Shown here piece by piece: positions 1 through 64,000 of a DNA stretch of 64,000 bases (position 1 is its first letter; each line of letters starts with the position of its first letter). The notes beneath the pieces are model-generated. The model searched no databases, was not told the origin of the DNA, and saw only the letters and a program-made list of their open reading frames with translations. The DNA comes from Shinella fusca. GTDB taxonomy: Bacteria > Pseudomonadota > Alphaproteobacteria > Rhizobiales > Rhizobiaceae. Made by a program: the position numbers and the translations under genes. The DNA is taken from contig NZ_JACHIK010000004.1 in the NCBI RefSeq assembly GCF_014203155.1, forward strand, positions 1-64,000. The letters run 5' to 3'.

Positions 1-164
1 AGAAGGTCGTAGGCGGCCGCCACCTCCTTGAACTTCTCCTCCGCCGACTTGTCGCCCGGATTGAGGTCGGGGTGCAGCTTCTTGGCAAGCTTGCGGTAGG
101 CACTCTGGATCTCGGCCGGCGAGGCGCTCGCCGAAACGCCAAGAACCTCATACGGATTGCTCAC
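1..164 (-). CDS. J-domain (DnaJ-like) co-chaperone, partial, N-terminus only
   Basis: Only the first 54 codons lie in the window; the gene runs off the left edge. The reading on the minus strand begins GTG at 164 ([15 protein letters not shown]...), preceded by a GGAG with 7-nt spacing. It shows the J-domain hallmarks: the N-terminal 'NPYEVLGV' box, a helix rich in basic residues ([11 protein letters not shown]) and the invariant HPD tripeptide that stimulates the ATPase of DnaK. Whether this is DnaJ itself, a CbpA-type protein or a membrane-bound J-protein cannot be told, because the regions that separate them are outside the window. Confidence 0.85.
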
Positions 165-235
165 GGGTACGCTCCGGTTGGGATTGAATTCGTCATTATA
201 TGAGGTCGGAGCCCGCCTTCGGCAACGGGCAGCCT

Positions 236-667
236 TTACGCGTTCGCCTCCCGCGCCTCCTGCAGCCGCATCAGGATATCGATGAGGCGAGGGGCCATTT
301 CTCGGATCTCGGTGAGGTGGATGGCGGTCAGCCGTTCGAGCACGTCGTCGGCCTTGTCGGTCAGTTCCAGCGTCTGGCGGCGGCGGTCGGCCGGATCGGT
401 GCGGCGGCGCACATAGCCGGCGGCAACCAGCCGGCCGACCAGTTCTGTCGCCGAATGGGGCGCGATCAGCAGGCGCTCGGCGAGCTTGCCCACTGTCATG
501 GCCTCGCCCTCCCGATAGCCGCGGATCGCCAGCAGGGCCTGATGCTGCTGGGGCGGCAGCCCCTCGCCATGGGCCGCCGACGTGCTGAAATCCATGAACC
601 GCCGCAGCGTGTAGCGCAGGTTGGACAGGCCCTCGTAGTCGGCATCGGTCAGTTTTTCCTTCGGCAT
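236..667 (-). CDS. MarR-family transcriptional regulator
   Basis: 143-residue winged-helix protein. I start it at the ATG at 667 ([13 protein letters not shown]) rather than at an upstream ATG at 724, because a GGGGGA lies just before 667 and the extra 19 residues look unlike the family. The MarR fold is visible: N-terminal dimerisation helix, HTH around residues 60-85 ([24 protein letters not shown]) and the wing with the [13 protein letters not shown] pattern matching the family's D-x-R-D/R-R motif. It is divergent from the CLC transporter at 832. A 19-bp palindrome sits in the 164-bp gap, and a second copy occurs before kup, so this protein is the obvious candidate to bind both; that is inference. 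Confidence 0.88.
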
Positions 668-773
668 TCCCCCATCCCTGCTTTCCGTGACGCGTGCAAC
701 CAGCCTTAACCCATTGCGCCGCAAACGTGTAGGCCGGCCCGATGTCGTCGCTTCGGCACGGCACCTGTTGATT

Positions 774-792
774 TATATCGCAGTACGATATA
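774..792. promoter_or_regulatory. Palindromic operator candidate before the CLC gene (copy 1)
   Basis: Perfect inverted repeat TATATCG-CAGTA-CGATATA, centred about 50 bp upstream of the CLC start codon and 110 bp upstream of the marR-type start. It is AT-rich against a GC-rich background. The same arms with the same 5-nt spacing recur at 3043-3059. Size and symmetry fit a MarR-type dimer site. Confidence 0.7.
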
Positions 793-831
793 TTGGCGGC
801 CTCCACCAGAACGCAAGCGACAGGACGCAGC

Positions 832-2649
832 ATGCCGCAACAGAAAAGCCCTCACCGGCCGCACGACTTCACCGGGGGCCTTGCCCGGCGCGAGGCCGGA
901 GACTTCACGACGGACAGGCGCGTCCTCGCGCTGATCGGCATGGCGCTGATCATCGGCACCGCCGGCGCCTTCTCCGCCCGGCTGCTGCTGGATCTCATCG
1001 CGCTCGTCACCAACCTCGCCTGGTTTGGGCAGTTCAGCATCGGCCCGGCCACGCCCGGCGAAGCCCACCGCTCGCTGTGGATGGTCGCGGTGCCGGCCAT
1101 CGGCGGCCTCATGATCGGCCTGATGGCCCGCTACGGATCGGAGAAGATCCGCGGCCACGGCATTCCCGAGGCCATCGAGGCGATCCTCATCGGCGGCAGC
1201 CGCATGTCGCCGAAGGTCGCGGTGCTGAAGCCGCTCTCCTCGGCGATCTCCATCGGCACGGGCGGCCCCTACGGCGCGGAAGGCCCGATCATCATGACGG
1301 GCGGGGCCATCGGCTCGCTCTTCGCCCAGTATTTCCACCTGAGTTCGGCCGAGCGCAAGACGCTGCTGGTCGCCGGCGCCGCCTCCGGCATGACGGCGAT
1401 CTTCAGCTCGCCGATCGCCGCCGTGACGCTCGCCGTCGAACTCCTGCTCTTCGAATGGAAGCCGCGCAGCTTCATTCCGGTCGCCGTCGCGGCCTGCGTG
1501 TCGGCCTGCTGGCGCCCCTTCCTGTTCGGCAGCGGCGCGCTTTTCCCCAAGCAGTTCCACATGGACCTGCCCTGGTGGGTCATCGGCCTCTGCGCGCTGA
1601 TGGGCATCGTCACCGGCCTGCAGTCCGGCCTCTTCACCGCGCTGCTCTACAAGATCGAGGACACCTTCGAGGCGCTGCCCATCCATTGGATGTGGTGGCC
1701 GGCCATCGGCGGCGCCATCGTCGGCCTCGGCGGCCTGATCGAGCCGCGCGTGCTCGGCGTCGGCTACGACATCATCGACGGCCTGCTGAACAGCCGGCTG
1801 CTGCCGCAGGCGGTGCTGACGATCCTCGTGGTCAAGGCCTCCGTCTGGCTCGTCTCGCTCTCCTCCGGCACATCGGGGGGCGTGCTTGCGCCGCTCCTCA
1901 TCTTCGGCGGGGCGCTCGGCTGGCTGATCGGCCTCGTCTTGCCCGGCGACCCGGGCTTCTGGGCGCTGCTCGGCATGGCCGCCATGATGGGCGGCACGAT
2001 GCGCGCGCCGCTGACCGGCACGTTCTTCGCGATGGAGCTGACCGGCGACGTCTCGATCCTGATGCCGCTTCTGGCGGCGACGGTCTCGGCCTATGCCGTG
2101 ACCGTGCTCCTCCTGCGCCGGTCGATCCTCACGGAAAAGATCGCCCGCCGCGGCCAGCACATCACCCGCGAATACGGCATCGATCCCTTCGAATACACGC
2201 GGGCGCGCGACATCATGATCGGCGAGGTCGACACGCTGCCGGCCGACATGACGGTCGAGGCGGCCTCCGCCTTCTTCGCCGAGACGGCGCGCACGCACCG
2301 CGTCTATCCGGTCGTCGATGCGGACGGGCTGGTCAAGGGCCTCGTCTCGCGCGGCGACGCGCTGCGCTGGCAGCAGGACCGGACGCCGGACAAGCAGACC
2401 CTCGACGATCACGTCTCCGACACGTCGGTGCCCGTCGCCCATCCCGACGACACGATCGGCTACGTCGCCGACCTGATGCTCGCCGCCGATGTCGGCCGCA
2501 TCCCGATCGTCGATCCGCAGACGGGACGCCTGCAGGGCCTCCTGGCCCGCAAGGACCTGCTGCGGCTTCGCCATGCGGCCAATGCGCTGGAAAACGAGCG
2601 GAAGCCCTATCTCGGGCCGAAAAAGGCGGAAGCCGGCAAGGCCGGCTGA
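832..2649 (+). CDS. CLC-family chloride channel/transporter with C-terminal CBS pair
   Basis: 605-residue integral membrane protein of the CLC family moving Cl- (channel or Cl-/H+ exchange). Start chosen at ATG 832 (MPQQKSP), with AGGA seven bases upstream; an ATG-like extension to 793 has no such signal. Family filter motifs appear in order: [11 protein letters not shown] near residue 115 (the usual S of GSGIP is H here), [11 protein letters not shown] near 145 with the gating Glu of the G-x-E-G-P motif, and SGGVLAP near 345. About ten hydrophobic segments are followed by two CBS domains (roughly 455-590), which bind adenine nucleotides in relatives and gate transport. The neighbours are a MarR regulator and, 0.5 kb downstream, the K+ transporter Kup, suggesting joint control of K+ and Cl-. 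Confidence 0.93.
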
Positions 2650-2666
2650 GCGGCGCTGCCGCGGCG

Positions 2667-2686
2667 GCGGCGGCCAAGGCCGCCGC
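2667..2686. terminator. GC-rich hairpin between convergent genes
   Basis: Arms GCGGCGGCC (2667-2675) and GGCCGCCGC (2678-2686) are separated by AA, in the 42-bp gap between the convergent CLC gene and the small ORF at 2692. There is no T-tract on either side, so intrinsic termination is uncertain; it may simply be a stable 3' end. Confidence 0.35.
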
Positions 2687-2691
2687 GCTTC

Positions 2692-3012
2692 TCAGCGCGG
2701 GAGCACGGAGCCCTGCGTGGGGGACTGGCCGGCCGGTTCCGTGTTGAACCCGGAATCCACTTGGCTCATCCACTGGCGGGCATGGTCGAAGAGCAGCGCG
2801 AAATCGTAGCGCCATTCGAGGAGAAGAAGCTGCCACGCATTGCCGTCGAGGCTGCCCAGCCGCTCGTCGAGCTTGCTCTTCAGCGCCGCCATCTGCCCCG
2901 AGGGAGGCGTGGCGGCGGCCTCCGGCCCGTGCGCCTGAGGGCGCGCGGCAAGCTGGAGTTGGCGGTCCAGTTCGAGAAGCTCGGCTTTCAGGCTTTCCAG
3001 GTTTTCGGACAT
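2692..3012 (-). CDS. Small hypothetical protein with N-terminal coiled-coil-like helix
   Basis: 106 residues, no family recognised. I use the ATG at 3012 ([20 protein letters not shown]); an ATG at 3054 would place the start inside the palindrome at 3040-3062. The first 20 or so residues have leucine/glutamate heptad-like spacing, then a Pro/Ala-rich stretch ([12 protein letters not shown]), then a second helical part rich in W and L ([25 protein letters not shown]). No signal peptide or membrane segment. It is convergent with the CLC gene and divergent from kup, sharing with kup the region holding the second operator copy. Codon use and frame quality match the neighbours, so it is probably a real gene. 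Confidence 0.6.
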
Positions 3013-3039
3013 GGCTTCGGGTCTCCATCCAAGATCGCC

Positions 3040-3062
3040 ATTATATCGTATCACGATATAAT
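3040..3062. promoter_or_regulatory. Palindromic operator candidate before kup (copy 2)
   Basis: Inverted repeat ATTATATCG-TATCA-CGATATAAT, 9-bp perfect arms with a 5-nt centre. The inner 7 bp of each arm are identical to the copy at 774-792. It lies 100 bp upstream of the kup start and 28 bp upstream of the divergent small ORF, so it could control both. Confidence 0.7.
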
Positions 3063-3161
3063 TTCAAGCTGGCCGCGCGGGCCCGGAACCGGACCGCATT
3101 GCAAGCGATTGTGCTTTGCACCATATTCCCGCTCACCAAGCAGATCGCAGGGATCCATTCC

Positions 3162-5063
3162 ATGACATCGTTGCACGCCGCCGCCGGCGACAAACCCGAA
3201 CTGCGCAAGTTCCTTGTGCTGCTTCTCGGCTCGATCGGTGTCGTCTACGGCGACATCGGCACCAGCCCGCTCTATGCCTTCCGCGAGGCGCTGCGGCCGT
3301 TCGTGGCCAACGGGGTCGTCCGGCAGGACGTCGTCATCGGCCTCATCTCGCTGATGGTCTGGACGCTGACGGTCATCGTCACCTTCAAATACGTGCTGTT
3401 CCTGCTGCGCGCCGACAACGACGGGGAGGGGGGCACGCTCTCGCTGCTCGCCCTTCTCATGAAGAAGTCGGGCAGCTACCTGCCGGTCCTCTTCTTCGCC
3501 GGCGTCATCGGCGCGGCGCTCTTCATCGGCGATGCGATGATCACCCCCGCGCTCTCCGTCATGTCGGCGCTCGAAGGCCTCAACCTCGTGACGCCGGCCT
3601 TTGCCGGCTACGTGCTGCCCATGTCGGCGGCGATCATGGTGGGGCTCTTCCTCGTCCAGTCGAAGGGCACCGCCGCCGTCTCCAACTTCTTCGGCCCGGT
3701 CATGGTGCTCTGGTTCTTCGCCATGGCCTGGGGCGGCCTCATCCACATGGGCGACGACCTGACGATCCTTGAAGCGCTCAACCCGCTGAACGCGCTCTGG
3801 TTCATCACCCATGCCGGCAGCGTCGGGCTGATCGTGCTCGGCGCCGTCTTCCTCACCGTCACCGGTGCCGAGGCGCTCTATGCCGACCTCGGCCATTTCG
3901 GCCGCAAGCCGATCCAGATCGCCTGGTTCATCCTCGTCTTCCCGGCGCTCGCGCTCAACTATCTCGGCCAGGGCGCGCTGATCCTCACCCATCCGGAGGC
4001 GGTCGCCAATCCGTTCTTCCTGCTCTATCCCGACTGGGCGCTGCTGCCCATCGTCATCCTCGCCACCATGGCGACCATCATCGCCAGCCAGGCGGTGATC
4101 ACCGGCGCCTTCTCGCTTGCCCGCCAGGCCGTGCACCTCGGCTTCCTGCCGCGCCTGATGATCAAGTTCACCTCCGAGACCAATACCGGGCAGATCTACG
4201 TTCCGGCGGTCAACGGGGTCCTCTTCATCGGCGTCATCGTCCTCATCTTCTCCTTCCGCAGTTCCGAATCGCTGGCGACGGCCTACGGCATCTCGGTCAC
4301 CGGCGCGATGGTCGTCACGACGCTGATGGCGCACCAGTTCCTGCGGCAGATCTGGCGCTATTCCACCGTCACCGCCACGCTGCTCCTCCTGCCGCTCCTC
4401 ATGATCGAGGGCGTGTTCCTGGCGGCGAACCTCCTGAAGATCCATGACGGCGGCTGGGTGCCGGTGGCGCTCGCGCTCTCCATCATGATCGTCATGTGGA
4501 CATGGACGCGCGGCACGAAGTACCTCAAGGACAAGACAGCGCAGAACGACGTCCCGCTCACCGACTTCATTGCCGCGCTGGACAAGAAGTCCGCCCATGC
4601 CCCCGCCATCGTGCCCGGAACGGCCGTGTTCCTGACCAGCGTGCCGGATCGCACCCCGGCAGTCCTCCTGCACAACATCAAGCATAACCACGTCCTGCAC
4701 GAGCGGAACGTCATCCTTACCGTCTGGACGCAGGACAAGCCCTACGTGCCGGAGGAAAACCGCATCGCCATGCAGACGCTCAGCGACCGCTTCCTGCGCA
4801 TCGACCTCACCTTCGGCTTCATGGAGGAGCCGAACATCACCAAGGCCCTCAGCCTCTGCCGCAAGAAGGGCTTCAAGTTCGAGATCATGCAGACCTCGTT
4901 CTATCTCGGCCGGCGCAACCTCGTGCGCTCGCCGACGGTCGGCCTGCCGGCCTGGCAGGAGCGGCTCTACATCGCGCTCGCCGATTTCGGCATCGACCCG
5001 TCGGACTATTTCCGCCTGCCGGCCAACCGCGTCGTGGAACTCGGCGAGCAGGTCGCGATCTGA
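3162..5063 (+). CDS. kup: Kup/Trk-type K+ uptake permease
   Basis: 633-residue inner-membrane K+:H+ symporter of the KUP/HAK/KT family, which imports K+ with low to moderate affinity. Diagnostic is the family's N-terminal motif [11 protein letters not shown] near residue 30, followed by about twelve hydrophobic segments up to residue 430 and the typical hydrophilic C-terminal domain ending near ...[14 protein letters not shown]. Start taken at ATG 3162 ([11 protein letters not shown]), which has AGGGA nine bases upstream; the reading can be extended to 3099 but without a ribosome site. Length equals that of other bacterial Kup proteins. It is a single-gene unit with its own promoter region containing the MarR-type palindrome. 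Confidence 0.95.
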
Positions 5064-5079
5064 GGCCCGAACCTAATTC

Positions 5080-5108
5080 TTGACAGATCGTTCCAGTATT
5101 CCTATATC
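5080..5108 (+). promoter_or_regulatory. Sigma-70-type promoter of the TetR gene, predicting a leaderless mRNA
   Basis: TTGACA at 5080-5085, a 17-bp spacer, then TATATC at 5103-5108. The -10 element ends only six bases before the ATG at 5115, so transcription would start at or next to the start codon; no Shine-Dalgarno sequence is present. The spacer holds TTCCAG (5091-5096), also found in the 5699-5708 element. Confidence 0.65.
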
Positions 5109-5114
5109 CCCCTC

Positions 5115-5681
5115 ATGGCACGGAACAAGGAATTCGACAGGGACGACGCGCTGGACGCGGCAATCGGGGTTTTCCGGGAGCACGGCTTCGAGGGCACGTC
5201 GACGGACATGCTGGTGCGGGCGATGAAGATCGGCCGGCAGAGCCTCTACGACACCTTCGGCGACAAGTGGAAGCTCTACTGCCTCGCCGTCGAGCGCTAT
5301 TCCATCGCCGAGACGCGCGCCCATATCGCCACGTTGCGCGGCGAACCCCGCGCGGTGGACGGCATCCGGGCGATGATCGGACGCGTCGTCGAGGATGCGC
5401 AGCGGGCGTGCCTCGGGGTCGGCTCGATCTGCGAATTCGGCGAGAGCCGGCAGGAGCTCTCGGCGCTCCGCCAGACCGCCGGGCTCCAACTCAAGACCGC
5501 CGCCGAGGAGCGTATCCGTAAGGCACAGGCCGACGGCGACATCGCCGTCGACGCCACGGCAGGGGAGATCGCGAACTTCCTCATCGCCGGCATCGCCGGG
5601 ATCCGCGTTGCAGCGCGGGGAGGGGCGAGCCGCGACGACCTGCGCTCGCTGGGCAGGATGACGCTCCGCGCCATCGCCTGA
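5115..5681 (+). CDS. TetR-family transcriptional regulator
   Basis: 188 residues. The N-terminal TetR HTH is clear: AAIGVFREHGFEGTSTDMLVRAMKIGRQSLYDTFGDKWKLY pattern between residues 16 and 55. The rest is an all-helical ligand/dimer domain (VGSICEFGESRQELSALR). The start at 5115 is fixed by the promoter geometry just upstream. It is followed after 50 bp by a quinone oxidoreductase on the same strand, and such pairs are usually repressor plus target responding to an electrophile or quinone. The effector is unknown. Autorepression is plausible because its promoter spacer and the reductase promoter share the TTCCAG core. Confidence 0.9.
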   Translation: MARNKEFDRDDALDAAIGVFREHGFEGTSTDMLVRAMKIGRQSLYDTFGDKWKLYCLAVERYSIAETRAHIATLRGEPRAVDGIRAMIGRVVEDAQRACLGVGSICEFGESRQELSALRQTAGLQLKTAAEERIRKAQADGDIAVDATAGEIANFLIAGIAGIRVAARGGASRDDLRSLGRMTLRAIA

Positions 5682-5698
5682 GCAAAAAATTTTCGTTA

Positions 5699-5708
5699 AT
5701 TCTGGAAT
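5699..5708. promoter_or_regulatory. Small palindrome before the quinone oxidoreductase
   Basis: ATTC-TG-GAAT in the 50-bp gap between the tetR-type gene and the reductase. Its reverse complement contains ATTCCAG, sharing TTCCAG with the tetR promoter spacer. Candidate TetR half-sites; evidence is weak because the shared core is only six bases. Confidence 0.35.
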
Positions 5709-5731
5709 AAACAGTCAAGAAAGGACACGAA

Positions 5732-6709
5732 ATGAAAGCCATCGTCATGAACGGCATCGGCGGGACCGATGTCATGGACCATGTCGACCGCCCCGAACCT
5801 GTGGCCGCGCCCGGGCACGTCGTCGTCGAGATCGCCGCCGCCGGCGTGAACTTCATGGATATCGGCGTCCGCCAGGGCATGGCCTGGACCGAGACGGCGA
5901 ACCCGAAGGTTCTGGGCGTCGAAGGGGCAGGACGGATCCTCGCCCTCGGCGAGGGCGTGCGGGACTTTGCCATCGGCGACCGGGTGGCCTGGGTCTATGC
6001 GCCCGGCAGCTATGCCGAGCGGCTTTCGATACCGGCGGATGGGCTGGTCGCCATTCCGGACGGCGTCGACGACCGCACCGCCGCCGCCGTGATGATGCAG
6101 GGGCTGACGGCAAGCCACTTCGCCACCGATTTCTACCCGGTGCAGCCGGGCGACACCGCGCTCGTCCACGCCGCCGCCGGCGGCCTCGGCCTGCTCCTCA
6201 CCCAGATCGTCCGGATGCGCGGCGGGCGCGTGATCGGCCGGGTCTCGTCCGAGGCCAAGGTCGCCGCCGCCAGGGAAGCCGGCGCCGAGTACGTCGTCGT
6301 GGATGCGAAGGGAGAATTCGCCGATGCCGTGCTGGCGCTGACCGGCGGGGAGGGCGTGAACGTCGTCTATGACGGCTCGGGGCCGGCGACCTTCCAAGGC
6401 TCGCTGGCCGCGCTCAGGCGGTCCGGCACCTTCTGCTGGTACGGCCCGGTGCTCGGCGGACCGGGGCCGCTCGACATCATGAGCCTGCCGAAGAGCATCA
6501 AGCTCGGCTATGCCGTGTTCTCCGACCACATCCACACCCCGGCGCTTTTCCGCGCCCATGCGCAGCAGCTCTTCCGGTGGATCGGGGAGGGGGCGTTGAA
6601 GGTGAAGATCGGCAACGTTTATCCGCTCGCCGATGCCGCCGCGGCCCACGCGGCGATGGAACGCCGGGAGACCACCGGAAAGCTGCTCCTCGTCCCCGGC
6701 ATGTCCTGA
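5732..6709 (+). CDS. Zinc-independent quinone oxidoreductase (MDR/QOR family)
   Basis: 325 residues, the usual length of NADPH:quinone reductases. The N-terminal GroES-like domain begins MKAIVMNGIGGTDVM, and the Rossmann part carries HAAAGGLGLLLTQIVRMRG (about 150-170), the A-A-x-G-x-G NADPH motif of this branch. The zinc-ligand cysteines of alcohol dehydrogenases are absent. It reduces quinones or enals with NADPH in the cytosol; the real substrate cannot be read from sequence. RBS AAGGA lies just before ATG 5732. Downstream of a TetR regulator, it likely belongs to a small stress-response unit. Its stop is 8 bp from the convergent napC stop. Confidence 0.9.
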   Translation: MKAIVMNGIGGTDVMDHVDRPEPVAAPGHVVVEIAAAGVNFMDIGVRQGMAWTETANPKVLGVEGAGRILALGEGVRDFAIGDRVAWVYAPGSYAERLSIPADGLVAIPDGVDDRTAAAVMMQGLTASHFATDFYPVQPGDTALVHAAAGGLGLLLTQIVRMRGGRVIGRVSSEAKVAAAREAGAEYVVVDAKGEFADAVLALTGGEGVNVVYDGSGPATFQGSLAALRRSGTFCWYGPVLGGPGPLDIMSLPKSIKLGYAVFSDHIHTPALFRAHAQQLFRWIGEGALKVKIGNVYPLADAAAAHAAMERRETTGKLLLVPGMS

Positions 6710-6716
6710 GCGGACG

Positions 6717-7424
6717 TCAGAAGGCGACGAACTGGTGGGCGCTGGCGACGGCCTTGCGGAGATCGCCGATCGCGTCGTTCGAGGCGGCCGGCAGCTCCTC
6801 GCCCTCCAGTTCCCTCGGCATCTTCCAGCCGGGATCGACGCCCTTCATGTTCGGCAGCTCGTGCGCGATGCCCTTGTGGCAGTCGATGCAGGTCGCCTTG
6901 CCGGTCAGGAGGTATTTCGAGTGGATGTCGGCGGCGCGCTGCGTCTGCTTGGTGAAGTCCATCGCCACGGCCGAATGGCAGTTGCGGCATTCCAGGCTGT
7001 CGTTCGCCTTGAGGCGCGCCCATTCGTGCTTGGCAAGCTCCAGCCGCTTGTCGAGGAATTTTTCGCGCGTGTTGATCGTGCCGAAGATCTTGCCCCAGAC
7101 CTCCTTGGAGGCCTGCATCTTGCGGGCGATCTTGTCGGTCCACTGATGCGGCACATGGCAATCCGGGCAGGAGGCGCGCACGCCCGAACGGTTGGTGAAG
7201 TGCACCGTGTTGGTCAGCTCCTGATAGACGTTGTCCCGCATCTCGTGGCACGAGGTGCAGAACTTCTCCGTGTTCGTCAGCTCCAGCGCGGTGTTGAAGG
7301 CGCCCCAGAACATGACGCCGCCGACGAAGCCCCCGAGCGTCAGGAAGGCGAGGCTGAGGGTCGCCGCCGGCGTGGTCAGGATCGTCCAGACCCAGAGGAG
7401 GATTGCCTTGATGCGCGCCATCAT
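6717..7424 (-). CDS. napC: NapC, tetrahaem membrane c-type cytochrome
   Basis: 235 residues. One N-terminal membrane anchor (residues about 5-45) leads into a periplasmic domain with four CxxCH haem sites: CTSCH (56-60), CPDCH (86-90), CRNCH (146-150) and CIDCH (179-183). It takes electrons from the quinol pool and passes them to NapB/NapA for nitrate reduction in the periplasm. The start is one of two tandem ATGs (7424 or 7421), two to five bases after the napB stop. It is the last gene of napEFDABC. Length and haem spacing are normal for the NapC/NirT family. Confidence 0.96.
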
Positions 7425-7426
7425 CG

Positions 7427-7891
7427 TCACTCGCTTCCCGCGCCGGTGACGCCAAGCTCGCTCATGTCCTTGAACGTGTTGCCGACGAGCGGCTTCCTGT
7501 CGGCCTGCGGCACATGGCAGGCGGTGCAGAAGTAGCGGCGCGGCGAGACGTCGGCGAGCATCTGGCCCTCGCGGGTCATGTAGTGGGTGACGCTGATCAT
7601 CGGCGCGCCGGCATCCTGCGAGAACTCGCGCTTGTGGCAGGAAAGACAGCGGTTGGTGTTGACCGAAAGCTGGTAGCCGTCGATCGAGTGCGGAATGATC
7701 GGCGGCTGCTCGGGATAGGCGCGCATGCGCCGCAGGTCGTCGATGATCCATTTCGGCAGCGGGTCGGCCGGCAGCGTCTGCATCTTGTCGCCGTCCGGAC
7801 CGGAAAGCTGCGGCACCATCTGCGCCATGGCGCTGGTGGCGATGACGGCCACGCCGAGCGCGGCGAAGACCCACCTGCGACGGGGGGTCAT
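7427..7891 (-). CDS. napB: NapB, dihaem electron-transfer subunit of periplasmic nitrate reductase
   Basis: 154 residues with a Sec signal peptide ([23 protein letters not shown], cleavage near residue 23) and two c-type haem motifs, CLSCH (82-86) and CTACH (122-126). NapB carries electrons from NapC to the Mo centre of NapA. The ATG at 7891 overlaps the napA stop (ATGA), showing translational coupling. The [12 protein letters not shown] segment ahead of haem 1 is typical of the family. Confidence 0.96.
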
Positions 7892-10392
7892 GCGACGGGT
7901 TCGATCTTGACTGCGCATTTCTTGAAATCCGTCTGTTTCGAGATGGGATCTGTGGCGTCGAGCGTGACCTTGTTGATGAGCTGGCTGGCATCGAACCACG
8001 GCACGAAGATCACGCCGGGCGGCATGCGGTTGCGCCCGCGCGTCTCGACCCGCGAACGGATCTCGCCGCGCCGCGAGACGATGCGGATTTCCGAGCCCTG
8101 GTTGAGGCCGCGCTTGCGCGCGTCGTCCGCATTCATGAAGCAGCGCGCGCCGGGAAAGGCCTTGAAGAGCTCGGGAACGCGCATGGTCATGGAGCCGGAA
8201 TGCCAGTGCTCCAGCACGCGGCCGGTGACGAGCCAGGTGTCGTATTCCTCGTCGGGCGATTCGGCCGGCGGCTCGTAGGGCACGGCGATGATCGCCGCCT
8301 TGCCGTCCTTGTTGCCGTAGAACTTCACGCCCTCGCCGGGCTTCACATAGGGGTCGTACCCTTCGCGGTAGCGCCACAGCGTCTCCTTGCCGTCGACAAC
8401 CGGCCAGCGCAGGCCGCGCACCTCGTGATAGGTGTCGTAGGGCGCAAGGTCATGGCCGTGGCCGCGGCCGAAGCTGGCATACTCCTCGAAGAGACCCTTC
8501 TGCAGATAGAAGCCGAAATGCTGCGCCTCGTTGTTGTCGTAGCCCGGATCGACCTCGCTTAACGGGAACTTGGCGACGTCGCTCTCGGCATAGAGGACCT
8601 GGTAGAGCGTCTTGCCCTTGTATTGCGGGTTTGCGGCGAGGATATCCGCCGGCCAGACCTCGTCCGTCGTGAAGCGCTTGGAGAACTCGACGAGCTGCCA
8701 GAGGTCGGAGCGCGCCTCGCCGGGCGCCTGCACGAGCTGGTGCCAGACGTGTGTGCGCCGCTCGGCATTGCCGTAGGCGCCTTCCTTCTCCACCCACATG
8801 GCGGCCGGCAGCACGAGATCGGCGCTCATCGCGGTGATCGTCGGATAGGCATCCGAGACGACGATGAAATTATCGGGGTTCCGGTAGCCCCGGTAGGTCT
8901 CGTTGGAGGTGTTCGGCCCGGCCTGGACGTTGTTGTTGACCTGCACCCAGTAGAAATTGAGCTTGCCGTCCTTCAGCATGCGGTCCTGCTCGACGGCGTG
9001 ATAGCCGGGTTTTTCCGGGATGATGCCGTGCGGGATGCGCCAGATCTCCTCGGCGTGCTTGCGGTGCTCGGGGTTCGTCACCGTCATGTCGGCGGGCAGG
9101 CGATGGGCGAAGGTGCCGACCTCGCGCGCCGTGCCGCAGGCCGAAGGCTGGCCGGTCAGCGAGAAGGGGCTGTTGCCCGGTTCGGAGATCTTCCCCGTGA
9201 GCAGGTGCAGGTTATAGACCATCTGGTTCGCCCAGACGCCGCGCACATGCTGGTTGAAGCCCATGGTCCACAGCGACATGACCTTTCGGTCGGGGTCGGC
9301 ATAGAGCTCGGCGAGCTGCTTGAGGAAGCCGGCCTCCACGCCCGTCATCTCGACGGCCTTCTCCAGCGTGTATTCCGAGACGAAGGCCTTGAAGGCCTCG
9401 AAATCGATCGCCTCGGTCTTGCCGGGATCGGCCGAATTGGCCGCATTCACCTCGCGCGGATTGTCCGGGCGCAGGCCGTAGCCGATATCCGTGACGCCGC
9501 GCACGAACTTCGTGTGGTTCTTCACGAAATCCTCGTTCACCCGGCCGGACTGGATGATGTGGTTGGCGATATAGTTGAGGATGACGAGGTCCGTGCCCGG
9601 CTTGAAGACCACCGGGATATCGGCAAGGTCCATGCTACGGTGGGTGAAGGTGGAGAGCACCGCCACGCGCACATGCTCGTTTCCGAGCCGCCGGTCGGCG
9701 ATGCGCGTCCACAGGATCGGGTGCATCTCCGCCATGTTCGAGCCCCACAGCACGAAGGCGTCGGCATGCTCGAAATCGTCGTAGCAGCCCATCGGCTCGT
9801 CCATGCCGAAGGTGCGCATGAAGGCGTAGGCGGCCGAGGCCATGCAGTGGCGGGCGTTCGGATCGAGGTTGTTCGAGCGGAAGCCGGCGCGCATCAGCTT
9901 GGTCGCGGCATAGCCCTCGAAGATCGTCCACTGGCCCGAGCCGAACATGCCGAGCGCCGTCGGTCCCTTCTCCTTCAGCACCTTCTTGGCCTGCTGGGCC
10001 ATCACGTCGAAGGCCTCTTCCCAGGTGATCGGCTCGAACTCGCCGTCCTTGGCGTAGGCGCCGTTGCGCTTGCGCAGGAGCGGCGTCGTCAGCCGGTCGG
10101 CGCCGTACATGATCTTGGAGAGGAAATAGCCCTTGATGCAGTTGAGGCCGCGGTTGACCTCGGCCTGCATGTCGCCGTGGGTGGCGACGACCTTGCCCTC
10201 CTTGACGCCCACCATGACGCCGCAGCCCGTGCCGCAGAATCGGCAGGGGGCCTTGCTCCACTTGATTTCCAGCGCGCTCACCCCGCCGGGCACCGGCTGG
10301 GCGGCCGCGGGCAGGGCGATGCCGGCGGCCGCTGCCGCCACGCCCGCCGCCTGGGCCTTCAGGATGTCACGCCGCGTCAGTTCGCTGCCCAT
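7888..10392 (-). CDS. napA: NapA, catalytic molybdoprotein of periplasmic nitrate reductase
   Basis: 834 residues. It reduces nitrate to nitrite in the periplasm. A twin-arginine signal (TRRDILK, residues 6-12, then an Ala-rich hydrophobic stretch) sends the folded protein through Tat. Cysteines 50, 53, 57 and 85 (CRFCGTGC ... NCIKG) hold the 4Fe-4S cluster, and Cys183 in ARHCMASA is the molybdenum ligand. The start at ATG 10392 places the Tat motif at the usual position; a longer reading to 10419 adds nine residues. Its first 26 bases overlap napD, the usual arrangement. Length and motifs are those of an intact enzyme. Confidence 0.97.
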
Positions 10393-10651
10393 CAGCCTCG
10401 TCCTCTTCCATTTCGACATGTTCGAAAACCATGTTTGCCGCGATGACCCCGTCGAGGACGGAGATGCGCATCAGCGTATCGCCGAGCACGCCGGTCGACG
10501 GCCCCTCGATGACGATCACGACCTTGCCCTTGTCCGCGCCGTGCACCTCGACATTCTCGAAGCCCGCAAGGGCGGCAAGCACCGCGTCGAGGCAGCCCGG
10601 CTTTGCGGCGATGACCGCGCTTGAAATGTGATGGCGCCGCACCTCAGGCAT
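10367..10651 (-). CDS. napD: NapD, NapA-specific maturation chaperone
   Basis: 94 residues starting at ATG 10651 ([16 protein letters not shown]). NapD proteins are small cytoplasmic ferredoxin-fold chaperones that bind the NapA Tat signal and delay export until the cofactor is inserted. The fold pattern is visible ([39 protein letters not shown] beta-alpha-beta, then a second half VVIVIEGPS). The C-terminus is acidic. It overlaps napF upstream by 8 bp and napA downstream by 26 bp, so translation of the three is coupled. Confidence 0.9.
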
Positions 10652-11156
10652 GGGCGGCCTCCATCTCCGGCAGCGCCACCGCGACCGCCCCGACGGGACA
10701 GACGGCGATGCACGCGCCGCAGCCCGTGCAGGCATCGGCGGCAAGGTCCGGCACGAAAGGCCCGCCGCGCACCGGGCGAAAGCGGATCGCCCCCGTCGGA
10801 CAGGCATCCCGGCAAGCCTGGCAGTCCACGCCCTGGAAGGGCAGGCACGAGGCGGAGAAGGCGACGATATGGTCGAAGCGGCCGGCAACGCCATCGGCGA
10901 AGACCGGCTCGGGACAGTGCTGCGCGCAGGCGCCGCAGAAGGTGCATTCGCCGACCGCAAAATCCACGGCCGGCAGGCCGTCCGCAAGGCTGAGGATGCC
11001 GGCCGGACAGTGCGCGACGCAGGCGCCGCAGCCGGTACAGGCGGCAAGCCCGTCCTCGGCCCCGTCCTCGGCAAACCCGGGCGGACGGATGCGCAAGGGG
11101 CCGGCCCGCCGGCTGCCTCTCAGGAAATCACGCCTCGACAGTGCCTCGTGCCGCAT
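10644..11156 (-). CDS. napF: NapF, polyferredoxin-type nitrate reductase accessory protein
   Basis: 170 residues with four cysteine clusters for 4Fe-4S centres: CTGCGACVAHCP, CTFCGACAQHCP, CQACRDACP and CTGCGACIAVCP. NapF is cytoplasmic, interacts with NapA and is thought to help mature its Fe-S/Mo centre. The N-terminus MRHEALSRRDFLRG resembles a Tat box but lacks the following hydrophobic core, as in other NapF proteins. It lies between napE and napD in the operon. Confidence 0.94.
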   Translation of the reverse strand: MRHEALSRRDFLRGSRRAGPLRIRPPGFAEDGAEDGLAACTGCGACVAHCPAGILSLADGLPAVDFAVGECTFCGACAQHCPEPVFADGVAGRFDHIVAFSASCLPFQGVDCQACRDACPTGAIRFRPVRGGPFVPDLAADACTGCGACIAVCPVGAVAVALPEMEAAHA

Positions 11157-11166
11157 GGCGCCGCCC

Positions 11167-11358
11167 TCAATGTCCGGGCGGGCCGGGCGGCCCGTAGATG
11201 ATCTGGAACATCCAGACGAGGAAGCCGTAGCCGCCGACCACGCCGACCGCGACGACCGGCCAGATGCCGAAGGCGAGAACGAGGAAGGTGATCAGCTCCC
11301 GGCGCCGGCTGGAGCGCGGCACCTGCGAAGGCGCTTGTTCTGTCGAAATCTCTGACAA
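11167..11358 (-). CDS. napE: NapE, small membrane protein of the nap operon
   Basis: About 63 residues with one or two hydrophobic stretches (ELITFLVLAFGIWPVVAVGVVGGYGFLVWMFQ split by a Pro), followed by the family's C-terminal GPPGPPG. The role of NapE is unknown; it is the first gene of many napEFDABC operons. No ATG is available: I prefer TTG at 11358 because GAGGA lies six bases before it; TTG at 11379 would add seven residues. Confidence 0.85.
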   Translation of the reverse strand: MSEISTEQAPSQVPRSSRRRELITFLVLAFGIWPVVAVGVVGGYGFLVWMFQIIYGPPGPPGH

Positions 11359-11735
11359 GACACTTCCTCGCTTAGGCAAATCGGTGAGCGGATACTAGCA
11401 TCATCGCCTTGAAAAGAAAGTAGAATAAACTTTGTTCCCGCAATCGCCATGAAAATCGCGTAACAACAGTTATGGAACTATTCCGGAAAATACATCGCTC
11501 TGCACCAAATCGGAACGGAACGCCCGTGCAGTTCAAGATTTCCTAAATTCTAAATTTGACGCGTGCCGGGAATTACATGCGAAGGCGCGCCCGCCTTCCC
11601 CGGCACCCCGGCATCGTTTCTCCACGATGCCCCTGCGACGCTATTGCACTTTCACCGTGCGGTCCGTTGCGCTAAAAGTGGCATCGCAAATACCTCTTAT
11701 CGCATGCGGCCCGTCCATGGCCCGGGGGACATTCC
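11359..11735. other. Intergenic region between divergent napE and nsrR
   Basis: 377 bp that must hold the promoters of napEFDABC (leftward) and of nsrR-ccoNOQP (rightward). The part from 11400 to 11570 is AT-rich for this genome. The NsrR-type box at 11676-11698 is described separately. I found no TTGAT-N4-ATCAA (FNR/FixK) or TTGAC-N4-GTCAA (NNR/DNR) palindrome. No open reading frame here looks genuine. Confidence 0.8.
11676..11698 (+). promoter_or_regulatory. NsrR-type operator (NO-responsive)
   Basis: Imperfect 23-bp palindrome with outer arms AAGTGG and CCTCTT. Aligned with the 11-1-11 NsrR consensus known from enterobacteria (AAGnTGnATTT-n-AAATnCAnCTT) it matches 15 of the 19 specified positions. 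It is 37 bp upstream of the nsrR GTG start, so NsrR would repress its own operon including ccoNOQP and the haemoglobin. Confidence 0.65.
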
Positions 11736-12182
11736 GTGCGGATGACGCTTCACACCGATTATGCCTTGCGCATGCTGATCTACATCGCCTCGCGCCGGGA
11801 CGGCCTGTGCACCGTCAACGACGTCGCGGAGGCCTATCGCCTGTCGCGCAACCACCTCCTCAAGGTGGCCCAGACGCTGCGCGGCCTCGGCATCATCGAG
11901 ACGACGCGCGGGCGCAGCGGCGGCATCCGCCTCGCCATGGCGCCGGGCGAGATCAGGGTCGGTGCGCTGGTGCGGGCAACGGAAGAGGAGTTCTCGCTCA
12001 CCGAATGCATGCAGGCACACGGCCGGTCCTGTGCGATCTCCCCGGCCTGCCGGCTCAAGGGAATGCTGCACGAGGCACTCGCCGCCTTCCTGGCGGTACT
12101 CGACAAATATACACTCGAAGATATCGTACGCAACAGGGCCACGCTCGGCCCTCTGCTCGGGCTCGACGCCGCGGCGGCGTAA
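11736..12182 (+). CDS. nsrR: NsrR, Rrf2-family nitric oxide-sensing repressor
   Basis: 148 residues. Starts at GTG 11736 (MRMTLHTDYALRML), which matches the family N-terminus and has GGGGGA upstream. Winged HTH in residues 1-70 (VNDVAEAYRLSRNHLLKVAQTL, then GRSGG wing). Three cysteines, C91, C99 and C105, in the pattern C-x7-C-x5-C followed by RLK mark the Fe-S cluster that reacts with NO; this spacing is that of Gram-positive-type NsrR. The tail DKYTLEDIV is also typical. It begins the operon, with an NsrR box just upstream, so it likely derepresses the cbb3/haemoglobin genes when NO is present. Confidence 0.9.
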   Translation: MRMTLHTDYALRMLIYIASRRDGLCTVNDVAEAYRLSRNHLLKVAQTLRGLGIIETTRGRSGGIRLAMAPGEIRVGALVRATEEEFSLTECMQAHGRSCAISPACRLKGMLHEALAAFLAVLDKYTLEDIVRNRATLGPLLGLDAAAA

Positions 12183-12198
12183 GACGGAAGGAAAACGG

Positions 12199-13857
12199 AT
12201 GGTCACGGGATTGACGGTTTCGGAGCGCCATATGGCTCTCTTCGTGCTCGGCGCGCTGGCGCTCGCCGGGCTTGCCATGGCGGTCGGCGGGCGCGGCGAT
12301 CCGCTCGCCGTGCACGGCTATATCGTTCTCGCCTTCAGCCTCGGCCTCGGCTTCGTCGTGCTCTCGGCGCTCTTTGCGCCGGAGCCGCCGGAAAGCCGGC
12401 TTTCGGAATATTACGACGACCCGACGCGGGTGGGCATCATCCTGTCGCTCGCCTGGGCGGTCGCCGGCATGTTCGTCGGCGTATGGGTCGCCGCGCTTCT
12501 CGCCTGGCCGGAGCTGACCTTCGTGGATTCGGCCTGGGCCAGCTTCGGCCGGCTGCGGCCCGTGCACACCAGCGGCGTCATCTTCGGCTTCGGCGGCAAC
12601 GCGCTGATCGCCACGTCCTTCCACGTCCTCCAGCGCACCTCGCGCGCCCGCCTGCCCGACCAGTTCAGCCCGTGGTTCGTGCTGATCGGCTACAACCTCT
12701 TCTGTCTGATCGCCGCGAGCGGCTATCTCATCGGCGTCACCCAATCGAAGGAATATGCCGAGCCGGAATGGTATGCCGACATCTGGCTGGTCATCGTCTG
12801 GGTCGCCTATTTCGTGCTCTACATCCGCACGCTCCAGCGCCGCAAGGAGCCGCATATCTACGTAGCCAACTGGTACTACATGGCCTTCATCCTGGTCGTG
12901 GCGGTGCTGCACATCGTCAACAACCTCGCCGTGCCCGTCACCTTCGGCCATGCCAAGAGCTATTCGCTGTTCTCCGGCGTGCAGGATGCGATGACGCAAT
13001 GGTGGTACGGCCACAACGCCGTCGCCTTCTTCCTCACCTCCGGCTTCCTCGGCATGATGTACTACTACCTGCCCAAGCGCGCGGGACGGCCGATCTTCTC
13101 CTACCGGCTCTCCATCATCTCCTTCTGGGGCATCACCTTCATGTATATGTGGGCGGGCGCGCACCACCTGCATTACACGGCGCTGCCGCAATGGGTGCAG
13201 ACGCTCGGCATGACCTTCTCCCTCGTGCTGCTGGTTCCCTCCTGGGCCTCTGCCGGCAACGCGCTCGCCACGCTCAACGGCGCCTGGCACAAGGTGCGCG
13301 ACGACGCGACGCTGCGCTTCATGATGGTCGCGGCCGTGTTCTACGGGCTTTCCACCTTCGAGGGCTCGTTCATGGCGATCCGCGCCGTCAACTCGCTCTC
13401 GCACTACACCGACTGGACGGTCGGCCATGTCCATGCCGGCGCGCTCGGCTGGGTGGCGATGATCACCTTCGGCTCGCTCTACGCCCTCGTGCCATGGATG
13501 TGGAAGACGGAGCGCATGTATTCGCCGAGGCTGATCGAATTGCATTTCTGGCTCGCGCTCGCCGGCACCGTCGTCTACGTCTTCGCCATGTGGAATTCGG
13601 GCATCATCCAGGGCCTGATGTGGCGCACCTATAACGACAGCGGCACACTCGCCTACTCCTTCATCGACAGCCTGGTTGCCATGCACCCCTATTATATCGC
13701 CCGCGCCTTCGGGGGCCTCCTGTTCCTGACCGGCGCCGTCGTGTGCTGCGTCAACGTCGCCATGACGATTCGCATGGCGCGCCATGCCCGCAAGGCCGAA
13801 GCCGGCGGCGACGTGCCGCTCTACGGCCAGGCCGGCGCGGCACAGGCAGGAGAATGA
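12199..13857 (+). CDS. ccoN: CcoN, catalytic subunit I of cbb3-type cytochrome c oxidase
   Basis: 552 residues, about twelve membrane helices. Reduces O2 to water at a haem-copper centre and pumps protons; cbb3 enzymes work at very low oxygen. Conserved histidines are in place: H123 (PVHTSG) for the low-spin haem, H272 (WWYGHN) and the pair H322-H323 (GAHHLHY) for CuB, H410 and H412 (GHVHAG) for the haems. ATG 12199 has AAGGA upstream. Sixteen bases separate it from nsrR. The maturation genes ccoGHIS are not in the window. Confidence 0.96.
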   Translation: MVTGLTVSERHMALFVLGALALAGLAMAVGGRGDPLAVHGYIVLAFSLGLGFVVLSALFAPEPPESRLSEYYDDPTRVGIILSLAWAVAGMFVGVWVAALLAWPELTFVDSAWASFGRLRPVHTSGVIFGFGGNALIATSFHVLQRTSRARLPDQFSPWFVLIGYNLFCLIAASGYLIGVTQSKEYAEPEWYADIWLVIVWVAYFVLYIRTLQRRKEPHIYVANWYYMAFILVVAVLHIVNNLAVPVTFGHAKSYSLFSGVQDAMTQWWYGHNAVAFFLTSGFLGMMYYYLPKRAGRPIFSYRLSIISFWGITFMYMWAGAHHLHYTALPQWVQTLGMTFSLVLLVPSWASAGNALATLNGAWHKVRDDATLRFMMVAAVFYGLSTFEGSFMAIRAVNSLSHYTDWTVGHVHAGALGWVAMITFGSLYALVPWMWKTERMYSPRLIELHFWLALAGTVVYVFAMWNSGIIQGLMWRTYNDSGTLAYSFIDSLVAMHPYYIARAFGGLLFLTGAVVCCVNVAMTIRMARHARKAEAGGDVPLYGQAGAAQAGE

Positions 13858-13859
13858 TC

Positions 13860-14594
13860 ATGAAGGAATTCTTCCACCGCAAGATCGAGCGCAACGCCAT
13901 CGGCTTCGTGCTCGCCATCGTCGGCGTCGCCTCCATCGGCGGCCTCGTCGAGATCGCCCCGCTCTTCACCATCCACGAGACGGTGGAGGAGGCACCGGAC
14001 ATGCGGCTCTATACGCCGCTGGAGCTGGCCGGGCGCAACATCTACATCCGCGAGGGCTGTTACGCCTGCCATTCGCAGATGATCCGCACGCTGCGCGACG
14101 AGGTGGAGCGCTACGGCCCCTATTCGCTGGCCGTGGAATCGAAATACGACCACCCGATGCTCTGGGGCTCCAAGCGCACCGGGCCGGACCTTGCCCGCCT
14201 CGGCGGCAAGTATTCCGACGCCTGGCACGTCGCGCATCTCATGAACCCGCGCGACGTGGTGCCGGAATCGGTGATGCCGCGCTACGGCTGGCTGAAACGC
14301 AACGCGCTCAGGATCGACGACCTCGGCGAACACCTCGCCGCCCAGCGCGACGTCGGCGTGCCCTATACCGACGCGATGATCGAGAACGCCGTGGCCGATG
14401 CCCGCGGACAGGCGAACCCCGACGGCCCGGAAGCCGGCGGCGTTGCCGAGCGCTACGGCGAAGCGACGAACGTGCGCGCCTTCGACGGCAACCCGGGCAC
14501 CCTGACGGAGATGGACGCACTCGTCGCCTATCTCCAGATCGTCGGCCAGCTCACGCAGGCCGCCCATCAGGAAACGGCGGCGAAGGAGGAATGA
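13860..14594 (+). CDS. ccoO: CcoO, monohaem subunit II of cbb3 oxidase
   Basis: 244 residues: one N-terminal membrane helix (residues 12-36, IGFVLAIVGVASIGGLVEIAPLF), then a periplasmic domain with the single haem c motif CYACH (67-71) in the invariant REGCYACHSQMIR context. Methionine ligand candidates follow in VMPRYGWL. Two in-frame ATGs exist (13854 and 13860); I choose 13860 because AGGAG then has a 7-base spacing, while 13854 would sit on it. The ccoN stop overlaps this start region. Confidence 0.95.
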   Translation: MKEFFHRKIERNAIGFVLAIVGVASIGGLVEIAPLFTIHETVEEAPDMRLYTPLELAGRNIYIREGCYACHSQMIRTLRDEVERYGPYSLAVESKYDHPMLWGSKRTGPDLARLGGKYSDAWHVAHLMNPRDVVPESVMPRYGWLKRNALRIDDLGEHLAAQRDVGVPYTDAMIENAVADARGQANPDGPEAGGVAERYGEATNVRAFDGNPGTLTEMDALVAYLQIVGQLTQAAHQETAAKEE

Positions 14595-14596
14595 CC

Positions 14597-14767
14597 ATGG
14601 GCATCGACCACGAAAGCGTCGTCGCCGTCTCCAAGAGCTGGGGGCTGTTCTACCTCATCGCCATGGCGGCCGGGGTCCTCGTCTACACGCTCTGGCCGGG
14701 CAACCGGAAGCGCTTCACCCGCGCCAAGACGAGCATTCTCGACAAAAACGACCGGCCGGGGGAATAG
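14597..14767 (+). CDS. ccoQ: CcoQ, small cbb3 oxidase subunit
   Basis: 56 residues with one membrane segment (GLFYLIAMAAGVLVYTLWP) and a basic tail (GNRKRFTRAK) holding the pattern usual after the CcoQ helix. CcoQ stabilises the oxidase complex. As with ccoO, tandem ATGs occur (14591 and 14597); AGGAGG favours 14597. It lies between ccoO and ccoP as expected. Confidence 0.9.
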   Translation: MGIDHESVVAVSKSWGLFYLIAMAAGVLVYTLWPGNRKRFTRAKTSILDKNDRPGE

Positions 14768-14769
14768 GC

Positions 14770-15648
14770 ATGGCAACGGAACGACACGATCCCGCCACCG
14801 GGCGGCTGACCACCGGGCACGAATGGAACGGCATCGAGGAACTGGAGACGCCCATTCCGCGCGTCGTCTTCTTCTTCCTCGCCGTCACCACGCTCTTCGC
14901 CATCGTCTACTGGATCCTCATGCCGGCCTGGCCGGTCGGCGTCACCTATACCAAGGGCCTGCTCGGCATCGACCAGCGCGCCGTGGTGACGAAGCAGGTG
15001 GAGGACGCAGCCACCGCGCGCGCCGCCTGGACCGGCCGCGTCACTGAAGCGAGCCTTGCCGACATCGCCGCCGACCCCGAGCTGATGCACCACGTCCGCG
15101 AGACGGGCCGCACGCTCTTCATCGACAATTGCGCCGCCTGCCACGGCGTGCGCGGCACCGGCGGGCCCGGCTTCCCGAACCTTGCCGCCAAGGCGTGGCT
15201 GTGGGGCGGCGATCCGGACACGATCGAGGAGACGATCCGCATCGGCATCAACGGCACGAGCCCGGACACCCGCGTCTCCGAGATGATGGCCTTCGGCCGC
15301 GGCGGCATCCTGGAAACCGACCAGGTGCGCGCGGTGGCCGCCTATGTGCGCTCGCTCTCCAACCTGCCGATGGGCGAGGCCGACAAGACGCGCATTCCGG
15401 CGGGCAAGGAGATCTTCGCCGAGAACTGCGTGGCCTGCCACGGCGAGGATGCCCGCGGCAGCACGGATGCCGGCGCGCCGAACCTCACCGACGCGGCCTG
15501 GATCTACGGCAGCGACGCGCAGACCGTGTTCACCACGATCTATTCCGGCCGGCAGGGCCATATGCCGAGCTGGGAGGGCCGCCTTTCGCCCGTCGACATC
15601 AAGATGCTGGCGCTCTATGTCGGCACGCTCGGGGCGGAAAACCCATGA
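14770..15648 (+). CDS. ccoP: CcoP, dihaem subunit III of cbb3 oxidase
   Basis: 292 residues. Membrane helix at about 30-54 (RVVFFFLAVTTLFAIVYWIL), then two cytochrome c domains with CAACH (121-125) and CVACH (220-224). It accepts electrons from soluble cytochrome c or the bc1 complex and passes them to CcoO. It follows ccoQ after two bases. Its stop overlaps the ATG of a small membrane protein gene, so the operon continues beyond the oxidase. Confidence 0.96.
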   Translation: MATERHDPATGRLTTGHEWNGIEELETPIPRVVFFFLAVTTLFAIVYWILMPAWPVGVTYTKGLLGIDQRAVVTKQVEDAATARAAWTGRVTEASLADIAADPELMHHVRETGRTLFIDNCAACHGVRGTGGPGFPNLAAKAWLWGGDPDTIEETIRIGINGTSPDTRVSEMMAFGRGGILETDQVRAVAAYVRSLSNLPMGEADKTRIPAGKEIFAENCVACHGEDARGSTDAGAPNLTDAAWIYGSDAQTVFTTIYSGRQGHMPSWEGRLSPVDIKMLALYVGTLGAENP

Positions 15649-15848
15649 GTGCCGGCGCAAGCCCCGGGGCACCGCGCATCAACTGGCGATGGACGTCGCT
15701 TGCCATCGTCGTCGCCGGCACGCTGCTTTTCATCGGCGCCAATGCGCATCTCGTCCATGTCGCGCTGCGCTCGCAGCCCGACTGCGTGCAGCACCTGAAG
15801 AGCGAAGGCGCGGGCGGAACGTTCCGCGCCGCGCAATCGTCCTGCTGA
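15645..15848 (+). CDS. Small single-helix membrane protein, unknown, translationally coupled to ccoP
   Basis: 67 residues starting at ATG 15645, which overlaps the ccoP stop (ATGA). One membrane helix (SLAIVVAGTLLFIGANAHLVHVAL) and then a short tail with two cysteines (SQPDCVQHL and the C-terminal SSC). The N-terminus is Ala/Pro/Gly-rich and probably cytoplasmic. I do not recognise a named family. The overlap and the following AGGAGG of the next gene show it is really translated within the operon. A role in oxidase assembly or haem/Cu handling is possible from context only. Confidence 0.75.
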   Translation: MSAGASPGAPRINWRWTSLAIVVAGTLLFIGANAHLVHVALRSQPDCVQHLKSEGAGGTFRAAQSSC

Positions 15849-15863
15849 AAGGAGGAACATCCC

Positions 15864-16649
15864 ATGGCCACGAGCGAAAAGATCGCTGACGCCCCGCTGC
15901 CGCTCGCCGAACAGCGTCGCCGCCACCTGCCGGCCGGCGCGGCCTTCGGCTGGCTTGCCGCCGGCTGGCGCGACCTCTGGCGCACCCCGCTGCCGAGCCT
16001 CGTCTACGGCTTTGCCGTCTTCCTCCTGTCGGCGGCGGTCGTCTGGTGCCTCTTCCGCATGGAGCTGGACTATATCCTCTTCCCGGCGCTTGCCGGCTTC
16101 ATGGTGGTCGGCCCACTGGTGGCCATCGGCCTCTACCGCAAGAGCCAGGACCTCGAGGCGGGCATCCAGCCGAGCCTTGCACGCATGGTCTTCGTCAAGG
16201 CGCAGTCGGGCGCGCAAGTCTGGTTTACCGGCGCGATCCTGTGCCTCCTGATGCTGGTCTGGATGCGCGCGGCCGTCATCATCTACGCGCTCTTCGTCGG
16301 GCTTCGCCCCTTCCCCGGCCTCGACAACATCGTCGCCATGCTCACCTCGACGCCGGAAGGGCTCGGCATGCTCGTCGTCGGCACCGCCGTCGGCGGGCTC
16401 TTCGCCGCCTTCTCCTTCGCCATCAGCACCTTCGCCATCCCCATGCTGCTGGCCGAGAAGACCGACGCCTTCACCGCCATGGGCACCAGCATCTCGCTCG
16501 TCTTCCGCAACCTGCCGGTCATGCTCGCCTGGGGCGCCATCGTGCTTGTCCTTACCCTCATCGGCCTTGCGACGGGGCTTCTCGGCCTCATCGTGATCTT
16601 CCCGCTGCTCGGCCACGGCACCTGGCACAGCTACCGGGCGATCCGATGA
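15864..16649 (+). CDS. DUF2189-type multi-pass membrane protein
   Basis: 261 residues with about six hydrophobic segments (e.g. SLVYGFAVFLLSAAVVW, FPALAGFMVVGPLVAIGLY, MLLVVGT-like and VLVLTLIGLATGLLGLIVIFPLLGHGTWHSY). The GPLVAIGLY-KSQ and the final PLLGHGTWHSYRA match DUF2189, a family of integral membrane proteins often beside cbb3 oxidase genes; the assignment is by motif memory, not a search. RBS AGGAGG precedes ATG 15864. Function unknown. Its stop overlaps the haemoglobin start. Confidence 0.8.
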   Translation: MATSEKIADAPLPLAEQRRRHLPAGAAFGWLAAGWRDLWRTPLPSLVYGFAVFLLSAAVVWCLFRMELDYILFPALAGFMVVGPLVAIGLYRKSQDLEAGIQPSLARMVFVKAQSGAQVWFTGAILCLLMLVWMRAAVIIYALFVGLRPFPGLDNIVAMLTSTPEGLGMLVVGTAVGGLFAAFSFAISTFAIPMLLAEKTDAFTAMGTSISLVFRNLPVMLAWGAIVLVLTLIGLATGLLGLIVIFPLLGHGTWHSYRAIR

Positions 16650-17113
16650 GAGGAAGGCCCGCTCCCGCCCGCACCGTGGTCATCGACGGCAAGCTCCTGC
16701 CGGAGGTGCTCGACGAGGCGATGGTCCACGCCGTCGTGCACGGCTTCTACGACGAGATCCGCAAGGACGACCTGCTCGGCCCGATCTTCAACGGCGTGAT
16801 CGCGCCAGAGGACTGGCCGGTGCACCTCGCCAAGATGTGCGACTTCTGGTCCGCCACGCTGCTGCGCACCGACCGCTACGACGGCCGGCCCCTGCCGCCG
16901 CATCTCGCCATCCCCGAACTCGGGCAGGAGCATTTCCACCGCTGGCTCTCGCTCTTCCGCGCCACGGTCGAACGGCTCTGCCCGCCGGAGGTCGCCGACC
17001 TCTTCCTCGACCGGGCGCTGCGCATCGCCCATTCCTTCCGCCTCGCCATCGCCTTCCACCGCGGCACGGATACCACCGGCATCGTGCCGATCTCGCGGGA
17101 GGCGTTGTCATGA
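16646..17113 (+). CDS. Group III truncated haemoglobin
   Basis: 155 residues starting at ATG 16646 within the stop of the preceding gene. The globin pattern is clear: FYDEIRKDDLLGPIFN near 35-50, W-P-V-H-L-A-K-M-C-D-F-W-S (distal side), YDGRPLPPHLA then ELGQEHFHRWLSLF, in which the His of EHFHRW region is the proximal haem ligand. Group III globins in related bacteria are linked to NO or nitrite stress and to respiratory oxidases. Position in an nsrR operon supports an NO-scavenging or NO-protecting role for the oxidase, which is inference. Confidence 0.9.
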   Translation: MRGRPAPARTVVIDGKLLPEVLDEAMVHAVVHGFYDEIRKDDLLGPIFNGVIAPEDWPVHLAKMCDFWSATLLRTDRYDGRPLPPHLAIPELGQEHFHRWLSLFRATVERLCPPEVADLFLDRALRIAHSFRLAIAFHRGTDTTGIVPISREALS

Positions 17114-17391
17114 CGAAAGGACCGCTCACGCTCGCCCGCGATGCGGAGGGCGAATTCGTATTGCCGGCGGACCTGCTGGCCGAGCGCTTCGGCTGGCCGA
17201 CGCAGACATTGCGCGACTACATGCGCCGCGGCCTCGTCGCCTCGCGGGTCGAGCGCGGCGAGGGAGAGGACGAGGGCCGCTGGCGGCTTTCCGTGCGCTG
17301 CGGCAACCGCCGCTGGCGGGCGGTCGTCGAGGCCGACGGCACCGTCGGCGCCCAGCAGGTCGACGTCCTTTCCGCCCAGGCGCCTCGTTAA
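17110..17391 (+). CDS. Small soluble protein, DUF6522-like, end of the nsrR-cco operon
   Basis: 93 residues from ATG 17110, overlapping the haemoglobin stop. No membrane segment. The reading FVLPADLLAERFGWPTQTLR resembles a small helix-turn-helix-like element, followed by the G-E-G-E-D-x-G-R-W-R-L stretch and a beta-rich tail; this is like proteins filed under DUF6522 near denitrification genes, as I recall. Function unknown. It ends 3 bp before the convergent GntR gene. Confidence 0.75.
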   Translation: MTKGPLTLARDAEGEFVLPADLLAERFGWPTQTLRDYMRRGLVASRVERGEGEDEGRWRLSVRCGNRRWRAVVEADGTVGAQQVDVLSAQAPR

Positions 17392-17394
17392 AGT

Positions 17395-18111
17395 CTACCC
17401 CGAACGCCCCTCGGTGCTGACGAAATGCCCCGGATGGAAAGCGACGCGCACGGTGGTGATGGGGCCGAGGTCGTTCCATGTCGTGCGATGGAGGACCAGA
17501 AGCGCCTCGCCGTGACGCGCCCCGAGCAGCCGCGCGTCCCGCCGGTCGGCGTTCTCTGCCGAGAAGGCGAGATCGGCGTGCAGGTAGGGCGTGTTGAGCA
17601 CCAGCCATTCATTGGCGTTGAACCGGCCGAGATCCACCTTCTCCAGTCCCGGCACGGCCTGCGGGTTCAGCCAGCGGTCCTCGATCTGGAACGGCCGCCC
17701 GTCGCCGTAGTGCACGGCCCGCATGTGAACCAGCACCTCGCCCTCCGGCAGGGCGAGTCGCGCGGCGATCTCCGCGGGGATGGGGCTTTGCCGGTACGCG
17801 ACCACCCGATGGCTGTAGGCCATGCCTGCCTGCTCGACCTGTTCGCGCACGACGGGAATGGCGAAGACCGCCTTGTGATGGATGGCGACGCGCGTTCCCG
17901 CGCGGCGGCGGCGGTCCAGGAAACCCTCGTCCGCCAGCATCTGCAGGGCCTTGTTGACGGTCGCGCGCGCGGCGTCGAATTCGATGGCGAGGTCCGCCTC
18001 GTCCGGGATGCGGTCGCCATGGCGCCATTGGCGCTCGACGATGCGCCGCCGCACCTCGGCGGCGATGGCCTGCGCCTTGGCGACCGCGGAACCTGATCGC
18101 TTTCCGGTCAT
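17395..18111 (-). CDS. GntR-family (HutC/UTRA type) transcriptional regulator
   Basis: 238 residues from ATG 18111 (MTGKRSGSAV). N-terminal winged HTH (residues 15-80: GDRIPDEADLAIEFDAARATVNKALQMLADEG, then RRRRAGTRVA) and a C-terminal UTRA ligand domain (95-235: ... IPAEIAARLALPEGEVLVHMRAVHYGDGRPFQIEDRWLN). That second domain places it in the HutC subfamily. It is divergent from a CoA-transferase operon. Two operator-like repeats of HutC type lie in the 123-bp gap, so it is very likely the local repressor. The ligand is probably an acid or intermediate of the adjacent pathway; histidine degradation genes are absent, so the name HutC should not be used. Confidence 0.92.
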   Translation of the reverse strand: MTGKRSGSAVAKAQAIAAEVRRRIVERQWRHGDRIPDEADLAIEFDAARATVNKALQMLADEGFLDRRRRAGTRVAIHHKAVFAIPVVREQVEQAGMAYSHRVVAYRQSPIPAEIAARLALPEGEVLVHMRAVHYGDGRPFQIEDRWLNPQAVPGLEKVDLGRFNANEWLVLNTPYLHADLAFSAENADRRDARLLGARHGEALLVLHRTTWNDLGPITTVRVAFHPGHFVSTEGRSG

Positions 18112-18166
18112 CCGCCCCTCCCCCTGCCGGTCGATGCACACCGGTGGATTCACACATAGCACAAAA

Positions 18167-18182
18167 ATATGTCTAGACATAT
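18167..18182. promoter_or_regulatory. HutC-type operator 1
   Basis: Perfect 16-bp palindrome ATATGTCTAGACATAT. The core GT-C-TA-G-AC fits the GT-N-TA-N-AC consensus known for HutC-subfamily GntR regulators. It lies 52 bp upstream of the CoA-transferase start and 55 bp upstream of the regulator start. Confidence 0.75.
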
Positions 18183-18189
18183 GAAGTGT

Positions 18190-18203
18190 TATGTTTATAC
18201 ATA
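18190..18203. promoter_or_regulatory. HutC-type operator 2
   Basis: TATGT-TTAT-ACATA; core GT-T-TA-T-AC, again the HutC-subfamily pattern. Its centre is 22 bp from that of operator 1, two helical turns, so two dimers would sit on the same face of the DNA. Confidence 0.7.
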
Positions 18204-18234
18204 TTGGCGTGGATCGGCTGGGAGGGCGCATCAC

Positions 18235-19407
18235 ATGCAGGCATCGTGCGACAAGGCGTCCGCGCCTCTTGCCGGCATCAAGGTGCTGGATCTTTCCCGC
18301 GTTCTGGCAGGCCCCTACTGCACCGCGCTGCTCGCCGATCTCGGCGCCGAGGTCATCAAGCTGGAGCCGCCGGCCGGCGACGACTATCGCCATATCGGCC
18401 CGTTCCGCGACGGCGAAAGCGCCCTCTTCACCCTGAACAACCGCGGCAAGAAGAGCCTCGTGCTCGACCTCAAGGACCCCGAGGACCAGGCGATCGCGCA
18501 GGCCATTGCCGGGCGCGTCGACGTGGTGGTCGAGAATTTCCGCCCCGGCGTCGCCGCACGGCTCGGCCTCGGCGCCGAGACCTTGCGCGCGGCAAACGCC
18601 CGGCTGGTCTATTGCTCCATCTCCGGCTTCGGCCAGCAAGGCCCCTTCAAGGACCTGCCGGCCTACGACCTCGTGGTGCAGGCCATGTCCGGCCTGATGG
18701 CCGGCACGGGCGAGGAAGGCGGCGCGCCGCTGAAGACCGGCGAAAGCATCGCCGACCTCGTCGCCGGGCTCTTCGCGAGCTGGTCGATCATGGCCGCGCT
18801 GGTGCAGCGCGAGCGGACGGGACAGGGCGCGACGCTGGACGTCGCCATGTACGACGCCCTCTTCTCCATGCTGACCACCAGCCATGCGCTGCATTTCTAT
18901 GCCGGCGCCCTGCCGCAGCGGGTCGGAAACCGCCATCCGCTCTCCACCCCCTTCGGCTGTTTCGCGACGAAGGACGGCCAGGTGGTGATCGCCGTCCTCA
19001 GCGGCAAGCAGTTCGCCGCCCTCGCCGCGCTGATCGGAGCGCCGGAAGCGGCAGGCGACCCGCGCTTTGCCAGCGACGAGAGCCGCACGGCGCACGAGCC
19101 GGAGCTGAAGGCGCTGATCGAGGCCTGGTCGCGCGGCCTGACGACGGAAGAGGCCGTGGCCGCGCTTTCCGCCGTGGGCCTTCCGGCCGCGCCGATCTGG
19201 GATATCGCGCAGGCCGCCGGCAACGAACATGCCGCCGCCCGAAACCTCGTCAGCCACCTGCCGCATCCGGTGCTCGGCACGGCCCCGACAATCGGCCAGC
19301 CGGTGCTTTTCGACGGGAAGAAGCCCGCCGCCACCACCTCCGCCCCGCGCCTTGGCGGCGACATCGCCGCGATCCTGAAAGAATTCGGACTGGAGCAGAC
19401 CCGATGA
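18235..19407 (+). CDS. CaiB/BaiF (family III) CoA-transferase
   Basis: 390 residues, start at ATG 18235 with GGGAGG about ten bases upstream. Family III CoA-transferases move CoA between carboxylates through an aspartyl-CoA anhydride. Family features are present: LAGIKVLDLSRVLAGPYCTALLADLGAEVIKLEPP at the N-terminus, NRGKKSLVLDLKDPE, and the catalytic Asp in LPAYDLVVQAMSGLM near residue 145-150. Its stop overlaps the acyl-CoA dehydrogenase start, so the two act in sequence: an acid is activated to its CoA thioester and then dehydrogenated. The substrate cannot be read. Confidence 0.92.
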   Translation: MQASCDKASAPLAGIKVLDLSRVLAGPYCTALLADLGAEVIKLEPPAGDDYRHIGPFRDGESALFTLNNRGKKSLVLDLKDPEDQAIAQAIAGRVDVVVENFRPGVAARLGLGAETLRAANARLVYCSISGFGQQGPFKDLPAYDLVVQAMSGLMAGTGEEGGAPLKTGESIADLVAGLFASWSIMAALVQRERTGQGATLDVAMYDALFSMLTTSHALHFYAGALPQRVGNRHPLSTPFGCFATKDGQVVIAVLSGKQFAALAALIGAPEAAGDPRFASDESRTAHEPELKALIEAWSRGLTTEEAVAALSAVGLPAAPIWDIAQAAGNEHAAARNLVSHLPHPVLGTAPTIGQPVLFDGKKPAATTSAPRLGGDIAAILKEFGLEQTR

Positions 19408-20558
19408 GCGACGACTGGCACATGCTTTCCGAGGAAGAGGCGCTGTTCTGCGACGTGCTGACCCGCGTCTGCGCCGAGCAGATCGCCCCCCTCGCCCACG
19501 AGACGGACGAGACCTCCGCCTTCGTCCACCGCCAGCTGAAGATCCTCGGCGACGTCGGCATGATGGGCGCGAACCTGCCGGAAGAATACGACGGCAGCGG
19601 CATTTCCGCGCCGGCCTTCCTGCGCGCGGTGTCCATCGTCGCCGGCGCGTGCGGCTCCACCGCCTCGGCGCTGACGGCCCATTATCTCGCGACCGATTCC
19701 ATCCTCATCGGCGGCAGCGAGGCGCAGAAGCGGGAATGGCTGCCGAAGGCGGCCAGCGGCGCGGCACTTGGCGCCTTCGCGCTCACCGAGCCGGGCGCCG
19801 GCTCCGACCCCGCCGACATGAAGACCCGCGCGCGCCGCACCGATGCCGGCTGGCACGTCAAGGGCACGAAATGCTTCATCTCGAACGGCGGGGTGGCGGA
19901 TTTCATCGTGCTCTACGCCGTCACCGACCCGGAAAAGGCCCATCGCGGCATTTCCGCTTTCATCCTGCCCAAAGGCACGCCCGGCCTTGACGCCGGCCCG
20001 GCGGAAAAGACCATGGGCCTCAAGGGCGGCCACGTCTTCACCCTCAACATCGACTGCCACCTGCCGGAAAACGCGCTTCTCGGCGAGGAAGGCCGCGGCT
20101 TCCGCACCGCCATGCAGGTGCTCGACAACGGCCGCATCGAAGTCGCCGCCCAGTGCCTCGGCCTTGCCGAGGCGGCGATGACATCCGCCATCGCCTATAC
20201 GAAGGAACGCGTGATCGGCGGCCAGCCGCTCAGCGAGCGGCAGGGCATCCGCTGGATGATCGCCGACATGGGCGTCGCCTACCGTTCCGCCCTGCTGCTC
20301 TCGCAGGATGCCGCGCGCCAGCGCCAGAAGGCCCATGACGAGGGCGGCCGCTTCACGCTCGCCTCCTCCATGGCCAAGCTTGCGGCCTCGGAGGCCGCGG
20401 CCAAAGTGGCCGATACCGCGCTGCAGCTTCACGGCGGCTACGGCTACACCCGCGACTTTCCCATCGAGCGGATCAACCGGGATCTGCGCATCATGCGGAT
20501 TTACGAGGGATCAAGTGAAATCCAGCGCATTATCATCGCCGGCAATATGCTAGCGTGA
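19404..20558 (+). CDS. Acyl-CoA dehydrogenase
   Basis: 384 residues. FAD-dependent alpha,beta-dehydrogenation of an acyl-CoA. The mid-domain motif ALTEPGAGSDPADMKTRA (near 135) and the C-terminal LHGGYGYTRDFPIERINRDLRIMRIYEGSSEIQRIIIA are the two family signatures; the Glu of YEGSSEIQ region is where the catalytic base of short/medium-chain enzymes sits. Translationally coupled to the CoA-transferase (ATG inside its stop). Substrate unknown; enzymes in such pairs often act on branched or dicarboxylic acyl-CoAs. Confidence 0.93.
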   Translation: MSDDWHMLSEEEALFCDVLTRVCAEQIAPLAHETDETSAFVHRQLKILGDVGMMGANLPEEYDGSGISAPAFLRAVSIVAGACGSTASALTAHYLATDSILIGGSEAQKREWLPKAASGAALGAFALTEPGAGSDPADMKTRARRTDAGWHVKGTKCFISNGGVADFIVLYAVTDPEKAHRGISAFILPKGTPGLDAGPAEKTMGLKGGHVFTLNIDCHLPENALLGEEGRGFRTAMQVLDNGRIEVAAQCLGLAEAAMTSAIAYTKERVIGGQPLSERQGIRWMIADMGVAYRSALLLSQDAARQRQKAHDEGGRFTLASSMAKLAASEAAAKVADTALQLHGGYGYTRDFPIERINRDLRIMRIYEGSSEIQRIIIAGNMLA

Positions 20559-20622
20559 CGTTCGACGGTGCGCCGGACACGCATTGAATACCAACCAACC
20601 AGAGTCTAACCAGGAGGATGAA

Positions 20623-21441
20623 ATGACCCTTTCGAAAACGTTGAAATCCATGCTGTTCGGCGTCGCGGCCCTTGCGCTTGCCGGCCCGGCCCTTGCCGAC
20701 CAGCTCGCCGACATCAAGGCCGCCGGCAAGATCGTCACGGCGACCGACATGCACTACGCCCCCTTCGACATGCTGGTCGACGGCACCTATGACGGCATGA
20801 CGAAGGACCTCTTCGACGGCGTCAGTAAGGAACTCGGCGTCGAGCCGGTTTATCAGGACATTCCGTGGACGGCCGAGCTGCCGGGCCTCGAAGTCAAGAA
20901 GTTCGACATCGTCATCGCGCCGGTCACCATCACGCCGGAGCGCCTCGAGCGCTACGCCTTCTCGCTGCCGATCGCCGATGCGACCGTCTCGCTGGTCAAG
21001 GCCGCCGGCAACAAGGACCTGAACAAGCCCGAGGACATCAAGGGCAAGACCGTCGGCGTCCAGCAGGGCACCGCGCAGTTCCGCCAGCTCGAAGCCTACG
21101 GCAAGGAGCTGGGCGGCGTGACCGTCAAGGAATACGGCACGACCGACGAAGCCTATGCCGACCTTGCCGCCGGCCGCCTCGACGCCGTCGCCGGCTCGCT
21201 GCCGAACCTCACCTACCTCGTGAAGAACCGTCCGGAGAGCTTCGCCCTGTTCGAGCCGGCTTCCTTCGGCCAGCCGACCTACTTCGCCTGGGTCGCCCGC
21301 AAGGACGCCGACAGCGACAGCTTCGTCAAGGCCGTCAACGACGCCCTCCTGAAGATGACCGACGACGGCCGCATCAAGGCCATCCAGGAAAAGTGGCTCG
21401 GCGCCTACACCGAGCTGCCGCGCGAAGTGCCGACCAAGTAA
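20623..21441 (+). CDS. Polar amino acid ABC transporter, periplasmic binding protein
   Basis: 272 residues with a Sec signal peptide (residues 1-25, SMLFGVAALALAGPALA, cut after ALA). SBP family 3 features: IKAAGKIVTATDMHYAPFDMLVDG, DIVIAPVTITPERLERYAFS, and the lobe-2 pattern GKTVGVQQGTAQFRQLEAYGKEL. RBS AGGAGG eight bases before ATG 20623. It heads a complete importer (two permeases, one ATPase). Because it follows the CoA-transferase and acyl-CoA dehydrogenase by 64 bp, it may bring in the substrate of that pathway. Confidence 0.92.
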   Translation: MTLSKTLKSMLFGVAALALAGPALADQLADIKAAGKIVTATDMHYAPFDMLVDGTYDGMTKDLFDGVSKELGVEPVYQDIPWTAELPGLEVKKFDIVIAPVTITPERLERYAFSLPIADATVSLVKAAGNKDLNKPEDIKGKTVGVQQGTAQFRQLEAYGKELGGVTVKEYGTTDEAYADLAAGRLDAVAGSLPNLTYLVKNRPESFALFEPASFGQPTYFAWVARKDADSDSFVKAVNDALLKMTDDGRIKAIQEKWLGAYTELPREVPTK

Positions 21442-21449
21442 GAAAAGCC

Positions 21450-21476
21450 GCGGGCGGGGCCTTGCGCCCCGCCCGC
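21450..21476 (+). other. Strong hairpin between binding-protein and permease genes
   Basis: Arms GCGGGCGGGGC (21450-21460) and GCCCCGCCCGC (21466-21476) with a CTTGC loop, 8 bp after the binding-protein stop. No T-run follows. Such a stem in this position usually protects the upstream mRNA and lowers read-through, giving excess binding protein over permease. Confidence 0.7.
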
Positions 21477-21580
21477 CTTCCGGCCCGGCCGCTGCGAAGC
21501 GTTGCGGTTTGCGGCCCGGAAAGATAGAGCGTTTGCGCGCCCGGAAAGGCCGGCGGCGCGCCGAACCACCGCGAGGGGCC

Positions 21581-22228
21581 ATGTTCTCCATCTCCGTCTT
21601 CCTGGAAAGTTTCGGCCCGTTGTTCTGGGCGGCGCGCTACACGCTGCTGATCTCGGTGCTGGGCATCGGGCTCGGGCTCGTGATCGGAACGCTGATCTGT
21701 GCGGCGCGGCTGTCGCCCTATGTCTGGCTTCGCCGCTTCGCCATGCTCTGGGTCAGCTTCCTGCGCGGCGTGCCGCTTCTCGTCCAGCTTCTCGTCTTCT
21801 ACTACACGCTGCCGGTGATCGGCCTCGACGTGCCGGCCATGGTGGCGGCGGTCGTGACCGTCGGCATCTGCGCCAGCGCCTATATCTCGGAAATCTGGCG
21901 CGGCGCCATCGCCGCCCTGCCGAAGGGTCAGGCGGAAGCCGCCATCGCCATCGGCATGACCCCGCAGGACGTGTGGATCCGGGTGATCCTGCCGCAGGCC
22001 TTCAATCTGTCGCTCCCCGCCCTCATCAACGAACTGATCCTCCTCGTGAAGGCCTCCTCGCTGGTCTCCGTGGTGGGCATCCTCGAAATCACCCGCGCCA
22101 GCCAGGCGCAGGCCGCGACCACCTTCCGGCCGCTTGAGGTCTATATCGCGGCTGCCTGCATCTACCTCCTGATCAACCTGTGCCTTGCGGTGCTCGGTCG
22201 CTATCTCGAACACAGGACGGCTATCTGA
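21581..22228 (+). CDS. Polar amino acid ABC transporter permease 1
   Basis: 215 residues, HisM/ArtQ type. Start at ATG 21581 (MFSISVFLESFG) with GAGG six bases upstream; an open extension to 21509 lacks one. Five hydrophobic segments, and the EAA loop contacting the ATPase in SEIWRGAIAALPKGQAEAA-type spacing (GAIAALPKGQ then AIAIGMTPQDVWIRVILPQA). The stop overlaps the next permease start (TGATG). Confidence 0.92.
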   Translation: MFSISVFLESFGPLFWAARYTLLISVLGIGLGLVIGTLICAARLSPYVWLRRFAMLWVSFLRGVPLLVQLLVFYYTLPVIGLDVPAMVAAVVTVGICASAYISEIWRGAIAALPKGQAEAAIAIGMTPQDVWIRVILPQAFNLSLPALINELILLVKASSLVSVVGILEITRASQAQAATTFRPLEVYIAAACIYLLINLCLAVLGRYLEHRTAI

Positions 22229-22890
22229 TGGACTGGAGCATCCTGCAGCAATACGGCCCCGGCCTTCTCAGCGGCTTCGGCACGACGATCCTGTGCTGGC
22301 TGCTGGGCACGGTCTTCGGCATGGCGCTCGGCCTTGTCCTCGCCCTTGCCCAGCGCTACGGCGCGCGCTGGCTGAACCGGGTCATCCAGGTCTATGTCGA
22401 GATCATCCGCGGCACGCCCTTCCTCGTGCAGCTCTTCGTGCTCTATTACGGCGGCCCGCTGGTCGGCCTCCGGCTCGACGCCCTGCCGGCGGGCCTCCTC
22501 GGCCTCACCGTCTACGGCAGCCCCTATTTCGCGGAAATCTTCCGCTCGGGCTTCCGCGCCGTGCCGCACGGCCAGATCGAGGCCGCCCGCGCCATCGGCA
22601 TGACAGAGGCCTCCATCGTGCGCCGCATCCTGCTGCCGCTCGGCCTCGTCTCCTCGCTGCCGGCGCTGGTGAATTTTTCCATCATCCTCACCAAGGAAAC
22701 GGTCATCCTGTCCATCATCACCGTTCCCGAGCTGATGTACCAGGTCCAGCGCATGTCGACCGAGACCTTCCGCTACCTCGAAGCCAACCTCGTCCTGGCG
22801 CTGTTCTTCTGGGCGCTCGTCGAGGCCATCTCGAATGCCGGCCGCTGGCTCGAGGCGCGCATCACCAAACACCTCGTCGAAAGGACCTGA
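22228..22890 (+). CDS. Polar amino acid ABC transporter permease 2
   Basis: 220 residues, same family as the preceding permease. The EAA loop is visible ([15 protein letters not shown] then [20 protein letters not shown]). It would form a heterodimer with permease 1 in the inner membrane. ATG 22228 shares its first base with the stop of permease 1; the ATPase starts one base after its own stop, so the four genes form one operon. Confidence 0.92.
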
Positions 22891-22891
22891 G

Positions 22892-23665
22892 ATGGTTTCC
22901 GCATCCTCCGTCGAAATCCGCAAGGTCAACAAGCACTACGGCACCTTCCACGCGCTGAAGGACATCGACCTCGTCATTCCGCCGGGCAAGGTGACCTGCC
23001 TCATCGGCCCGTCCGGCTCGGGCAAGTCCACGCTGCTGCGCTGCGTCAACTTCCTGGAGGAATACGATTCCGGCGAGGTGCTGATCGACGGCACGATGAT
23101 CGGCTACGAAGCGCCCGGAAAGAAGATGCCCGGCCGCAAGCTCCGCGAGATGCGCCGCTCGATCGGCATGGTGTTCCAGCAGTTCAACCTTTGGCCGCAC
23201 ATGACCGCCCGCGAGAACGTCGCCGAAGGGCTGATCCGCGTGCGCGGCCTGTCGAAGAGCGAGGCGCACCGGCGCGCCGCCGACGCGCTCGCCAAGGTCG
23301 GCCTTGCCGACAAGATGGCGAACCACCCCTCGCGCCTTTCGGGCGGCCAGCAGCAGCGCGTCGCCATCGCCCGCGCCATCGCCATGGAGCCGCGGCTGAT
23401 GCTGTTCGACGAGCCGACCTCCGCGCTCGACCCGGAACTGGTCGGCGAGGTGCTGAACGTCATGAAGACGCTGGCGAGCGAGGGCATGACCATGGTGGTC
23501 GTCACGCACGAGATGGGCTTTGCCGCCCATGTCGCCGACCAGGTCGTCTTCATGGAGAAGGGCGAGCTCGTCGGCGTCGACAGCCCCGACCGCATCCTGC
23601 ACCATCCCGAGGACGCCCGCATCCAGTCGTTCCTGCGCACCTATCACGAGCGCAACAGCTTCTAG
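22892..23665 (+). CDS. Polar amino acid ABC transporter ATP-binding protein
   Basis: 257 residues, GlnQ/HisP type. Walker [10 protein letters not shown] near residue 40, Q-loop [17 protein letters not shown], signature [16 protein letters not shown], Walker [16 protein letters not shown]-loop [10 protein letters not shown]. An insertion ([17 protein letters not shown]) between Walker A and the Q-loop is common in this subfamily. Last gene of the importer operon. Confidence 0.94.
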
Positions 23666-23805
23666 GAGCGGCCTTGCGGCGGGCGTCCGACGACGATATT
23701 CCCGCAACGCGGAATTTTTAGGAATTCCATTTCTGTCAAATTGCGGCGGCGCGGGGCAAACCTGTGCCCGTCGCCTGTGACGCAGGGTCGCTCCCCGCCG
23801 TCTTC

Positions 23806-23825
23806 GCATCGCGGAGTGGCGATGC
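23806..23825 (+). promoter_or_regulatory. Hairpin in the metN leader
   Basis: Perfect 7-bp arms GCATCGC (23806-23812) and GCGATGC (23819-23825) with a GGAGTG loop, 40 bp before metN, in a 199-bp leader. The loop contains a Shine-Dalgarno-like GGAG. Could be an attenuator or unrelated structure; I could not fit a known SAM riboswitch. Confidence 0.35.
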
Positions 23826-23864
23826 TATCCCGTCGGGCGACCTGACTGAAAGCGTGAGCTGAAA

Positions 23865-24944
23865 ATGACACTTCCCACCGCCTCGAAGGACGAGGCGCAA
23901 TCCGCCCCCATGGTGCTCTTTGCGGGCGCGACCAAGCGCTTCGGCGAGGGCGACAATGCCTTCGTCGCGCTCGACGGCGTCGACATGGCCGTCGGCCGCG
24001 GCGCGATCACCGGCATCATCGGCCGCTCGGGCGCCGGCAAGTCCACCCTCATCCGCCTCGTCAACGGCCTGGAGAAGGCGACGTCCGGCAAGGTCGTGGT
24101 GGACGGAACGGAGGTCGGCGGGCTGGACGAGACGGGCCTTCGCACCCTTCGCCGCGAAGTCGGCATGATCTTCCAGCACTTCAACCTGCTCTCCTCGCGC
24201 ACCGCCTTCGACAACATCGCCCTGCCGCTGGAGATCGCCGGGCTCGACCGGGCCGCGATCCGCGCCAAGGTCGGCCCCCTTCTCGACCTCGTCGGCCTCG
24301 GCGACAAGGCGGAGCGCTATCCGTCCGAGCTTTCCGGCGGCCAGAAGCAGCGCGTCGGCATCGCCCGCGCGCTTGCCACCTCGCCGAAGCTGCTGCTGTC
24401 GGACGAGGCGACCTCGGCGCTCGACCCGGAAACGACGCAGTCGATCCTCGCGCTCCTCAAGCAGATCAATGCCGAGCTCGGCCTCACCGTACTCCTCATC
24501 ACCCACGAGATGGAGGTGGTGAAGACCATCGCCTCGCATGTCGCCGTCATCGACAGGGGCCGCATCGTCGAGCAGGGGCCGACCTTCGGCATCTTCACCG
24601 CCCCGCAGCACGAGACGACGCGCATCCTCCTTTCCTCCGCCCTCGGCACCACACTGCCGGAATGGCTGCGCTCGGGCATCAAGCCTGAACCCGCCGCCGG
24701 CGACCGCGTCCTCGTGCGGCTCACCTTCTTCGGCGCAACGGCCTTCGAGCCGCTGACAGCCCGGCTCGTCACCGAGATCGGCGGCAACGTCAACATCCTT
24801 GCCGGCGCCATCGAGGAGATCGCGGGCGAGCCCTTCGGCACGCTCGTCGTCGCCTATCCGGCAACGCCCGATGTCGTCGCACGTGCCGACCGCTTCTATG
24901 CCGAAACCGGCCTTGCCACGGAGGTGCTCGGCTATGTCGCCTGA
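23865..24944 (+). CDS. metN: MetN, methionine ABC transporter ATPase
   Basis: 359 residues. ABC domain first: Walker [13 protein letters not shown] near residue 55, Q-loop [15 protein letters not shown], signature [16 protein letters not shown], Walker [15 protein letters not shown]. After residue about 265 comes the C-terminal NIL/ACT-like domain ([36 protein letters not shown]) that binds methionine and inhibits transport in E. coli MetN. Followed by metI (11-bp overlap) and metQ. No strong ribosome site is visible before ATG 23865. Confidence 0.95.
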
Positions 24945-25602
24945 AATGCTCGTCGATCTCTTGTGGAAATCGCTGCTCCAGACGCTGCAGATGGTGGCCG
25001 CCTCGGGCCTTCTCGGCTCGCTGATCGGCCTGCCGATCGGCATCTTCCTCGCCACCAGCGGCAAGGGCGAGCTCTTCCCCGCGCCGGCGCTCAACCGGGC
25101 GGTCGGGCTCATCGTCAACGCCGCCCGCTCGACGCCCTTCATCATCCTCGTCGTCGCGATCATTCCCTTCACGCGGCTCCTCACCGGCACGTCGATCGGC
25201 ACCACGGCCGCCATCGTGCCGCTGACCATCGCCACCATCCCCTTCTTCGCGCGCCTCGTGGAGGCGGCGATCCGTGAGATCGACAAGGGGCTGATCGAGG
25301 CCGCCCGCGCCATGGGCGCGACGCCCATGCAGATCGTCTTCAAGGTGCTGCTCGCCGAAGCGCGGCCGGCCATCCTGCTCGCCTTCACCATGACCATCGT
25401 CAGCCTCATCGGCTATTCGGCCATGGTCGGGGCGGTCGGCGGCGGCGGGCTCGGCGACCTCGGCATCCGCTACGGCTACCAGCGCTTCATGCCGGACGTG
25501 ATGCTGGCCGTGGTCGTCGTCCTCATCGTCCTCGTCCAGCTCGTCCAGAGCGCAGGCGACGCCCTTGCCCGCAGCTTCGACAAGCGCAACCGTAAGGGCT
25601 GA
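24934..25602 (+). CDS. metI: MetI, methionine ABC transporter permease
   Basis: 222 residues, five hydrophobic segments, with the EAA-type loop [32 protein letters not shown] (here [10 protein letters not shown]). GGAGG lies nine bases before ATG 24934, which is inside metN; a second ATG at 24946 is possible. Imports D/L-methionine with MetN and MetQ. Confidence 0.94.
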
Positions 25603-25647
25603 TTTTACTCCTCCCCTCCCAAGCCATGTAATATCAAGGAGATACAC

Positions 25648-26424
25648 ATGTTGAAGTTCCTCGCCACGGCGGCGCTTGCCGCCCTCATCAGCGTTCCGGC
25701 ACTCGCCGAAGACATCAAGGTCGGCGTGACGCCCGGCGAACACGCCGAGATCATGGAGAAGGTCAAGGACATCGCCGCCAAGAAGGGCCTCAATATCGAG
25801 ATCCTGGAATTCTCCGACTACGTCGTGCCGAACCAGGCGCTGGCCGACGGCGACCTCAACGCCAATTCCTTCCAGCACCAGCCCTATCTCGACAACCAGA
25901 TCGCCGACCGCGGCTTCGATCTCGTTGCCGTCGGCAAGACGATCACCACGCCGATGGGTGTCTATTCCAAGAAGGTGAAGAGCCTCAGTGAGCTTGCCGA
26001 CGGCGCGACCGTCGCCATCCCGAACGACCCGACGAACGGCGGCCGCGCCCTCCTCGTCCTCGCCAAGGAAGGCCTCATCAAGGTCAACCCGGATGCCGGC
26101 CTGAAGGCAGGCCCGGCCGACATCATCGAGAACCCGAAGAACATCCAGATCTCCGAGCTCGACGCCGCCCAGCTTCCCCGCTCGCTGGACGACGTGGACG
26201 CCGCCGTCATCAACACGAACTACGCGCTGGAAGCCGGCCTCAACCCGACGAAGGATTCCATCGCCATCGAAGGCAGTGAGTCGCCCTATGCCAACGTGAT
26301 CGTCGTGCGCAGCGCCGACAAGGACGCTCCGTGGGTGAAGACGCTTGTCGAAGCCTATCACGACGACAGCATCAAGGCCTTCATCACCGACCATTACAAG
26401 GGCGCGATCATCGCTTCATGGTAA
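25648..26424 (+). CDS. metQ: MetQ, methionine-binding protein
   Basis: 258 residues of the NlpA/MetQ family. Signal peptide MLKFLATAALAALISVPALA, cut after ALA; there is no lipobox cysteine, so it should be a free periplasmic protein, unlike E. coli MetQ. Family hallmarks: VGVTPGEHAEIME, NANSFQHQPYLD, PNDPTNGGRALLVL and AAVINTNYALEAGL. AAGGAGA seven bases before the ATG. Last gene of metNIQ, followed by a strong terminator. Confidence 0.95.
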   Translation: MLKFLATAALAALISVPALAEDIKVGVTPGEHAEIMEKVKDIAAKKGLNIEILEFSDYVVPNQALADGDLNANSFQHQPYLDNQIADRGFDLVAVGKTITTPMGVYSKKVKSLSELADGATVAIPNDPTNGGRALLVLAKEGLIKVNPDAGLKAGPADIIENPKNIQISELDAAQLPRSLDDVDAAVINTNYALEAGLNPTKDSIAIEGSESPYANVIVVRSADKDAPWVKTLVEAYHDDSIKAFITDHYKGAIIASW

Positions 26425-26449
26425 CAGTCGGGCTCATCGCCCAAAAAAG

Positions 26450-26477
26450 CAACGCCCTGCCGAACGGCAGGGCGTTG
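26450..26477. terminator. Bidirectional intrinsic terminator
   Basis: Perfect 12-bp stem: CAACGCCCTGCC (26450-26461), loop GAAC, GGCAGGGCGTTG (26466-26477). An A6 run at 26443-26448 becomes a U-tract for leftward transcripts (end of the dehydrogenase at 26493); rightward the stem is followed by TCGTTT, a weaker tract, ending metNIQ. Confidence 0.9.
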
Positions 26478-26492
26478 TCGTTTCAGGACCGG

Positions 26493-27557
26493 TCAGCCGG
26501 CCGCCGGCTGCGGCGCGGGCATGGCGACGCCGAGCCGTTCGGCATCGCGGCGGAGCTTTTCCCACGCGGCTTCGCCGACCGGCACGCCCTTCTCCAGCGC
26601 CGCCCGGCGCTTCTTCGCCGCACTGTCGCCGGGCACGCGCACGGCCCCCTTGTTCCAGGGCGCCGGCGGGTTGCTGCGGCAGGCCTCGGCCGTGAAGTCC
26701 GCCTCGGCGGTAAAGGCATCGAGCCCGGCGAAGAAGGCGGGGTCCATGACCTGGAGATAGGCGCTCTGGGCGAAGGTGCCGGCGGGCGTGTTCGCCCTGC
26801 CCTTGCCGGAAAGGCCCTGCCCCATGATGTCCACCATGAGGGCGAGGCCAAAGCCCTTGTGCCCCTTGTCGACGCCGCCGAGCGGCATCATCGTGCCGCC
26901 GCGCTCGGTGATCTCGCGCGGCTCGTCGGTCGGCTCGCCAGCGGCGGTGAGGCCCCAGTCGCCCGGGAACTTCTCGCCGCGCTTGGCGAGCGTCTGCGTC
27001 ATCGTCGTCGTGGTGATCGAGCACGAGACGTCGATGAGGATCGGATCGCCCGAGGTGGGATAGCCCGCCGCCGTCGGGTTGGGCGTCAGGAGCGGCTTCG
27101 TGCCGCCGTAGGGCGCGACGCGCGCGGCCCCGGGATTGGAGACGGAAAGCTGGACGATGTAGCCGCGCTCCGTGACACGGCGCATGAAGGCCGAAAGGGC
27201 GCAGGTATGGTGGCAGTTGCGGATGGCCGCCGCGACGATGCCGTGATCGGCGATCCGCTGGCAGGCCTGGTCGAGCGCTTTGGTCAGCAGCCAGGCCCCC
27301 GGCAGGAGATTGCCGTCCCACACGAAGGTCGCGCCCCGATCGGCCACCACGTCGTAGCTGCCGGCCTTTGCCATCGAGCCTTCCTCGATCGCTTCGAGAT
27401 ACCAGTGCAGGAGGCCGACGCCGTGGGTCTCATGACCGATCATGTCGCCCTCGACGAGGATTTCGGCGGTCGCCGCGGCCTTGTCGGCCTCCATGCCGAC
27501 GCGGGCGAGCATGTGTTCGACGAAACCCGTCAGGGCGCGCTGGTCGATAAGGGGCAT
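26493..27557 (-). CDS. Malate/L-lactate dehydrogenase-family (Ldh_2) NAD(P)-dependent oxidoreductase
   Basis: 354 residues of the family that includes 2,3-diketo-L-gulonate reductase, ureidoglycolate dehydrogenase and sulfolactate dehydrogenase, not classical LDH. Seen: HETHGVGLLHWYL (N-terminal substrate motif with His), the AIRNCHHTCALSAFMRR box with the catalytic His, and GGVDKGHKGFGLALMVDIMG. It oxidises a 2-hydroxy acid or the reverse. It lies 62 bp downstream of the binding-protein gene on the same strand and ends at a strong terminator. A step on a sugar-acid product is likely; which one is unknown. Confidence 0.88.
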   Translation of the reverse strand: MPLIDQRALTGFVEHMLARVGMEADKAAATAEILVEGDMIGHETHGVGLLHWYLEAIEEGSMAKAGSYDVVADRGATFVWDGNLLPGAWLLTKALDQACQRIADHGIVAAAIRNCHHTCALSAFMRRVTERGYIVQLSVSNPGAARVAPYGGTKPLLTPNPTAAGYPTSGDPILIDVSCSITTTTMTQTLAKRGEKFPGDWGLTAAGEPTDEPREITERGGTMMPLGGVDKGHKGFGLALMVDIMGQGLSGKGRANTPAGTFAQSAYLQVMDPAFFAGLDAFTAEADFTAEACRSNPPAPWNKGAVRVPGDSAAKKRRAALEKGVPVGEAAWEKLRRDAERLGVAMPAPQPAAG

Positions 27558-27619
27558 GGAAGATCCGTTCTTTCTCTGTCGAAGCGCGGGCCGGCCTCAG
27601 CCGGCCCGCGGATGGCTTT

Positions 27620-29140
27620 CTACTTGAACTTGATCTGGGCAAGCTGGAGTTCGGAGTTTGCCGCAATCGTCGGCTTGAAGTCCAGACGCGGCGAGACGCG
27701 GGTGAAGCCGACCATGTGGAACATCGGGATATCGGCGATGATCTCCTCGTTCACCTTGGCGAACAGCTCCTTCCACAGCTTGGTGCGCTCGTCGCCCGTC
27801 GCCGTCGTCGCCTTCTCGATGAGGGCGTCGACCGCCGGGTCGCGTACCATCGAATGGGCCCCTTCCGAGGCATATTTCACGAAGGCGGTGAAGACCGGGT
27901 CGCCGGTGGCGTTGTCATGCTGCGACTGGGTCAGCGTCGGGCCGGAATCGGCGACATAGGGCGCGACGAAGTAGTTGTTCCACACCGACACGTCGTACAT
28001 GTCGAGCTTCACGTTGAGGCCGATGTCGTGGAGCATCGCCATGATGGCTTCCATCGCCTCGGTGGCGTTCGGATACTGCCCGTTGCGGCCGATGATGCGG
28101 ATCTGCGTGTCGACCGGCACGCCGTCGGCCTTGGCTTCCTCCACCAGCTTCCTGGCCTTGTCCGGATCGTAGGGCCAGACCGGAATATCGGCGTTGTAGC
28201 CGATGGTGGTCGGCACGACGAGCTGGGTCGCGACCTTCGCCTGTTCGGGGAAGAGCGTGCCGATCATGGCCTGCCGGTCGATCGCAAGGTTCATCGCCTC
28301 GCGGATGCGCCGGTCGTTGGTCGGTGCGATGCGCGTATCGATGCGCAGCGACGTCGTTTCCGAGTTGGGATAGGCGAAGTCCGTTTCCTTGTTCGTCGCA
28401 TCCTGGAGCGCGATCGAGGGCACGATATCGGCTTCGCCCGCCCCGACCATGGCAGCGGCGACGGCACTGTCGGACCGGAAGAGATAGGTCGCCTTCTCGA
28501 CCGCCGGCTGGTCGCCCCAATAGTCCGGATTGCGTTTGAGGGTGATCGACTGGCCGACTTCCCAGTTGTCGAACGTATAAGGGCCCGTGCCGACCGGTTT
28601 GCGCGTGAATTCGTAGGCCGGCGTCGCATCGGCCGATTCCACCGGCATGACGGTCATCAGCAGCGGAAGGATCGGCTGGGCGGGGTTGGTCGTGATGCGG
28701 ATCGTGTGCGGATCGGGGCTTTCGAAGCTGAACTCGGTGCCGCCGAAATACTTGCCCCCGACCTCGCAACTGAACTTGGCGTTCTTGTTGCGCTCGATGG
28801 TGAACTGCACGTCCTTGGCGGTGAATTCCTTGCCGTCGTGCCACTTGACGCCCGGCCGCAGCTTGAACTCCCAGGTGTCGGCGTCGACCTGCGACCATTC
28901 GGTGGCAAGGCGCGGCTTGAGGCCGCCGTTCACATAGTCGAACTCGACGAGCATCTCGTTGACGTTCTCGGAGATGACGCGGCCGACATCCTGGCGTGCG
29001 GCCATGCAGGGCTCGACGACGTCGACGGTTTCGGCAAGCACGATCGTCACGTCCTTGCTCTTGTCCTGTGCCATTGCGGGGACGGCGCAGAACGCCAGTG
29101 CGGTGGTTGAAAGGCAGAAAGCTGCCATGCGGAGTTTCAT
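27620..29140 (-). CDS. ABC transporter binding protein, family 5 (peptide/opine/sugar-acid type)
   Basis: 506 residues. Sec signal peptide (MKLRMAAFCLSTTALAFCAVPAMA). SBP family 5 features: RLATEWSQVDADTWEFKLRPGVKWHDGKEFTAKDV, then PYTFDNWEVGQSITLKRNPDYWG, and RRIREAMNLAIDRQAMI. Its partner permeases (38348-40192) and double ATPase (36721) are 7-11 kb away but otherwise have no binding protein, so this one probably serves them. The neighbourhood suggests an aldarate or a derivative as ligand rather than a peptide; that is inference. RBS GGAGG before the ATG. Confidence 0.88.
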   Translation of the reverse strand: MKLRMAAFCLSTTALAFCAVPAMAQDKSKDVTIVLAETVDVVEPCMAARQDVGRVISENVNEMLVEFDYVNGGLKPRLATEWSQVDADTWEFKLRPGVKWHDGKEFTAKDVQFTIERNKNAKFSCEVGGKYFGGTEFSFESPDPHTIRITTNPAQPILPLLMTVMPVESADATPAYEFTRKPVGTGPYTFDNWEVGQSITLKRNPDYWGDQPAVEKATYLFRSDSAVAAAMVGAGEADIVPSIALQDATNKETDFAYPNSETTSLRIDTRIAPTNDRRIREAMNLAIDRQAMIGTLFPEQAKVATQLVVPTTIGYNADIPVWPYDPDKARKLVEEAKADGVPVDTQIRIIGRNGQYPNATEAMEAIMAMLHDIGLNVKLDMYDVSVWNNYFVAPYVADSGPTLTQSQHDNATGDPVFTAFVKYASEGAHSMVRDPAVDALIEKATTATGDERTKLWKELFAKVNEEIIADIPMFHMVGFTRVSPRLDFKPTIAANSELQLAQIKFK

Positions 29141-29209
29141 TTCGGTCTCCTCCCTGCGTCCCGCGGGACGCCTCTTTCAATGATGAAAATCAGACCTTGA
29201 GGCCGTGGT

Positions 29210-29250
29210 GATGATCCGAACGGCAATTCCCCTCCGAATTGCGGATCATC
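29210..29250. promoter_or_regulatory. Nested inverted repeat upstream of the binding-protein gene
   Basis: Outer arms GATGATCCG (29210-29218) and CGGATCATC (29242-29250); inner arms CAATTC (29224-29229) and GAATTG (29236-29241). All arms are perfect. It lies 70-110 bp upstream of the binding-protein start, next to the CATACTAATATTTCA site. Either a regulator site or a transcript hairpin. Confidence 0.5.
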
Positions 29251-29261
29251 TTATGCACATG

Positions 29262-29276
29262 CATACTAATATTTCA
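29262..29276 (+). promoter_or_regulatory. Island regulon site A
   Basis: CATACTAATATTTCA, identical in all 15 bases to 34955-34969. It lies in the 150-bp gap before the binding-protein gene. The block CGGATCATCTTATGCAC at 29242-29258 just beside it matches 15 of 17 bases at 41324-41340. Probable binding site of the FCD-type GntR at 35054. Confidence 0.6.
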
Positions 29277-29290
29277 ATTTACCTCCTATT

Positions 29291-30199
29291 TCAAGCGTGG
29301 ATGAGTCGGTTGGCTTTCAGAAAGCGCTCCAGAACCGCCTGCTGCTCGGCCGTCAGCGGCCAGGAAGCCGGCGGGCGCGTGGGACCGCAGTCGGTGCCCA
29401 TGGCGGCAAGGGCCGCCTTGACGCCGGTGACATTGGTGCCGTTGAGCTCCATCGCCCGCACCGCCTCGAAGGGCGCCATGTCGGCGATGAGCACGCGGGC
29501 GCCGGCATAGTCGCCGCCGTCGAGCGCGGCGAGGATGGCGAGCGAGCGCTCCGGCCAGACATTGATAAGGCCGGAGGTGAAGCCCCGCGCGCCGACGGCG
29601 TAGAGCGCGGGCGCCCACACTTCGGCAAGGCCGCCGACCCAGAGGATGGCCGGATCGCAGGCGGCGATGGCCTCGGCAAGCTTCATCGGGTTGGGCGTCG
29701 CCCATTTGACCCCGACGACGCCGGGCACGGCGCAGAGCGCGGCGATGGCGGCCGTCCCGATGGCGTCGTTGCGGAGATAAAGCATGATCGGCAGGCCGTC
29801 CGCCGCCTCCGCCACCCGCCGCACATAGTCGGTAACGCCGCGCGGCGAGGCGAAGGGATCGGGCGGCTGGTGGATCATCAGGCCCGCCGCACCCTCCCGC
29901 CGCGCCGCGGCGGCAAGGCGGCAGGCCTCCTTCACCGAGCGCCCGACACCGGCAAGCACCGGCGCCCGGCCATCGACCAGCGCGCAGACCTCGCCGATCA
30001 TCGCCTCGGCCTCGTCGACCGCCAGTGCGTAGAACTCGCCGGTATTGCCGTTGACCACCGGCACATGCAGGCCGGCGGTAAGCGCCCGGTCGAGGATCGG
30101 CCGCAGGCGCGCCGGCGCGATGCGGTCGTCCGCATCGAACGGCGTCACCAGGATGCCGGAGATGCCCGCAAGCGCCTCTCTCAACGGAGCCGGCGTCAT
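29291..30199 (-). CDS. DapA-type class I lyase/aldolase (second copy)
   Basis: 302 residues of the dihydrodipicolinate synthase/N-acetylneuraminate lyase superfamily. Substrate loop NGNTGEFYAL (50-59), catalytic Tyr141 (IMLYLRN) and Schiff-base Lys165 (VVGVKWATPN) are in place. It should cleave or dehydrate a 2-oxo acid, for example a 2-keto-3-deoxy sugar acid. It overlaps kdgD by 4 bp. It is clearly different from KdgD (only modest resemblance by eye), so the pair probably treats two substrates. Confidence 0.88.
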   Translation of the reverse strand: MTPAPLREALAGISGILVTPFDADDRIAPARLRPILDRALTAGLHVPVVNGNTGEFYALAVDEAEAMIGEVCALVDGRAPVLAGVGRSVKEACRLAAAARREGAAGLMIHQPPDPFASPRGVTDYVRRVAEAADGLPIMLYLRNDAIGTAAIAALCAVPGVVGVKWATPNPMKLAEAIAACDPAILWVGGLAEVWAPALYAVGARGFTSGLINVWPERSLAILAALDGGDYAGARVLIADMAPFEAVRAMELNGTNVTGVKAALAAMGTDCGPTRPPASWPLTAEQQAVLERFLKANRLIHA

Positions 30200-31101
30200 T
30201 TGGCGGACTCGATGAGCTGCCGCATCATGTCGACCTCCTCCTCGGTGAGGTCGGTGAGCGGGGCGCGGACCGGACCGGCCGTAAAGCCGCGCAGGCGAAC
30301 GCCGGCCTTGACGGCAGAGACGGCATAGCCGGTCTTGCGGTCGCGGATACGGGCGAAGGGATAGTAGAAATCGCGCAGCATCTGCTCGCAGGTCGCATCG
30401 TCGCCGGCAAGGAAGGCGCCGTGGAACTTCAGCGCCGTCTCCGGCACGAAGTTGAACACCGCCGAGGAATAGGTCGGCATGCCCGCGCCGCGATAGGCCT
30501 GGGCGAAGAGCTCGTGCGTCGGCATGCCGCCGATATAGGAGAGGCGGTCGCCGAGCATCACCGTCACGCGGCGCACGGTGTCGATGTCGCCCGTGCCGTC
30601 CTTGAAGCCGATGAGGTTCGGGCATTCGTCGGCGAGTTTCGCGAGCTGGTCGGCCGAAACGCGGGCCTGGCCGCGATTATAGACGATGACGGCCATGCTG
30701 GTCGCCTTGCAGACGGCGCGGATGCGCGCGGCGATGCCCTCCGGCGGGGCTTCGGTGAGGTAATGTGGCAGGAGCAGGATGCCGTCGCCGCCGGCCGCCT
30801 CGATCTCGCGCGCCATGTCGCAGGCGATGCGCGTGCCGTAGCCGCAGCCGGCGATGACCGGCGCGTCCTTCGAGACGGCGCGCGCCGTCCGGACGACCTC
30901 GACCACCTCGCCCGGCGTCAGCGAGAAGAGCTCGCCCGTGCCGCCGGCGACGATGAGGCCGGCGACGGGATAGGAGGAGAGCCATTCGAGATGCGCCGCG
31001 AACGGCTTGGGCGAAAAGCGGTCCTCGGCATCGAACGGCGTGACGGGGAAGGACAGGAGGCCGTTGCGGATGATCTCGCGCAGGTCGGTGGGGGCGATCA
31101 T
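30196..31101 (-). CDS. kdgD: 5-dehydro-4-deoxyglucarate dehydratase
   Basis: 301 residues, DapA superfamily. KdgD turns 5-dehydro-4-deoxy-D-glucarate into 2,5-dioxopentanoate with loss of CO2 and water. The family's N-terminus LRNGLLSFPVTPFD-like (IIRNGLLSFPVTPFDAEDRF), the GGTGELFSLTP loop, Tyr141 (VIVYNRG) and Lys167 (LIGFKDGTGD) are present, and length is typical. It lies in the same direction as the talarate/galactarate dehydratase that makes its substrate. Confidence 0.9.
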   Translation of the reverse strand: MIAPTDLREIIRNGLLSFPVTPFDAEDRFSPKPFAAHLEWLSSYPVAGLIVAGGTGELFSLTPGEVVEVVRTARAVSKDAPVIAGCGYGTRIACDMAREIEAAGGDGILLLPHYLTEAPPEGIAARIRAVCKATSMAVIVYNRGQARVSADQLAKLADECPNLIGFKDGTGDIDTVRRVTVMLGDRLSYIGGMPTHELFAQAYRGAGMPTYSSAVFNFVPETALKFHGAFLAGDDATCEQMLRDFYYPFARIRDRKTGYAVSAVKAGVRLRGFTAGPVRAPLTDLTEEEVDMMRQLIESAK

Positions 31102-31168
31102 GATGTTCTCCTCATTCGGTTGCGCCGGCCTTCGGACGGAAGAGCGACGGGAAAATTCCTAAGCTGGA

Positions 31169-31189
31169 GGACCCGCGGCACGCGGGTCC
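31169..31189. repeat. Hairpin in the kdgD / rraA-type gap
   Basis: GGACCCGCG-GCA-CGCGGGTCC, perfect 9-bp arms, in the 148-bp gap between two same-strand genes. Possibly a remnant of an intergenic palindromic element or an mRNA 3' stabiliser. Confidence 0.5.
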
Positions 31190-31249
31190 CCATGGCCGGA
31201 ACGCGCGGCTCCGGACCCAGACTGTCTTTCTTTCGGCTGTGCGCCCGGC

Positions 31250-31960
31250 CTAGCGGCCGTTCGCGGCCCGCCATTCAGCAAACAGCGTAAGATTGCTTTC
31301 GTCCGTCGCCGGATAGAGGCCTACGATGGTGTGGCCCGCCTTCACCCGCTCGACGACGAAATCCTCGTAAGCGGTCATCTCGACGGCCTCGTCGGCGATC
31401 TCGTCGGCGATCTCCTGCGGGATGATGATGACGCTGTCGTCGTCGCCCACCACCACGTCGCCGGGAAACACCGCGACGTCGCCGCAGCCGATCGGCACGT
31501 TGATGTCGATGGCCTCGTGCAGCGTCAGGTTCGTCGGGCTGGACGGGCGGTTGTGATAGGCGGGGATGTCGAGTTCGGCGATGGTCATGGAATCGCGGAA
31601 GCCGCCGTCGGTCACCACCCCTGCCCCGCCGCGCACCATGAGCCGCGTGATGAGGATATCGCCGGCCGAGGCCGCGCGCGGGTCCTTGCGGCTGTCCATG
31701 ACGAGCACGGCGCCCTCGGGGCACGTCTCGATGGCCACGCGCTGCGGGTGCTTCGGATCACGGAAGACCGACATGGGATTGCGGTCCTCCCGTGCCGGCA
31801 TGTAGCGCAGCGTGAAGGCAGGCCCGACCATGTTGCGGCCCTTCGGCCGCACGGGGCGCACGTCCTGGATCGTCTGGTTCTTGAGGCCGCGCTTGTAGAG
31901 CGCCGAGCACAGGGTCGCGACGGAGACGCCCATCAGCTTTTCGCGGGTTTCGGGTTTCAT
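31250..31960 (-). CDS. RraA-like / HMG-CHA aldolase-fold protein
   Basis: 236 residues. The RraA fold appears in RNase E inhibitors but also in divalent-metal aldolases and in sugar-acid clusters. Signature stretch: GAVLVMDSRKDPRAASAGDILITRLMVRGGAGVVTDGGFRD, with the R and D of the T-D-G-G-x-R-D metal/oxaloacetate-type site, then GDVVVGDDDSVIIIP. Given its place 12 bp after the talarate/galactarate dehydratase it is more likely an aldolase or decarboxylase for a sugar-acid intermediate than an RNase regulator. Exact reaction unknown. Confidence 0.85.
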   Translation of the reverse strand: MKPETREKLMGVSVATLCSALYKRGLKNQTIQDVRPVRPKGRNMVGPAFTLRYMPAREDRNPMSVFRDPKHPQRVAIETCPEGAVLVMDSRKDPRAASAGDILITRLMVRGGAGVVTDGGFRDSMTIAELDIPAYHNRPSSPTNLTLHEAIDINVPIGCGDVAVFPGDVVVGDDDSVIIIPQEIADEIADEAVEMTAYEDFVVERVKAGHTIVGLYPATDESNLTLFAEWRAANGR

Positions 31961-31972
31961 GGTTCCTCCTCC

Positions 31973-33163
31973 TCAATGGCCGAAGCTGCGGGTTTCGACG
32001 GTCCAGTCGCGCGCCTTGCCCGTCAGGGAGCAGCCGAGGCCGGGGCGCGGCGGCACGACCATGCGGCCGTCCCTGATCTCGAGCGCCTCGTTGAAGAGCG
32101 GCGCCAGCCAGTCGAAATGCTCCACCCAGGGCTCGTGCGCATAGGCGGCGGCGAGGTGCAGGTGGATTTCCATGGCGAAATGCGGGGCAAGGCGCATGCG
32201 CCTGGCCTCGGCCTGCGTGCAGATGCGCAGGAACGGCGTGATGCCGCCGACGCGCGGCGCGTCGGGCTGGATGAAATCCACCGCATCGGCCTTGATGAGC
32301 GCCATGTGCTCGTCGGCGCTGGCAAGCATCTCGCCGGTCGCGATGGGCGTTGCAAGCTCGCGGGCGAGCGCGGCGTGGCCTTCGGCATCGTAGGCGTCGA
32401 GCGGCTCTTCGATCCATTCGAGGTTCAGCGGCTCGACCAGCCGGCCGAAGCGCAGCGCCGTCGTGCGGTCCCATTGCTGGTTGGCGTCGACCATCAGCGG
32501 CGCGCGGCCGGCAAGATGGCTGGTGACCGCATCGAGACGCCTCAGGTCCTCCATGGGGTCCGGCTGGCCGACCTTGATCTTGATGCCGCCGATGCCGGCC
32601 GCGAGCGAAAGGTCGATGGCGGCGCAGATCTCCTCCACGCTGGACGACAGGAAGCCGCCCGAGGTGTTGTAGCAGGCGACGCTGTCGCGATGCGCGCCGA
32701 GCAGCTTGGCGAGCGGCAGGCCGGCACGCTTGGCCTTCAGGTCCCAGAGCGCGATGTCCATGGCGGCGATGGCCTGCGTGGCGATGCCGGAGCGGCCAAC
32801 CGAGGCGCCCGCCCAGCAGAGCTTGTCCCAGAGCCGGGCGGTGTCGTTCGGGTCCTCGCCGATGAGGTTTTCCGCGATCTCGCAGGCATGGGCGTAGAGG
32901 CCCGGCCCGCCGGCGCGCTTGGAATAGCTGAAGCCGAGGCCCTCATGGCCGGCTTCCGAGACGATCTCGCAGAAGAGGAAGGCCACCTCGGTAAGCGGCT
33001 TCTGCCGGCCCGTCAGCACCTTGGCGTCGCTGATCGGCCGGGCGAGCGGCAGGTAGGCGAGCGAGAGCTTGACGGAGCGGATGGCGTCCAGCTTGGCAGG
33101 CCCTGCCGCAAAGCCGGCCTTCGGCGGCTGGGCGGGGATGACGCGGACATCGGGATTAAACAT
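31973..33163 (-). CDS. L-talarate/galactarate dehydratase (enolase superfamily)
   Basis: 396 residues of the mandelate racemase subgroup. It closely resembles Salmonella L-talarate/galactarate dehydratase from memory: SDAKVLTGRQKPLTEV, FSYSKRAGG, WAGASVGRSG and RDSVACYNTSGGF. Catalytic residues fall at the same numbers: K195 and K197 (GIKIKVGQ), metal ligands D226, E252, E278, and H328 (LAPHFAMEIHLHL). It dehydrates galactarate or L-talarate to 5-dehydro-4-deoxyglucarate, the KdgD substrate, and can epimerise them. This sets the island's main role as aldarate catabolism. Confidence 0.92.
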   Translation of the reverse strand: MFNPDVRVIPAQPPKAGFAAGPAKLDAIRSVKLSLAYLPLARPISDAKVLTGRQKPLTEVAFLFCEIVSEAGHEGLGFSYSKRAGGPGLYAHACEIAENLIGEDPNDTARLWDKLCWAGASVGRSGIATQAIAAMDIALWDLKAKRAGLPLAKLLGAHRDSVACYNTSGGFLSSSVEEICAAIDLSLAAGIGGIKIKVGQPDPMEDLRRLDAVTSHLAGRAPLMVDANQQWDRTTALRFGRLVEPLNLEWIEEPLDAYDAEGHAALARELATPIATGEMLASADEHMALIKADAVDFIQPDAPRVGGITPFLRICTQAEARRMRLAPHFAMEIHLHLAAAYAHEPWVEHFDWLAPLFNEALEIRDGRMVVPPRPGLGCSLTGKARDWTVETRSFGH

Positions 33164-33174
33164 GGCCCTCTTCC

Positions 33175-34911
33175 TCAGTTGATCGCCGGTTCCGGCGTCT
33201 TGCCGCCGAACTCAGTGCGCAGGAAATCGAAGTCGCAGCCCTTGTCGGCCTGCTCGATATGCTTGGTGAACATGAAGCCGTAGCCGCGCTCGTAGCGGGG
33301 CTCGGGCGCCTGCCAGGCGGCGCGGCGCGCCGCCAGCTCGTCCTCCGCCACCAGCATGTCGAGGCTGCGGGCGGGAATGTCGAGCTCGACGATGTCGCCG
33401 GTCTTCAAAAGGGCGAGCGGCCCGCCGACGAAGGCTTCCGGCGAGACATGCAGCACGCAGGCCCCGAAGCTCGTGCCGGACATGCGGGCATCGGAAATGC
33501 GCACCATGTCGCGAAGGCCGAGCTTCAAGAGCGCCTTGGGCATCGGGATCATGCCCCATTCCGGCATGCCGGGGCCGCCCTGCGGGCCGGCATTGCGCAG
33601 CACCAGCACCGTGTCGGGCGTCAGCGGATAATCCGGGTCGTCGATGATCTTCTTCATCTCGGCATAGCTGTCGGCGACGAGCGCCGGGCCGCGATGGCGG
33701 TGGAATTTCGGATCGCACGCCGCCGGCTTGATGACCGCGCCGTCGGGCGCGAGATTGCCCTTGAGGACGGCAAGCGAGCCCTCGTGGTAGACCGGGTTGG
33801 AGAGCGGCCGGATCACGTCGTCGTTCCACACCTTGACGTCCTCCAGCCCTTCCACGAGCGGCCGGCCGGTGACGGTGATGGCGGTCGGGTCCAGCTTGTC
33901 GCCGAGCTGCTTCATCAGCGCGCGAAGCCCGCCCGCATAGAAGAAGTCTTCCATGAGGTAGGTCGTGCCGGAGGGGCGGATATTGGCGATCACCGGCGTC
34001 GTGCGGCCGATGCGGTCGAGATCGTCGAGTTCGAGCGGAATGCCGGCGCGGCGCGCCATGGCGATGAGATGGATGATCGCATTGGTCGAACAGCCCGTTG
34101 CCATGGCGACCGTCACCGCGTTGTTGACGGCGGCCGCGGTGAGGATCCTGTCGGGCGTCAGGTCCTCCCAGACCATCTCGACGACGCGCCGGCCGCAGGC
34201 GGCCGACATGCGCTGGTGGTTGGCGTCCGCCGCCGGGATCGAGGAGGCGCCCGGCAGGGTCAGCCCCAGCGCCTCGGCGATGGCCGTCATGGTGGAGGCG
34301 GTGCCCATGGTCATGCAATGGCCGTAGCTGCGGGCGATGCCGCCCTCGATGCCCTGCCATTCCTCCTTGGAAATGGTGCCGGCGCGCCGCTCGTCCCAGT
34401 ACTTGAAGCCGTCCGTACCCGAGCCCAGCGTCTTGCCGGCATAGTTGCCGCGCAGCATGGGGCCGGCCGGAAGATAGACGAAGGGAATGCCCATCGAGAC
34501 CGCGCCCATGACCAGCGCCGGGGTGGTCTTGTCGCACCCGCCCATCAGCACCGCGCCGTCGATGGGGTGGGAGCGCAGCAGCTCCTCCGTCTCCATCGCC
34601 AGCATGTTGCGGTAGAGCATGGTCGTCGGCTTGACGAAATTCTCCGACAGCGAGAGCGCCGGCAGCTCCATGGGAAAGCCGCCCGACTGCAGGATGCCGC
34701 GCTTCACCCAGTCCACGCGCTCGCGGAAATGCATGTGGCAGGGCTGGGCATCCGACCAGGTGTTGATGATCGCGATGATCGGCTTTCCCTGCCAGTCCTC
34801 CGGCGAGTAGCCCATCTGCATCGTGCGCGAGCGGTGCCCGAACGACCGCTGGTCGTCCGGCATCATCCAGCGCGCCGAGCGCAGCTCCTCGTAGGTTTTC
34901 CTCCCGGTCAT
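33175..34911 (-). CDS. IlvD/Edd-family sugar-acid dehydratase
   Basis: 578 residues, the size of arabonate/xylonate/galactonate dehydratases in this Fe-S family. Cysteines that bind the cluster are visible: SDAQPCHMHF, GGCDKTTPA and SAACGRR. Other family parts: INTWSDAQPCH, MGTASTMTAIAEALG and ISDARMSGTSFGA near the C-terminus. Start at ATG 34911 (MTGRKTYEEL), preceded by AAAGGAG; the reading extends to 34953 without one. It dehydrates an aldonate to a 2-keto-3-deoxy acid; L-arabonate or a hexonate is possible. It is divergent from the GntR gene and heads the operon. Confidence 0.92.
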   Translation of the reverse strand: MTGRKTYEELRSARWMMPDDQRSFGHRSRTMQMGYSPEDWQGKPIIAIINTWSDAQPCHMHFRERVDWVKRGILQSGGFPMELPALSLSENFVKPTTMLYRNMLAMETEELLRSHPIDGAVLMGGCDKTTPALVMGAVSMGIPFVYLPAGPMLRGNYAGKTLGSGTDGFKYWDERRAGTISKEEWQGIEGGIARSYGHCMTMGTASTMTAIAEALGLTLPGASSIPAADANHQRMSAACGRRVVEMVWEDLTPDRILTAAAVNNAVTVAMATGCSTNAIIHLIAMARRAGIPLELDDLDRIGRTTPVIANIRPSGTTYLMEDFFYAGGLRALMKQLGDKLDPTAITVTGRPLVEGLEDVKVWNDDVIRPLSNPVYHEGSLAVLKGNLAPDGAVIKPAACDPKFHRHRGPALVADSYAEMKKIIDDPDYPLTPDTVLVLRNAGPQGGPGMPEWGMIPMPKALLKLGLRDMVRISDARMSGTSFGACVLHVSPEAFVGGPLALLKTGDIVELDIPARSLDMLVAEDELAARRAAWQAPEPRYERGYGFMFTKHIEQADKGCDFDFLRTEFGGKTPEPAIN

Positions 34912-34954
34912 GTCCGTCTCCTTTCGCGGCAGACCATTGCCGCGCCTCATCATC

Positions 34955-34969
34955 CATACTAATATTTCA
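34955..34969 (+). promoter_or_regulatory. Island regulon site B
   Basis: CATACTAATATTTCA, identical to site A, 44 bp upstream of the IlvD/Edd-type start codon. A related element on the minus strand, ATACACAAGAATA (35000-35012), lies on the regulator's side of the gap. Both sit in the 142-bp divergent region between the dehydratase and the GntR gene, so each promoter has its own copy. Confidence 0.65.
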
Positions 34970-35053
34970 GTTCGACATCTATATCAACACCTATATTTCT
35001 ATTCTTGTGTATGAGTTGCGGCCCGGCTAACACTGAGCGAAAAGGATCACCCC

Positions 35054-35770
35054 ATGAACACATCGCTTGCCCAGACATTCGGACTTGCCCCTTCCGGCTT
35101 TCCCTCGGTCGCCGGCAGCACCGTCCAGCGGGTCTATGACGACCTGCGCAAGCGGATCATCACCATCCAGCTTCCGCCGGACACAACGCTCTCGCGCACG
35201 GAACTGACGGAGACCTACGAGGTGAGCCAGACGCCGATCCGCGAGGCGATGCAGCTTTTGAAGCAGGAAGGGCTGGTGCGCATCTATCCGCAGTCGCGCA
35301 CCGTCGTCACACGCATCGACGTGCCGCAGATCTACGAGGCGCATTTCCTGCGCGTCGCGCTGGAGACGGAGGTGTGCCGCCGCCTTGCGCTGGAGCCCGA
35401 TTCCCCGACGGTCATGCGGGCGCGCTCGATCATCAAGATGCAGGAAGCCGTCGCCGACGACCCGGAGCAGCTCTCGATCTTCCAGGAGCTGGACGAACTG
35501 TTCCACCAGACGCTGTTTGCCGGCGTCAGGCGCAGCGGCCTGCACCAGCTCATCCGCGAGCGCTCCGGCCACCTGGAGCGCATCCGCCGCCTGCACCTTC
35601 CCGAGAAGGGCAAGATCATCAACATCCTCGACGGGCATCGCGCCATCGTCGAGGCGATCGCGGCCGGCGACGAGACTGCCGCCATCGCCGCCATCCGCGA
35701 TCATCTCAGCCGCACGGTCTCCAAGGTCGAGGACCTGCGCGCGGAGTTCCCGCACTACTTCGCCGCCTGA
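35054..35770 (+). CDS. FCD-domain GntR-family regulator of the sugar-acid island
   Basis: 238 residues. Winged HTH (about 25-95: VYDDLRKRIITIQLPPDTTLSRTELTETYEVSQTPIREAMQLLKQEGLV) and the all-helical FCD ligand domain (about 100-230), with the metal-binding D/H pattern in ELDELFHQTLF, and ILDGHRAIVEAIAAGDETAAIAAIRDHLSRT. It is the only regulator inside the island and lies beside two copies of the repeated AT-rich site, which also precede three further promoters. It is likely the master repressor, released by an aldarate or keto-acid; ligand unknown. Confidence 0.93.
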   Translation: MNTSLAQTFGLAPSGFPSVAGSTVQRVYDDLRKRIITIQLPPDTTLSRTELTETYEVSQTPIREAMQLLKQEGLVRIYPQSRTVVTRIDVPQIYEAHFLRVALETEVCRRLALEPDSPTVMRARSIIKMQEAVADDPEQLSIFQELDELFHQTLFAGVRRSGLHQLIRERSGHLERIRRLHLPEKGKIINILDGHRAIVEAIAAGDETAAIAAIRDHLSRTVSKVEDLRAEFPHYFAA

Positions 35771-35794
35771 CGCCGGTCAGTTCACGGGCGTCAG
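35767..35794. terminator. Hairpin at convergent gene ends
   Basis: Arms CTGACGCC (35767-35774) and GGCGTCAG (35787-35794) surround the stops of the GntR gene and the convergent dehydrogenase, which are 6 bp apart. No T-tract. Possible bidirectional 3'-end structure. Confidence 0.4.
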
Positions 35795-36724
35795 CAGCGG
35801 CTTACCGGCGAAGAAGGCCGCAAGGTTGTCGATGACCAGCTGGGCCATCCGGTCGCGCGTCTCCTCCGTGCCGCTGGCATGGTGCGGATAGAGCACGACA
35901 TTGTCGAGCGCAGCGAAGGCCGGGTCCGGGTTCGGCTCGTTGAGATAGACGTCGAGCCCGGCAGATGCGATGCGTCCCTCCTGGAGGGCGCGGATCAGCG
36001 CCGGCTCGTCGACCACCGTGCCGCGCGAGATGTTGACGAGGCTGCCTTCCGACCCGAGCGCGTCGAGCACGTCCGCGGAAATCAGCTTCTCCGTCTCCGC
36101 CCCGCCCGGCGTCGCGACGATGAGGATGTCCGCCCAGGCGGCGAGCTTCACCGGATCGTCGAAATAGGCGTAGTCGTTGCCGGCCTTCTTCGATCGGCCG
36201 TAGTAGCCGATCGTCAGGCCGAGGGCCTCGCAGCGCCGCGCGATGGCAAGGCCGATGCGCCCGAGCCCGACGATCCCCGCCTTCTTGCCGGAAGTCGAGG
36301 TCGTCAGCGGCATCATGCCCTTGCGGCCCCAGTCGCCCGAGCGGACATAACGGTCGCCCACCACCAGCCGGCGGCGCGCCGCCAGCATCAGGAGCAGCGC
36401 CATGTCCGCGACATCGTCCAGCAGCACGTCCGACGTGTTGGTGAGCGTGATGCAGCGCCGGGTCATCGCCGCAACGTCCATCTGGTCGAAGCCGGCCGAG
36501 GAGCAGGCGGCGATCTTCAGCGCGGGCAGTCTTGCGAGGAACGCGTCGTCGATGGCGACATGGCCGTTCACCACCATGGCGGTGCAGCGCGGGCCGACCT
36601 CGGCCAGCATCGCCTCGCGCGCCTCGCCCTCCAGCAGGTCGAGACGGTGCACCGTATAGGTCTTTTCCAGCATCTCCATCTGGCGGGGACGCAGGGGATA
36701 GGCGACCAGAACATCGGGTTTCAT
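35777..36724 (-). CDS. D-2-hydroxyacid dehydrogenase (GhrB/hydroxypyruvate reductase type)
   Basis: 315 residues. NAD(P) fold GIVGLGRIGLAIA near 150 and the catalytic trio: Arg in ISRGTVVDE, Glu in LDVYLNEP, His in PHHASGT. It reduces 2-keto acids such as hydroxypyruvate or glyoxylate, or the reverse. The start overlaps the ATPase stop (ATGA), so it belongs to the Dpp-like transport operon. In a sugar-acid context, removal of tartronate semialdehyde or glyoxylate-type products is plausible. Confidence 0.92.
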   Translation of the reverse strand: MKPDVLVAYPLRPRQMEMLEKTYTVHRLDLLEGEAREAMLAEVGPRCTAMVVNGHVAIDDAFLARLPALKIAACSSAGFDQMDVAAMTRRCITLTNTSDVLLDDVADMALLLMLAARRRLVVGDRYVRSGDWGRKGMMPLTTSTSGKKAGIVGLGRIGLAIARRCEALGLTIGYYGRSKKAGNDYAYFDDPVKLAAWADILIVATPGGAETEKLISADVLDALGSEGSLVNISRGTVVDEPALIRALQEGRIASAGLDVYLNEPNPDPAFAALDNVVLYPHHASGTEETRDRMAQLVIDNLAAFFAGKPLLTPVN

Positions 36725-38355
36725 GCTATTTCAAGTCCTTCTTCGAGGTTGCGGGCGGCACGGCGGGCGGCCTGGATTTCCGGATCGGGATCGAGGCTCG
36801 CGGCAAGAAGCGCGCGGGTATAGGGATGGGCGGGCGCATCGAAGATCTGCCGCACCGGCCCCTCCTCCACGATTTCCCCGTCCTTCATGACGACGACACG
36901 GTCGGCGAAATCGCGCACCACCGGCAGGTCGTGGGCGATGAAGAGATAGGACAGGCCGAACTCGCGCCGCAAGCCGTCGAGAAGCGCGATGACCTGCGCC
37001 TGGATCGAGACGTCGAGGGCGGACACCGCCTCATCGCAGACGATGAGCTTCGGCTCCATGGCGAGCGCCCGGGCGATCGCGATGCGCTGGCGCTGGCCGC
37101 CGGAGAACTGGTGCGGGTAGCGCGCCGCCATGTCCGGCTTCAGGCCGACCTTGACCAGAAGCTCGGCCACCCGTTCCTTCCAGCGTGCCCGCGGCAGGAT
37201 GCCGGGATGGATGGCCCAGGCCTCGGAGATGAGCTGGAACACCGTCATGCGCGGGTTGAGCGACTGCGTCGGATCCTGGAAGACCATCTGCAGGTCGCGG
37301 CGAAGGCCAAACAGCTCCCTGGGGCTCATCGCCAGGAGATCGCGGCCGCGATAGAGCACCTGCCCCGAATTGGGATCGTCGAGGCGCAGGATCGCCCGCG
37401 CCAGCGTCGACTTGCCCGATCCGCTCTCGCCGACGACCGCCACGGTCTCTCCCGGCATGATGGCGATATCGACGCCCTTCAATGCATGGAACGCGCCGTA
37501 GGTCTTGTGCAGGCCGATGGCCGAAAGCAGCGGCTCGCCCTTGCGCTCCTGCTCGTCCGGCATCTCGCCCTTGCCGGGCGCGGCGTCGATGAGCTTCTTC
37601 GTATAGGGGTGCTGCGGGTTGCGGTAGACTTCCGCGGCATTGCCGGATTCGACGATGCAGCCGGAATTCATCACCACCACCCGGTCGGCGATCTCGGCGA
37701 CGACGCCGAGGTCGTGGGTAATGAGCAGGAGGCCCATGCCGGTCTCGTCCTGCAATTCGCCCAGAAGCTCCAGCACCTGGGCCTGCACCGTCACGTCGAG
37801 CGCCGTCGTCGGCTCGTCGGCGATCAGGATGTCCGGCTTGCAGGCAAGCGCCATGGCGATCATCAGGCGCTGGCGCTGGCCGCCGGAGAACTGGAACGGA
37901 TATTTGTTCATCGCCAGCTCGGGCCGCGGGATGCCGACGCGCTTCATGAGGTCGAGCGCGCGCGTGCGCGCCTCCTCGCGCGGGGCGCCGTGGGTCGTCA
38001 TCATCTCCGTGATCTGCCAGCCGACCGTATAGACGGGGTTGAGATGGGCGAGCGGGTCCTGGAAGATCATGGCGATGCGCGCGCCGTTGATCGCCCGGCG
38101 CTCCTCCGCGCTCATCGCCAGCATGTCGCGGCCGTTGAAGAGGATCGTGCCGCTGGTGATCCTGCCCGGCGGCATGTCGATGAGGTTCATGATCGCCGAG
38201 GCGGAGACGGACTTGCCCGACCCGCTTTCGCCGAGGATCGCCAGCGTCTCGCCGCGGTCGAGATGCCAGCTCACGTCCTGCACGGCCTTGACCGTGCCGG
38301 CGGCGGTGTGGAACTCGACCGAAAGGTCGCGCACTTCAAGCAGGTGTTCAGCCAT
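36721..38355 (-). CDS. Dpp/Opp-type ABC transporter, two ATPase domains fused
   Basis: 544 residues: a fusion of the DppD-like and DppF-like ATPases. Domain 1 (1-260): Walker [12 protein letters not shown], signature FSGGQRQRL, Walker [13 protein letters not shown]. Domain 2 (275-530): Walker [12 protein letters not shown], signature [11 protein letters not shown], Walker [13 protein letters not shown], each with the QDP/NP Q-loop of this family. Fusions of this kind (GsiA/YejF style) are common. It energises the permeases just upstream in the operon; the start overlaps the permease stop by 8 bp. Confidence 0.94.
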
Positions 38356-39274
38356 TTTTCCGGCCTCTCATTTCAAGGCGCCAGCGCTGCGCCGGATCGA
38401 GCGCGATGCGCAGCCAGTTCGACAGCAGGTTCAGCGACAGGGTGGTGAGGATGATCGCAAGGCCCGGCCAGAAGGAAAGCCACCAGGCATTCGTCAGATA
38501 GGGCCGGCCCTGGCTGACCATGAGGCCCCAGGTGATCTCCGGCGCCTGGATGCCGATGCCGAGGAAGGAGAGCGAGGATTCGGCCAGCATGACGAAGGCG
38601 AAGTCGAGCGTGGCGATCGTCACCAGCGTCGGCAGGATGACCGGCAGGATATGGCGGAAGACGATGCGCCGGTGCGAGGCGCCCATGACGGTCGCCGCCT
38701 GCACGAACATGCGCTCGCGCACCTCCAGCACCTCGGCGCGCGTGGTGCGCAGGTAGATCGGGATGCGCGTGATCGCCAGCACCAGCACGATATTGGCGAC
38801 GGACGGCTCCAGCATGTAGAGCACGATGACGGCAAGCAGCAGCGAGGGGAAGGACATGATGACATCGCCGAGCCGCATGATCCACTGGGCGGCCGAACGC
38901 CGGCTGTAGCCCGCAACGAGCCCGAGGGCAGCGCCGACGACAGAGGAGGCCGCCACGGCTCCCGCGGCGACCAGCATGGTGTTCTGCGCCGCCACCACGA
39001 TGCGGGCGAGGAGCGGCCGGCCGAGCGCATCGGCGCCGAGCACGTAGATCCAGCCATGGGTGAGGTCGAAGGGCGGGGCGTTTCGCCCGCGCAGGTTCTG
39101 CTTGGTGGCATATGCATCCAGGAAATGCGGGCCGAGGATCGCACAGAGCAGCACGACGAAGAGGAAGAGCGCGGCGAAGAAGGCGAGCTTGTCGGCCCAC
39201 AGCATGGAGAACCAGCGCCCGAGCGCCCCGCTCTGCTTTCGCCCGGAAAGGATTTGCGTGTCTGTCATGGCCAT
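38348..39274 (-). CDS. Dpp/Opp-type ABC transporter permease (DppC-like)
   Basis: 308 residues, hydrophilic N-terminus then six hydrophobic segments. Features of the DppC branch: HPLGTDxxGRD-like HGWIYVLGADALGRPLLARIV near 75, and the EAA loop VREERMFVQAATVMGASHRRIVFRHILP-type (EVRERMFVQAATVMGASHRRI). Two nearby ATGs (39274 and 39268) are possible. It starts three bases after the stop of the partner permease. Confidence 0.92.
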   Translation of the reverse strand: MAMTDTQILSGRKQSGALGRWFSMLWADKLAFFAALFLFVVLLCAILGPHFLDAYATKQNLRGRNAPPFDLTHGWIYVLGADALGRPLLARIVVAAQNTMLVAAGAVAASSVVGAALGLVAGYSRRSAAQWIMRLGDVIMSFPSLLLAVIVLYMLEPSVANIVLVLAITRIPIYLRTTRAEVLEVRERMFVQAATVMGASHRRIVFRHILPVILPTLVTIATLDFAFVMLAESSLSFLGIGIQAPEITWGLMVSQGRPYLTNAWWLSFWPGLAIILTTLSLNLLSNWLRIALDPAQRWRLEMRGRKNG

Positions 39275-39277
39275 CGC

Positions 39278-40192
39278 TCAATACCGGATGCGGGGATCGA
39301 GCAGCGCATAGGCGAGGTCGATCAGGAGGTTCATGATGAAGATCGCCAGCGCCGACACCATGATGACGGCGAGGACGACGGCAAAATCGCGCAGCAGGAT
39401 GGAATCGATCATCAGCTTGCCGATGCCGGGAAAGCCGAAGACGGTCTCGACCACGACCGCGCCGTTGAGGATGGCGGCGGCCTGGTCGCCGATGACCGTG
39501 ATGACCGGCAGCATGGCATTACGCAGGCCGTGCACGAAGATGATGACGGGCGTGCGCACGCCCTTGGCGCGGGCCGTCTTGACATAGGCGGAGGAGAGGA
39601 CGCCGATCATCGAGCCGCGCACCACCTGGAGGATGAGGCCGAAGGGGCGGATGAAGAGCACGGAGACGGGAAGGATCCAGTGCCAGGGCGTGCCCGTTCC
39701 CGAGGTCGGCAGCCAGTGGAGCTTGACCGCGAAGATGACGATCGCCACGATGGCGAGCCAGAAATCCGGCGCGGCGGCGCCGATCAGCGAGAAGAAGGTG
39801 GCGATGCGGTCGAAGATGCCGCCGACGCGGAAGGCGGCGAGCGAGCCGATGACGATGGCCGCCAGCGTGACGCAGGACATGGTGATGACGGCGAGCCAGA
39901 AGGTCCAGCCGAACGCCTCGAGCACCACGTCCATCGCCGGGCGCGCCTGGCGCAGCGACTGGCCGAAGTCGAGCCGGGCGAGATCGGCGACATAGCGGCC
40001 GAACTGCACGATCAGCGGATCGTTGAAACCATGCATCTGGCGGAACTGGTCGCGCATTTCCGTGGATGCGTCGAGCGGCAGGTAAAGGTCGGTCGGGTCC
40101 CCCGTCAGCCTCGACAGAAAGAACACGAGCACGACGAGCCCTATCAGCGAGACACCGCTCGCAAGGGCCCGCTTGCTGATGAATGATTTCAT
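39278..40192 (-). CDS. Dpp/Opp-type ABC transporter permease (DppB-like)
   Basis: 304 residues from ATG 40192 (MKSFISKRALASG), with GGGAGGAG five bases upstream; the reading stays open to 40351 but without a start signal. N-terminal helix and FFLSRLTGDPTDLYLPLDA, the DppB-type first periplasmic loop, then the EAA loop YVKTARAKGVRTPVIIFVHGLRNAMLP. First gene of the import operon (permeases, double ATPase, dehydrogenase). Confidence 0.93.
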   Translation of the reverse strand: MKSFISKRALASGVSLIGLVVLVFFLSRLTGDPTDLYLPLDASTEMRDQFRQMHGFNDPLIVQFGRYVADLARLDFGQSLRQARPAMDVVLEAFGWTFWLAVITMSCVTLAAIVIGSLAAFRVGGIFDRIATFFSLIGAAAPDFWLAIVAIVIFAVKLHWLPTSGTGTPWHWILPVSVLFIRPFGLILQVVRGSMIGVLSSAYVKTARAKGVRTPVIIFVHGLRNAMLPVITVIGDQAAAILNGAVVVETVFGFPGIGKLMIDSILLRDFAVVLAVIMVSALAIFIMNLLIDLAYALLDPRIRY

Positions 40193-40240
40193 ATCACTCC
40201 TCCCGAGTGAGAATTTCGTTGCACGGCATTCTCCGGGGTC

Positions 40241-40304
40241 GTGCCCGCGAAAGCCGCCGTTCCGGCTCATTGGCTCCTCAGGAGCGGGCACGGACCGCGG
40301 TCCG
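40241..40304. repeat. Palindromic intergenic element
   Basis: GTGCCCGC (40241-40248) pairs with GCGGGCAC (40284-40291); a perfect 14-bp palindrome CGGACCGCGGTCCG follows at 40291-40304. It lies in the 177-bp gap upstream of the import operon. Similar in style to, but different in sequence from, the GGATCCTCGGG-type elements further right. Confidence 0.5.
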
Positions 40305-40316
40305 AACTCACATCCG

Positions 40317-40331
40317 AGTAATATATTAGTG
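40317..40331 (-). promoter_or_regulatory. Island regulon site C
   Basis: On the minus strand CACTAATATATTACT, preceded by CAGATG. It shares ACTAATAT with sites A and B and ATGCACTAA with the neighbourhood of A and D. It lies 125 bp upstream of the DppB-like start, in an AT-rich stretch that also serves as the 3' region of the DMT gene. Confidence 0.5.
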
Positions 40332-40369
40332 CATCTGAGATTTTTGTGCATCTGTTTTTTTGACCTTCA

Positions 40370-41257
40370 TCAGCCTTCGTCCTCGAAGCGGCGCCGGCGA
40401 AGGCGCGCGCCGCCGGCGGCGGCGAGGGTCGCGACGAAGATCGTCGCCGCGCCGATCCAGGTCGTCACGGGCGCCACCTCGCCGAAGAACAGGAAGGCCA
40501 TGACGGCCACGACCGGCAGGCGCAGGAAATCGAGCGGCGCGAGATAGGAGGCGCTCGCCATGGCGAAGGCCCGGGTGATCAGCGTCATGTTAAGCGCCCC
40601 GAGCACGCCCTGCAGGGCGAGGAGGCCGAGCTGCATCGGCGTCGGCGTGACCCAGACAGGCACGGCGGCAAGCAGCCCCAGCCCCACCATGGCGAGGAGG
40701 TTCCAGGCGACGAGGCGGTCCGTCGTGTCGCGCAGCGCCATGCGCCGCAGCATCAACTGGCTGACGGCCGTGAGGATCGCGCCGGCAAGCGCGAAGAGCA
40801 GCCAGGGGTCGAACGTGCCCGCCCCCGGCCGCACGATGATCATGACGCCGACAAAGCCGGCAAGCACGCCGCCGATGACGGAGGGCGCGACCTCCTCCTT
40901 GAGGAAGAGCCAGGCGCCGAGCGTGAGGAAGATCGGCATGGTGAAGTTGAGCGCCGTCGCATCGGCAAGCGGCGCATGGGCGTAGGCGATGAAGAGGGCG
41001 ACGAGCGAGGCGAACTTCAGCCCCGCCCGCACGACATGCGCCGCCCGATAGGGCGAGGCCAGAAGCTGGACCCGGCGCATCATGAAGGGCAGCACCGCGC
41101 AAAGGCCGAACAGGGCCCGGAAGAACGCGATGGTGAAGGGATGCACCCCGCCGGCGAGCATGCGCACGATGACCGCATCGAACCCTGCCAGGATGGACGC
41201 CGCCGCCATGATAAGGACGGCGGCGCCCGTCCGCTGGCCGCTCATGAGCCCGCTCAT
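40370..41257 (-). CDS. EamA/DMT-superfamily transporter
   Basis: 295 residues, ten hydrophobic segments in two EamA repeats (each with the P-x-x-x-x-x-x-x-E-x-x pattern: FLTLGAWLFLKEEVAPS and VVAVMAFLFFGEVAP). DMT proteins export or import small metabolites. I start at ATG 41257 (MSGLMSGQRTG), with GAGG nine bases upstream; an ATG at 41290 has none. It has its own promoter with an island-type site, so it may expel an intermediate or take up a sugar acid. Confidence 0.9.
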   Translation of the reverse strand: MSGLMSGQRTGAAVLIMAAASILAGFDAVIVRMLAGGVHPFTIAFFRALFGLCAVLPFMMRRVQLLASPYRAAHVVRAGLKFASLVALFIAYAHAPLADATALNFTMPIFLTLGAWLFLKEEVAPSVIGGVLAGFVGVMIIVRPGAGTFDPWLLFALAGAILTAVSQLMLRRMALRDTTDRLVAWNLLAMVGLGLLAAVPVWVTPTPMQLGLLALQGVLGALNMTLITRAFAMASASYLAPLDFLRLPVVAVMAFLFFGEVAPVTTWIGAATIFVATLAAAGGARLRRRRFEDEG

Positions 41258-41323
41258 CGGATCCGGCCTCGAACCATGACGGACCGGCATCGACAGGATT
41301 TCATGGCGCTCTCCTCACTGCTA

Positions 41324-41352
41324 CGGATCGTCTTATACACTAAAATATAAGA
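41324..41352 (+). promoter_or_regulatory. Island regulon site D
   Basis: CGGATCGTCTTATACAC (41324-41340) matches 15 of 17 bases beside site A; it continues into ACTAAAATAT. The part 41331-41352 forms an inverted repeat TCTTATA-N8-TATAAGA. It lies 67 bp upstream of the DMT start and about 105 bp upstream of ku in the other direction. Confidence 0.6.
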
Positions 41353-41455
41353 ACACCAGTCCGCAAATCGGCTTGCCCACGGGTGTGCGTCGGAGGCTTC
41401 AAGGAACAATCGCGGCCGCGCCGCATTGCTTCCGCTTTGCAGCGGAGGGCGAAAC

Positions 41456-42286
41456 GTGGCGCCGAGAGCCAACTGGAAAGGTTTCCTGAAACTGGGAGAG
41501 CTGGTCTGTCCGGTCGCCCTTCACACCGCCGCCTCGACGAGCGAACGCGTCTCCTTCCACCTCGTCAACCGCAGGACGGGTAACCGGCTGCACCGGGAAT
41601 TCATCGACAGCGAGACGGGCAAGCCCGTCGAGAAGGAAGACCAGGTGAAAGGCTACGAGACCGGCGAGAACGACTATATCGTGCTCCAGCCGGAGGAGAT
41701 CGCCGCCGCCGTGCCCGAGAGCGACAAGACGATGGCCGTGGAAGCCTTCGTCGCCTGCTCCGACATCGACGACCTCTACTTCGACAAGCCCTATTACCTG
41801 CGCCCCGCCGACCGGCAGGGCGAGGAGGTCTTTGCGCTGATCCGCGAGGGCATGGAGGCGAAGAAGGTGGCGGCGGTGGCGCAGGCCGTGCTCTTCCGCC
41901 GCGCCCGCACCCTGATCATCCGCGCCCACGATGCGGGCCTCATCGCGACGACGCTCGCCTACGACTACGAGGTGCGCTCCGCCAAGGAAGCCTTTTCCGA
42001 CATTCCCGATATCGAGGTGAAGGGCGAGATGCTGGAGCTTGCCGAGCACATCATCAGGACGAAGAGCGGCCGCTTCGATCCCAAGGGCTTCGACGACCGC
42101 TACGACGCCGCCCTTGCCGAGGTGGTGAAGGCGAAGATCGAGGGCCGCAAGATCAAGCCTGTCCGGCCGAAGGCCGAGGGCAAGGTCATCGACCTGATGG
42201 AAGCGCTGCGCCAGAGCGCCGGCGAAACGAAGAAGAAACCCGCGGCGAAGCGCAAGCCGGCAGCCGGCCGGCGGAAGGCAGGATGA
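41456..42286 (+). CDS. ku: Ku protein 1 (non-homologous end joining)
   Basis: 276 residues, bacterial Ku: a homodimeric ring that threads onto broken DNA ends and recruits LigD. Family core from WKGFLKLGELVCPVALHTAAS, through EKEDQVKGYETGENDYIVLQPEEI, to LRPADRQGEEVFALIREGMEAKKV. The C-terminal tail is Lys/Ala/Arg-rich (KKKPAAKRKPAAGRRKAG), as in Ku proteins that bind DNA non-specifically. Start at GTG 41456, with GGAGG eight bases upstream. Its stop overlaps ligD, so the two are made together. Confidence 0.94.
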   Translation: MAPRANWKGFLKLGELVCPVALHTAASTSERVSFHLVNRRTGNRLHREFIDSETGKPVEKEDQVKGYETGENDYIVLQPEEIAAAVPESDKTMAVEAFVACSDIDDLYFDKPYYLRPADRQGEEVFALIREGMEAKKVAAVAQAVLFRRARTLIIRAHDAGLIATTLAYDYEVRSAKEAFSDIPDIEVKGEMLELAEHIIRTKSGRFDPKGFDDRYDAALAEVVKAKIEGRKIKPVRPKAEGKVIDLMEALRQSAGETKKKPAAKRKPAAGRRKAG

Positions 42287-44826
42287 GAATGGCGACGCTC
42301 GACGTCTACCGGCAGAAGCGGGATTTCCGCACCACCGCCGAGCCGAAAGGGCGCAAGGGCCGCAAGGGCGGCCATAGCTTCGTGATCCAGAAGCACGACG
42401 CCACGCGCCTCCACTACGACTTCCGCCTCGAGATGGACGGCGTGCTGAAGAGCTGGGCGGTGACGCGCGGCCCGAGCCTCGTGCCGAGCGAAAAGCGCCT
42501 CGCCGTGCATGTCGAGGATCATCCGCTGGACTACGGCGACTTCGAGGGCACCATCCCCAAGGGCGAATATGGCGGCGGCACCGTCATCGTCTGGGATCGC
42601 GGCACGTGGACCCCGCTCGGCGACGCCCGCAAGGCCTATGCCAAGGGCCATCTCGAATTCGAGCTCGACGGGGAGAAGCTGCACGGCCGCTGGCATCTCG
42701 TGCGCATGCACGGCAAACCGGGCGAGAAGCGCGAGAACTGGCTGCTGATCAAGGGCGACGACGAATTCGCCGTGCCGGAAGACAAGGACGATCTTCTCGA
42801 GGAACGGCCGGAATCGGTGAAGACCGGACGCGACATCGAGGACGTCGCCGGAGAAGCGCCCGGCTGGTCGTCGAAGACCGGCCGCATCCGCAAATCCGCC
42901 CGCCGGAAGGCCGAGCCCGAAAAGGAGAAGCCCGAAGCCGAGGCACCCGATCCTTCCGCCATCAAGGGCGCGCGCAAGGCGAAGCTGCCCGATTTCGTCC
43001 CGCCCGCGCTGGCGACGCTCGCCGCCGCCCCGCCGCCCGGCGCACGCTGGCTGCACGAGATCAAGTTCGACGGCTACCGCCTGCAGGCGCGCATCGAGGC
43101 GGGGCGGGTGAAGCTCCTCACGCGCAGCGGGCTCGACTGGACGAAGAAATTCGGCAAGGCTGTCGTCGCCGCGCTCGCTGAGCTTCCGGCCGGCACGGCG
43201 CTCATCGACGGCGAGCTCGTCGTTGAGACCGGCTCGGGCGCCTCCGATTTCTCCGCCCTCCAGGCCGATCTCAGCGAGGGGCGCGACGACCGCTTCGTCT
43301 TCTACGTCTTCGACCTTCTCCATCTCGACGGCTACGATCTCACCCGCCTGCCGCTGGAAGAGCGCAAGGCCCTGCTCGAAAAGCTCGTGCCCGGCAACGG
43401 CGGCATCCTGCGCTACAGCCACCATTTCGAGGAAAGCGGCGCGCTGGTGCTGAGCCATGCCTGCCGCCTCAGCCTCGAAGGCGTCGTCTCCAAGCTGCGC
43501 GATGCGCCCTATCGCGGCGGGCGCAGCAAGAGCTGGATCAAGTCGAAATGCTCGGCCCGGCAGGAATTCGTGATCGGCGGCTTCGTGCCCTCCTCCGTCT
43601 CGCGCCAGGCGATCGGCTCGCTTCTCCTCGGCGTCTACCGGGACGGCAAGCTGATGCCGGTCGGCCGCGTCGGCACCGGCTTCGGCGCGGCGGTCGCCAC
43701 GGACCTTTTCCGCCGGCTGAGCCGCATGCGGACGGACGAGAGCCCCTTCGGCCGGAAGCTGACGGCGGACGAGGCGCGGCAGGCACGCTACGTGCGGCCG
43801 GAACTGGTGGCAGAGGTGGAATTTCGTGCCTGGACGGCGGACGGGCATTTGCGCCATGCTTCCTTCCGGGGCCTGAGGGAAGACAAGCCGGCAAGGGAGG
43901 TCGTTGCGGAAATGCCGAAATCGAAAACCGCACCCGCGGCCGAGAAGCCGCCGCGACGCACCGTGCGCCTCACCCACCCCGACCGGATCTACTGGCCGGG
44001 CGAAGGCGTCACCAAGGAAGGGCTTGCCGACTATTACACCGAGGTCTGGCGCTACATGGCCCCGCATGTCGTCGGCCGGCCGCTCGCGCTCCTGCGCGCG
44101 CCGAGCGGCATCGACGGCCAGACCTTCTTTCAGAAACACGCCTGGAAGGGCATCAACGCCAATATCATTCAGGTGCAGGATCCGAAGGAGAAGGACGAGG
44201 AGCCCTATGTCGCGATCAACGATTTCGACGGCCTGATGGGCCTCGTGCAATCGGCCACGCTGGAAATTCATCCCTGGGGCTCGACCCTTGCGGACTGGGA
44301 GCGGCCGGACCGCATCATCATGGACCTCGACCCCGGCGAGGGCGTCGCCTGGCAGGCGGTGATCGACGCGGCGGAGGAAACGCGCCGGCGCCTCGAGGCG
44401 GCCGGCCTCAACGCCTTCGTGAAGACCTCCGGCGGCAAGGGCCTGCATGTCTGCGCGCCGCTGAAGCCTTCGGCCCGCTGGCCCGCCGTCAAGGCCTTCT
44501 GCAAGGGCATCGCCGACGCCATGGCGAAGGACAGCCCCGAAAGCTACGTGTCGACCATCACCAAGTCGAAGCGCCGCGGCAAGATCCTCATCGACTACCT
44601 GCGCAACCAGCGCGGCCAGACGGCGGTCGCCCCCTACTCCACCCGCGCCCGGTCGGGCGCGGCCGTCTCCATGCCGCTCGCCTGGAGCGAGCTCAGCCCG
44701 GAAATCGGCCCGGCCTATTTCACCGTGGAGAACACGCCGACGCGCCTTCACGCGCTGAAGGCCGACCCGTGGGCGGATTTCAAGGCGGCGGCCGAGCCGC
44801 TGAAGGCGGGAAAGGCGAAGGGGTGA
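42283..44826 (+). CDS. ligD: LigD, multifunctional NHEJ DNA ligase (PE-LIG-POL)
   Basis: 847 residues (845 if the ATG at 42289 is used). Three parts in order. Phosphoesterase (about 25-165): HDATRLHYDFRLEMDG with the catalytic His-Asp-Arg pattern and GTIPKGEYGGG. ATP ligase (about 220-535): motif I EIKFDGYR with the lysine that takes AMP near residue 260, LIDGELV, EGVVSKL and WIKSK. Polymerase/primase (about 555-840): DRIYWPGEGVTKEGLADYY, metal motif MDLDPGEG and TSGGKGLHV. All key residues are intact. Domain order PE-LIG-POL is one of the known arrangements. Confidence 0.96.
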   Translation: MRMATLDVYRQKRDFRTTAEPKGRKGRKGGHSFVIQKHDATRLHYDFRLEMDGVLKSWAVTRGPSLVPSEKRLAVHVEDHPLDYGDFEGTIPKGEYGGGTVIVWDRGTWTPLGDARKAYAKGHLEFELDGEKLHGRWHLVRMHGKPGEKRENWLLIKGDDEFAVPEDKDDLLEERPESVKTGRDIEDVAGEAPGWSSKTGRIRKSARRKAEPEKEKPEAEAPDPSAIKGARKAKLPDFVPPALATLAAAPPPGARWLHEIKFDGYRLQARIEAGRVKLLTRSGLDWTKKFGKAVVAALAELPAGTALIDGELVVETGSGASDFSALQADLSEGRDDRFVFYVFDLLHLDGYDLTRLPLEERKALLEKLVPGNGGILRYSHHFEESGALVLSHACRLSLEGVVSKLRDAPYRGGRSKSWIKSKCSARQEFVIGGFVPSSVSRQAIGSLLLGVYRDGKLMPVGRVGTGFGAAVATDLFRRLSRMRTDESPFGRKLTADEARQARYVRPELVAEVEFRAWTADGHLRHASFRGLREDKPAREVVAEMPKSKTAPAAEKPPRRTVRLTHPDRIYWPGEGVTKEGLADYYTEVWRYMAPHVVGRPLALLRAPSGIDGQTFFQKHAWKGINANIIQVQDPKEKDEEPYVAINDFDGLMGLVQSATLEIHPWGSTLADWERPDRIIMDLDPGEGVAWQAVIDAAEETRRRLEAAGLNAFVKTSGGKGLHVCAPLKPSARWPAVKAFCKGIADAMAKDSPESYVSTITKSKRRGKILIDYLRNQRGQTAVAPYSTRARSGAAVSMPLAWSELSPEIGPAYFTVENTPTRLHALKADPWADFKAAAEPLKAGKAKG

Positions 44827-44829
44827 GGC

Positions 44830-45627
44830 CTATTTGCCCTTCCCCTCGGCCTTGATGCTGCGACGCAGGGCATCCATGATGTTGACGACATTGCCTGCGG
44901 TCGGCGGCGGGGCCTTGCGTTTGGCCGGGCGCTTGCGGCCCTTCTTCTTGGCCGCGATGATATCGAGCAGGCGGTCCTGCACGGGATCGTCCGCCATCTT
45001 CGGATCCCATTTCTTCGTGCGCTCCTTGATGAGCGCCTTGACCAGCGAGAGCGCCCTGGCCTCCGGCTTCGCCTTTCCGAGGCCGGAGAAATAGTCCTTC
45101 TCGTTGCGTACCTCGTCGCCGTAGCGCAGCGTCCACAAGACGATGCCCTTGCCACGCGGCTCCAGCATGACGGCCCGCTCGCGCCGGTAGAGCACGAGGC
45201 GCGAAATGCCGACCGTGCCCGTCGCGGCCATGGCCTCGCGGATGACGGAGAAGGCCTCCTCGCCCACCGTGTCGTTCGGCACGAGGTAGTGCGGCGTGTC
45301 GTACCAGATCCAGGCGATCGTCTCGCGCGGCACGAAGGTCTCGATGTCGATGGTGCGGGTGCTTTCCAGCGCCACCGCCTCGATCTCCTCGTCCTCCAGC
45401 ATCACATAATCGTTCTCGCCGCGCGGATAGCCCTTCACCTCGTCGTCCTCGTTCACCGCCTTGCCGGTGACGGCATCGACGTAGCGGCTGACGACGGGAT
45501 TGCCCGTCTTGCCGTTGAGGGTGCGGAAGCGCACCTTCTCCTCCTCGGAGGTCGCCGGCATCATCGCCACCGGGCAGGTGACGAGCGAGAGCTTCAGGTA
45601 ACCCTTCCAGAACGAGCGCGACGCCAT
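44830..45627 (-). CDS. ku: Ku protein 2
   Basis: 265 residues, a second bacterial Ku, clearly related to but diverged from the first (WKGYLKLSLVTCPVAMMPATSEEEKV; DDEVKGYPRGENDYVMLEDEEI). Basic C-terminus (KKKGRKRPAKRKAPPPTAGN) followed by a conserved-looking VVNIMDALRRSIKAEGKGK; Ku 1 has a similar VIDLMEALRQS, so this short helix may dock LigD. Convergent with ligD (3 bp apart). Two Ku proteins may form alternative homo- or heterodimers, as reported for rhizobia. Confidence 0.94.
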   Translation of the reverse strand: MASRSFWKGYLKLSLVTCPVAMMPATSEEEKVRFRTLNGKTGNPVVSRYVDAVTGKAVNEDDEVKGYPRGENDYVMLEDEEIEAVALESTRTIDIETFVPRETIAWIWYDTPHYLVPNDTVGEEAFSVIREAMAATGTVGISRLVLYRRERAVMLEPRGKGIVLWTLRYGDEVRNEKDYFSGLGKAKPEARALSLVKALIKERTKKWDPKMADDPVQDRLLDIIAAKKKGRKRPAKRKAPPPTAGNVVNIMDALRRSIKAEGKGK

Positions 45628-45848
45628 CAGCCCTTCCCTCCGATCGGCAGATGCCTGGAGAGGGCGAAGCGCTCGGCGAACTTTATGTCTTCCTGCGTGA
45701 CGACGGGGATGGGATCGGAAAGGATCGCAAGCAGCGCCTCGCGCGGGATGGAATCCTCCTCCAGCGCCTCCATCAGCGCGCCGCGGGTCTCGCGTTCGGC
45801 CCGCAGCAGGGCGGCGAGCGCCAGTATCAGTCGGTCCTTGTTGTCCAT
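45627..45848 (-). CDS. Small protein coupled to Ku 2, unknown
   Basis: 73 residues from ATG 45848 (MDNKDRLILALAALLRAE), with GGAG five bases upstream. Its stop overlaps the Ku 2 start codon, so translation is coupled. Mostly helical, acidic in the middle (ALMEALEEDSIPREALLAILSD), basic C-terminus. No family recognised. Its position suggests a helper or regulator of Ku 2; this is inference only. Confidence 0.7.
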   Translation of the reverse strand: MDNKDRLILALAALLRAERETRGALMEALEEDSIPREALLAILSDPIPVVTQEDIKFAERFALSRHLPIGGKG

Positions 45849-45953
45849 GGCAGTCTCCGGCAAGGGCGCATTCACACGACTAATGCGCCATGCGCCCGCG
45901 GGTTCCGGAACATTCGGCGGGGCTGCGCGGTTCGCTCCCGAAAGGAGGCTGAG

Positions 45954-46247
45954 ATGGCCGCGAAACGCAAATGGTCGCAGGACGTGACCGAGAACAGCGA
46001 TGCGATGGACCTCAAGGAAGGCGTCTTCAAGCAGCGCAGCGCGAAGAAGATCGCCGATTCCCTCAAGCATTCGGCGGAAAGCAGCCACCGGCGCAAGTCG
46101 AGCCCGTTCCGCTCGGCCATGTCCATGCTGACCTTCTACATCAACCGCGCGGGCGACCAGCTTTCAGACAGCCGCCGCCGGACGCTGGAAAAGGCCAAGG
46201 ACGAACTGCGCAAGGACTTCGGCAAGGAACCGAAGTCCGGCAAGTGA
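45954..46247 (+). CDS. DUF3175 protein
   Basis: 97 residues from ATG 45954, AAAGGAGG upstream. Sequence KWSQDVTENSDAMDLKEGVFKQRSAKKIADSLKHSAE and SMLTFYINRAGDQLSDSRRRTLEKAKDELRKDFG match what I remember of DUF3175, small basic proteins often near ku/ligD or stress genes. No enzyme motif. Divergent from the Ku 2 operon with a 105-bp gap. Confidence 0.8.
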   Translation: MAAKRKWSQDVTENSDAMDLKEGVFKQRSAKKIADSLKHSAESSHRRKSSPFRSAMSMLTFYINRAGDQLSDSRRRTLEKAKDELRKDFGKEPKSGK

Positions 46248-47165
46248 CTAGCGTTCCCCCGGCATCGCCTTGACGAAATCGATGAAGGCCCGAAGCGGCG
46301 CCGGCACCAGCCGCCGGCCGGGATAATAGAGGAACGGGCCGGAAAAGCTCTGCCACCAGGGCTCCAGCACGGGAACGAGGGCGCCGCTCGCAAAATGCGG
46401 CCGCAGCCAGTCCTCGAAGAGCGAGACGATGCCGGCCCCGTCGATGGCGGCCATCACGCCGAGATCCGAGCCGCCGCCGGCCTGCACGACGAGGCTGGCC
46501 GGCGGATCGACCCGCACCAGCTCCCCTTCCCGCTCGAACTCCCAGGGCATCAGCGGCCGGCCGGCAAAGCGCGAGCGGATGCAGGCATGGGCAAGAAGGT
46601 CCCGCGGATGCTCCGGCCGGCCCCGCGCGGCAAGGTAGGCGGGCGACGCGCCGCTGGCGAACCGCTGGACGCGCGGGCCGATCGGCACGGCGATCATGTC
46701 CTGCTCCAGCCGCTCGTCGTAGCGGATGCCCGCGTCGCAGCCGGCGGCGATGATATCGACGAAATTCTCGTCCGTGACGATTTCCAGCCGGATATCCGGA
46801 TAGGCCGCCAGGAACGGCGGGACGATCCTCGGCAGCACCAGCCGCGCCGCGCTGACCGGCACGTTGAGCTTCAGGGCACCGGCCGGCCGGCCGCTGAGGT
46901 TCCTGGCATGCTCCAGCGCGGCGCCGATCTCGCCGAAAGCCGGTCCCGCCCGTTCCATCAGGACGCGCCCCGCCTCGGTCGGTACGACGCTGCGCGTGGT
47001 GCGGTTGAGAAGCCGCACGCCAAGCCGCGCCTCGAGCCTTCGCACCGCATCGCTGAGGGCGGACGAACTGCTGCTCGTCACCCGCGCGGCCTCCCGGAAG
47101 CCGCCCGCCTCGGCCACCGCGAGGAAGGCGCCGATATCCGCCATGTCCGCTTCGCCGTGCTTCAT
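46248..47165 (-). CDS. LysR-family transcriptional regulator
   Basis: 305 residues. N-terminal HTH (about 10-70: DIGAFLAVAEAGGFREAARVTSSSSSALSDAVRRLEARLGVRLLNRTTRSVVPTEAG) and LysR effector domain (about 95-300) of the CrgA/ArgP-like branch with LRIxVP-like KLNVPVSAARLVLPRIVPPFL. It is divergent from an aldo-keto reductase, its probable target. A tight palindrome lies in the gap. Confidence 0.93.
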   Translation of the reverse strand: MKHGEADMADIGAFLAVAEAGGFREAARVTSSSSSALSDAVRRLEARLGVRLLNRTTRSVVPTEAGRVLMERAGPAFGEIGAALEHARNLSGRPAGALKLNVPVSAARLVLPRIVPPFLAAYPDIRLEIVTDENFVDIIAAGCDAGIRYDERLEQDMIAVPIGPRVQRFASGASPAYLAARGRPEHPRDLLAHACIRSRFAGRPLMPWEFEREGELVRVDPPASLVVQAGGGSDLGVMAAIDGAGIVSLFEDWLRPHFASGALVPVLEPWWQSFSGPFLYYPGRRLVPAPLRAFIDFVKAMPGER

Positions 47166-47180
47166 GCCGCCTCCATCGAT

Positions 47181-47198
47181 TGTCCGCTTTTGCGGACA
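47181..47198. promoter_or_regulatory. Palindrome in the LysR / aldo-keto reductase gap
   Basis: TGTCCGC-TTTT-GCGGACA, perfect 7-bp arms, 16 bp upstream of the lysR-type start and 78 bp upstream of the reductase. Position suits LysR autoregulation. It lacks the usual T-N11-A form, so other roles are possible. Confidence 0.45.
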
Positions 47199-47275
47199 GC
47201 CTGTACGGATTAATGCGGATTATCGAACGGGGCAACTGCGCCTATCTCCAGGGCGTCTGAAGAATGGAGGCACAT

Positions 47276-48142
47276 ATGTCCAATCTCGAAAAATCCGGCA
47301 CGTTCCCGCTCGGCGGCTTCACGGTGAAGCGGCTCGGCTACGGCGCCATGCAACTTGCCGGCAAGGGCGTCTTCGGCCCGCCGAAGGATCGCGCCGAGGC
47401 GGTCGCCGTCCTGCGCGAGGCCGTGGAGAGCGGCGTCGACCACATCGACACCAGCGATTTCTACGGCCCGCACGTCACCAACCAGATTATCAGGGAGGCT
47501 TTGCATCCCTATCGGGACGGCCTCGTCATCGTCACCAAGGTCGGCGCGACGCGCGGTGCGGACGCTTCCTGGAACCCCGCCTTCTCGAAGGAGGCGCTGA
47601 CGGCGGCCGTGCACGACAACCTGAAGAACCTCGGCCTCGACGTCCTCGACGTCGTCAACCTGCGCGCCATGTTCGATGTGCACGGGCCGGCGGAAGGCTC
47701 GCTGGAGGAGCCGCTCACGGTGCTCGCCGACCTGCAGCGGCAGGGGCTCATCCGGCATATCGGCCTTTCCAACGTCACCGCCCGGCAGATTGCCGACGGC
47801 CGCAAGATCACGGAAATCGCCTGCGTCCAGAACCAGTACAACCTCGCCCATCGCGGCGACGATGCGCTTATCGACCAGCTGGCGCGGGACGGCACGGCCT
47901 ATGTGCCCTTCTTCCCGCTCGGCGGCTTCTCGCCGCTGCAATCGGCGACGCTCTCGACCGTCGCCGCAGAACTGGAGGCAACGCCGATGCAGGTGGCGCT
48001 CGCCTGGCTTCTCCAGCGCGCGCCGAACATCCTGCTGATCCCCGGCACGTCGTCCCGCGCGCACCTCCGGGAAAACCTCGCGGCGACCGATATCGCGCTT
48101 CCGCCGGACGCGCTCGCGGCCCTCGACAGCATCGCCGGCTGA
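47276..48142 (+). CDS. Aldo-keto reductase
   Basis: 288 residues from ATG 47276, with GGAGG five bases upstream. TIM-barrel NADPH oxidoreductase. Catalytic Asp in HIDTSDFYGP with the Tyr of the D-x-x-x-Y pattern in DFYG, the Lys of VIVTKVGATRG, and the His position in VNLRAM... appears replaced (usual LxxxH is LDVLDVVNLRAMFD). Cofactor end IPGTSSRAHLRENLAA. Regulated probably by the divergent LysR. Substrate unknown. Confidence 0.9.
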   Translation: MSNLEKSGTFPLGGFTVKRLGYGAMQLAGKGVFGPPKDRAEAVAVLREAVESGVDHIDTSDFYGPHVTNQIIREALHPYRDGLVIVTKVGATRGADASWNPAFSKEALTAAVHDNLKNLGLDVLDVVNLRAMFDVHGPAEGSLEEPLTVLADLQRQGLIRHIGLSNVTARQIADGRKITEIACVQNQYNLAHRGDDALIDQLARDGTAYVPFFPLGGFSPLQSATLSTVAAELEATPMQVALAWLLQRAPNILLIPGTSSRAHLRENLAATDIALPPDALAALDSIAG

Positions 48143-48148
48143 GGCATA

Positions 48149-48180
48149 GGCACTGGAGCGGTCAGGCCCGCTCCAGTGCC
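48149..48180. terminator. Long hairpin at the pcaF 3' end / convergent AKR gene
   Basis: Perfect 13-bp stem: GGCACTGGAGCGG (48149-48161), loop TCAGGC (48162-48167), CCGCTCCAGTGCC (48168-48180). The loop holds the pcaF stop codon, and the right arm encodes the last pcaF residues. No T-tract follows. Likely a bidirectional 3'-end structure for two convergent genes 19 bp apart. Confidence 0.6.
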
Positions 48181-49367
48181 ACCGCGATGCCCTGGCCGAC
48201 GCCGACGCACATGGTGGCGAGCGCCCGCGCCTTGCCGGTGAGGGCGAGTTCCAGCGCCGCCGTGCCGGCGATGCGCGCACCGGACATGCCGAGCGGATGG
48301 CCGAGCGCGATCGCCCCGCCGTTCGGATTGACGGCCGCGGCATCGTCCGCAATGCCGAGCTCGCGCAGCGTCGCAAGCCCCTGCGAGGCGAAGGCCTCGT
48401 TGAGCTCGATCACGTCGAAATCGGACGGCTTCAGGCCGAGACGGGCGCACAGGCGCTCGGTGGCCGCGACAGGGCCGATGCCCATGATGCGCGGCGGAAC
48501 GCCGGCCATGGCCCCGCCGAGGATGCGGGCGACGGGCGTCAGGCCGTATTTCTTCACCGCGGCCTCGGAGGCGACGATGAGCGCCGCCGCGCCATCATTG
48601 ACGCCGGAGGCATTGCCTGCCGTCACCGTGCCACCTTCCTTCCTGAACGGGGTCGGCAGCCTGGCGAGCGCTTCCAGCGACGTGGCGCGCGGATGCTCGT
48701 CCTTCTCGACGACGACGGGATCGCCCTTCCGCTGGGGAATGGTGACAGGGGTAATTTCCTTCGCCAGCCGGCCGTTTGCCTGCGCGGCCGCGGCCTTTTC
48801 CTGCGAGCGGACGGCGAAGGCATCCTGGTCCTGGCGGGAGACCTTGAAATCCTCCGCGACGTTCTCGCCCGTCTCCGGCATGGAATCGACGCCATATTGC
48901 TGCTTCATCACCGGGTTGACGAAGCGCCAGCCGATGGTCGTGTCGTGGATTTCCGCATGGCGGGAAAAGGCGGTCTCCGCCTTGGGCATGACGAAGGGCG
49001 CGCGGCTCATGCTCTCGACGCCGCCGGCGATCATCAGCTCCGCCTCGCCCGCCTTGATGGCTCTAGCGGCGGCGATGACGGCATCCATGCCGGAGCCGCA
49101 GAGCCGGTTGATCGTCGTGCCGGACACCGAGACGGGAAGACCGGCGAGAAGCAAGGCCATGCGCGCCACATTGCGGTTGTCCTCGCCCGCCTGGTTGGCG
49201 CAGCCGAGGATGACGTCATCGACGGCCTCCCAGTCGATGCCGGTATTCCGCGCCATCAGCGCCTTCAGCGGGATCGCGCCGAGATCGTCGGTCCGCACGG
49301 AGGAGAGTACCCCGCCGAAGCGGCCGATGGGCGTGCGGATATAGTCGCAGATATAGGCTTCGGACAT
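48162..49367 (-). CDS. pcaF: PcaF, beta-ketoadipyl-CoA thiolase
   Basis: 401 residues. Thiolase that splits 3-oxoadipyl-CoA into succinyl-CoA and acetyl-CoA, the last step of the pathway. Motifs: active-site Cys in NRLCGSGMDAV near 90, NEAFASQ, GGAIALGHPLGMSGARI and the second Cys in LATMCVGVGQG near 390. Start at ATG 49367 (MSEAYICDYIRTPIGRFGG), the family N-terminus; an upstream extension to 49421 is not needed. It follows pcaJ by 10 bp in pcaIJF. Confidence 0.96.
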   Translation of the reverse strand: MSEAYICDYIRTPIGRFGGVLSSVRTDDLGAIPLKALMARNTGIDWEAVDDVILGCANQAGEDNRNVARMALLLAGLPVSVSGTTINRLCGSGMDAVIAAARAIKAGEAELMIAGGVESMSRAPFVMPKAETAFSRHAEIHDTTIGWRFVNPVMKQQYGVDSMPETGENVAEDFKVSRQDQDAFAVRSQEKAAAAQANGRLAKEITPVTIPQRKGDPVVVEKDEHPRATSLEALARLPTPFRKEGGTVTAGNASGVNDGAAALIVASEAAVKKYGLTPVARILGGAMAGVPPRIMGIGPVAATERLCARLGLKPSDFDVIELNEAFASQGLATLRELGIADDAAAVNPNGGAIALGHPLGMSGARIAGTAALELALTGKARALATMCVGVGQGIAVALERA

Positions 49368-49377
49368 CGTTTCCCCC

Positions 49378-50067
49378 CTAGAGTTCCGGCACGACGAGAT
49401 CGGCGACGGGGCCTTCGACATGCAGCCTCGCGCCCGTCATCGCCTGCAATTCCTCCAGGCTCATGCCGGGCAGCTTCTCGCGCAGCACGAAGCGGCCGCC
49501 GGTAACGTCGATGACGGCGTGGCTCGTATAGACACGGGTGATACAGCCGACGCCGGTCAGCGGGAAGGTGCATTTTTCGACAAGCTTCGGCTCGCCGTTC
49601 TTGGTGACGTGCTCGGTGATGACGACGACCGACTTGGCGCCGTGCACGAGGTCCATCGCCCCGCCGACGGCCGGAACGCCCTTCGAGCCGACCCGCCAGT
49701 TGGCAAGGTCGCCGTTCTCGGCCACCTGGTAGGCGCCGAGGATGGCGACGTCGAGATGGCCGCCGCGCACCATGGCGAAGCTGTCGGCATGGTGGAAGAA
49801 GGCCGAGCCCGGCTTCAGCGTCACGGCCTTCTTGCCGGCGTTGATCAGGTCCCAGTCCTCCTCGCCCGGCGGCGGGGCCTCGCCGAAATCGAGGATGCCG
49901 TTCTCCGTGTGGAAGATCGCCGAGCGGCCTTCCGGCTGGTAGCGGGCGACCATCTCCGGAAAGCCGATGCCGAGATTCACATAGGCGCCGTCGGCGATAT
50001 CCTGTGCTGCGCGCCAGGCGATCTGGGCGTTGGAAAGTTTGATATCTTCGCGTGTGTCGGTCGTCAT
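49378..50067 (-). CDS. pcaJ: PcaJ, 3-oxoadipate CoA-transferase beta subunit
   Basis: 229 residues. With PcaI transfers CoA from succinyl-CoA to 3-oxoadipate. The catalytic glutamate is in HTENGILDFG near 55, and GGHLDVAILGAYQVAENGDLANW is typical. ATG 50067 overlaps the pcaI stop (ATGA). Confidence 0.95.
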   Translation of the reverse strand: MTTDTREDIKLSNAQIAWRAAQDIADGAYVNLGIGFPEMVARYQPEGRSAIFHTENGILDFGEAPPPGEEDWDLINAGKKAVTLKPGSAFFHHADSFAMVRGGHLDVAILGAYQVAENGDLANWRVGSKGVPAVGGAMDLVHGAKSVVVITEHVTKNGEPKLVEKCTFPLTGVGCITRVYTSHAVIDVTGGRFVLREKLPGMSLEELQAMTGARLHVEGPVADLVVPEL

Positions 50068-50771
50068 GCGTAGGCCACTCCTGCGCGGATGAGCTCTTCT
50101 TCCTGCCTTGCATCCGCCACCTCGACCACATGGTCGACGAAGATGCCGGGGGTGACGACATGCTCCGGGTCGATGCCGCCCGGCTGCACCAGCTTCGAGA
50201 CCTGCACGACGGTTGTCGCGGCGGCCATGCACATCAGCGGGCTGAAGTTGCGGGCGGCCTTGTTGTAGGAAAGGTTGCCATGCGTATCGCCGACATGGGC
50301 CTTGACCAGCGCAAAATCCGCCTTCAGCCAGCGCTCCTGCACATACATGCGGCCGTCGAATTCCGCGACCGGCTTGCCCCTGGCGAGTTCGGTGCCGTAG
50401 CTCGTCGGCGTGTAGAAGGCGGGAATGCCTGCCCCGCCGGCCCGGATGCGCTCGGCAAGCGTGCCCTGCGGCACCAGCTCCAGCTCGATCTCGCCGGCGA
50501 GGTACTTTTCCGTGAAGGCGCGCGGATCGGACGAGCGCGGGAAGGAGCAGATCATCTTCCGCACCATGCCGGCGTCGATCATCGCCGCGATGCCGATGCG
50601 GCCGTTGCCGGCATTGTTGTTGATGACCGTCAGGCCCTTCGGCCCCTTGTCGATGAGGGCATGGATCAGCTCGATCGGCGCGCCGGAGCCGCCAAAGCCG
50701 CCGATCATCACCGTCGCCCCCTCGCCGATGCCGGCAACGGCCTCTCTCAGGCTCCCGATGCTCTTGTCCAT
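50064..50771 (-). CDS. pcaI: PcaI, 3-oxoadipate CoA-transferase alpha subunit
   Basis: 235 residues. Family signature GATVMIGGFGGSGAPIELIHALI near the N-terminus and NNNAGNGRIGIAAMI; ends with a C-terminal region ending VDHVVEVADARQEEELIR. First gene of pcaIJF; promoter region 50772-50900 contains a PcaR-type palindrome. RBS GGAGA just before the ATG. Confidence 0.95.
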   Translation of the reverse strand: MDKSIGSLREAVAGIGEGATVMIGGFGGSGAPIELIHALIDKGPKGLTVINNNAGNGRIGIAAMIDAGMVRKMICSFPRSSDPRAFTEKYLAGEIELELVPQGTLAERIRAGGAGIPAFYTPTSYGTELARGKPVAEFDGRMYVQERWLKADFALVKAHVGDTHGNLSYNKAARNFSPLMCMAAATTVVQVSKLVQPGGIDPEHVVTPGIFVDHVVEVADARQEEELIRAGVAYA

Positions 50772-50828
50772 GCGAAATCTCCTGTGGTCGCACTAGAGGT
50801 AAATCCGGACGCGGCGTGCGGCAATCGC

Positions 50829-50867
50829 TTTGTGCGTTATTTGACTTTTGTTCAATTATCGCACAAA
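50829..50867. promoter_or_regulatory. PcaR-like operator before pcaIJF
   Basis: Inverted repeat TTTGTGCG (50829-50836) and CGCACAAA (50860-50867). The right half reads GTTCAATTATCGCAC (50850-50864); the PcaR site I recall from Pseudomonas putida is GTTCGATAATCGCAC, 13 of 15 matching. It is 60-100 bp upstream of pcaI, suited to activation by PcaR. Confidence 0.6.
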
Positions 50868-50904
50868 CTGCTGTGACACCCTGACGAATGCGCTACCTCT
50901 CCCT

Positions 50905-50996
50905 TCGTCATCCTCGGGCTTGACCCGAGGATCCACATTCCACGGCACGCCGCGGCTTGCGGCATGGATGCTCGGGTCAAGCCCGAGCATGACAAC
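50905..50996. repeat. Paired palindromic intergenic element 1 (RIME-like)
   Basis: Two 23-bp palindromes: ATCCTCGGG-CTTGA-CCCGAGGAT (50910-50932) and ATGCTCGGG-TCAAG-CCCGAGCAT (50968-50990). Nearly the same units occur twice at 58400-58530 and twice at 60959-61092. Paired palindromes of this type, about 100 bp per element, are typical of rhizobial intergenic mosaic elements. Confidence 0.8.
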
Positions 50997-51145
50997 GGAG
51001 AGGGCAGAGAAGGCGGGAGAAAGCGGAGAGAGCGTAGAGACGAAGAAGGCAGAGCGTAGAGAAGACGGAGAAGCGAAGACGGCGGAAAGAGGCGCCGCTG
51101 CGAAAGTTCAAGGAGCGGCCATACCGCCGCCGGCTGGAGGTATCG

Positions 51146-51901
51146 ATGCGCGAAACGGATTTCATCGGCGGCTTCGCCAAGGGGTTGAGGGTCATAGAGG
51201 CCTTCGGCGAGGCGAAGCCGCGTCTCACCATCACCGATGTCTCGAAGGACACCGGCCTCGACCGCGCGACGGCGCGGCGCTGCCTGCTGACGCTCGCAGA
51301 ACTCGGCTATGCCGCCTATGACGGAAAGTTCTTCGAGCTGACGCCGAAGATCCTCAGGCTCGGCCATGCCTATCTTTCGGCAACGCCGCTTCCCCGCATC
51401 GTCCAGCCCTATCTCGACCAGCTTTCCGAAAAGGTCGGGCAGAGCGCCTCCGTCTCCGTGCTCGACGGGGCGGAGATCGTCTATGTCGCGCGGGCGGCGC
51501 AGAAGCGCGTCATGTCGATCAGCCTGATGCCCGGCTCGCGCCTGCCGGCCTATTGCGCCTCGATGGGACGCGTGCTGCTCGCGGCCCTTCCCGAGGCCGA
51601 GGCGCGGGCCATCGTCGAGGCCTCCGACCGGCGGGCGAATACGCCCTTCACGAAAACCGACCCCGAAGCGCTGATGGAGGAGCTTTCCCGCGTGCGCCGG
51701 CAAGGCCATGCGCTGATCGACCAGGAACTGGAGATCGGCCTGCGCTCCATCGCCGTGCCGCTGGAAAACGCCCGCGGGCGCGTGGTCGCCGCGCTCAACA
51801 TCGGCGCGCCGGCCGCCCATGCGGCGGCCGAGGACATGGTCGCGCGCTACCTGCCGGAAATGCGCGCGGTCCAGGCGGCGCTACGCCCCCTCCTCGCCTG
51901 A
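51146..51901 (+). CDS. pcaR: PcaR, IclR-family activator of pca genes
   Basis: 251 residues. IclR architecture: winged HTH (about 12-75: KGLRVIEAFGEAKPRLTITDVSKDTGLDRATARRCLLTL) and C-terminal effector domain (85-250) with SVLDGAEIVYVARAA and GSRLPAYCASMGRVLLA, the PcaR/PcaU/PobR subgroup sequence. Divergent from pcaIJF, which it likely activates with beta-ketoadipate as effector, as in Pseudomonas. Confidence 0.92.
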   Translation: MRETDFIGGFAKGLRVIEAFGEAKPRLTITDVSKDTGLDRATARRCLLTLAELGYAAYDGKFFELTPKILRLGHAYLSATPLPRIVQPYLDQLSEKVGQSASVSVLDGAEIVYVARAAQKRVMSISLMPGSRLPAYCASMGRVLLAALPEAEARAIVEASDRRANTPFTKTDPEALMEELSRVRRQGHALIDQELEIGLRSIAVPLENARGRVVAALNIGAPAAHAAAEDMVARYLPEMRAVQAALRPLLA

Positions 51902-51961
51902 CCGATCCTTGACAAACGCCAGGGCGCGGCCCCACCTTTTGCACCGCAACAGGAGGCCGCC

Positions 51962-52596
51962 ATGAGCGACGACGAGACCAAGCTCACCCGCACCAAGCGC
52001 CAATGGGCGGACCAGGGGAAATTCCTGACCGGCCGCATCGCACGGCCGGAGACCGATCGCCTGCCGCCGGGCCAGCATCTCGTCAGGGACTGGCCGGTGC
52101 TCGACCTCGGCCAGCAGCCGGTGATCCGCCCCGAAAGCTGGCGGCTCGACGTCAAGGGCGGCGCGGAGAACCCGGTCTCCCTTGGCTGGACCGATTTCCT
52201 CGCTTTGCCGCAAAGCCACAAGCTCACCGACATCCATTGCGTGACCACCTGGTCGCGCTACGACAACCGCTGGGAAGGCGTCGCCACCCGCGACCTCCTC
52301 GACCTCGTCATGCCGCGGCCGGAAGCGCACTTCGTGATGCTGACGAGTTACGACGGCTACACGACGAACCTGCCGCTTGCCGATTTCGCCGCCGAGGACG
52401 CCATCCTCGCCACCCATTGGGAGGGCCGGCCGCTTTCCGTCGAGCATGGCGGGCCGATGCGCCTCGTCGTGCCGCACCTCTATTTCTGGAAGAGCGCCAA
52501 GTGGCTGACGCGCATCGATTTCCTGCCCGGCGACCAGGCCGGCTTCTGGGAGCGCAACGGCTATCACATGCGCGGCGACCCGTGGGCGGAGGAGCG

Positions 52597-52612
<16 letters not shown>
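51962..52612 (+). CDS. Sulfite oxidase-like molybdopterin protein (YuiH type)
   Basis: 216 residues of the oxidoreductase molybdopterin-binding family. The cysteine that would ligate Mo is in LTDIHCVTTWSRYDNRW near 95-100. Other motifs: GGPMRLVVPHLYFWKSAKW and the C-terminal [20 protein letters not shown], both typical of the short cytosolic YuiH-like branch. No Tat signal. Reaction unknown. RBS AGGAGG before ATG 51962. It overlaps the convergent pobR by 16 bp; not part of the pca pathway. Confidence 0.88.
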
Positions 52613-54767
<2,155 letters not shown>

Positions 54768-54775
54768 ACCCGGTC

Positions 54776-55696
54776 TTACGCGGCAGGCGACACCCTGCCC
54801 GCCACCTCGCGGATCGTCTGCATGAGGATGGAGAGCGGCATGGAGGGCACGGCGTCGGTGCGCATGGTGAGGCCCACCGGCCCCTTCGTCTCGCCCGTCC
54901 CGATGGGCAGCGCGGCGAGCTTGCCTTCCGCGATATCCGCCGCCACGACCCCTTCGGAGATGATCCAGATGGCATCGCTCTGGCGCACGAAGGCGCGGCC
55001 GAAGGCGTCGGAGACGGTCTCGATCTGGTTCGGCAGGCCGGCAACGCCGTTGGCGATGAGGAAACTGTCGACGAACGGCCGGATGATCGAGCCGTGCGTC
55101 GGCATCAGCACGGGATAGGCGTCGAACCCGGCGAAGGCCGCGCCGCCGAGCAGCGGATGGCCGGCGCGCACGCAGAAGACGACCTTCTCCGAATAGAGAT
55201 GCTCGAAGGAGAAGCCCGTCATCTTTTCCGGCGCGGCCAGCCGCCCGACGACGAGGTCGAGGTCACCGATGCGCAGTTGCTCCAGCAGCACGGCATTCTC
55301 GCCCGTGACGATCTTGATCCGCGCGCCCGTCTCCTCCTTGAGGAACAGCATCATCGCCTGCGGCATGATGCGTGTGGAGACGGTCGGCAGCGCGCCGATA
55401 CGGATCGGCGGGGCGTCGCCGGAGCGCGCCTGCGAGACGGAATCGAAGCCGTGGCGCAGCGCCGCCAGCGCCGCGCCGGCATGCTTGAGGAAGACCTCGC
55501 CGTAGCGGGTGATCTTGATGCCCCGGCCCTCGCGCTCGAAGACGGCGACGCCGAGGACTTCCTCCAGTTCACGGATCGTCTTGGTCACCGCCGGCTGGCT
55601 GACATGCAGCAATCCTGCCGCCTTCATCACGCTTCTCTGGCGCGCCACCTCGACAAAGGTCTGCAGATGGCGAAACTTGATCCGGCTGTCGATCAT
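54776..55696 (-). CDS. pcaQ: PcaQ, LysR-family activator of pcaDCHGB
   Basis: 306 residues. N-terminal MIDSRIKFRHLQTFVEVARQRSVMKAAGLLHVSQPAVTKTIRELEEVLG is the PcaQ HTH as in Agrobacterium and Sinorhizobium; effector domain from 95. I use ATG 55696; an in-frame ATG at 55705 lies inside the PcaQ box. Divergent from pcaD. In rhizobia PcaQ activates with beta-carboxy-cis,cis-muconate and gamma-carboxymuconolactone. Confidence 0.94.
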   Translation of the reverse strand: MIDSRIKFRHLQTFVEVARQRSVMKAAGLLHVSQPAVTKTIRELEEVLGVAVFEREGRGIKITRYGEVFLKHAGAALAALRHGFDSVSQARSGDAPPIRIGALPTVSTRIMPQAMMLFLKEETGARIKIVTGENAVLLEQLRIGDLDLVVGRLAAPEKMTGFSFEHLYSEKVVFCVRAGHPLLGGAAFAGFDAYPVLMPTHGSIIRPFVDSFLIANGVAGLPNQIETVSDAFGRAFVRQSDAIWIISEGVVAADIAEGKLAALPIGTGETKGPVGLTMRTDAVPSMPLSILMQTIREVAGRVSPAA

Positions 55697-55703
55697 GGCT
55701 TTC

Positions 55704-55719
55704 ATAACCCCACAGTTAA
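55704..55719. promoter_or_regulatory. PcaQ box
   Basis: ATAACC-CCAC-AGTTAA, one mismatch from the ATAACC-N4-GGTTAA PcaQ site reported for Sinorhizobium and Agrobacterium. It is 72 bp upstream of the pcaD start, right for activation, and directly in front of pcaQ. Confidence 0.8.
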
Positions 55720-55790
55720 CGGAACGGCATGAAATATCATTTTACCTAACCAGATCAAGGGATCAATCTCAGCGCACGGAGGAGAGAGAC

Positions 55791-56603
55791 GTGCAATTCG
55801 CGACCGTCAACGACGTCATCCTGCATCATCAGCTGATCGGCGGACCGGCCGGCCGGCCGGTGATCGTGTTCGCCAATTCGCTCGGCACCGATTTCCGCAT
55901 CTGGCGCGACGTCGTGGTGCGCCTTGCCGGCGATTTCCCGATCGTCACCTACGACAAGCGCGGTCACGGCCTCTCCGATCTCGGCCAGGTGCCCTATTCC
56001 ATCGACGACCATGTGCTCGATCTCGCCGCCCTGCTCGACCGGCTGGACGTGAAGGACGCCGTCATCTGCGGCGTCTCCGTCGGCGGCATGATCGCGCAGG
56101 GGCTCGCCGCAAAGCGCCCCGACCTCGTGAAAGCCCTCGTCCTCTGCGACACGGCGCACAAGATCGGCACGGCCGAGATGTGGAACGCCCGCATCGAGGC
56201 CATCGAGGCGAAGGGCATCGAGAGCCTTGCGGACGCCGTGCTGGAGCGCTGGTTCACCCCCGCCTTCCGCCGGCCGGAGAACGCCGCCTATCACGGTTAC
56301 CGCAACATGCTGACCCGCCAGTCGGCGACTGGCTATGCCGCGACCTGCGCGGCCCTGCGCGATGCCGACCTCACCGAGAGCACGAAACGCATTTCCGTGC
56401 CGGCGCTCTGCGTCGTCGGCGAGGAGGACGGCTCGACGCCGCCGGACCTCGTGCTCTCCATGGCAAGGCTCATCACCGGCGCGCGCTACGAGGTCATCAA
56501 GGGCGCCGGGCACATTCCCAGCATCGAGCAGCCGGAAATCCTCGCCGAGATGATCCGCGCCTTCCTCGCCACCCTACCTGCCGGAGACGAACCGCATGGC
56601 TGA
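55791..56603 (+). CDS. pcaD: PcaD, 3-oxoadipate enol-lactone hydrolase
   Basis: 270 residues, alpha/beta hydrolase. GTG start at 55791 (MQFATVNDVILHHQ) with GGAGGAG upstream. Nucleophile serine in ICGVSVGGMIAQGL near 102, oxyanion motif FANSLGTDFRIW, acid and His near the C-terminus (VVGEEDGSTPP; KGAGHIPSIEQP). First gene of pcaDCHGB. Confidence 0.95.
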   Translation: MQFATVNDVILHHQLIGGPAGRPVIVFANSLGTDFRIWRDVVVRLAGDFPIVTYDKRGHGLSDLGQVPYSIDDHVLDLAALLDRLDVKDAVICGVSVGGMIAQGLAAKRPDLVKALVLCDTAHKIGTAEMWNARIEAIEAKGIESLADAVLERWFTPAFRRPENAAYHGYRNMLTRQSATGYAATCAALRDADLTESTKRISVPALCVVGEEDGSTPPDLVLSMARLITGARYEVIKGAGHIPSIEQPEILAEMIRAFLATLPAGDEPHG

Positions 56604-57000
56604 CGCCCATACCTTTTCCGACCACTACCGCCAGGGCATGGTGACCCGCCGCGCGGTGCTCGGCGACAGCCATGTCGACCGCGCCTCCTCCGCCGCCACC
56701 GCCTTCGACCAGCCCTTCCAGGAGTTGATCACCGAGGGCGCATGGGGCACGGTCTGGTCGCGGCCCGGCTGGACGAAGCGCGAGCGCTCCATGGTGACGA
56801 TCGCCCTGCTCGCCGCCCTCGGCCACGACGAGGAGGTGGCCATGCATGTGCGCGCCACGGTCAACACCGGCGCGAGCCGCGACGATATCGCGGAGGCGCT
56901 TTTGCATGTGGCGATCTATGCCGGCGTGCCGGCGGCCAACCGGGCGATCAAGGTCGCCAAGCAGGTTTTCGAGGACATGGACGCCGAAAAGGCGGCCTGA
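56596..57000 (+). CDS. pcaC: PcaC, 4-carboxymuconolactone decarboxylase
   Basis: 134 residues of the CMD/AhpD-like family. Sequence runs [67 protein letters not shown], the usual PcaC pattern. Overlaps pcaD by 8 bp. Forms 3-oxoadipate enol-lactone. Confidence 0.95.
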
Positions 57001-57007
57001 GGCAGAG

Positions 57008-57757
57008 ATGACAGATTTTTCCAACCGCAAGCCCGAAACGGGCGCTTTCTTCTCCCGCGACCGGCTCTGGCATCCGCCGGGCCTGACGCCCGGCTACAAG
57101 ACCTCCGTGCTGCGCTCGCCGCAGAAGGCGCTGCTCTCCCTCGACGGCACGATGTCCGAGATCACCGGCCCGGTCTTCGGCCATTCCATGCTGGGCGAGC
57201 TCGACAACGACCTCATCCACAATTTCGCAAAGCCCGGCGAGAGCGCCATCGGCGAGCGCATCATCGTGCACGGCCGCGTGCTCGACGAGCGGGCGCGGCC
57301 CGTGCCGGGCGCGCTGCTCGAATTCTGGCAGGCCAATGCCGCCGGGCGCTACCGCCACAAGAAGGAAAGCTATCTCGCCCCGCTCGATCCGAATTTCGGC
57401 GGCTGCGGGCGCACCATCACCGACGAGGACGGCTATTACGCCTTTCGCACCGTCAAGCCCGGCCCCTATCCCTGGCCGAACGGCGTCAACGACTGGCGCC
57501 CGGCGCATATCCACTTCTCCGTCTTCGGCCACGGCTTTGCCCAGCGGCTCATCACGCAGATGTATTTCGAGGGCGACCCGATGATCTGGAAATGTCCCAT
57601 CGTCCAGACGATCCCGGACAAGGCGGCCGTCGAGCAGCTCGTCGCCGCCCTCGACTGGGCCAACACGATCCCGATGGATGCGCGCGCCTACAAGTTCGAC
57701 ATCGTGCTGCGCGGGCGCCGCTCGACGCTCTTCGAGAACCGGATGGAGGGCAACTGA
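57008..57757 (+). CDS. pcaH: PcaH, protocatechuate 3,4-dioxygenase beta subunit
   Basis: 249 residues, Fe(III) intradiol dioxygenase. Iron ligands appear in the family contexts: Tyr in GRYRHKKE, Tyr in GPYPWPN, and two His in [11 protein letters not shown]. Also [13 protein letters not shown]. It ring-opens protocatechuate with PcaG. Starts 7 bp after pcaC; stop overlaps pcaG. Confidence 0.96.
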
Positions 57758-58371
57758 TGGTGCAACCGCTCGGCTACCTCAAGGAAAGCCCCTCGCAGAC
57801 GGCGGGGCCTTACGTCCACATCGGCCTGACGCCGAATTTTTCCGGCATCGGCGGCGTCTATGACGCCGATCTCGGCGCCACGATGGTGAACGAGAAGACG
57901 CTCGGCCGGCGCATCGCCGTCATCGGCCGCGTTCTGGACGGCACCGGCACGCCGCTGAAGGATGCCCTCATCGAGATCTGGCAGGCGGACGCCAGCGGCC
58001 TCTACAACAGCCCCTCGGAGCTGCGCGGCAGCGCCGATCCCAACTTTACCGGCTGGGGCCGCTGCGCGACGGACGGCACGACCGGCGAATACCGCTTCGA
58101 GACCGTCAAGCCCGGCCGCGTTCCTTTCAGGGACGGGCGCCCGATGGCGCCGCACATCTCCTTCTGGATCGTCGCCCGCGGCATCAATCTCGGCCTCAAC
58201 ACGCGGATGTATTTCGGCGACGAGGAGGCGGCCAACGCGGAAGACCCGATCCTCGCACGCATCGAGCACCGCGTGCGCGTGCCGACGCTGATCGCACCGG
58301 CGGACGGCGACACCTACCGCTTCGACATTCACCTGCAGGGGGAGAAGGAGACGGTGTTCTTCGACATCTGA
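57757..58371 (+). CDS. pcaG: PcaG, protocatechuate 3,4-dioxygenase alpha subunit
   Basis: 204 residues, homologous to PcaH but without its iron ligands, as usual for the alpha chain. Motifs: SPSQTAGPYVHIGLTPNF, ALIEIWQADASGLYNS and FETVKPGRVPFRDGRPMAPHISFWIVARGI. ATG shares a base with the pcaH stop (TGATG). Followed by a palindromic element, then pcaB. Confidence 0.96.
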   Translation: MVQPLGYLKESPSQTAGPYVHIGLTPNFSGIGGVYDADLGATMVNEKTLGRRIAVIGRVLDGTGTPLKDALIEIWQADASGLYNSPSELRGSADPNFTGWGRCATDGTTGEYRFETVKPGRVPFRDGRPMAPHISFWIVARGINLGLNTRMYFGDEEAANAEDPILARIEHRVRVPTLIAPADGDTYRFDIHLQGEKETVFFDI

Positions 58372-58399
58372 TGGCGTATGGTGAGCCTTCCGCTCATGG

Positions 58400-58530
58400 A
58401 TCCTCGGGTCAAGCCCGAGGATGACGAAAGAAGAGAGGGCGAGGCTTTCCGGATGGCCCCGTTTGCCGGACCGTTCAAGAGACCGGCGACATATCCTCCC
58501 CTCCGTCATCCTCGGGCTCGACCCGAGGAT
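58400..58530. repeat. Paired palindromic intergenic element 2 (RIME-like)
   Basis: ATCCTCGGG-TCAAG-CCCGAGGAT (58400-58422) and ATCCTCGGG-CTCGA-CCCGAGGAT (58508-58530), flanked by GGATGACG and CGTCATCC. It lies in the 195-bp gap between pcaG and pcaB, inside the pca operon. Confidence 0.8.
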
Positions 58531-58566
58531 CCACCTCCGCCCACCGTTCACCTCGAAAGCGCGCCC

Positions 58567-59622
58567 ATGACCGTCTCGCCCTTCGATCACCCCTATCTTT
58601 CCGGTCTTCTCGGCGACGAGGAAGTGGCCGCGCTCTTCTCCGCCGCCGCAGAGATCGAAGCCATGCTCGCCTTCGAGGTGGCGCTGGCAAAGGCGGAAGT
58701 CGCCGAGGGCATCATCCCGGCCGCGGCGGCGCGCGCCATCGAAAGCACCGTCCGTCGTTTCTCGCCGGATATCGCAAGCCTGCGCAAGGCGACCGCGCGC
58801 GACGGCGTCGTCGTGCCCGACCTCGTGCGCCAGCTTCGCGCCGCCGTCGGCGAGCCGCATGGCCGGCATGTGCATTTCGGCGCGACCAGCCAGGACGTCA
58901 TCGACACCGGCCTGATGCTGCGCCTCGCCCGGGCGCTGCCCATCTTCGAAGACCGGCTGAATGGGCTGATCGGCTATCTCGTCGGCCTCTCGGTGCGTTT
59001 CGACGGCCGGCAGGTGATGGGCCACACCCGCATGCAGCCGGCGATCCCGATTGCCGTGGCCGACCGCCTCCGGTCCTGGTGGGTTCCGCTGGAGCGCCAC
59101 GTCGAGCGGCTGCAGGACCTCACTCTGGAAGGCCTCCCGGTGCAGTTCGGCGGCGCGGCCGGCACGCTGGAAAAACTCGCCGGCAAGGGCCGCGAGGTGC
59201 GCGCCACGCTGGCGGCCGAGCTCGACCTTGCCGACACGCCGCAATGGCAGAGCCAGCGGGGCGACCTGCTGGAGCTCGCCGGGCTCCTCGCCGCCATCAC
59301 CGGCAGCCTCGGCAAGGCCGGCGGGGACATCGCCCTGATGGCCGACCGCGGCGGCGAGATCGCGCTTGCCGGCGGCGGCGGCTCCTCCGCCATGCCGCAC
59401 AAGCAGAACCCCGTCGCCGCCGAGATGTTGGTGACGCTCGCCCGCTTCAACGCCGTGCAGCTCGGCGGCATGGCGCAGGCGATGGTGCACGAGCAGGAGC
59501 GCTCCGGCGCGGCCTGGACGCTGGAATGGATGATCCTGCCGCAGATGGTGGTGGCCTGCGGTGCATCGCTTCGCCTCGCCGACGAGCTCTTCTCCTCGAT
59601 CGAGGAATTCGGCACGGGCTAG
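58567..59622 (+). CDS. pcaB: PcaB, 3-carboxy-cis,cis-muconate cycloisomerase
   Basis: 351 residues, fumarase/aspartase superfamily. Signature GGGGSSAMPHKQNP near 275 and HVHFGATSQDVIDTGLML near 100. Turns 3-carboxymuconate into 4-carboxymuconolactone. Shorter than the Pseudomonas protein (about 450), as in other rhizobial PcaB. ATG 58567 has no clear Shine-Dalgarno (nearby upstream sequence CACCTCGAAAGCGCGCCC), so expression may rely on coupling or a weak site. Confidence 0.94.
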   Translation: MTVSPFDHPYLSGLLGDEEVAALFSAAAEIEAMLAFEVALAKAEVAEGIIPAAAARAIESTVRRFSPDIASLRKATARDGVVVPDLVRQLRAAVGEPHGRHVHFGATSQDVIDTGLMLRLARALPIFEDRLNGLIGYLVGLSVRFDGRQVMGHTRMQPAIPIAVADRLRSWWVPLERHVERLQDLTLEGLPVQFGGAAGTLEKLAGKGREVRATLAAELDLADTPQWQSQRGDLLELAGLLAAITGSLGKAGGDIALMADRGGEIALAGGGGSSAMPHKQNPVAAEMLVTLARFNAVQLGGMAQAMVHEQERSGAAWTLEWMILPQMVVACGASLRLADELFSSIEEFGTG

Positions 59623-59627
59623 GTTAG

Positions 59628-59651
59628 TTTCATAATTTCTAAGTTATGAAA
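59628..59651. promoter_or_regulatory. Palindrome before the Liv-type binding-protein gene
   Basis: TTTCATAA (59628-59635) and TTATGAAA (59644-59651), perfect 8-bp arms, 8-bp centre TTTCTAAG, in the 137-bp gap after pcaB and 108 bp before the binding-protein start. AT-rich on a GC-rich background; operator or terminator stem. The regulator is unknown. Confidence 0.5.
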
Positions 59652-59759
59652 TTGGCCGATTTTTTCATTTTACATCACCGTTTCATCTGGCAATCTGACA
59701 AAAGCTATTTTGGGGCGGCTCGAACGCCGGCGGGAGGCCGGTCTTTCAGGGAGGAAAAC

Positions 59760-60932
59760 ATGAAGAAACTTGCATTTGCCGCGCTGGCGGCTGCCCTCAT
59801 GGGCGGCGTCGCCCACGCCGATACGATCAAGGTCGGCGTCATCGGGCCGTTCTCCGGTCCCTTCGCGCTCCAGGGCAAGAACTTCAAGGCCGGCATCGAC
59901 GCCTATATGGCGCTGAACGGCAACACCGTAGGCGACGACACCGTCGAGATCATCTACCGCGACGTGCCGACCGCCGACCCGGCGCAGTCGAAAGCCCTGT
60001 CGCAGGAACTCGTCGTCAAGGAGGGTGTGCAGTATCTCGCCGGCTTCTACTTCACGCCGGACGCCATGGCCGCAACGCCGCTGCTCGAGCAGGCGAACGT
60101 GCCGATGATCGTGATGAACGCCGCGACCTCGGCCATCGTCACCAAGAGCCCCTATGTGGTGCGCACCTCCTTCACCACCTGGCAGACCTCGACGCCGATC
60201 GCCAAGGTCGCCTTCGACGGCGGCGCGAAGAAGATCATCTCCGTGGTCAGCGACTACGGCCCGGGCATCGACGCGGAAGCCGCCTTCAAGGCCGGCTTCG
60301 AGAAGGCCGGCGGCGAGGTCGTCGAGGCGATCCGCATGCCGCTCCAGACCAACGACTTCTCGCCGATCATGCAGCGCATCAAGGATTCGGGCGCCGACGG
60401 CGTCTTCGCCTTCCTGCCCTCCGGCCCGACGACCCTCGGCTTCGTCAAGGCCTTCAACGAGAACGGCCTGAAGGATGCCGGCATCAAGTTCTTCGCGCCC
60501 GGCGACCTCACGCAGGAATCCGACCTGCCGGCGCTCGGCGAGGCAGCCCTCGGCCTGACGACCACGTTCCACTACGCCGTCTCGCACGATTCGCCGGAGA
60601 ACAAGAAGTTCGTGGAAGCCGCCGGCAAGGCGATCGGCAACCCCGCCGAACTCTCCTTCCCCGCGGTCGGCGCCTATGACGGCATGCATGTCATCTACAA
60701 GATGATCGAGGCGACGGGCGGCGAGCAGGACGCGGCCAAGGCCGTCGAAGCCGTCAAGGGCCTCGCCTGGGAAAGCCCGCGCGGCCCCGTCTCGATCGAT
60801 CCCGAGACGCGCCACATCACGCAGAACATCTATCTGCGCGAAGTCGCCAAGGCGGCGGACGGGACCTATTACAACAAGGAAATCCAGACCTTCGAGAAGC
60901 AGGGCGACCCGGGGCTGGAAGCGGCGAAATAA
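59760..60932 (+). CDS. Branched-chain-type ABC transporter binding protein
   Basis: 390 residues. Signal peptide MKKLAFAALAAALMGGVAHA. Periplasmic binding family 6 (Leu/Ile/Val type): IKVGVIGPFSGPFALQGKNFKAGIDAYMALNG, GVQYLAGFYFTPDAMAATPLLEQANVPMI, and the lobe motif SVVSDYGPGIDAEAAFKAGFEKAGGEVV. GGGAGG six bases before the ATG. Placed directly after the pca operon and ahead of its own permeases, it may bind an aromatic acid, as some family members do. Confidence 0.9.
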   Translation: MKKLAFAALAAALMGGVAHADTIKVGVIGPFSGPFALQGKNFKAGIDAYMALNGNTVGDDTVEIIYRDVPTADPAQSKALSQELVVKEGVQYLAGFYFTPDAMAATPLLEQANVPMIVMNAATSAIVTKSPYVVRTSFTTWQTSTPIAKVAFDGGAKKIISVVSDYGPGIDAEAAFKAGFEKAGGEVVEAIRMPLQTNDFSPIMQRIKDSGADGVFAFLPSGPTTLGFVKAFNENGLKDAGIKFFAPGDLTQESDLPALGEAALGLTTTFHYAVSHDSPENKKFVEAAGKAIGNPAELSFPAVGAYDGMHVIYKMIEATGGEQDAAKAVEAVKGLAWESPRGPVSIDPETRHITQNIYLREVAKAADGTYYNKEIQTFEKQGDPGLEAAK

Positions 60933-60958
60933 GGGGCGGCTGGCGCAGGAGGCGGTGG

Positions 60959-61092
60959 ATCCTCGGGTCCAGCCCGAGGATGACGGTGGGGAGGAAAGGT
61001 CGCGCGCTGCATCGAAGGTTGCGGCATGCGGCAACGCCGCCTCGATCCGCGGCCCTCTCTTCTTGCGTCATCCTCGGGCTCGACCCGAGGAT
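60959..61092. repeat. Paired palindromic intergenic element 3 (RIME-like)
   Basis: ATCCTCGGG-TCCAG-CCCGAGGAT (60959-60981) and ATCCTCGGG-CTCGA-CCCGAGGAT (61070-61092). It lies in the 223-bp gap between binding-protein and permease genes, where it probably also works as an mRNA-stabilising or attenuating structure. Besides it I see nothing in this gap. Confidence 0.8.
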
Positions 61093-61155
61093 CCACCCGC
61101 CCGGCTCGCCCTGCACGAACGAACGGCCGCAAGCCCGGCAATACAGGACAGGTCC

Positions 61156-62019
61156 ATGCAAACGATCTTCAGCATCGGTGTCGACGCCCTTGCCTATGGC
61201 ATGGTGCTCTTCGTCATCTCCATCGGCCTTTCGGTGACGATGGGGCTGATGCGGGTCGTCAACCTGGCGCATGGGGCCTTCGCGATGATCGGCGGCTATA
61301 TCGCCTCCTATGCGGCGCGCGACCTCGGGCTTGCCTATGCGCTCGCGGTGCTGCTGGCCGTCGCCGGCACCATCCTCATCGCCATTCCCATCGAACGCTT
61401 CCTCTACCGCCGCATCTACGGCCAGCCGGAGCTGACGCAGGTGCTGATGACCATCGGCATCACATTCTGCGTCATCGGCATCGCCAACTACGTCTTCGGC
61501 CCGACGCTGAAGACCATTCCGACGCCGGATGCGCTGCGCGAGCCCGTCAGCCTCGGCTTCCGCACCGTCTCGGCCCACCGGCTCTTCGTCATCGGCTGCG
61601 GCGCCGCCGTGGCGCTCGGCCTCTGGTACTTCATCGAGCGCACCGCCTTCGGCGTGAAGCTGCGCGCGGCGGTCGACAATGCCGCCATGGCCGCGGCCCT
61701 CGGCGTCAGGACCGAGATCGTCTATGCCGTCAGCTTCGCCGTCGCCGTCGGCCTTGCCGCCTTCGGGGGCGTCGTCGGCGCCGAACTGCTGCCGATCGAG
61801 CCCTATTACGCGCTGCGCTACATGGTGACCTTCCTCGTCGTCGTCTCGGTCGGCGGGGCGGGCTCCATTCCGGGCGCGCTCGCCGCCTGCCTCCTCCTCG
61901 GCGCCATCGACACGACGGGACGCTACCTCATGCCGGAATTCGGCGAATTCTTCTTCTACCTCGCGGTCATCGCCATCGTCTGGCTCTTCCCGCGCGGCCT
62001 TGCCGGAAGGGCGAAGTAA
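61156..62019 (+). CDS. livH: Branched-chain-type ABC permease (LivH-like)
   Basis: 287 residues, about eight hydrophobic segments. LivH hallmarks: VMGLMRVVNLAHGAF-like (VTMGLMRVVNLAHGAFAMIGGY) and ALGVRTEIVYAVSFAVAVGLAAFGGVVGAEL, with RAAVDNAAMAAALGV as ATPase contact loop. ATG 61156 has AGGACAGG upstream. Stop overlaps livM (TAATG). Confidence 0.93.
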   Translation: MQTIFSIGVDALAYGMVLFVISIGLSVTMGLMRVVNLAHGAFAMIGGYIASYAARDLGLAYALAVLLAVAGTILIAIPIERFLYRRIYGQPELTQVLMTIGITFCVIGIANYVFGPTLKTIPTPDALREPVSLGFRTVSAHRLFVIGCGAAVALGLWYFIERTAFGVKLRAAVDNAAMAAALGVRTEIVYAVSFAVAVGLAAFGGVVGAELLPIEPYYALRYMVTFLVVVSVGGAGSIPGALAACLLLGAIDTTGRYLMPEFGEFFFYLAVIAIVWLFPRGLAGRAK

Positions 62020-63017
62020 TGGCGCTGACCACCAATTCCGGCGCGGCCTCCCTCACCGGCGGACGGCTGACGCGCGACGCCATCGGCGTCCTCGCCATCC
62101 TCGCCGTCGCCGTCCTCGGCTATTTCCTCTTCCCCAACAACCTGGCGCTGCTGACCCGCATCACGGCCATCGCGCTGCTCGTTCTCTCGCTCGACCTCGT
62201 CACCGGCTATTGCGGCGTGGCGACGCTCGGCCATGCCGCCCTCTTCGGCGCGGGAGCCTACGGCGCGGGCATCGCGGCCGCGCATTTCGGCATCACCGAC
62301 CCCATCGCCATGCTCGCCGCCGGCATTCTTGCCGGCGCGCTCGCCGGCCTCGTTTCCGGCGCGGTGGTGCTGCGCGCCCACGGCCTGCCGCAGCTCGTTC
62401 TGTCCATCGCCATCATCCACCTCGCCCACGAGGCGGCCAACAAGGCTTCCGGCTGGACCGGCGGCAGCGACGGGCTCGCCGGCATCACGCCGGACGCCCT
62501 CCTGGGCCACTGGCAATTCGACCTCTGGGGCCGCACGGCCTATGTCTTCGGCATCGTCCTGCTCGTCCTCGCCTTCGTCATCCTGCGCCAGATCGTCCGC
62601 TCGCCCTTCGGCATGCTGTGCCGCGGCATAAGGCAGGATCCCGTGCGCGTCCGCGCCATGGGTGGCTCGGTGCACGGCACGCTGGTGAAGATGTATGCCA
62701 TCTCCGGCGCCGTCGCGGGGGCCGGCGGAGCACTCAACGCCATCTCCACCCAGGTCGTCGGCCTCGACAGCCTTTCCTTCACGCTTTCGGCCGAGGCGCT
62801 GGTCATGCTCGTTCTCGGCGGCACCGGCTCGCTCTACGGCGCGCTGATCGGCACGGCCGCCTTCATGTGGTTCGAGGACGTCGTCTCGGCGGCCAACCCG
62901 TTCCACTGGCTCACCATCGTCGGCGCGCTGCTGATCGCCGTGGTGCTCTTCGCGCCGAAGGGCCTCTACGGCTCGCTCGCGGCCGTCTTCGAACGCCGCG
63001 GGAGGAAAGCCCCATGA
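62019..63017 (+). CDS. livM: Branched-chain-type ABC permease (LivM-like)
   Basis: 332 residues. LivM hallmarks: LDLVTGYCGVATLGHAALFGAGAYGAGI and FGMLCRGIRQDPVRVRAMGGSVHGTLVKMYAISGAVAGAGGALNA, the family's contact loop. Overlaps livH by 1 bp and livG by 4 bp. Confidence 0.93.
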   Translation: MALTTNSGAASLTGGRLTRDAIGVLAILAVAVLGYFLFPNNLALLTRITAIALLVLSLDLVTGYCGVATLGHAALFGAGAYGAGIAAAHFGITDPIAMLAAGILAGALAGLVSGAVVLRAHGLPQLVLSIAIIHLAHEAANKASGWTGGSDGLAGITPDALLGHWQFDLWGRTAYVFGIVLLVLAFVILRQIVRSPFGMLCRGIRQDPVRVRAMGGSVHGTLVKMYAISGAVAGAGGALNAISTQVVGLDSLSFTLSAEALVMLVLGGTGSLYGALIGTAAFMWFEDVVSAANPFHWLTIVGALLIAVVLFAPKGLYGSLAAVFERRGRKAP

Positions 63018-63778
63018 GTGCGATCTTCGACGTCCGCAACCTGAAGAAGATGTTCGGCGGCCTTGCCGTCACCAACGACGTCTCGCTCGCCATGGCGCCG
63101 GGCGACCGGGTGGCGCTGATCGGCCCGAACGGCGCGGGAAAGACCACCTTCGTCAACCTCGTCACCGGCAATCTTCTGCCCGATTCCGGCAGCGTGACGC
63201 TCGCCGGCGAGGACGTCACGCGTCTCGGCCCAACACCGCGCGTGCGCCGCGGCCTCGTGCGCTCCTTCCAGGTCACGCGCCTCTTTTCCGAGATGACGCC
63301 GGAGGAGCACGTCGCGCTCGCCATCCTCCAGCGGGAGGGCCGCTCCGGCGGCATGTTCTCAAGCCACCGCGCCATGCCGGAAGTGATGGACGAAACGCAT
63401 GCGCTGCTGTCGCGGCTCGGCATCGCCCATCTTGCCCGCCACCCGGTCAGCGAGATCGCCTACGGCCAGCAGCGTCTTCTGGAACTGGCGCTGGCACTCG
63501 CCCTCAAACCCCGCGTGCTGCTGCTCGACGAGCCGGCCGCCGGCGTGCCGCAGAGCGATACGGCACGCATCGAACAGGCGATCGCCGACCTGCCGGCCGA
63601 CCTCGCCGTCCTGATGATCGAGCACGACATGGACCTCGTCTTCCGTTTCGCGAAACGGGTCGTCGTGCTGGCGGCGGGCGAGATCATCTTCGACGGGTCG
63701 CCGGATGCCGTCACGAAGGACGCCCGCGTCCGCCAGGCCTATCTCGGGAGCTATGCCGATGCCCGCAGCGTCGCTTGA
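63014..63778 (+). CDS. livG: Branched-chain-type ABC ATPase (LivG-like)
   Basis: 254 residues. Walker A GPNGAGKTT, Q-loop SFQVTRLFSEMTPEEHV, ABC signature reads AYGQQRLLELALAL (the common LSGGQ is YGQQR here, as in many LivG), Walker B VLLLDEPAAGVPQ, H-loop MIEHDMDLVF. GGAGG eight bases before ATG 63014. Confidence 0.94.
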   Translation: MSAIFDVRNLKKMFGGLAVTNDVSLAMAPGDRVALIGPNGAGKTTFVNLVTGNLLPDSGSVTLAGEDVTRLGPTPRVRRGLVRSFQVTRLFSEMTPEEHVALAILQREGRSGGMFSSHRAMPEVMDETHALLSRLGIAHLARHPVSEIAYGQQRLLELALALALKPRVLLLDEPAAGVPQSDTARIEQAIADLPADLAVLMIEHDMDLVFRFAKRVVVLAAGEIIFDGSPDAVTKDARVRQAYLGSYADARSVA

Positions 63779-64000
63779 AATCTCCGGCCTCTCGGCCGGC
63801 TACGGCCCGACGCGGGTGCTGGAGGACATTTCCTTCTCCGCCCCCGCCGGCCGTCGCCTCGCCGTGCTCGGCCGCAACGGCATGGGCAAGTCGACGCTCT
63901 TCGCCACCCTCGCCGGCCAGACGAAGCGCTACGGCGGCGAGATCCGCCTCGGCGGCGCGGCCATCGAGGGCATCGACAGTGCGGCGCGTGCCCTCAGGGG
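63759..64000 (+). CDS. livF: Branched-chain-type ABC ATPase (LivF-like), partial
   Basis: First 80 or so codons before the right edge. I use ATG 63759 (MPAASLEISGLSAGYGP); ATG 63753 is also in frame, but GGGAG is better spaced for 63759. Walker A GRNGMGKST is in view, with the R-N-G-M-G-K form typical of LivF. Overlaps livG by 20 bp. Completes the importer. Confidence 0.9.
   Translation, partial: MPAASLEISGLSAGYGPTRVLEDISFSAPAGRRLAVLGRNGMGKSTLFATLAGQTKRYGGEIRLGGAAIEGIDSAARALR

Follow-up and report, generated by a model that had tools for sequence, protein, structure and literature searches.

A putative NsrR-type operon linking a second cbb3 oxidase to a group III truncated haemoglobin in Shinella fusca

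In a 64,000-nucleotide stretch of the genome of the soil bacterium Shinella fusca, which we refer to as the window, nine genes lie head to tail on the + strand. The first encodes a predicted nsrR-like Rrf2 repressor (11736..12182, 148 aa, GTG start) and is followed by the genes of a cbb3 oxidase, namely ccoN, encoding the catalytic subunit (12199..13857; TIGR00780, 641.6 bits), ccoO (13860..14594; TIGR00781, 305.9 bits), ccoQ (14597..14767; FixQ PF05545, 53 bits) and ccoP (14770..15648; TIGR00782, 311.2 bits). Behind these lie genes for a 67-aa protein (15645..15848), a DUF2189 membrane protein of 261 aa (15864..16649; PF09955, 119.4 bits), a group III truncated haemoglobin of 155 aa (16646..17113) and a DUF6522 protein of 93 aa (17110..17391; PF20132, 73.8 bits). 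The tight packing of this gene set that the original prediction had claimed was borne out: all frames were confirmed, and the successive gaps from nsrR to DUF6522 measure 16, 2, 2, 2, -4, 15, -4 and -4 bp, with a maximum of 16 bp and several four-base overlaps. A strict-consensus sigma-70 scan gave no promoter match for the operon, and a scan of its end gave no terminator-like site.

The oxidase genes match the Pfam families COX1, FixO, FixQ and FixP_N plus cytochrome c; CcoN, CcoO and CcoP exceed their TIGRFAM cut-offs and CcoQ is present, which identifies the complex as a cbb3 oxidase. CcoN shares three His motifs, which we take to be the haem and CuB sites, with the canonical paralogue, and carries a fourth motif, HTSGVIF, whose exact form is absent from that paralogue. 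The isoform might itself remove NO by reducing it (or nitrite) to N2O, with oxygen respiration as a secondary activity; N2O production from NO and nitrite is described for the cbb3 oxidase of P. stutzeri (excerpt of PMC8780969), and the association with a haemoglobin would fit. We consider this unlikely, because the canonical His motifs are retained and because genes reading as norCB, with an NnrR-like site (one mismatch) before norC, indicate that a dedicated NO reductase exists in the genome. A respiratory oxidase is the reading that we follow here. Two of the accessory proteins are candidate partners of this oxidase. The 67-aa protein was matched in 108 of 109 clusters, and an alignment of 111 sequences, the window's included, displays a single hydrophobic stretch, a conserved ANaHLvyVA..SQPdCV motif and a C-terminal Cys; it is probably an oxidase subunit or assembly factor, and no family scored above its cut-off in a Pfam search (FixH, at E 0.03, fell below its own). 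The DUF2189 gene, conserved behind ccoNOQP in relatives, may likewise encode an oxidase partner.

The 23-bp palindromic box predicted ahead of the operon is present at 11676..11698 on the + strand (AAGTGGCATCGCAAATACCTCTT), where 14 of the 23 positions are identical to their own reverse complement, and pattern searches and its conservation in relatives mark it as a predicted NsrR-type operator. Allowing up to three mismatches, the pattern derived from it occurred once in the window, with 0.33 occurrences expected from shuffles of the window; allowing up to one, it marked one place in the 4.85-Mb assembly. Because a backward control pattern was equally rare, also with one place, a match in a single genome proves little, and the box has to be judged by its conservation in relatives. 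The box before nsrR is retained in Ciceribacter and in the ten operon-bearing congeners (L101-L110, weaker in L106). With a matrix built from 10 boxes of the congeners and Ciceribacter, 13 further ccoNOQP-DUF2189 clusters scored at least 18, whereas 109 coding stretches, each 3 kb long and used as controls, reached at most 11.3.

In most accounts, high-affinity cbb3 oxidases serve respiration at low oxygen and are controlled by FNR/FixK. As the original prediction had stated, no FNR/FixK site stands before this operon: sites of the TTGATNNNNATCAA type were absent from the promoter, the nearest match in the promoter region having three mismatches, and none with up to one mismatch was found in the first 20 kb of the window. 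FNR/FixK control of the operon was rejected on these grounds. Control by NnrR was rejected too, since no TTGCG-N4-CGCAA site with up to one mismatch lies in the promoter; two such matches occur within the first 20 kb (10064 and 12986), both inside genes.

To place the operon among its relatives, we surveyed the best 80 of at least 566 confirmed candidates together with 41 hand-picked loci, a selection whose counts are not population frequencies. FNR-type sites precede 22 of 102 related clusters, one of which also carries the box, while the other 21 have the FNR-type site instead; 53 have none of the sites sought. The survey supports two statements about the sequences: in several families the oxidase is accompanied by a conserved NsrR-type regulator and box, and other branches of the same oxidase have FNR-type sites instead. 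Conservation of the whole gene set, proposed with the original prediction as a check, was only partial, in that the ten congeners share operon and box but DUF6522 was found in six of them. In Shinella and Ciceribacter, orthologues are carried by plasmid records, so the genes could have been brought together by accidental hitch-hiking on plasmids, with no functional meaning in their proximity. The four-base overlaps argue against this, as does the varying place of the haemoglobin gene, which follows the oxidase in some lineages and precedes it in others, the box standing before either the haemoglobin or the operon; we give an accident of this kind hardly any credence.

The regulator belongs to the Rrf2 family (PF02082, 120.8 bits) and has three conserved cysteines (C-x7-C-x5-C). 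Its NCBIfam scores, 123.7 bits for NsrR and 138.8 bits for RirA, reach neither equivalog cut-off (182 and 193 bits, respectively). One alternative is a RirA-like protein that senses iron or Fe-S status, in which case the operon would answer iron or oxidative damage and not NO; the score lies slightly nearer RirA, and the cysteine spacing is that of the genome's true RirA (L141). That protein, however, reaches 285.9 bits for RirA (97.4 for NsrR), whereas both scores of the regulator stay under the cut-offs. Its key residues are also NsrR-like: Asp at position 8 (Asn in L141) and the helix SRNHLLK compare with TDYG/SRNHMVK in E. coli NsrR and with TNYA/SELFLFK in RirA. Asp8 is a cluster ligand of NsrR (excerpt of PMC5411485). 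The closest PDB match is S. coelicolor NsrR and the partner gene is a haemoglobin, all of which makes a RirA-like role quite improbable. From the key residues, the box and the context we call the regulator NsrR-type, and not an NsrR equivalog, because its score misses the cut-off of the NsrR model. It is predicted to hold a [4Fe-4S] cluster that responds to NO with release of DNA. In an Rrf2 tree that did not resolve the position of E. coli NsrR and of RirA, 16 cco-linked regulators, the window's included, form one clade (support 100/99) with Asp at position 8 in 15 and Glu in L110, and with a helix that resembles that of NsrR and differs from RirA's; a second Rrf2 lineage has joined this oxidase separately.

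The globin matches the C. jejuni group III haemoglobin 2ig3 (Ctb) with an E of 4e-21, falls below the Pfam Bac_globin gathering cut-off (17.4 vs 21 bits) and has an orthologue in NZ_CP084753 that is annotated as 'group III truncated hemoglobin'. Tyr B10, His E7, His F8 and Trp G8, the haem-pocket residues of Ctb, all align with it. Haemoglobin genes are found at 18 of the 20 loci with an NsrR-type box and at 8 of the 82 without, an association that did not reach significance once kinship was taken into account (median p 0.125 over 5 supported pairs). Two congeners (G211 and G212) keep box, nsrR and haemoglobin and have neither this oxidase nor a DUF2189 of this type. Against NO control we counted L188, with a haemoglobin and no box, eight loci with a box and no haemoglobin, the 53 clusters with none of the sites sought, and two congeners that keep the box while their nsrR, sequencing errors aside, is frameshifted. 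Overall, these sequences support a recurrent link between haemoglobin and box-bearing clusters.

Upstream of the box lies a conserved element (TGCGACGCTATTGCACTTT, 11634..11652, + strand) with a GCGAC core about 41 bp before the box, a possible site for a RegR/ActR-type activator. Of the 23 upstream regions examined, 16 have GCGAC at -45..-36 relative to the box, compared with a chance of about 1.3% per sequence in mononucleotide shuffles, the position window having been chosen after seeing the data. GCGAC is also present at the two loci with nsrR and haemoglobin only, and the pattern drawn from the element has one place without mismatch in the genome. Several putative RegR boxes begin with TGCGTC or TGCGGC and others do not (excerpt of PMC4064962), so the likeness extends to part of them; this suggests additional redox control through a putative site. 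The genome also encodes an ActS/PrrB-type kinase (593 bits). Because of the conserved RegR-like GCGAC and this kinase, the earlier claim that the oxidase is induced by NO rather than by low oxygen alone is too strong. An ActR/RegA-type redox or oxygen site might even be the main switch, with the Rrf2 protein trimming expression or acting as an oxygen-labile cluster sensor. The GCGAC spacing (39-44 bp before the box), the likeness to RegR boxes and the kinase would fit, as would two congeners in which nsrR is frameshifted, possibly through sequencing errors, and the box is still there. We regard such a switch as doubtful in view of the boxes without GCGAC in L128 and L131 (with another Rrf2 protein), L164, L205, L216, L232 and L239.

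Our preferred reading, to which we assign a probability of roughly 0.65, is an autoregulated NsrR-type operon in which NO derepresses a second cbb3 oxidase, a haemoglobin and three accessory proteins. It builds on the operon anatomy, the conserved box, the regulator clade, the differing sites before the same oxidase and the haemoglobin linkage, and suggests that NO, besides low oxygen, switches the oxidase on. The iron-sulphur repressor would bind the palindrome directly upstream of its own gene and silence oxidase, haemoglobin and accessory proteins together, until NO destroys or nitrosylates its cluster. A fresh cbb3 isoform would then be made, with the haemoglobin removing or trapping NO close to it, and respiration could continue at low oxygen in the presence of NO. 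The GCGAC element would probably add redox activation of the ActR/RegA type, and maturation (at least CcoS) would be provided in trans from the canonical cbb3 neighbourhood. More broadly, and only tentatively, ccoNOQP-67aa-DUF2189 may be a distinct alphaproteobacterial cbb3 branch fit for NO, with the extra membrane proteins as true subunits or maturation factors, that came under the control of NO sensors on several independent occasions (through two Rrf2 lineages, canonical NsrR boxes and NnrR sites) with group III haemoglobin as a recurrent partner.

The operon has the four subunits of FNR/FixK-controlled ccoNOQP (fixNOQP) but differs in having, in place of an FNR site, an NsrR-type box, together with an autogenous Rrf2 regulator, a haemoglobin and DUF6522. 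With the NsrR regulons of E. coli, Neisseria and Streptomyces it shares an Rrf2 repressor, a 23-bp palindrome and a haemoglobin-type target; S. coelicolor NsrR, with a 23-bp site, targets hmp genes (excerpt of PMC9338935). In contrast to these regulons, its target is a respiratory oxidase, with one place per genome for the box pattern used, and its half-sites read GGTAT-N5-ATACC and not gATGyAT-N5-ATrCATc (excerpt of PMC1274295). A transcriptome table for a B. diazoefficiens nnrR mutant includes a group III haemoglobin (bll6222) and ccoN/ccoO (fixNO) (excerpt of PMC6710368), but there the activator is of the CRP/FNR type and the genes lie at separate loci. The ccoN3Q3 and ccoN4Q4 isoforms of P. 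aeruginosa are induced by nitrite or cyanide and add resistance to these, but comprise N and Q subunits only, with no NsrR or haemoglobin partner mentioned in the excerpt of PMC5697931. A literature search on titles, abstracts and excerpts, mainly of openly available papers, returned no description of such an operon. Ctb, the closest solved structure to the window globin, with its pocket positions kept, is NO-induced and tied to microaerobic respiration; its regulator is NssR, of the CRP/FNR family, and it is not known to lie in an oxidase operon.

If the proposed model is true, an oxidase branch switched by an NO repressor and accompanied by a haemoglobin would imply a change of oxidase in response to NO in some bacteria, and the operon would offer a compact, testable system for respiration that survives NO. 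It also gives context to DUF2189 and DUF6522, two families of unknown function, and to one unnamed 67-aa family. Fold models of the DUF2189 and DUF6522 proteins had no significant match in the PDB (best E 0.65 and 0.10, respectively); a similarity to CysZ (TM 0.47/0.55) is a lead and nothing more.

The genes that diverge from the operon encode NapE, a ferredoxin-type protein that looks like NapF and a molybdopterin oxidoreductase that looks like NapA. The original prediction had treated this neighbourhood as meaningful, and nap does adjoin the operon in the window, but it is adjacent in one of the ten congeners with the operon. Across 109 loci, napA was found in just 2 within the stretches examined around each, and the nap linkage is incidental.

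The window (bases 1-64000 of contig 4 of a 4.85-Mb assembly) carries on its plus strand, at 11736-17391, nine genes separated by intergenic gaps of 16, 2, 2, 2, −4, 15, −4 and −4 bp, as tightly packed as the original prediction had stated. They encode an Rrf2 regulator, CcoN, CcoO, CcoQ and CcoP, a 67-aa protein assigned to no family, a DUF2189 protein, a globin nearest Campylobacter Ctb and a DUF6522 protein. In our best reading of the sequences, this unit is a real and conserved operon that would place a cbb3 oxidase and a haemoglobin under an autoregulated, NsrR-type repressor. Oxidase and repressor type are already known; their combination is new and recurrent. Among named records, the closest come from Shinella and Ciceribacter plasmids, and NZ_CP084753.1, filed as Roseateles sp. 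XES5, is probably a mislabelled Shinella.

The genome has eight COX1-family genes, which, as read from their sequences, would include the canonical cbb3 oxidase (contig 1), NorB (contig 12) and quinol or aa3/caa3-type oxidases. A single FixS (CcoS) gene was found, on contig 1 and approximately 8 kb away from the canonical ccoN; this maturation factor, at least, is encoded outside the operon. The stretch that we read as the canonical ccoN promoter contains TTGATCCATGTCAA, an FNR-like site with one mismatch; the window operon is without such a site, in agreement with the earlier claim that it lacks FNR/FixK control elements.

The NsrR-type box AAGTGGCATCGCAAATACCTCTT occupies 11676-11698 and ends 37 bp from the nsrR GTG. 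A similar palindrome, typically AAGTGGTAT-N5-ATACCTTTT, is kept 5′ of nsrR in ten congeneric operon-bearing relatives (L101-L110) and in Ciceribacter (L040), which bears out the proposed box. Conservation of the whole gene set held in part: box, nsrR and oxidase occur together in the ten congeners, DUF6522 was found in 6/10, and neither DUF6522 nor the haemoglobin was found in the 16 kb examined of L102. In L103 and L108 (genomes G201 and G218), box and operon are retained but nsrR carries a frameshift, placed differently in the two; expression may be constitutive in these congeners, unless the frameshifts are sequencing errors.

Because the regulator has Asp at position 8 (Asn in RirA), a helix SRNHLLK that resembles SRNHMVK of E. 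coli NsrR and is unlike SELFLFK of RirA, and ScNsrR (5n07) as its best PDB match, we favour NsrR over RirA; Asp8 is described as a cluster ligand of ScNsrR (PMC5411485). A RirA-like protein is an unlikely alternative: the regulator's NCBIfam score for RirA slightly exceeds that for NsrR (138.8 vs 123.7, both under the cut-offs) and its cysteine spacing is that of RirA, but the genome's own RirA scores far higher (285.9, and 97.4 for NsrR). As of 2005, alphaproteobacterial NsrR had, according to PMC1274295, been seen only in Rhodobacter capsulatus E1F1, and a Paracoccus denitrificans NsrR is named in a 2026 paper (PMC12774639). A tree of 70 Rrf2 proteins, in which the long branches of E. coli NsrR and RirA were not resolved and bootstrap values had not fully converged, united 16 of 18 cco-linked regulators in one clade (100/99). 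Those of L128 and L131 fell into another (100/100), with regulators from Alloyangia, Carideicomes and G195 loci, and a third (96/99) comprised six proteins adjoining a group III haemoglobin, not ccoN (L041, L042, L043, L140, L165 and L166). The genome's own Rrf2 paralogue on contig 10 (79342-79752) branches near this third clade.

Among 121 loci (the best 80 of at least 566 confirmed candidates plus 41 picked individually, hence not population frequencies), 109 had ccoN 5′ of DUF2189 in the same orientation and the other 12 were dropped; 108 of these 109 also have the 67-aa gene. The set ccoNOQP, 67-aa gene and DUF2189 is thus a widespread alphaproteobacterial cassette. Removal of 7 duplicates left 102 distinct clusters, the window's own excluded. 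A weight matrix from ten of the L101-L110/L040 boxes, scanned over 3 kb upstream of ccoN with a threshold of at least 18 chosen once scores were known, hit 24/102 clusters: 11 from the training group and 13 further ones (L111, L117, L128, L131, L163, L164, L167, L195, L205, L212, L216, L232 and L239). The maximum in 109 coding stretches of 3 kb each was 11.3, although this control is lenient, as intergenic DNA has the higher A+T content. L127 (15.2) and L225 (13.0), with canonical GATGYAT-type NsrR boxes, were added by hand, and L209 (17.7) was left out of the count.

A haemoglobin gene directly follows the cassette in 10/102 clusters and precedes it by at most 2.5 kb in 10 more. The box was present in 18/20 haemoglobin clusters (L225 by hand) vs 8/82 without haemoglobin (Fisher 5 × 10−12, kinship ignored), and, with the training group left out, in 8/10 vs 7/81 (3 × 10−6). 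Corrected for kinship, the link was not significant (median p 0.125, five supported independent pairs); haemoglobin went with the box in 3.7 of these pairs on average and against it in approximately none. Exceptions are L188, with a haemoglobin and no box, and L234, whose contig ends before the promoter. A precedent for the haemoglobin-ccoNO pairing, under a different regulator, is NnrR of B. diazoefficiens, the nnrR-mutant transcriptome of which lists a group III haemoglobin and ccoN/ccoO (PMC6710368).

FNR-type sites (at most one mismatch, within 450 bp before ccoN) were found in 22/102 clusters, nine of them perfect, and in 0/109 coding controls; two clusters have a perfect NnrR-type site, one (L212) has both box and FNR-type site, and 53 showed none of the three upstream. 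On a CcoN tree (100 rows, quick method, SH-aLRT support only), eight changes are needed to explain the box and FNR labels, at least two of them forced by supported branches, so the same oxidase seems to have moved more than once between oxygen-type and NO-type control.

A second conserved element, GCGAC, lies 39-44 bp (mostly 41) before the box in 16/23 upstreams: the window, 13 relatives with intact clade nsrR, L103 and L163, the last without adjacent nsrR. It is absent from that position in L164, L128, L131, L205, L216, L232 and L239; L105 (near-identical to L104, element present) and the truncated L234 were left out. The chance expectation is 1.3% per sequence in mononucleotide shuffles, with the position window set after seeing the data. 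Of the putative RegR boxes in B. japonicum, several start with TGCGTC, TGCGGC or CGCGGC, and others do not (PMC4064962). An ActS/PrrB kinase is present in the genome of the window (593 bits against a cut-off of 350). Because an ActR/RegA-type redox activator may act at GCGAC, we do not accept NO as the sole inducing signal. The suggested supply of NO through nap also fared poorly: L106 is the only congener with nap beside the operon, and napA was found in 2/109 loci.

A one-mismatch box pattern matched in 14/21 genomes of the genus, at one place apiece (backward control 1/21), so this stringency revealed no second target, though there may be weaker ones. Ten matches are at the operon, the window's own included, two precede an nsrR-haemoglobin pair (G211 and G212), and two elsewhere (G215 and G200) look incidental; the operon of G199 has a weaker box that the pattern missed. 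The G211 and G212 pairs (L288 and L295) have the same operator type and GCGAC without the oxidase cassette, and no DUF2189 of the operon's type was found in either genome; the oxidase was either lost or not yet inserted.

The 67-aa family (111 aligned sequences, including the window's) shows the pattern ANaHLvyVA..SQPdCV, with the second Cys at the C-terminus. Because this gene and DUF2189 follow ccoP in 68/68 clusters without a visible NO-linked gene or site, a role for both proteins in support of the oxidase is more likely than one in NO defence. The predicted DUF2189 model is all-helical (pLDDT 86.6), with no significant PDB match; that of DUF6522 is small, with two helices and four strands (pLDDT 87.8), and had no PDB match. 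DUF6522 recurs near haemoglobin or oxidase loci; in L205, L216 and L232, it and the haemoglobin gene are divergent. A DUF4149-like membrane protein next to nsrR in L167 (4338-4883; score 21.1) and L234 (388-861; 22.9), just below the Pfam cut-off of 24.6, and alike by eye in L111, may also belong to the NO-linked set. Behind DUF2189 in L167 comes a P-type ATPase that carries a heavy-metal domain and could be CcoI. In Pseudooceanicola (L232), a nitronate monooxygenase gene (4081-5109) lies between haemoglobin and ccoN, behind an NsrR-type box.
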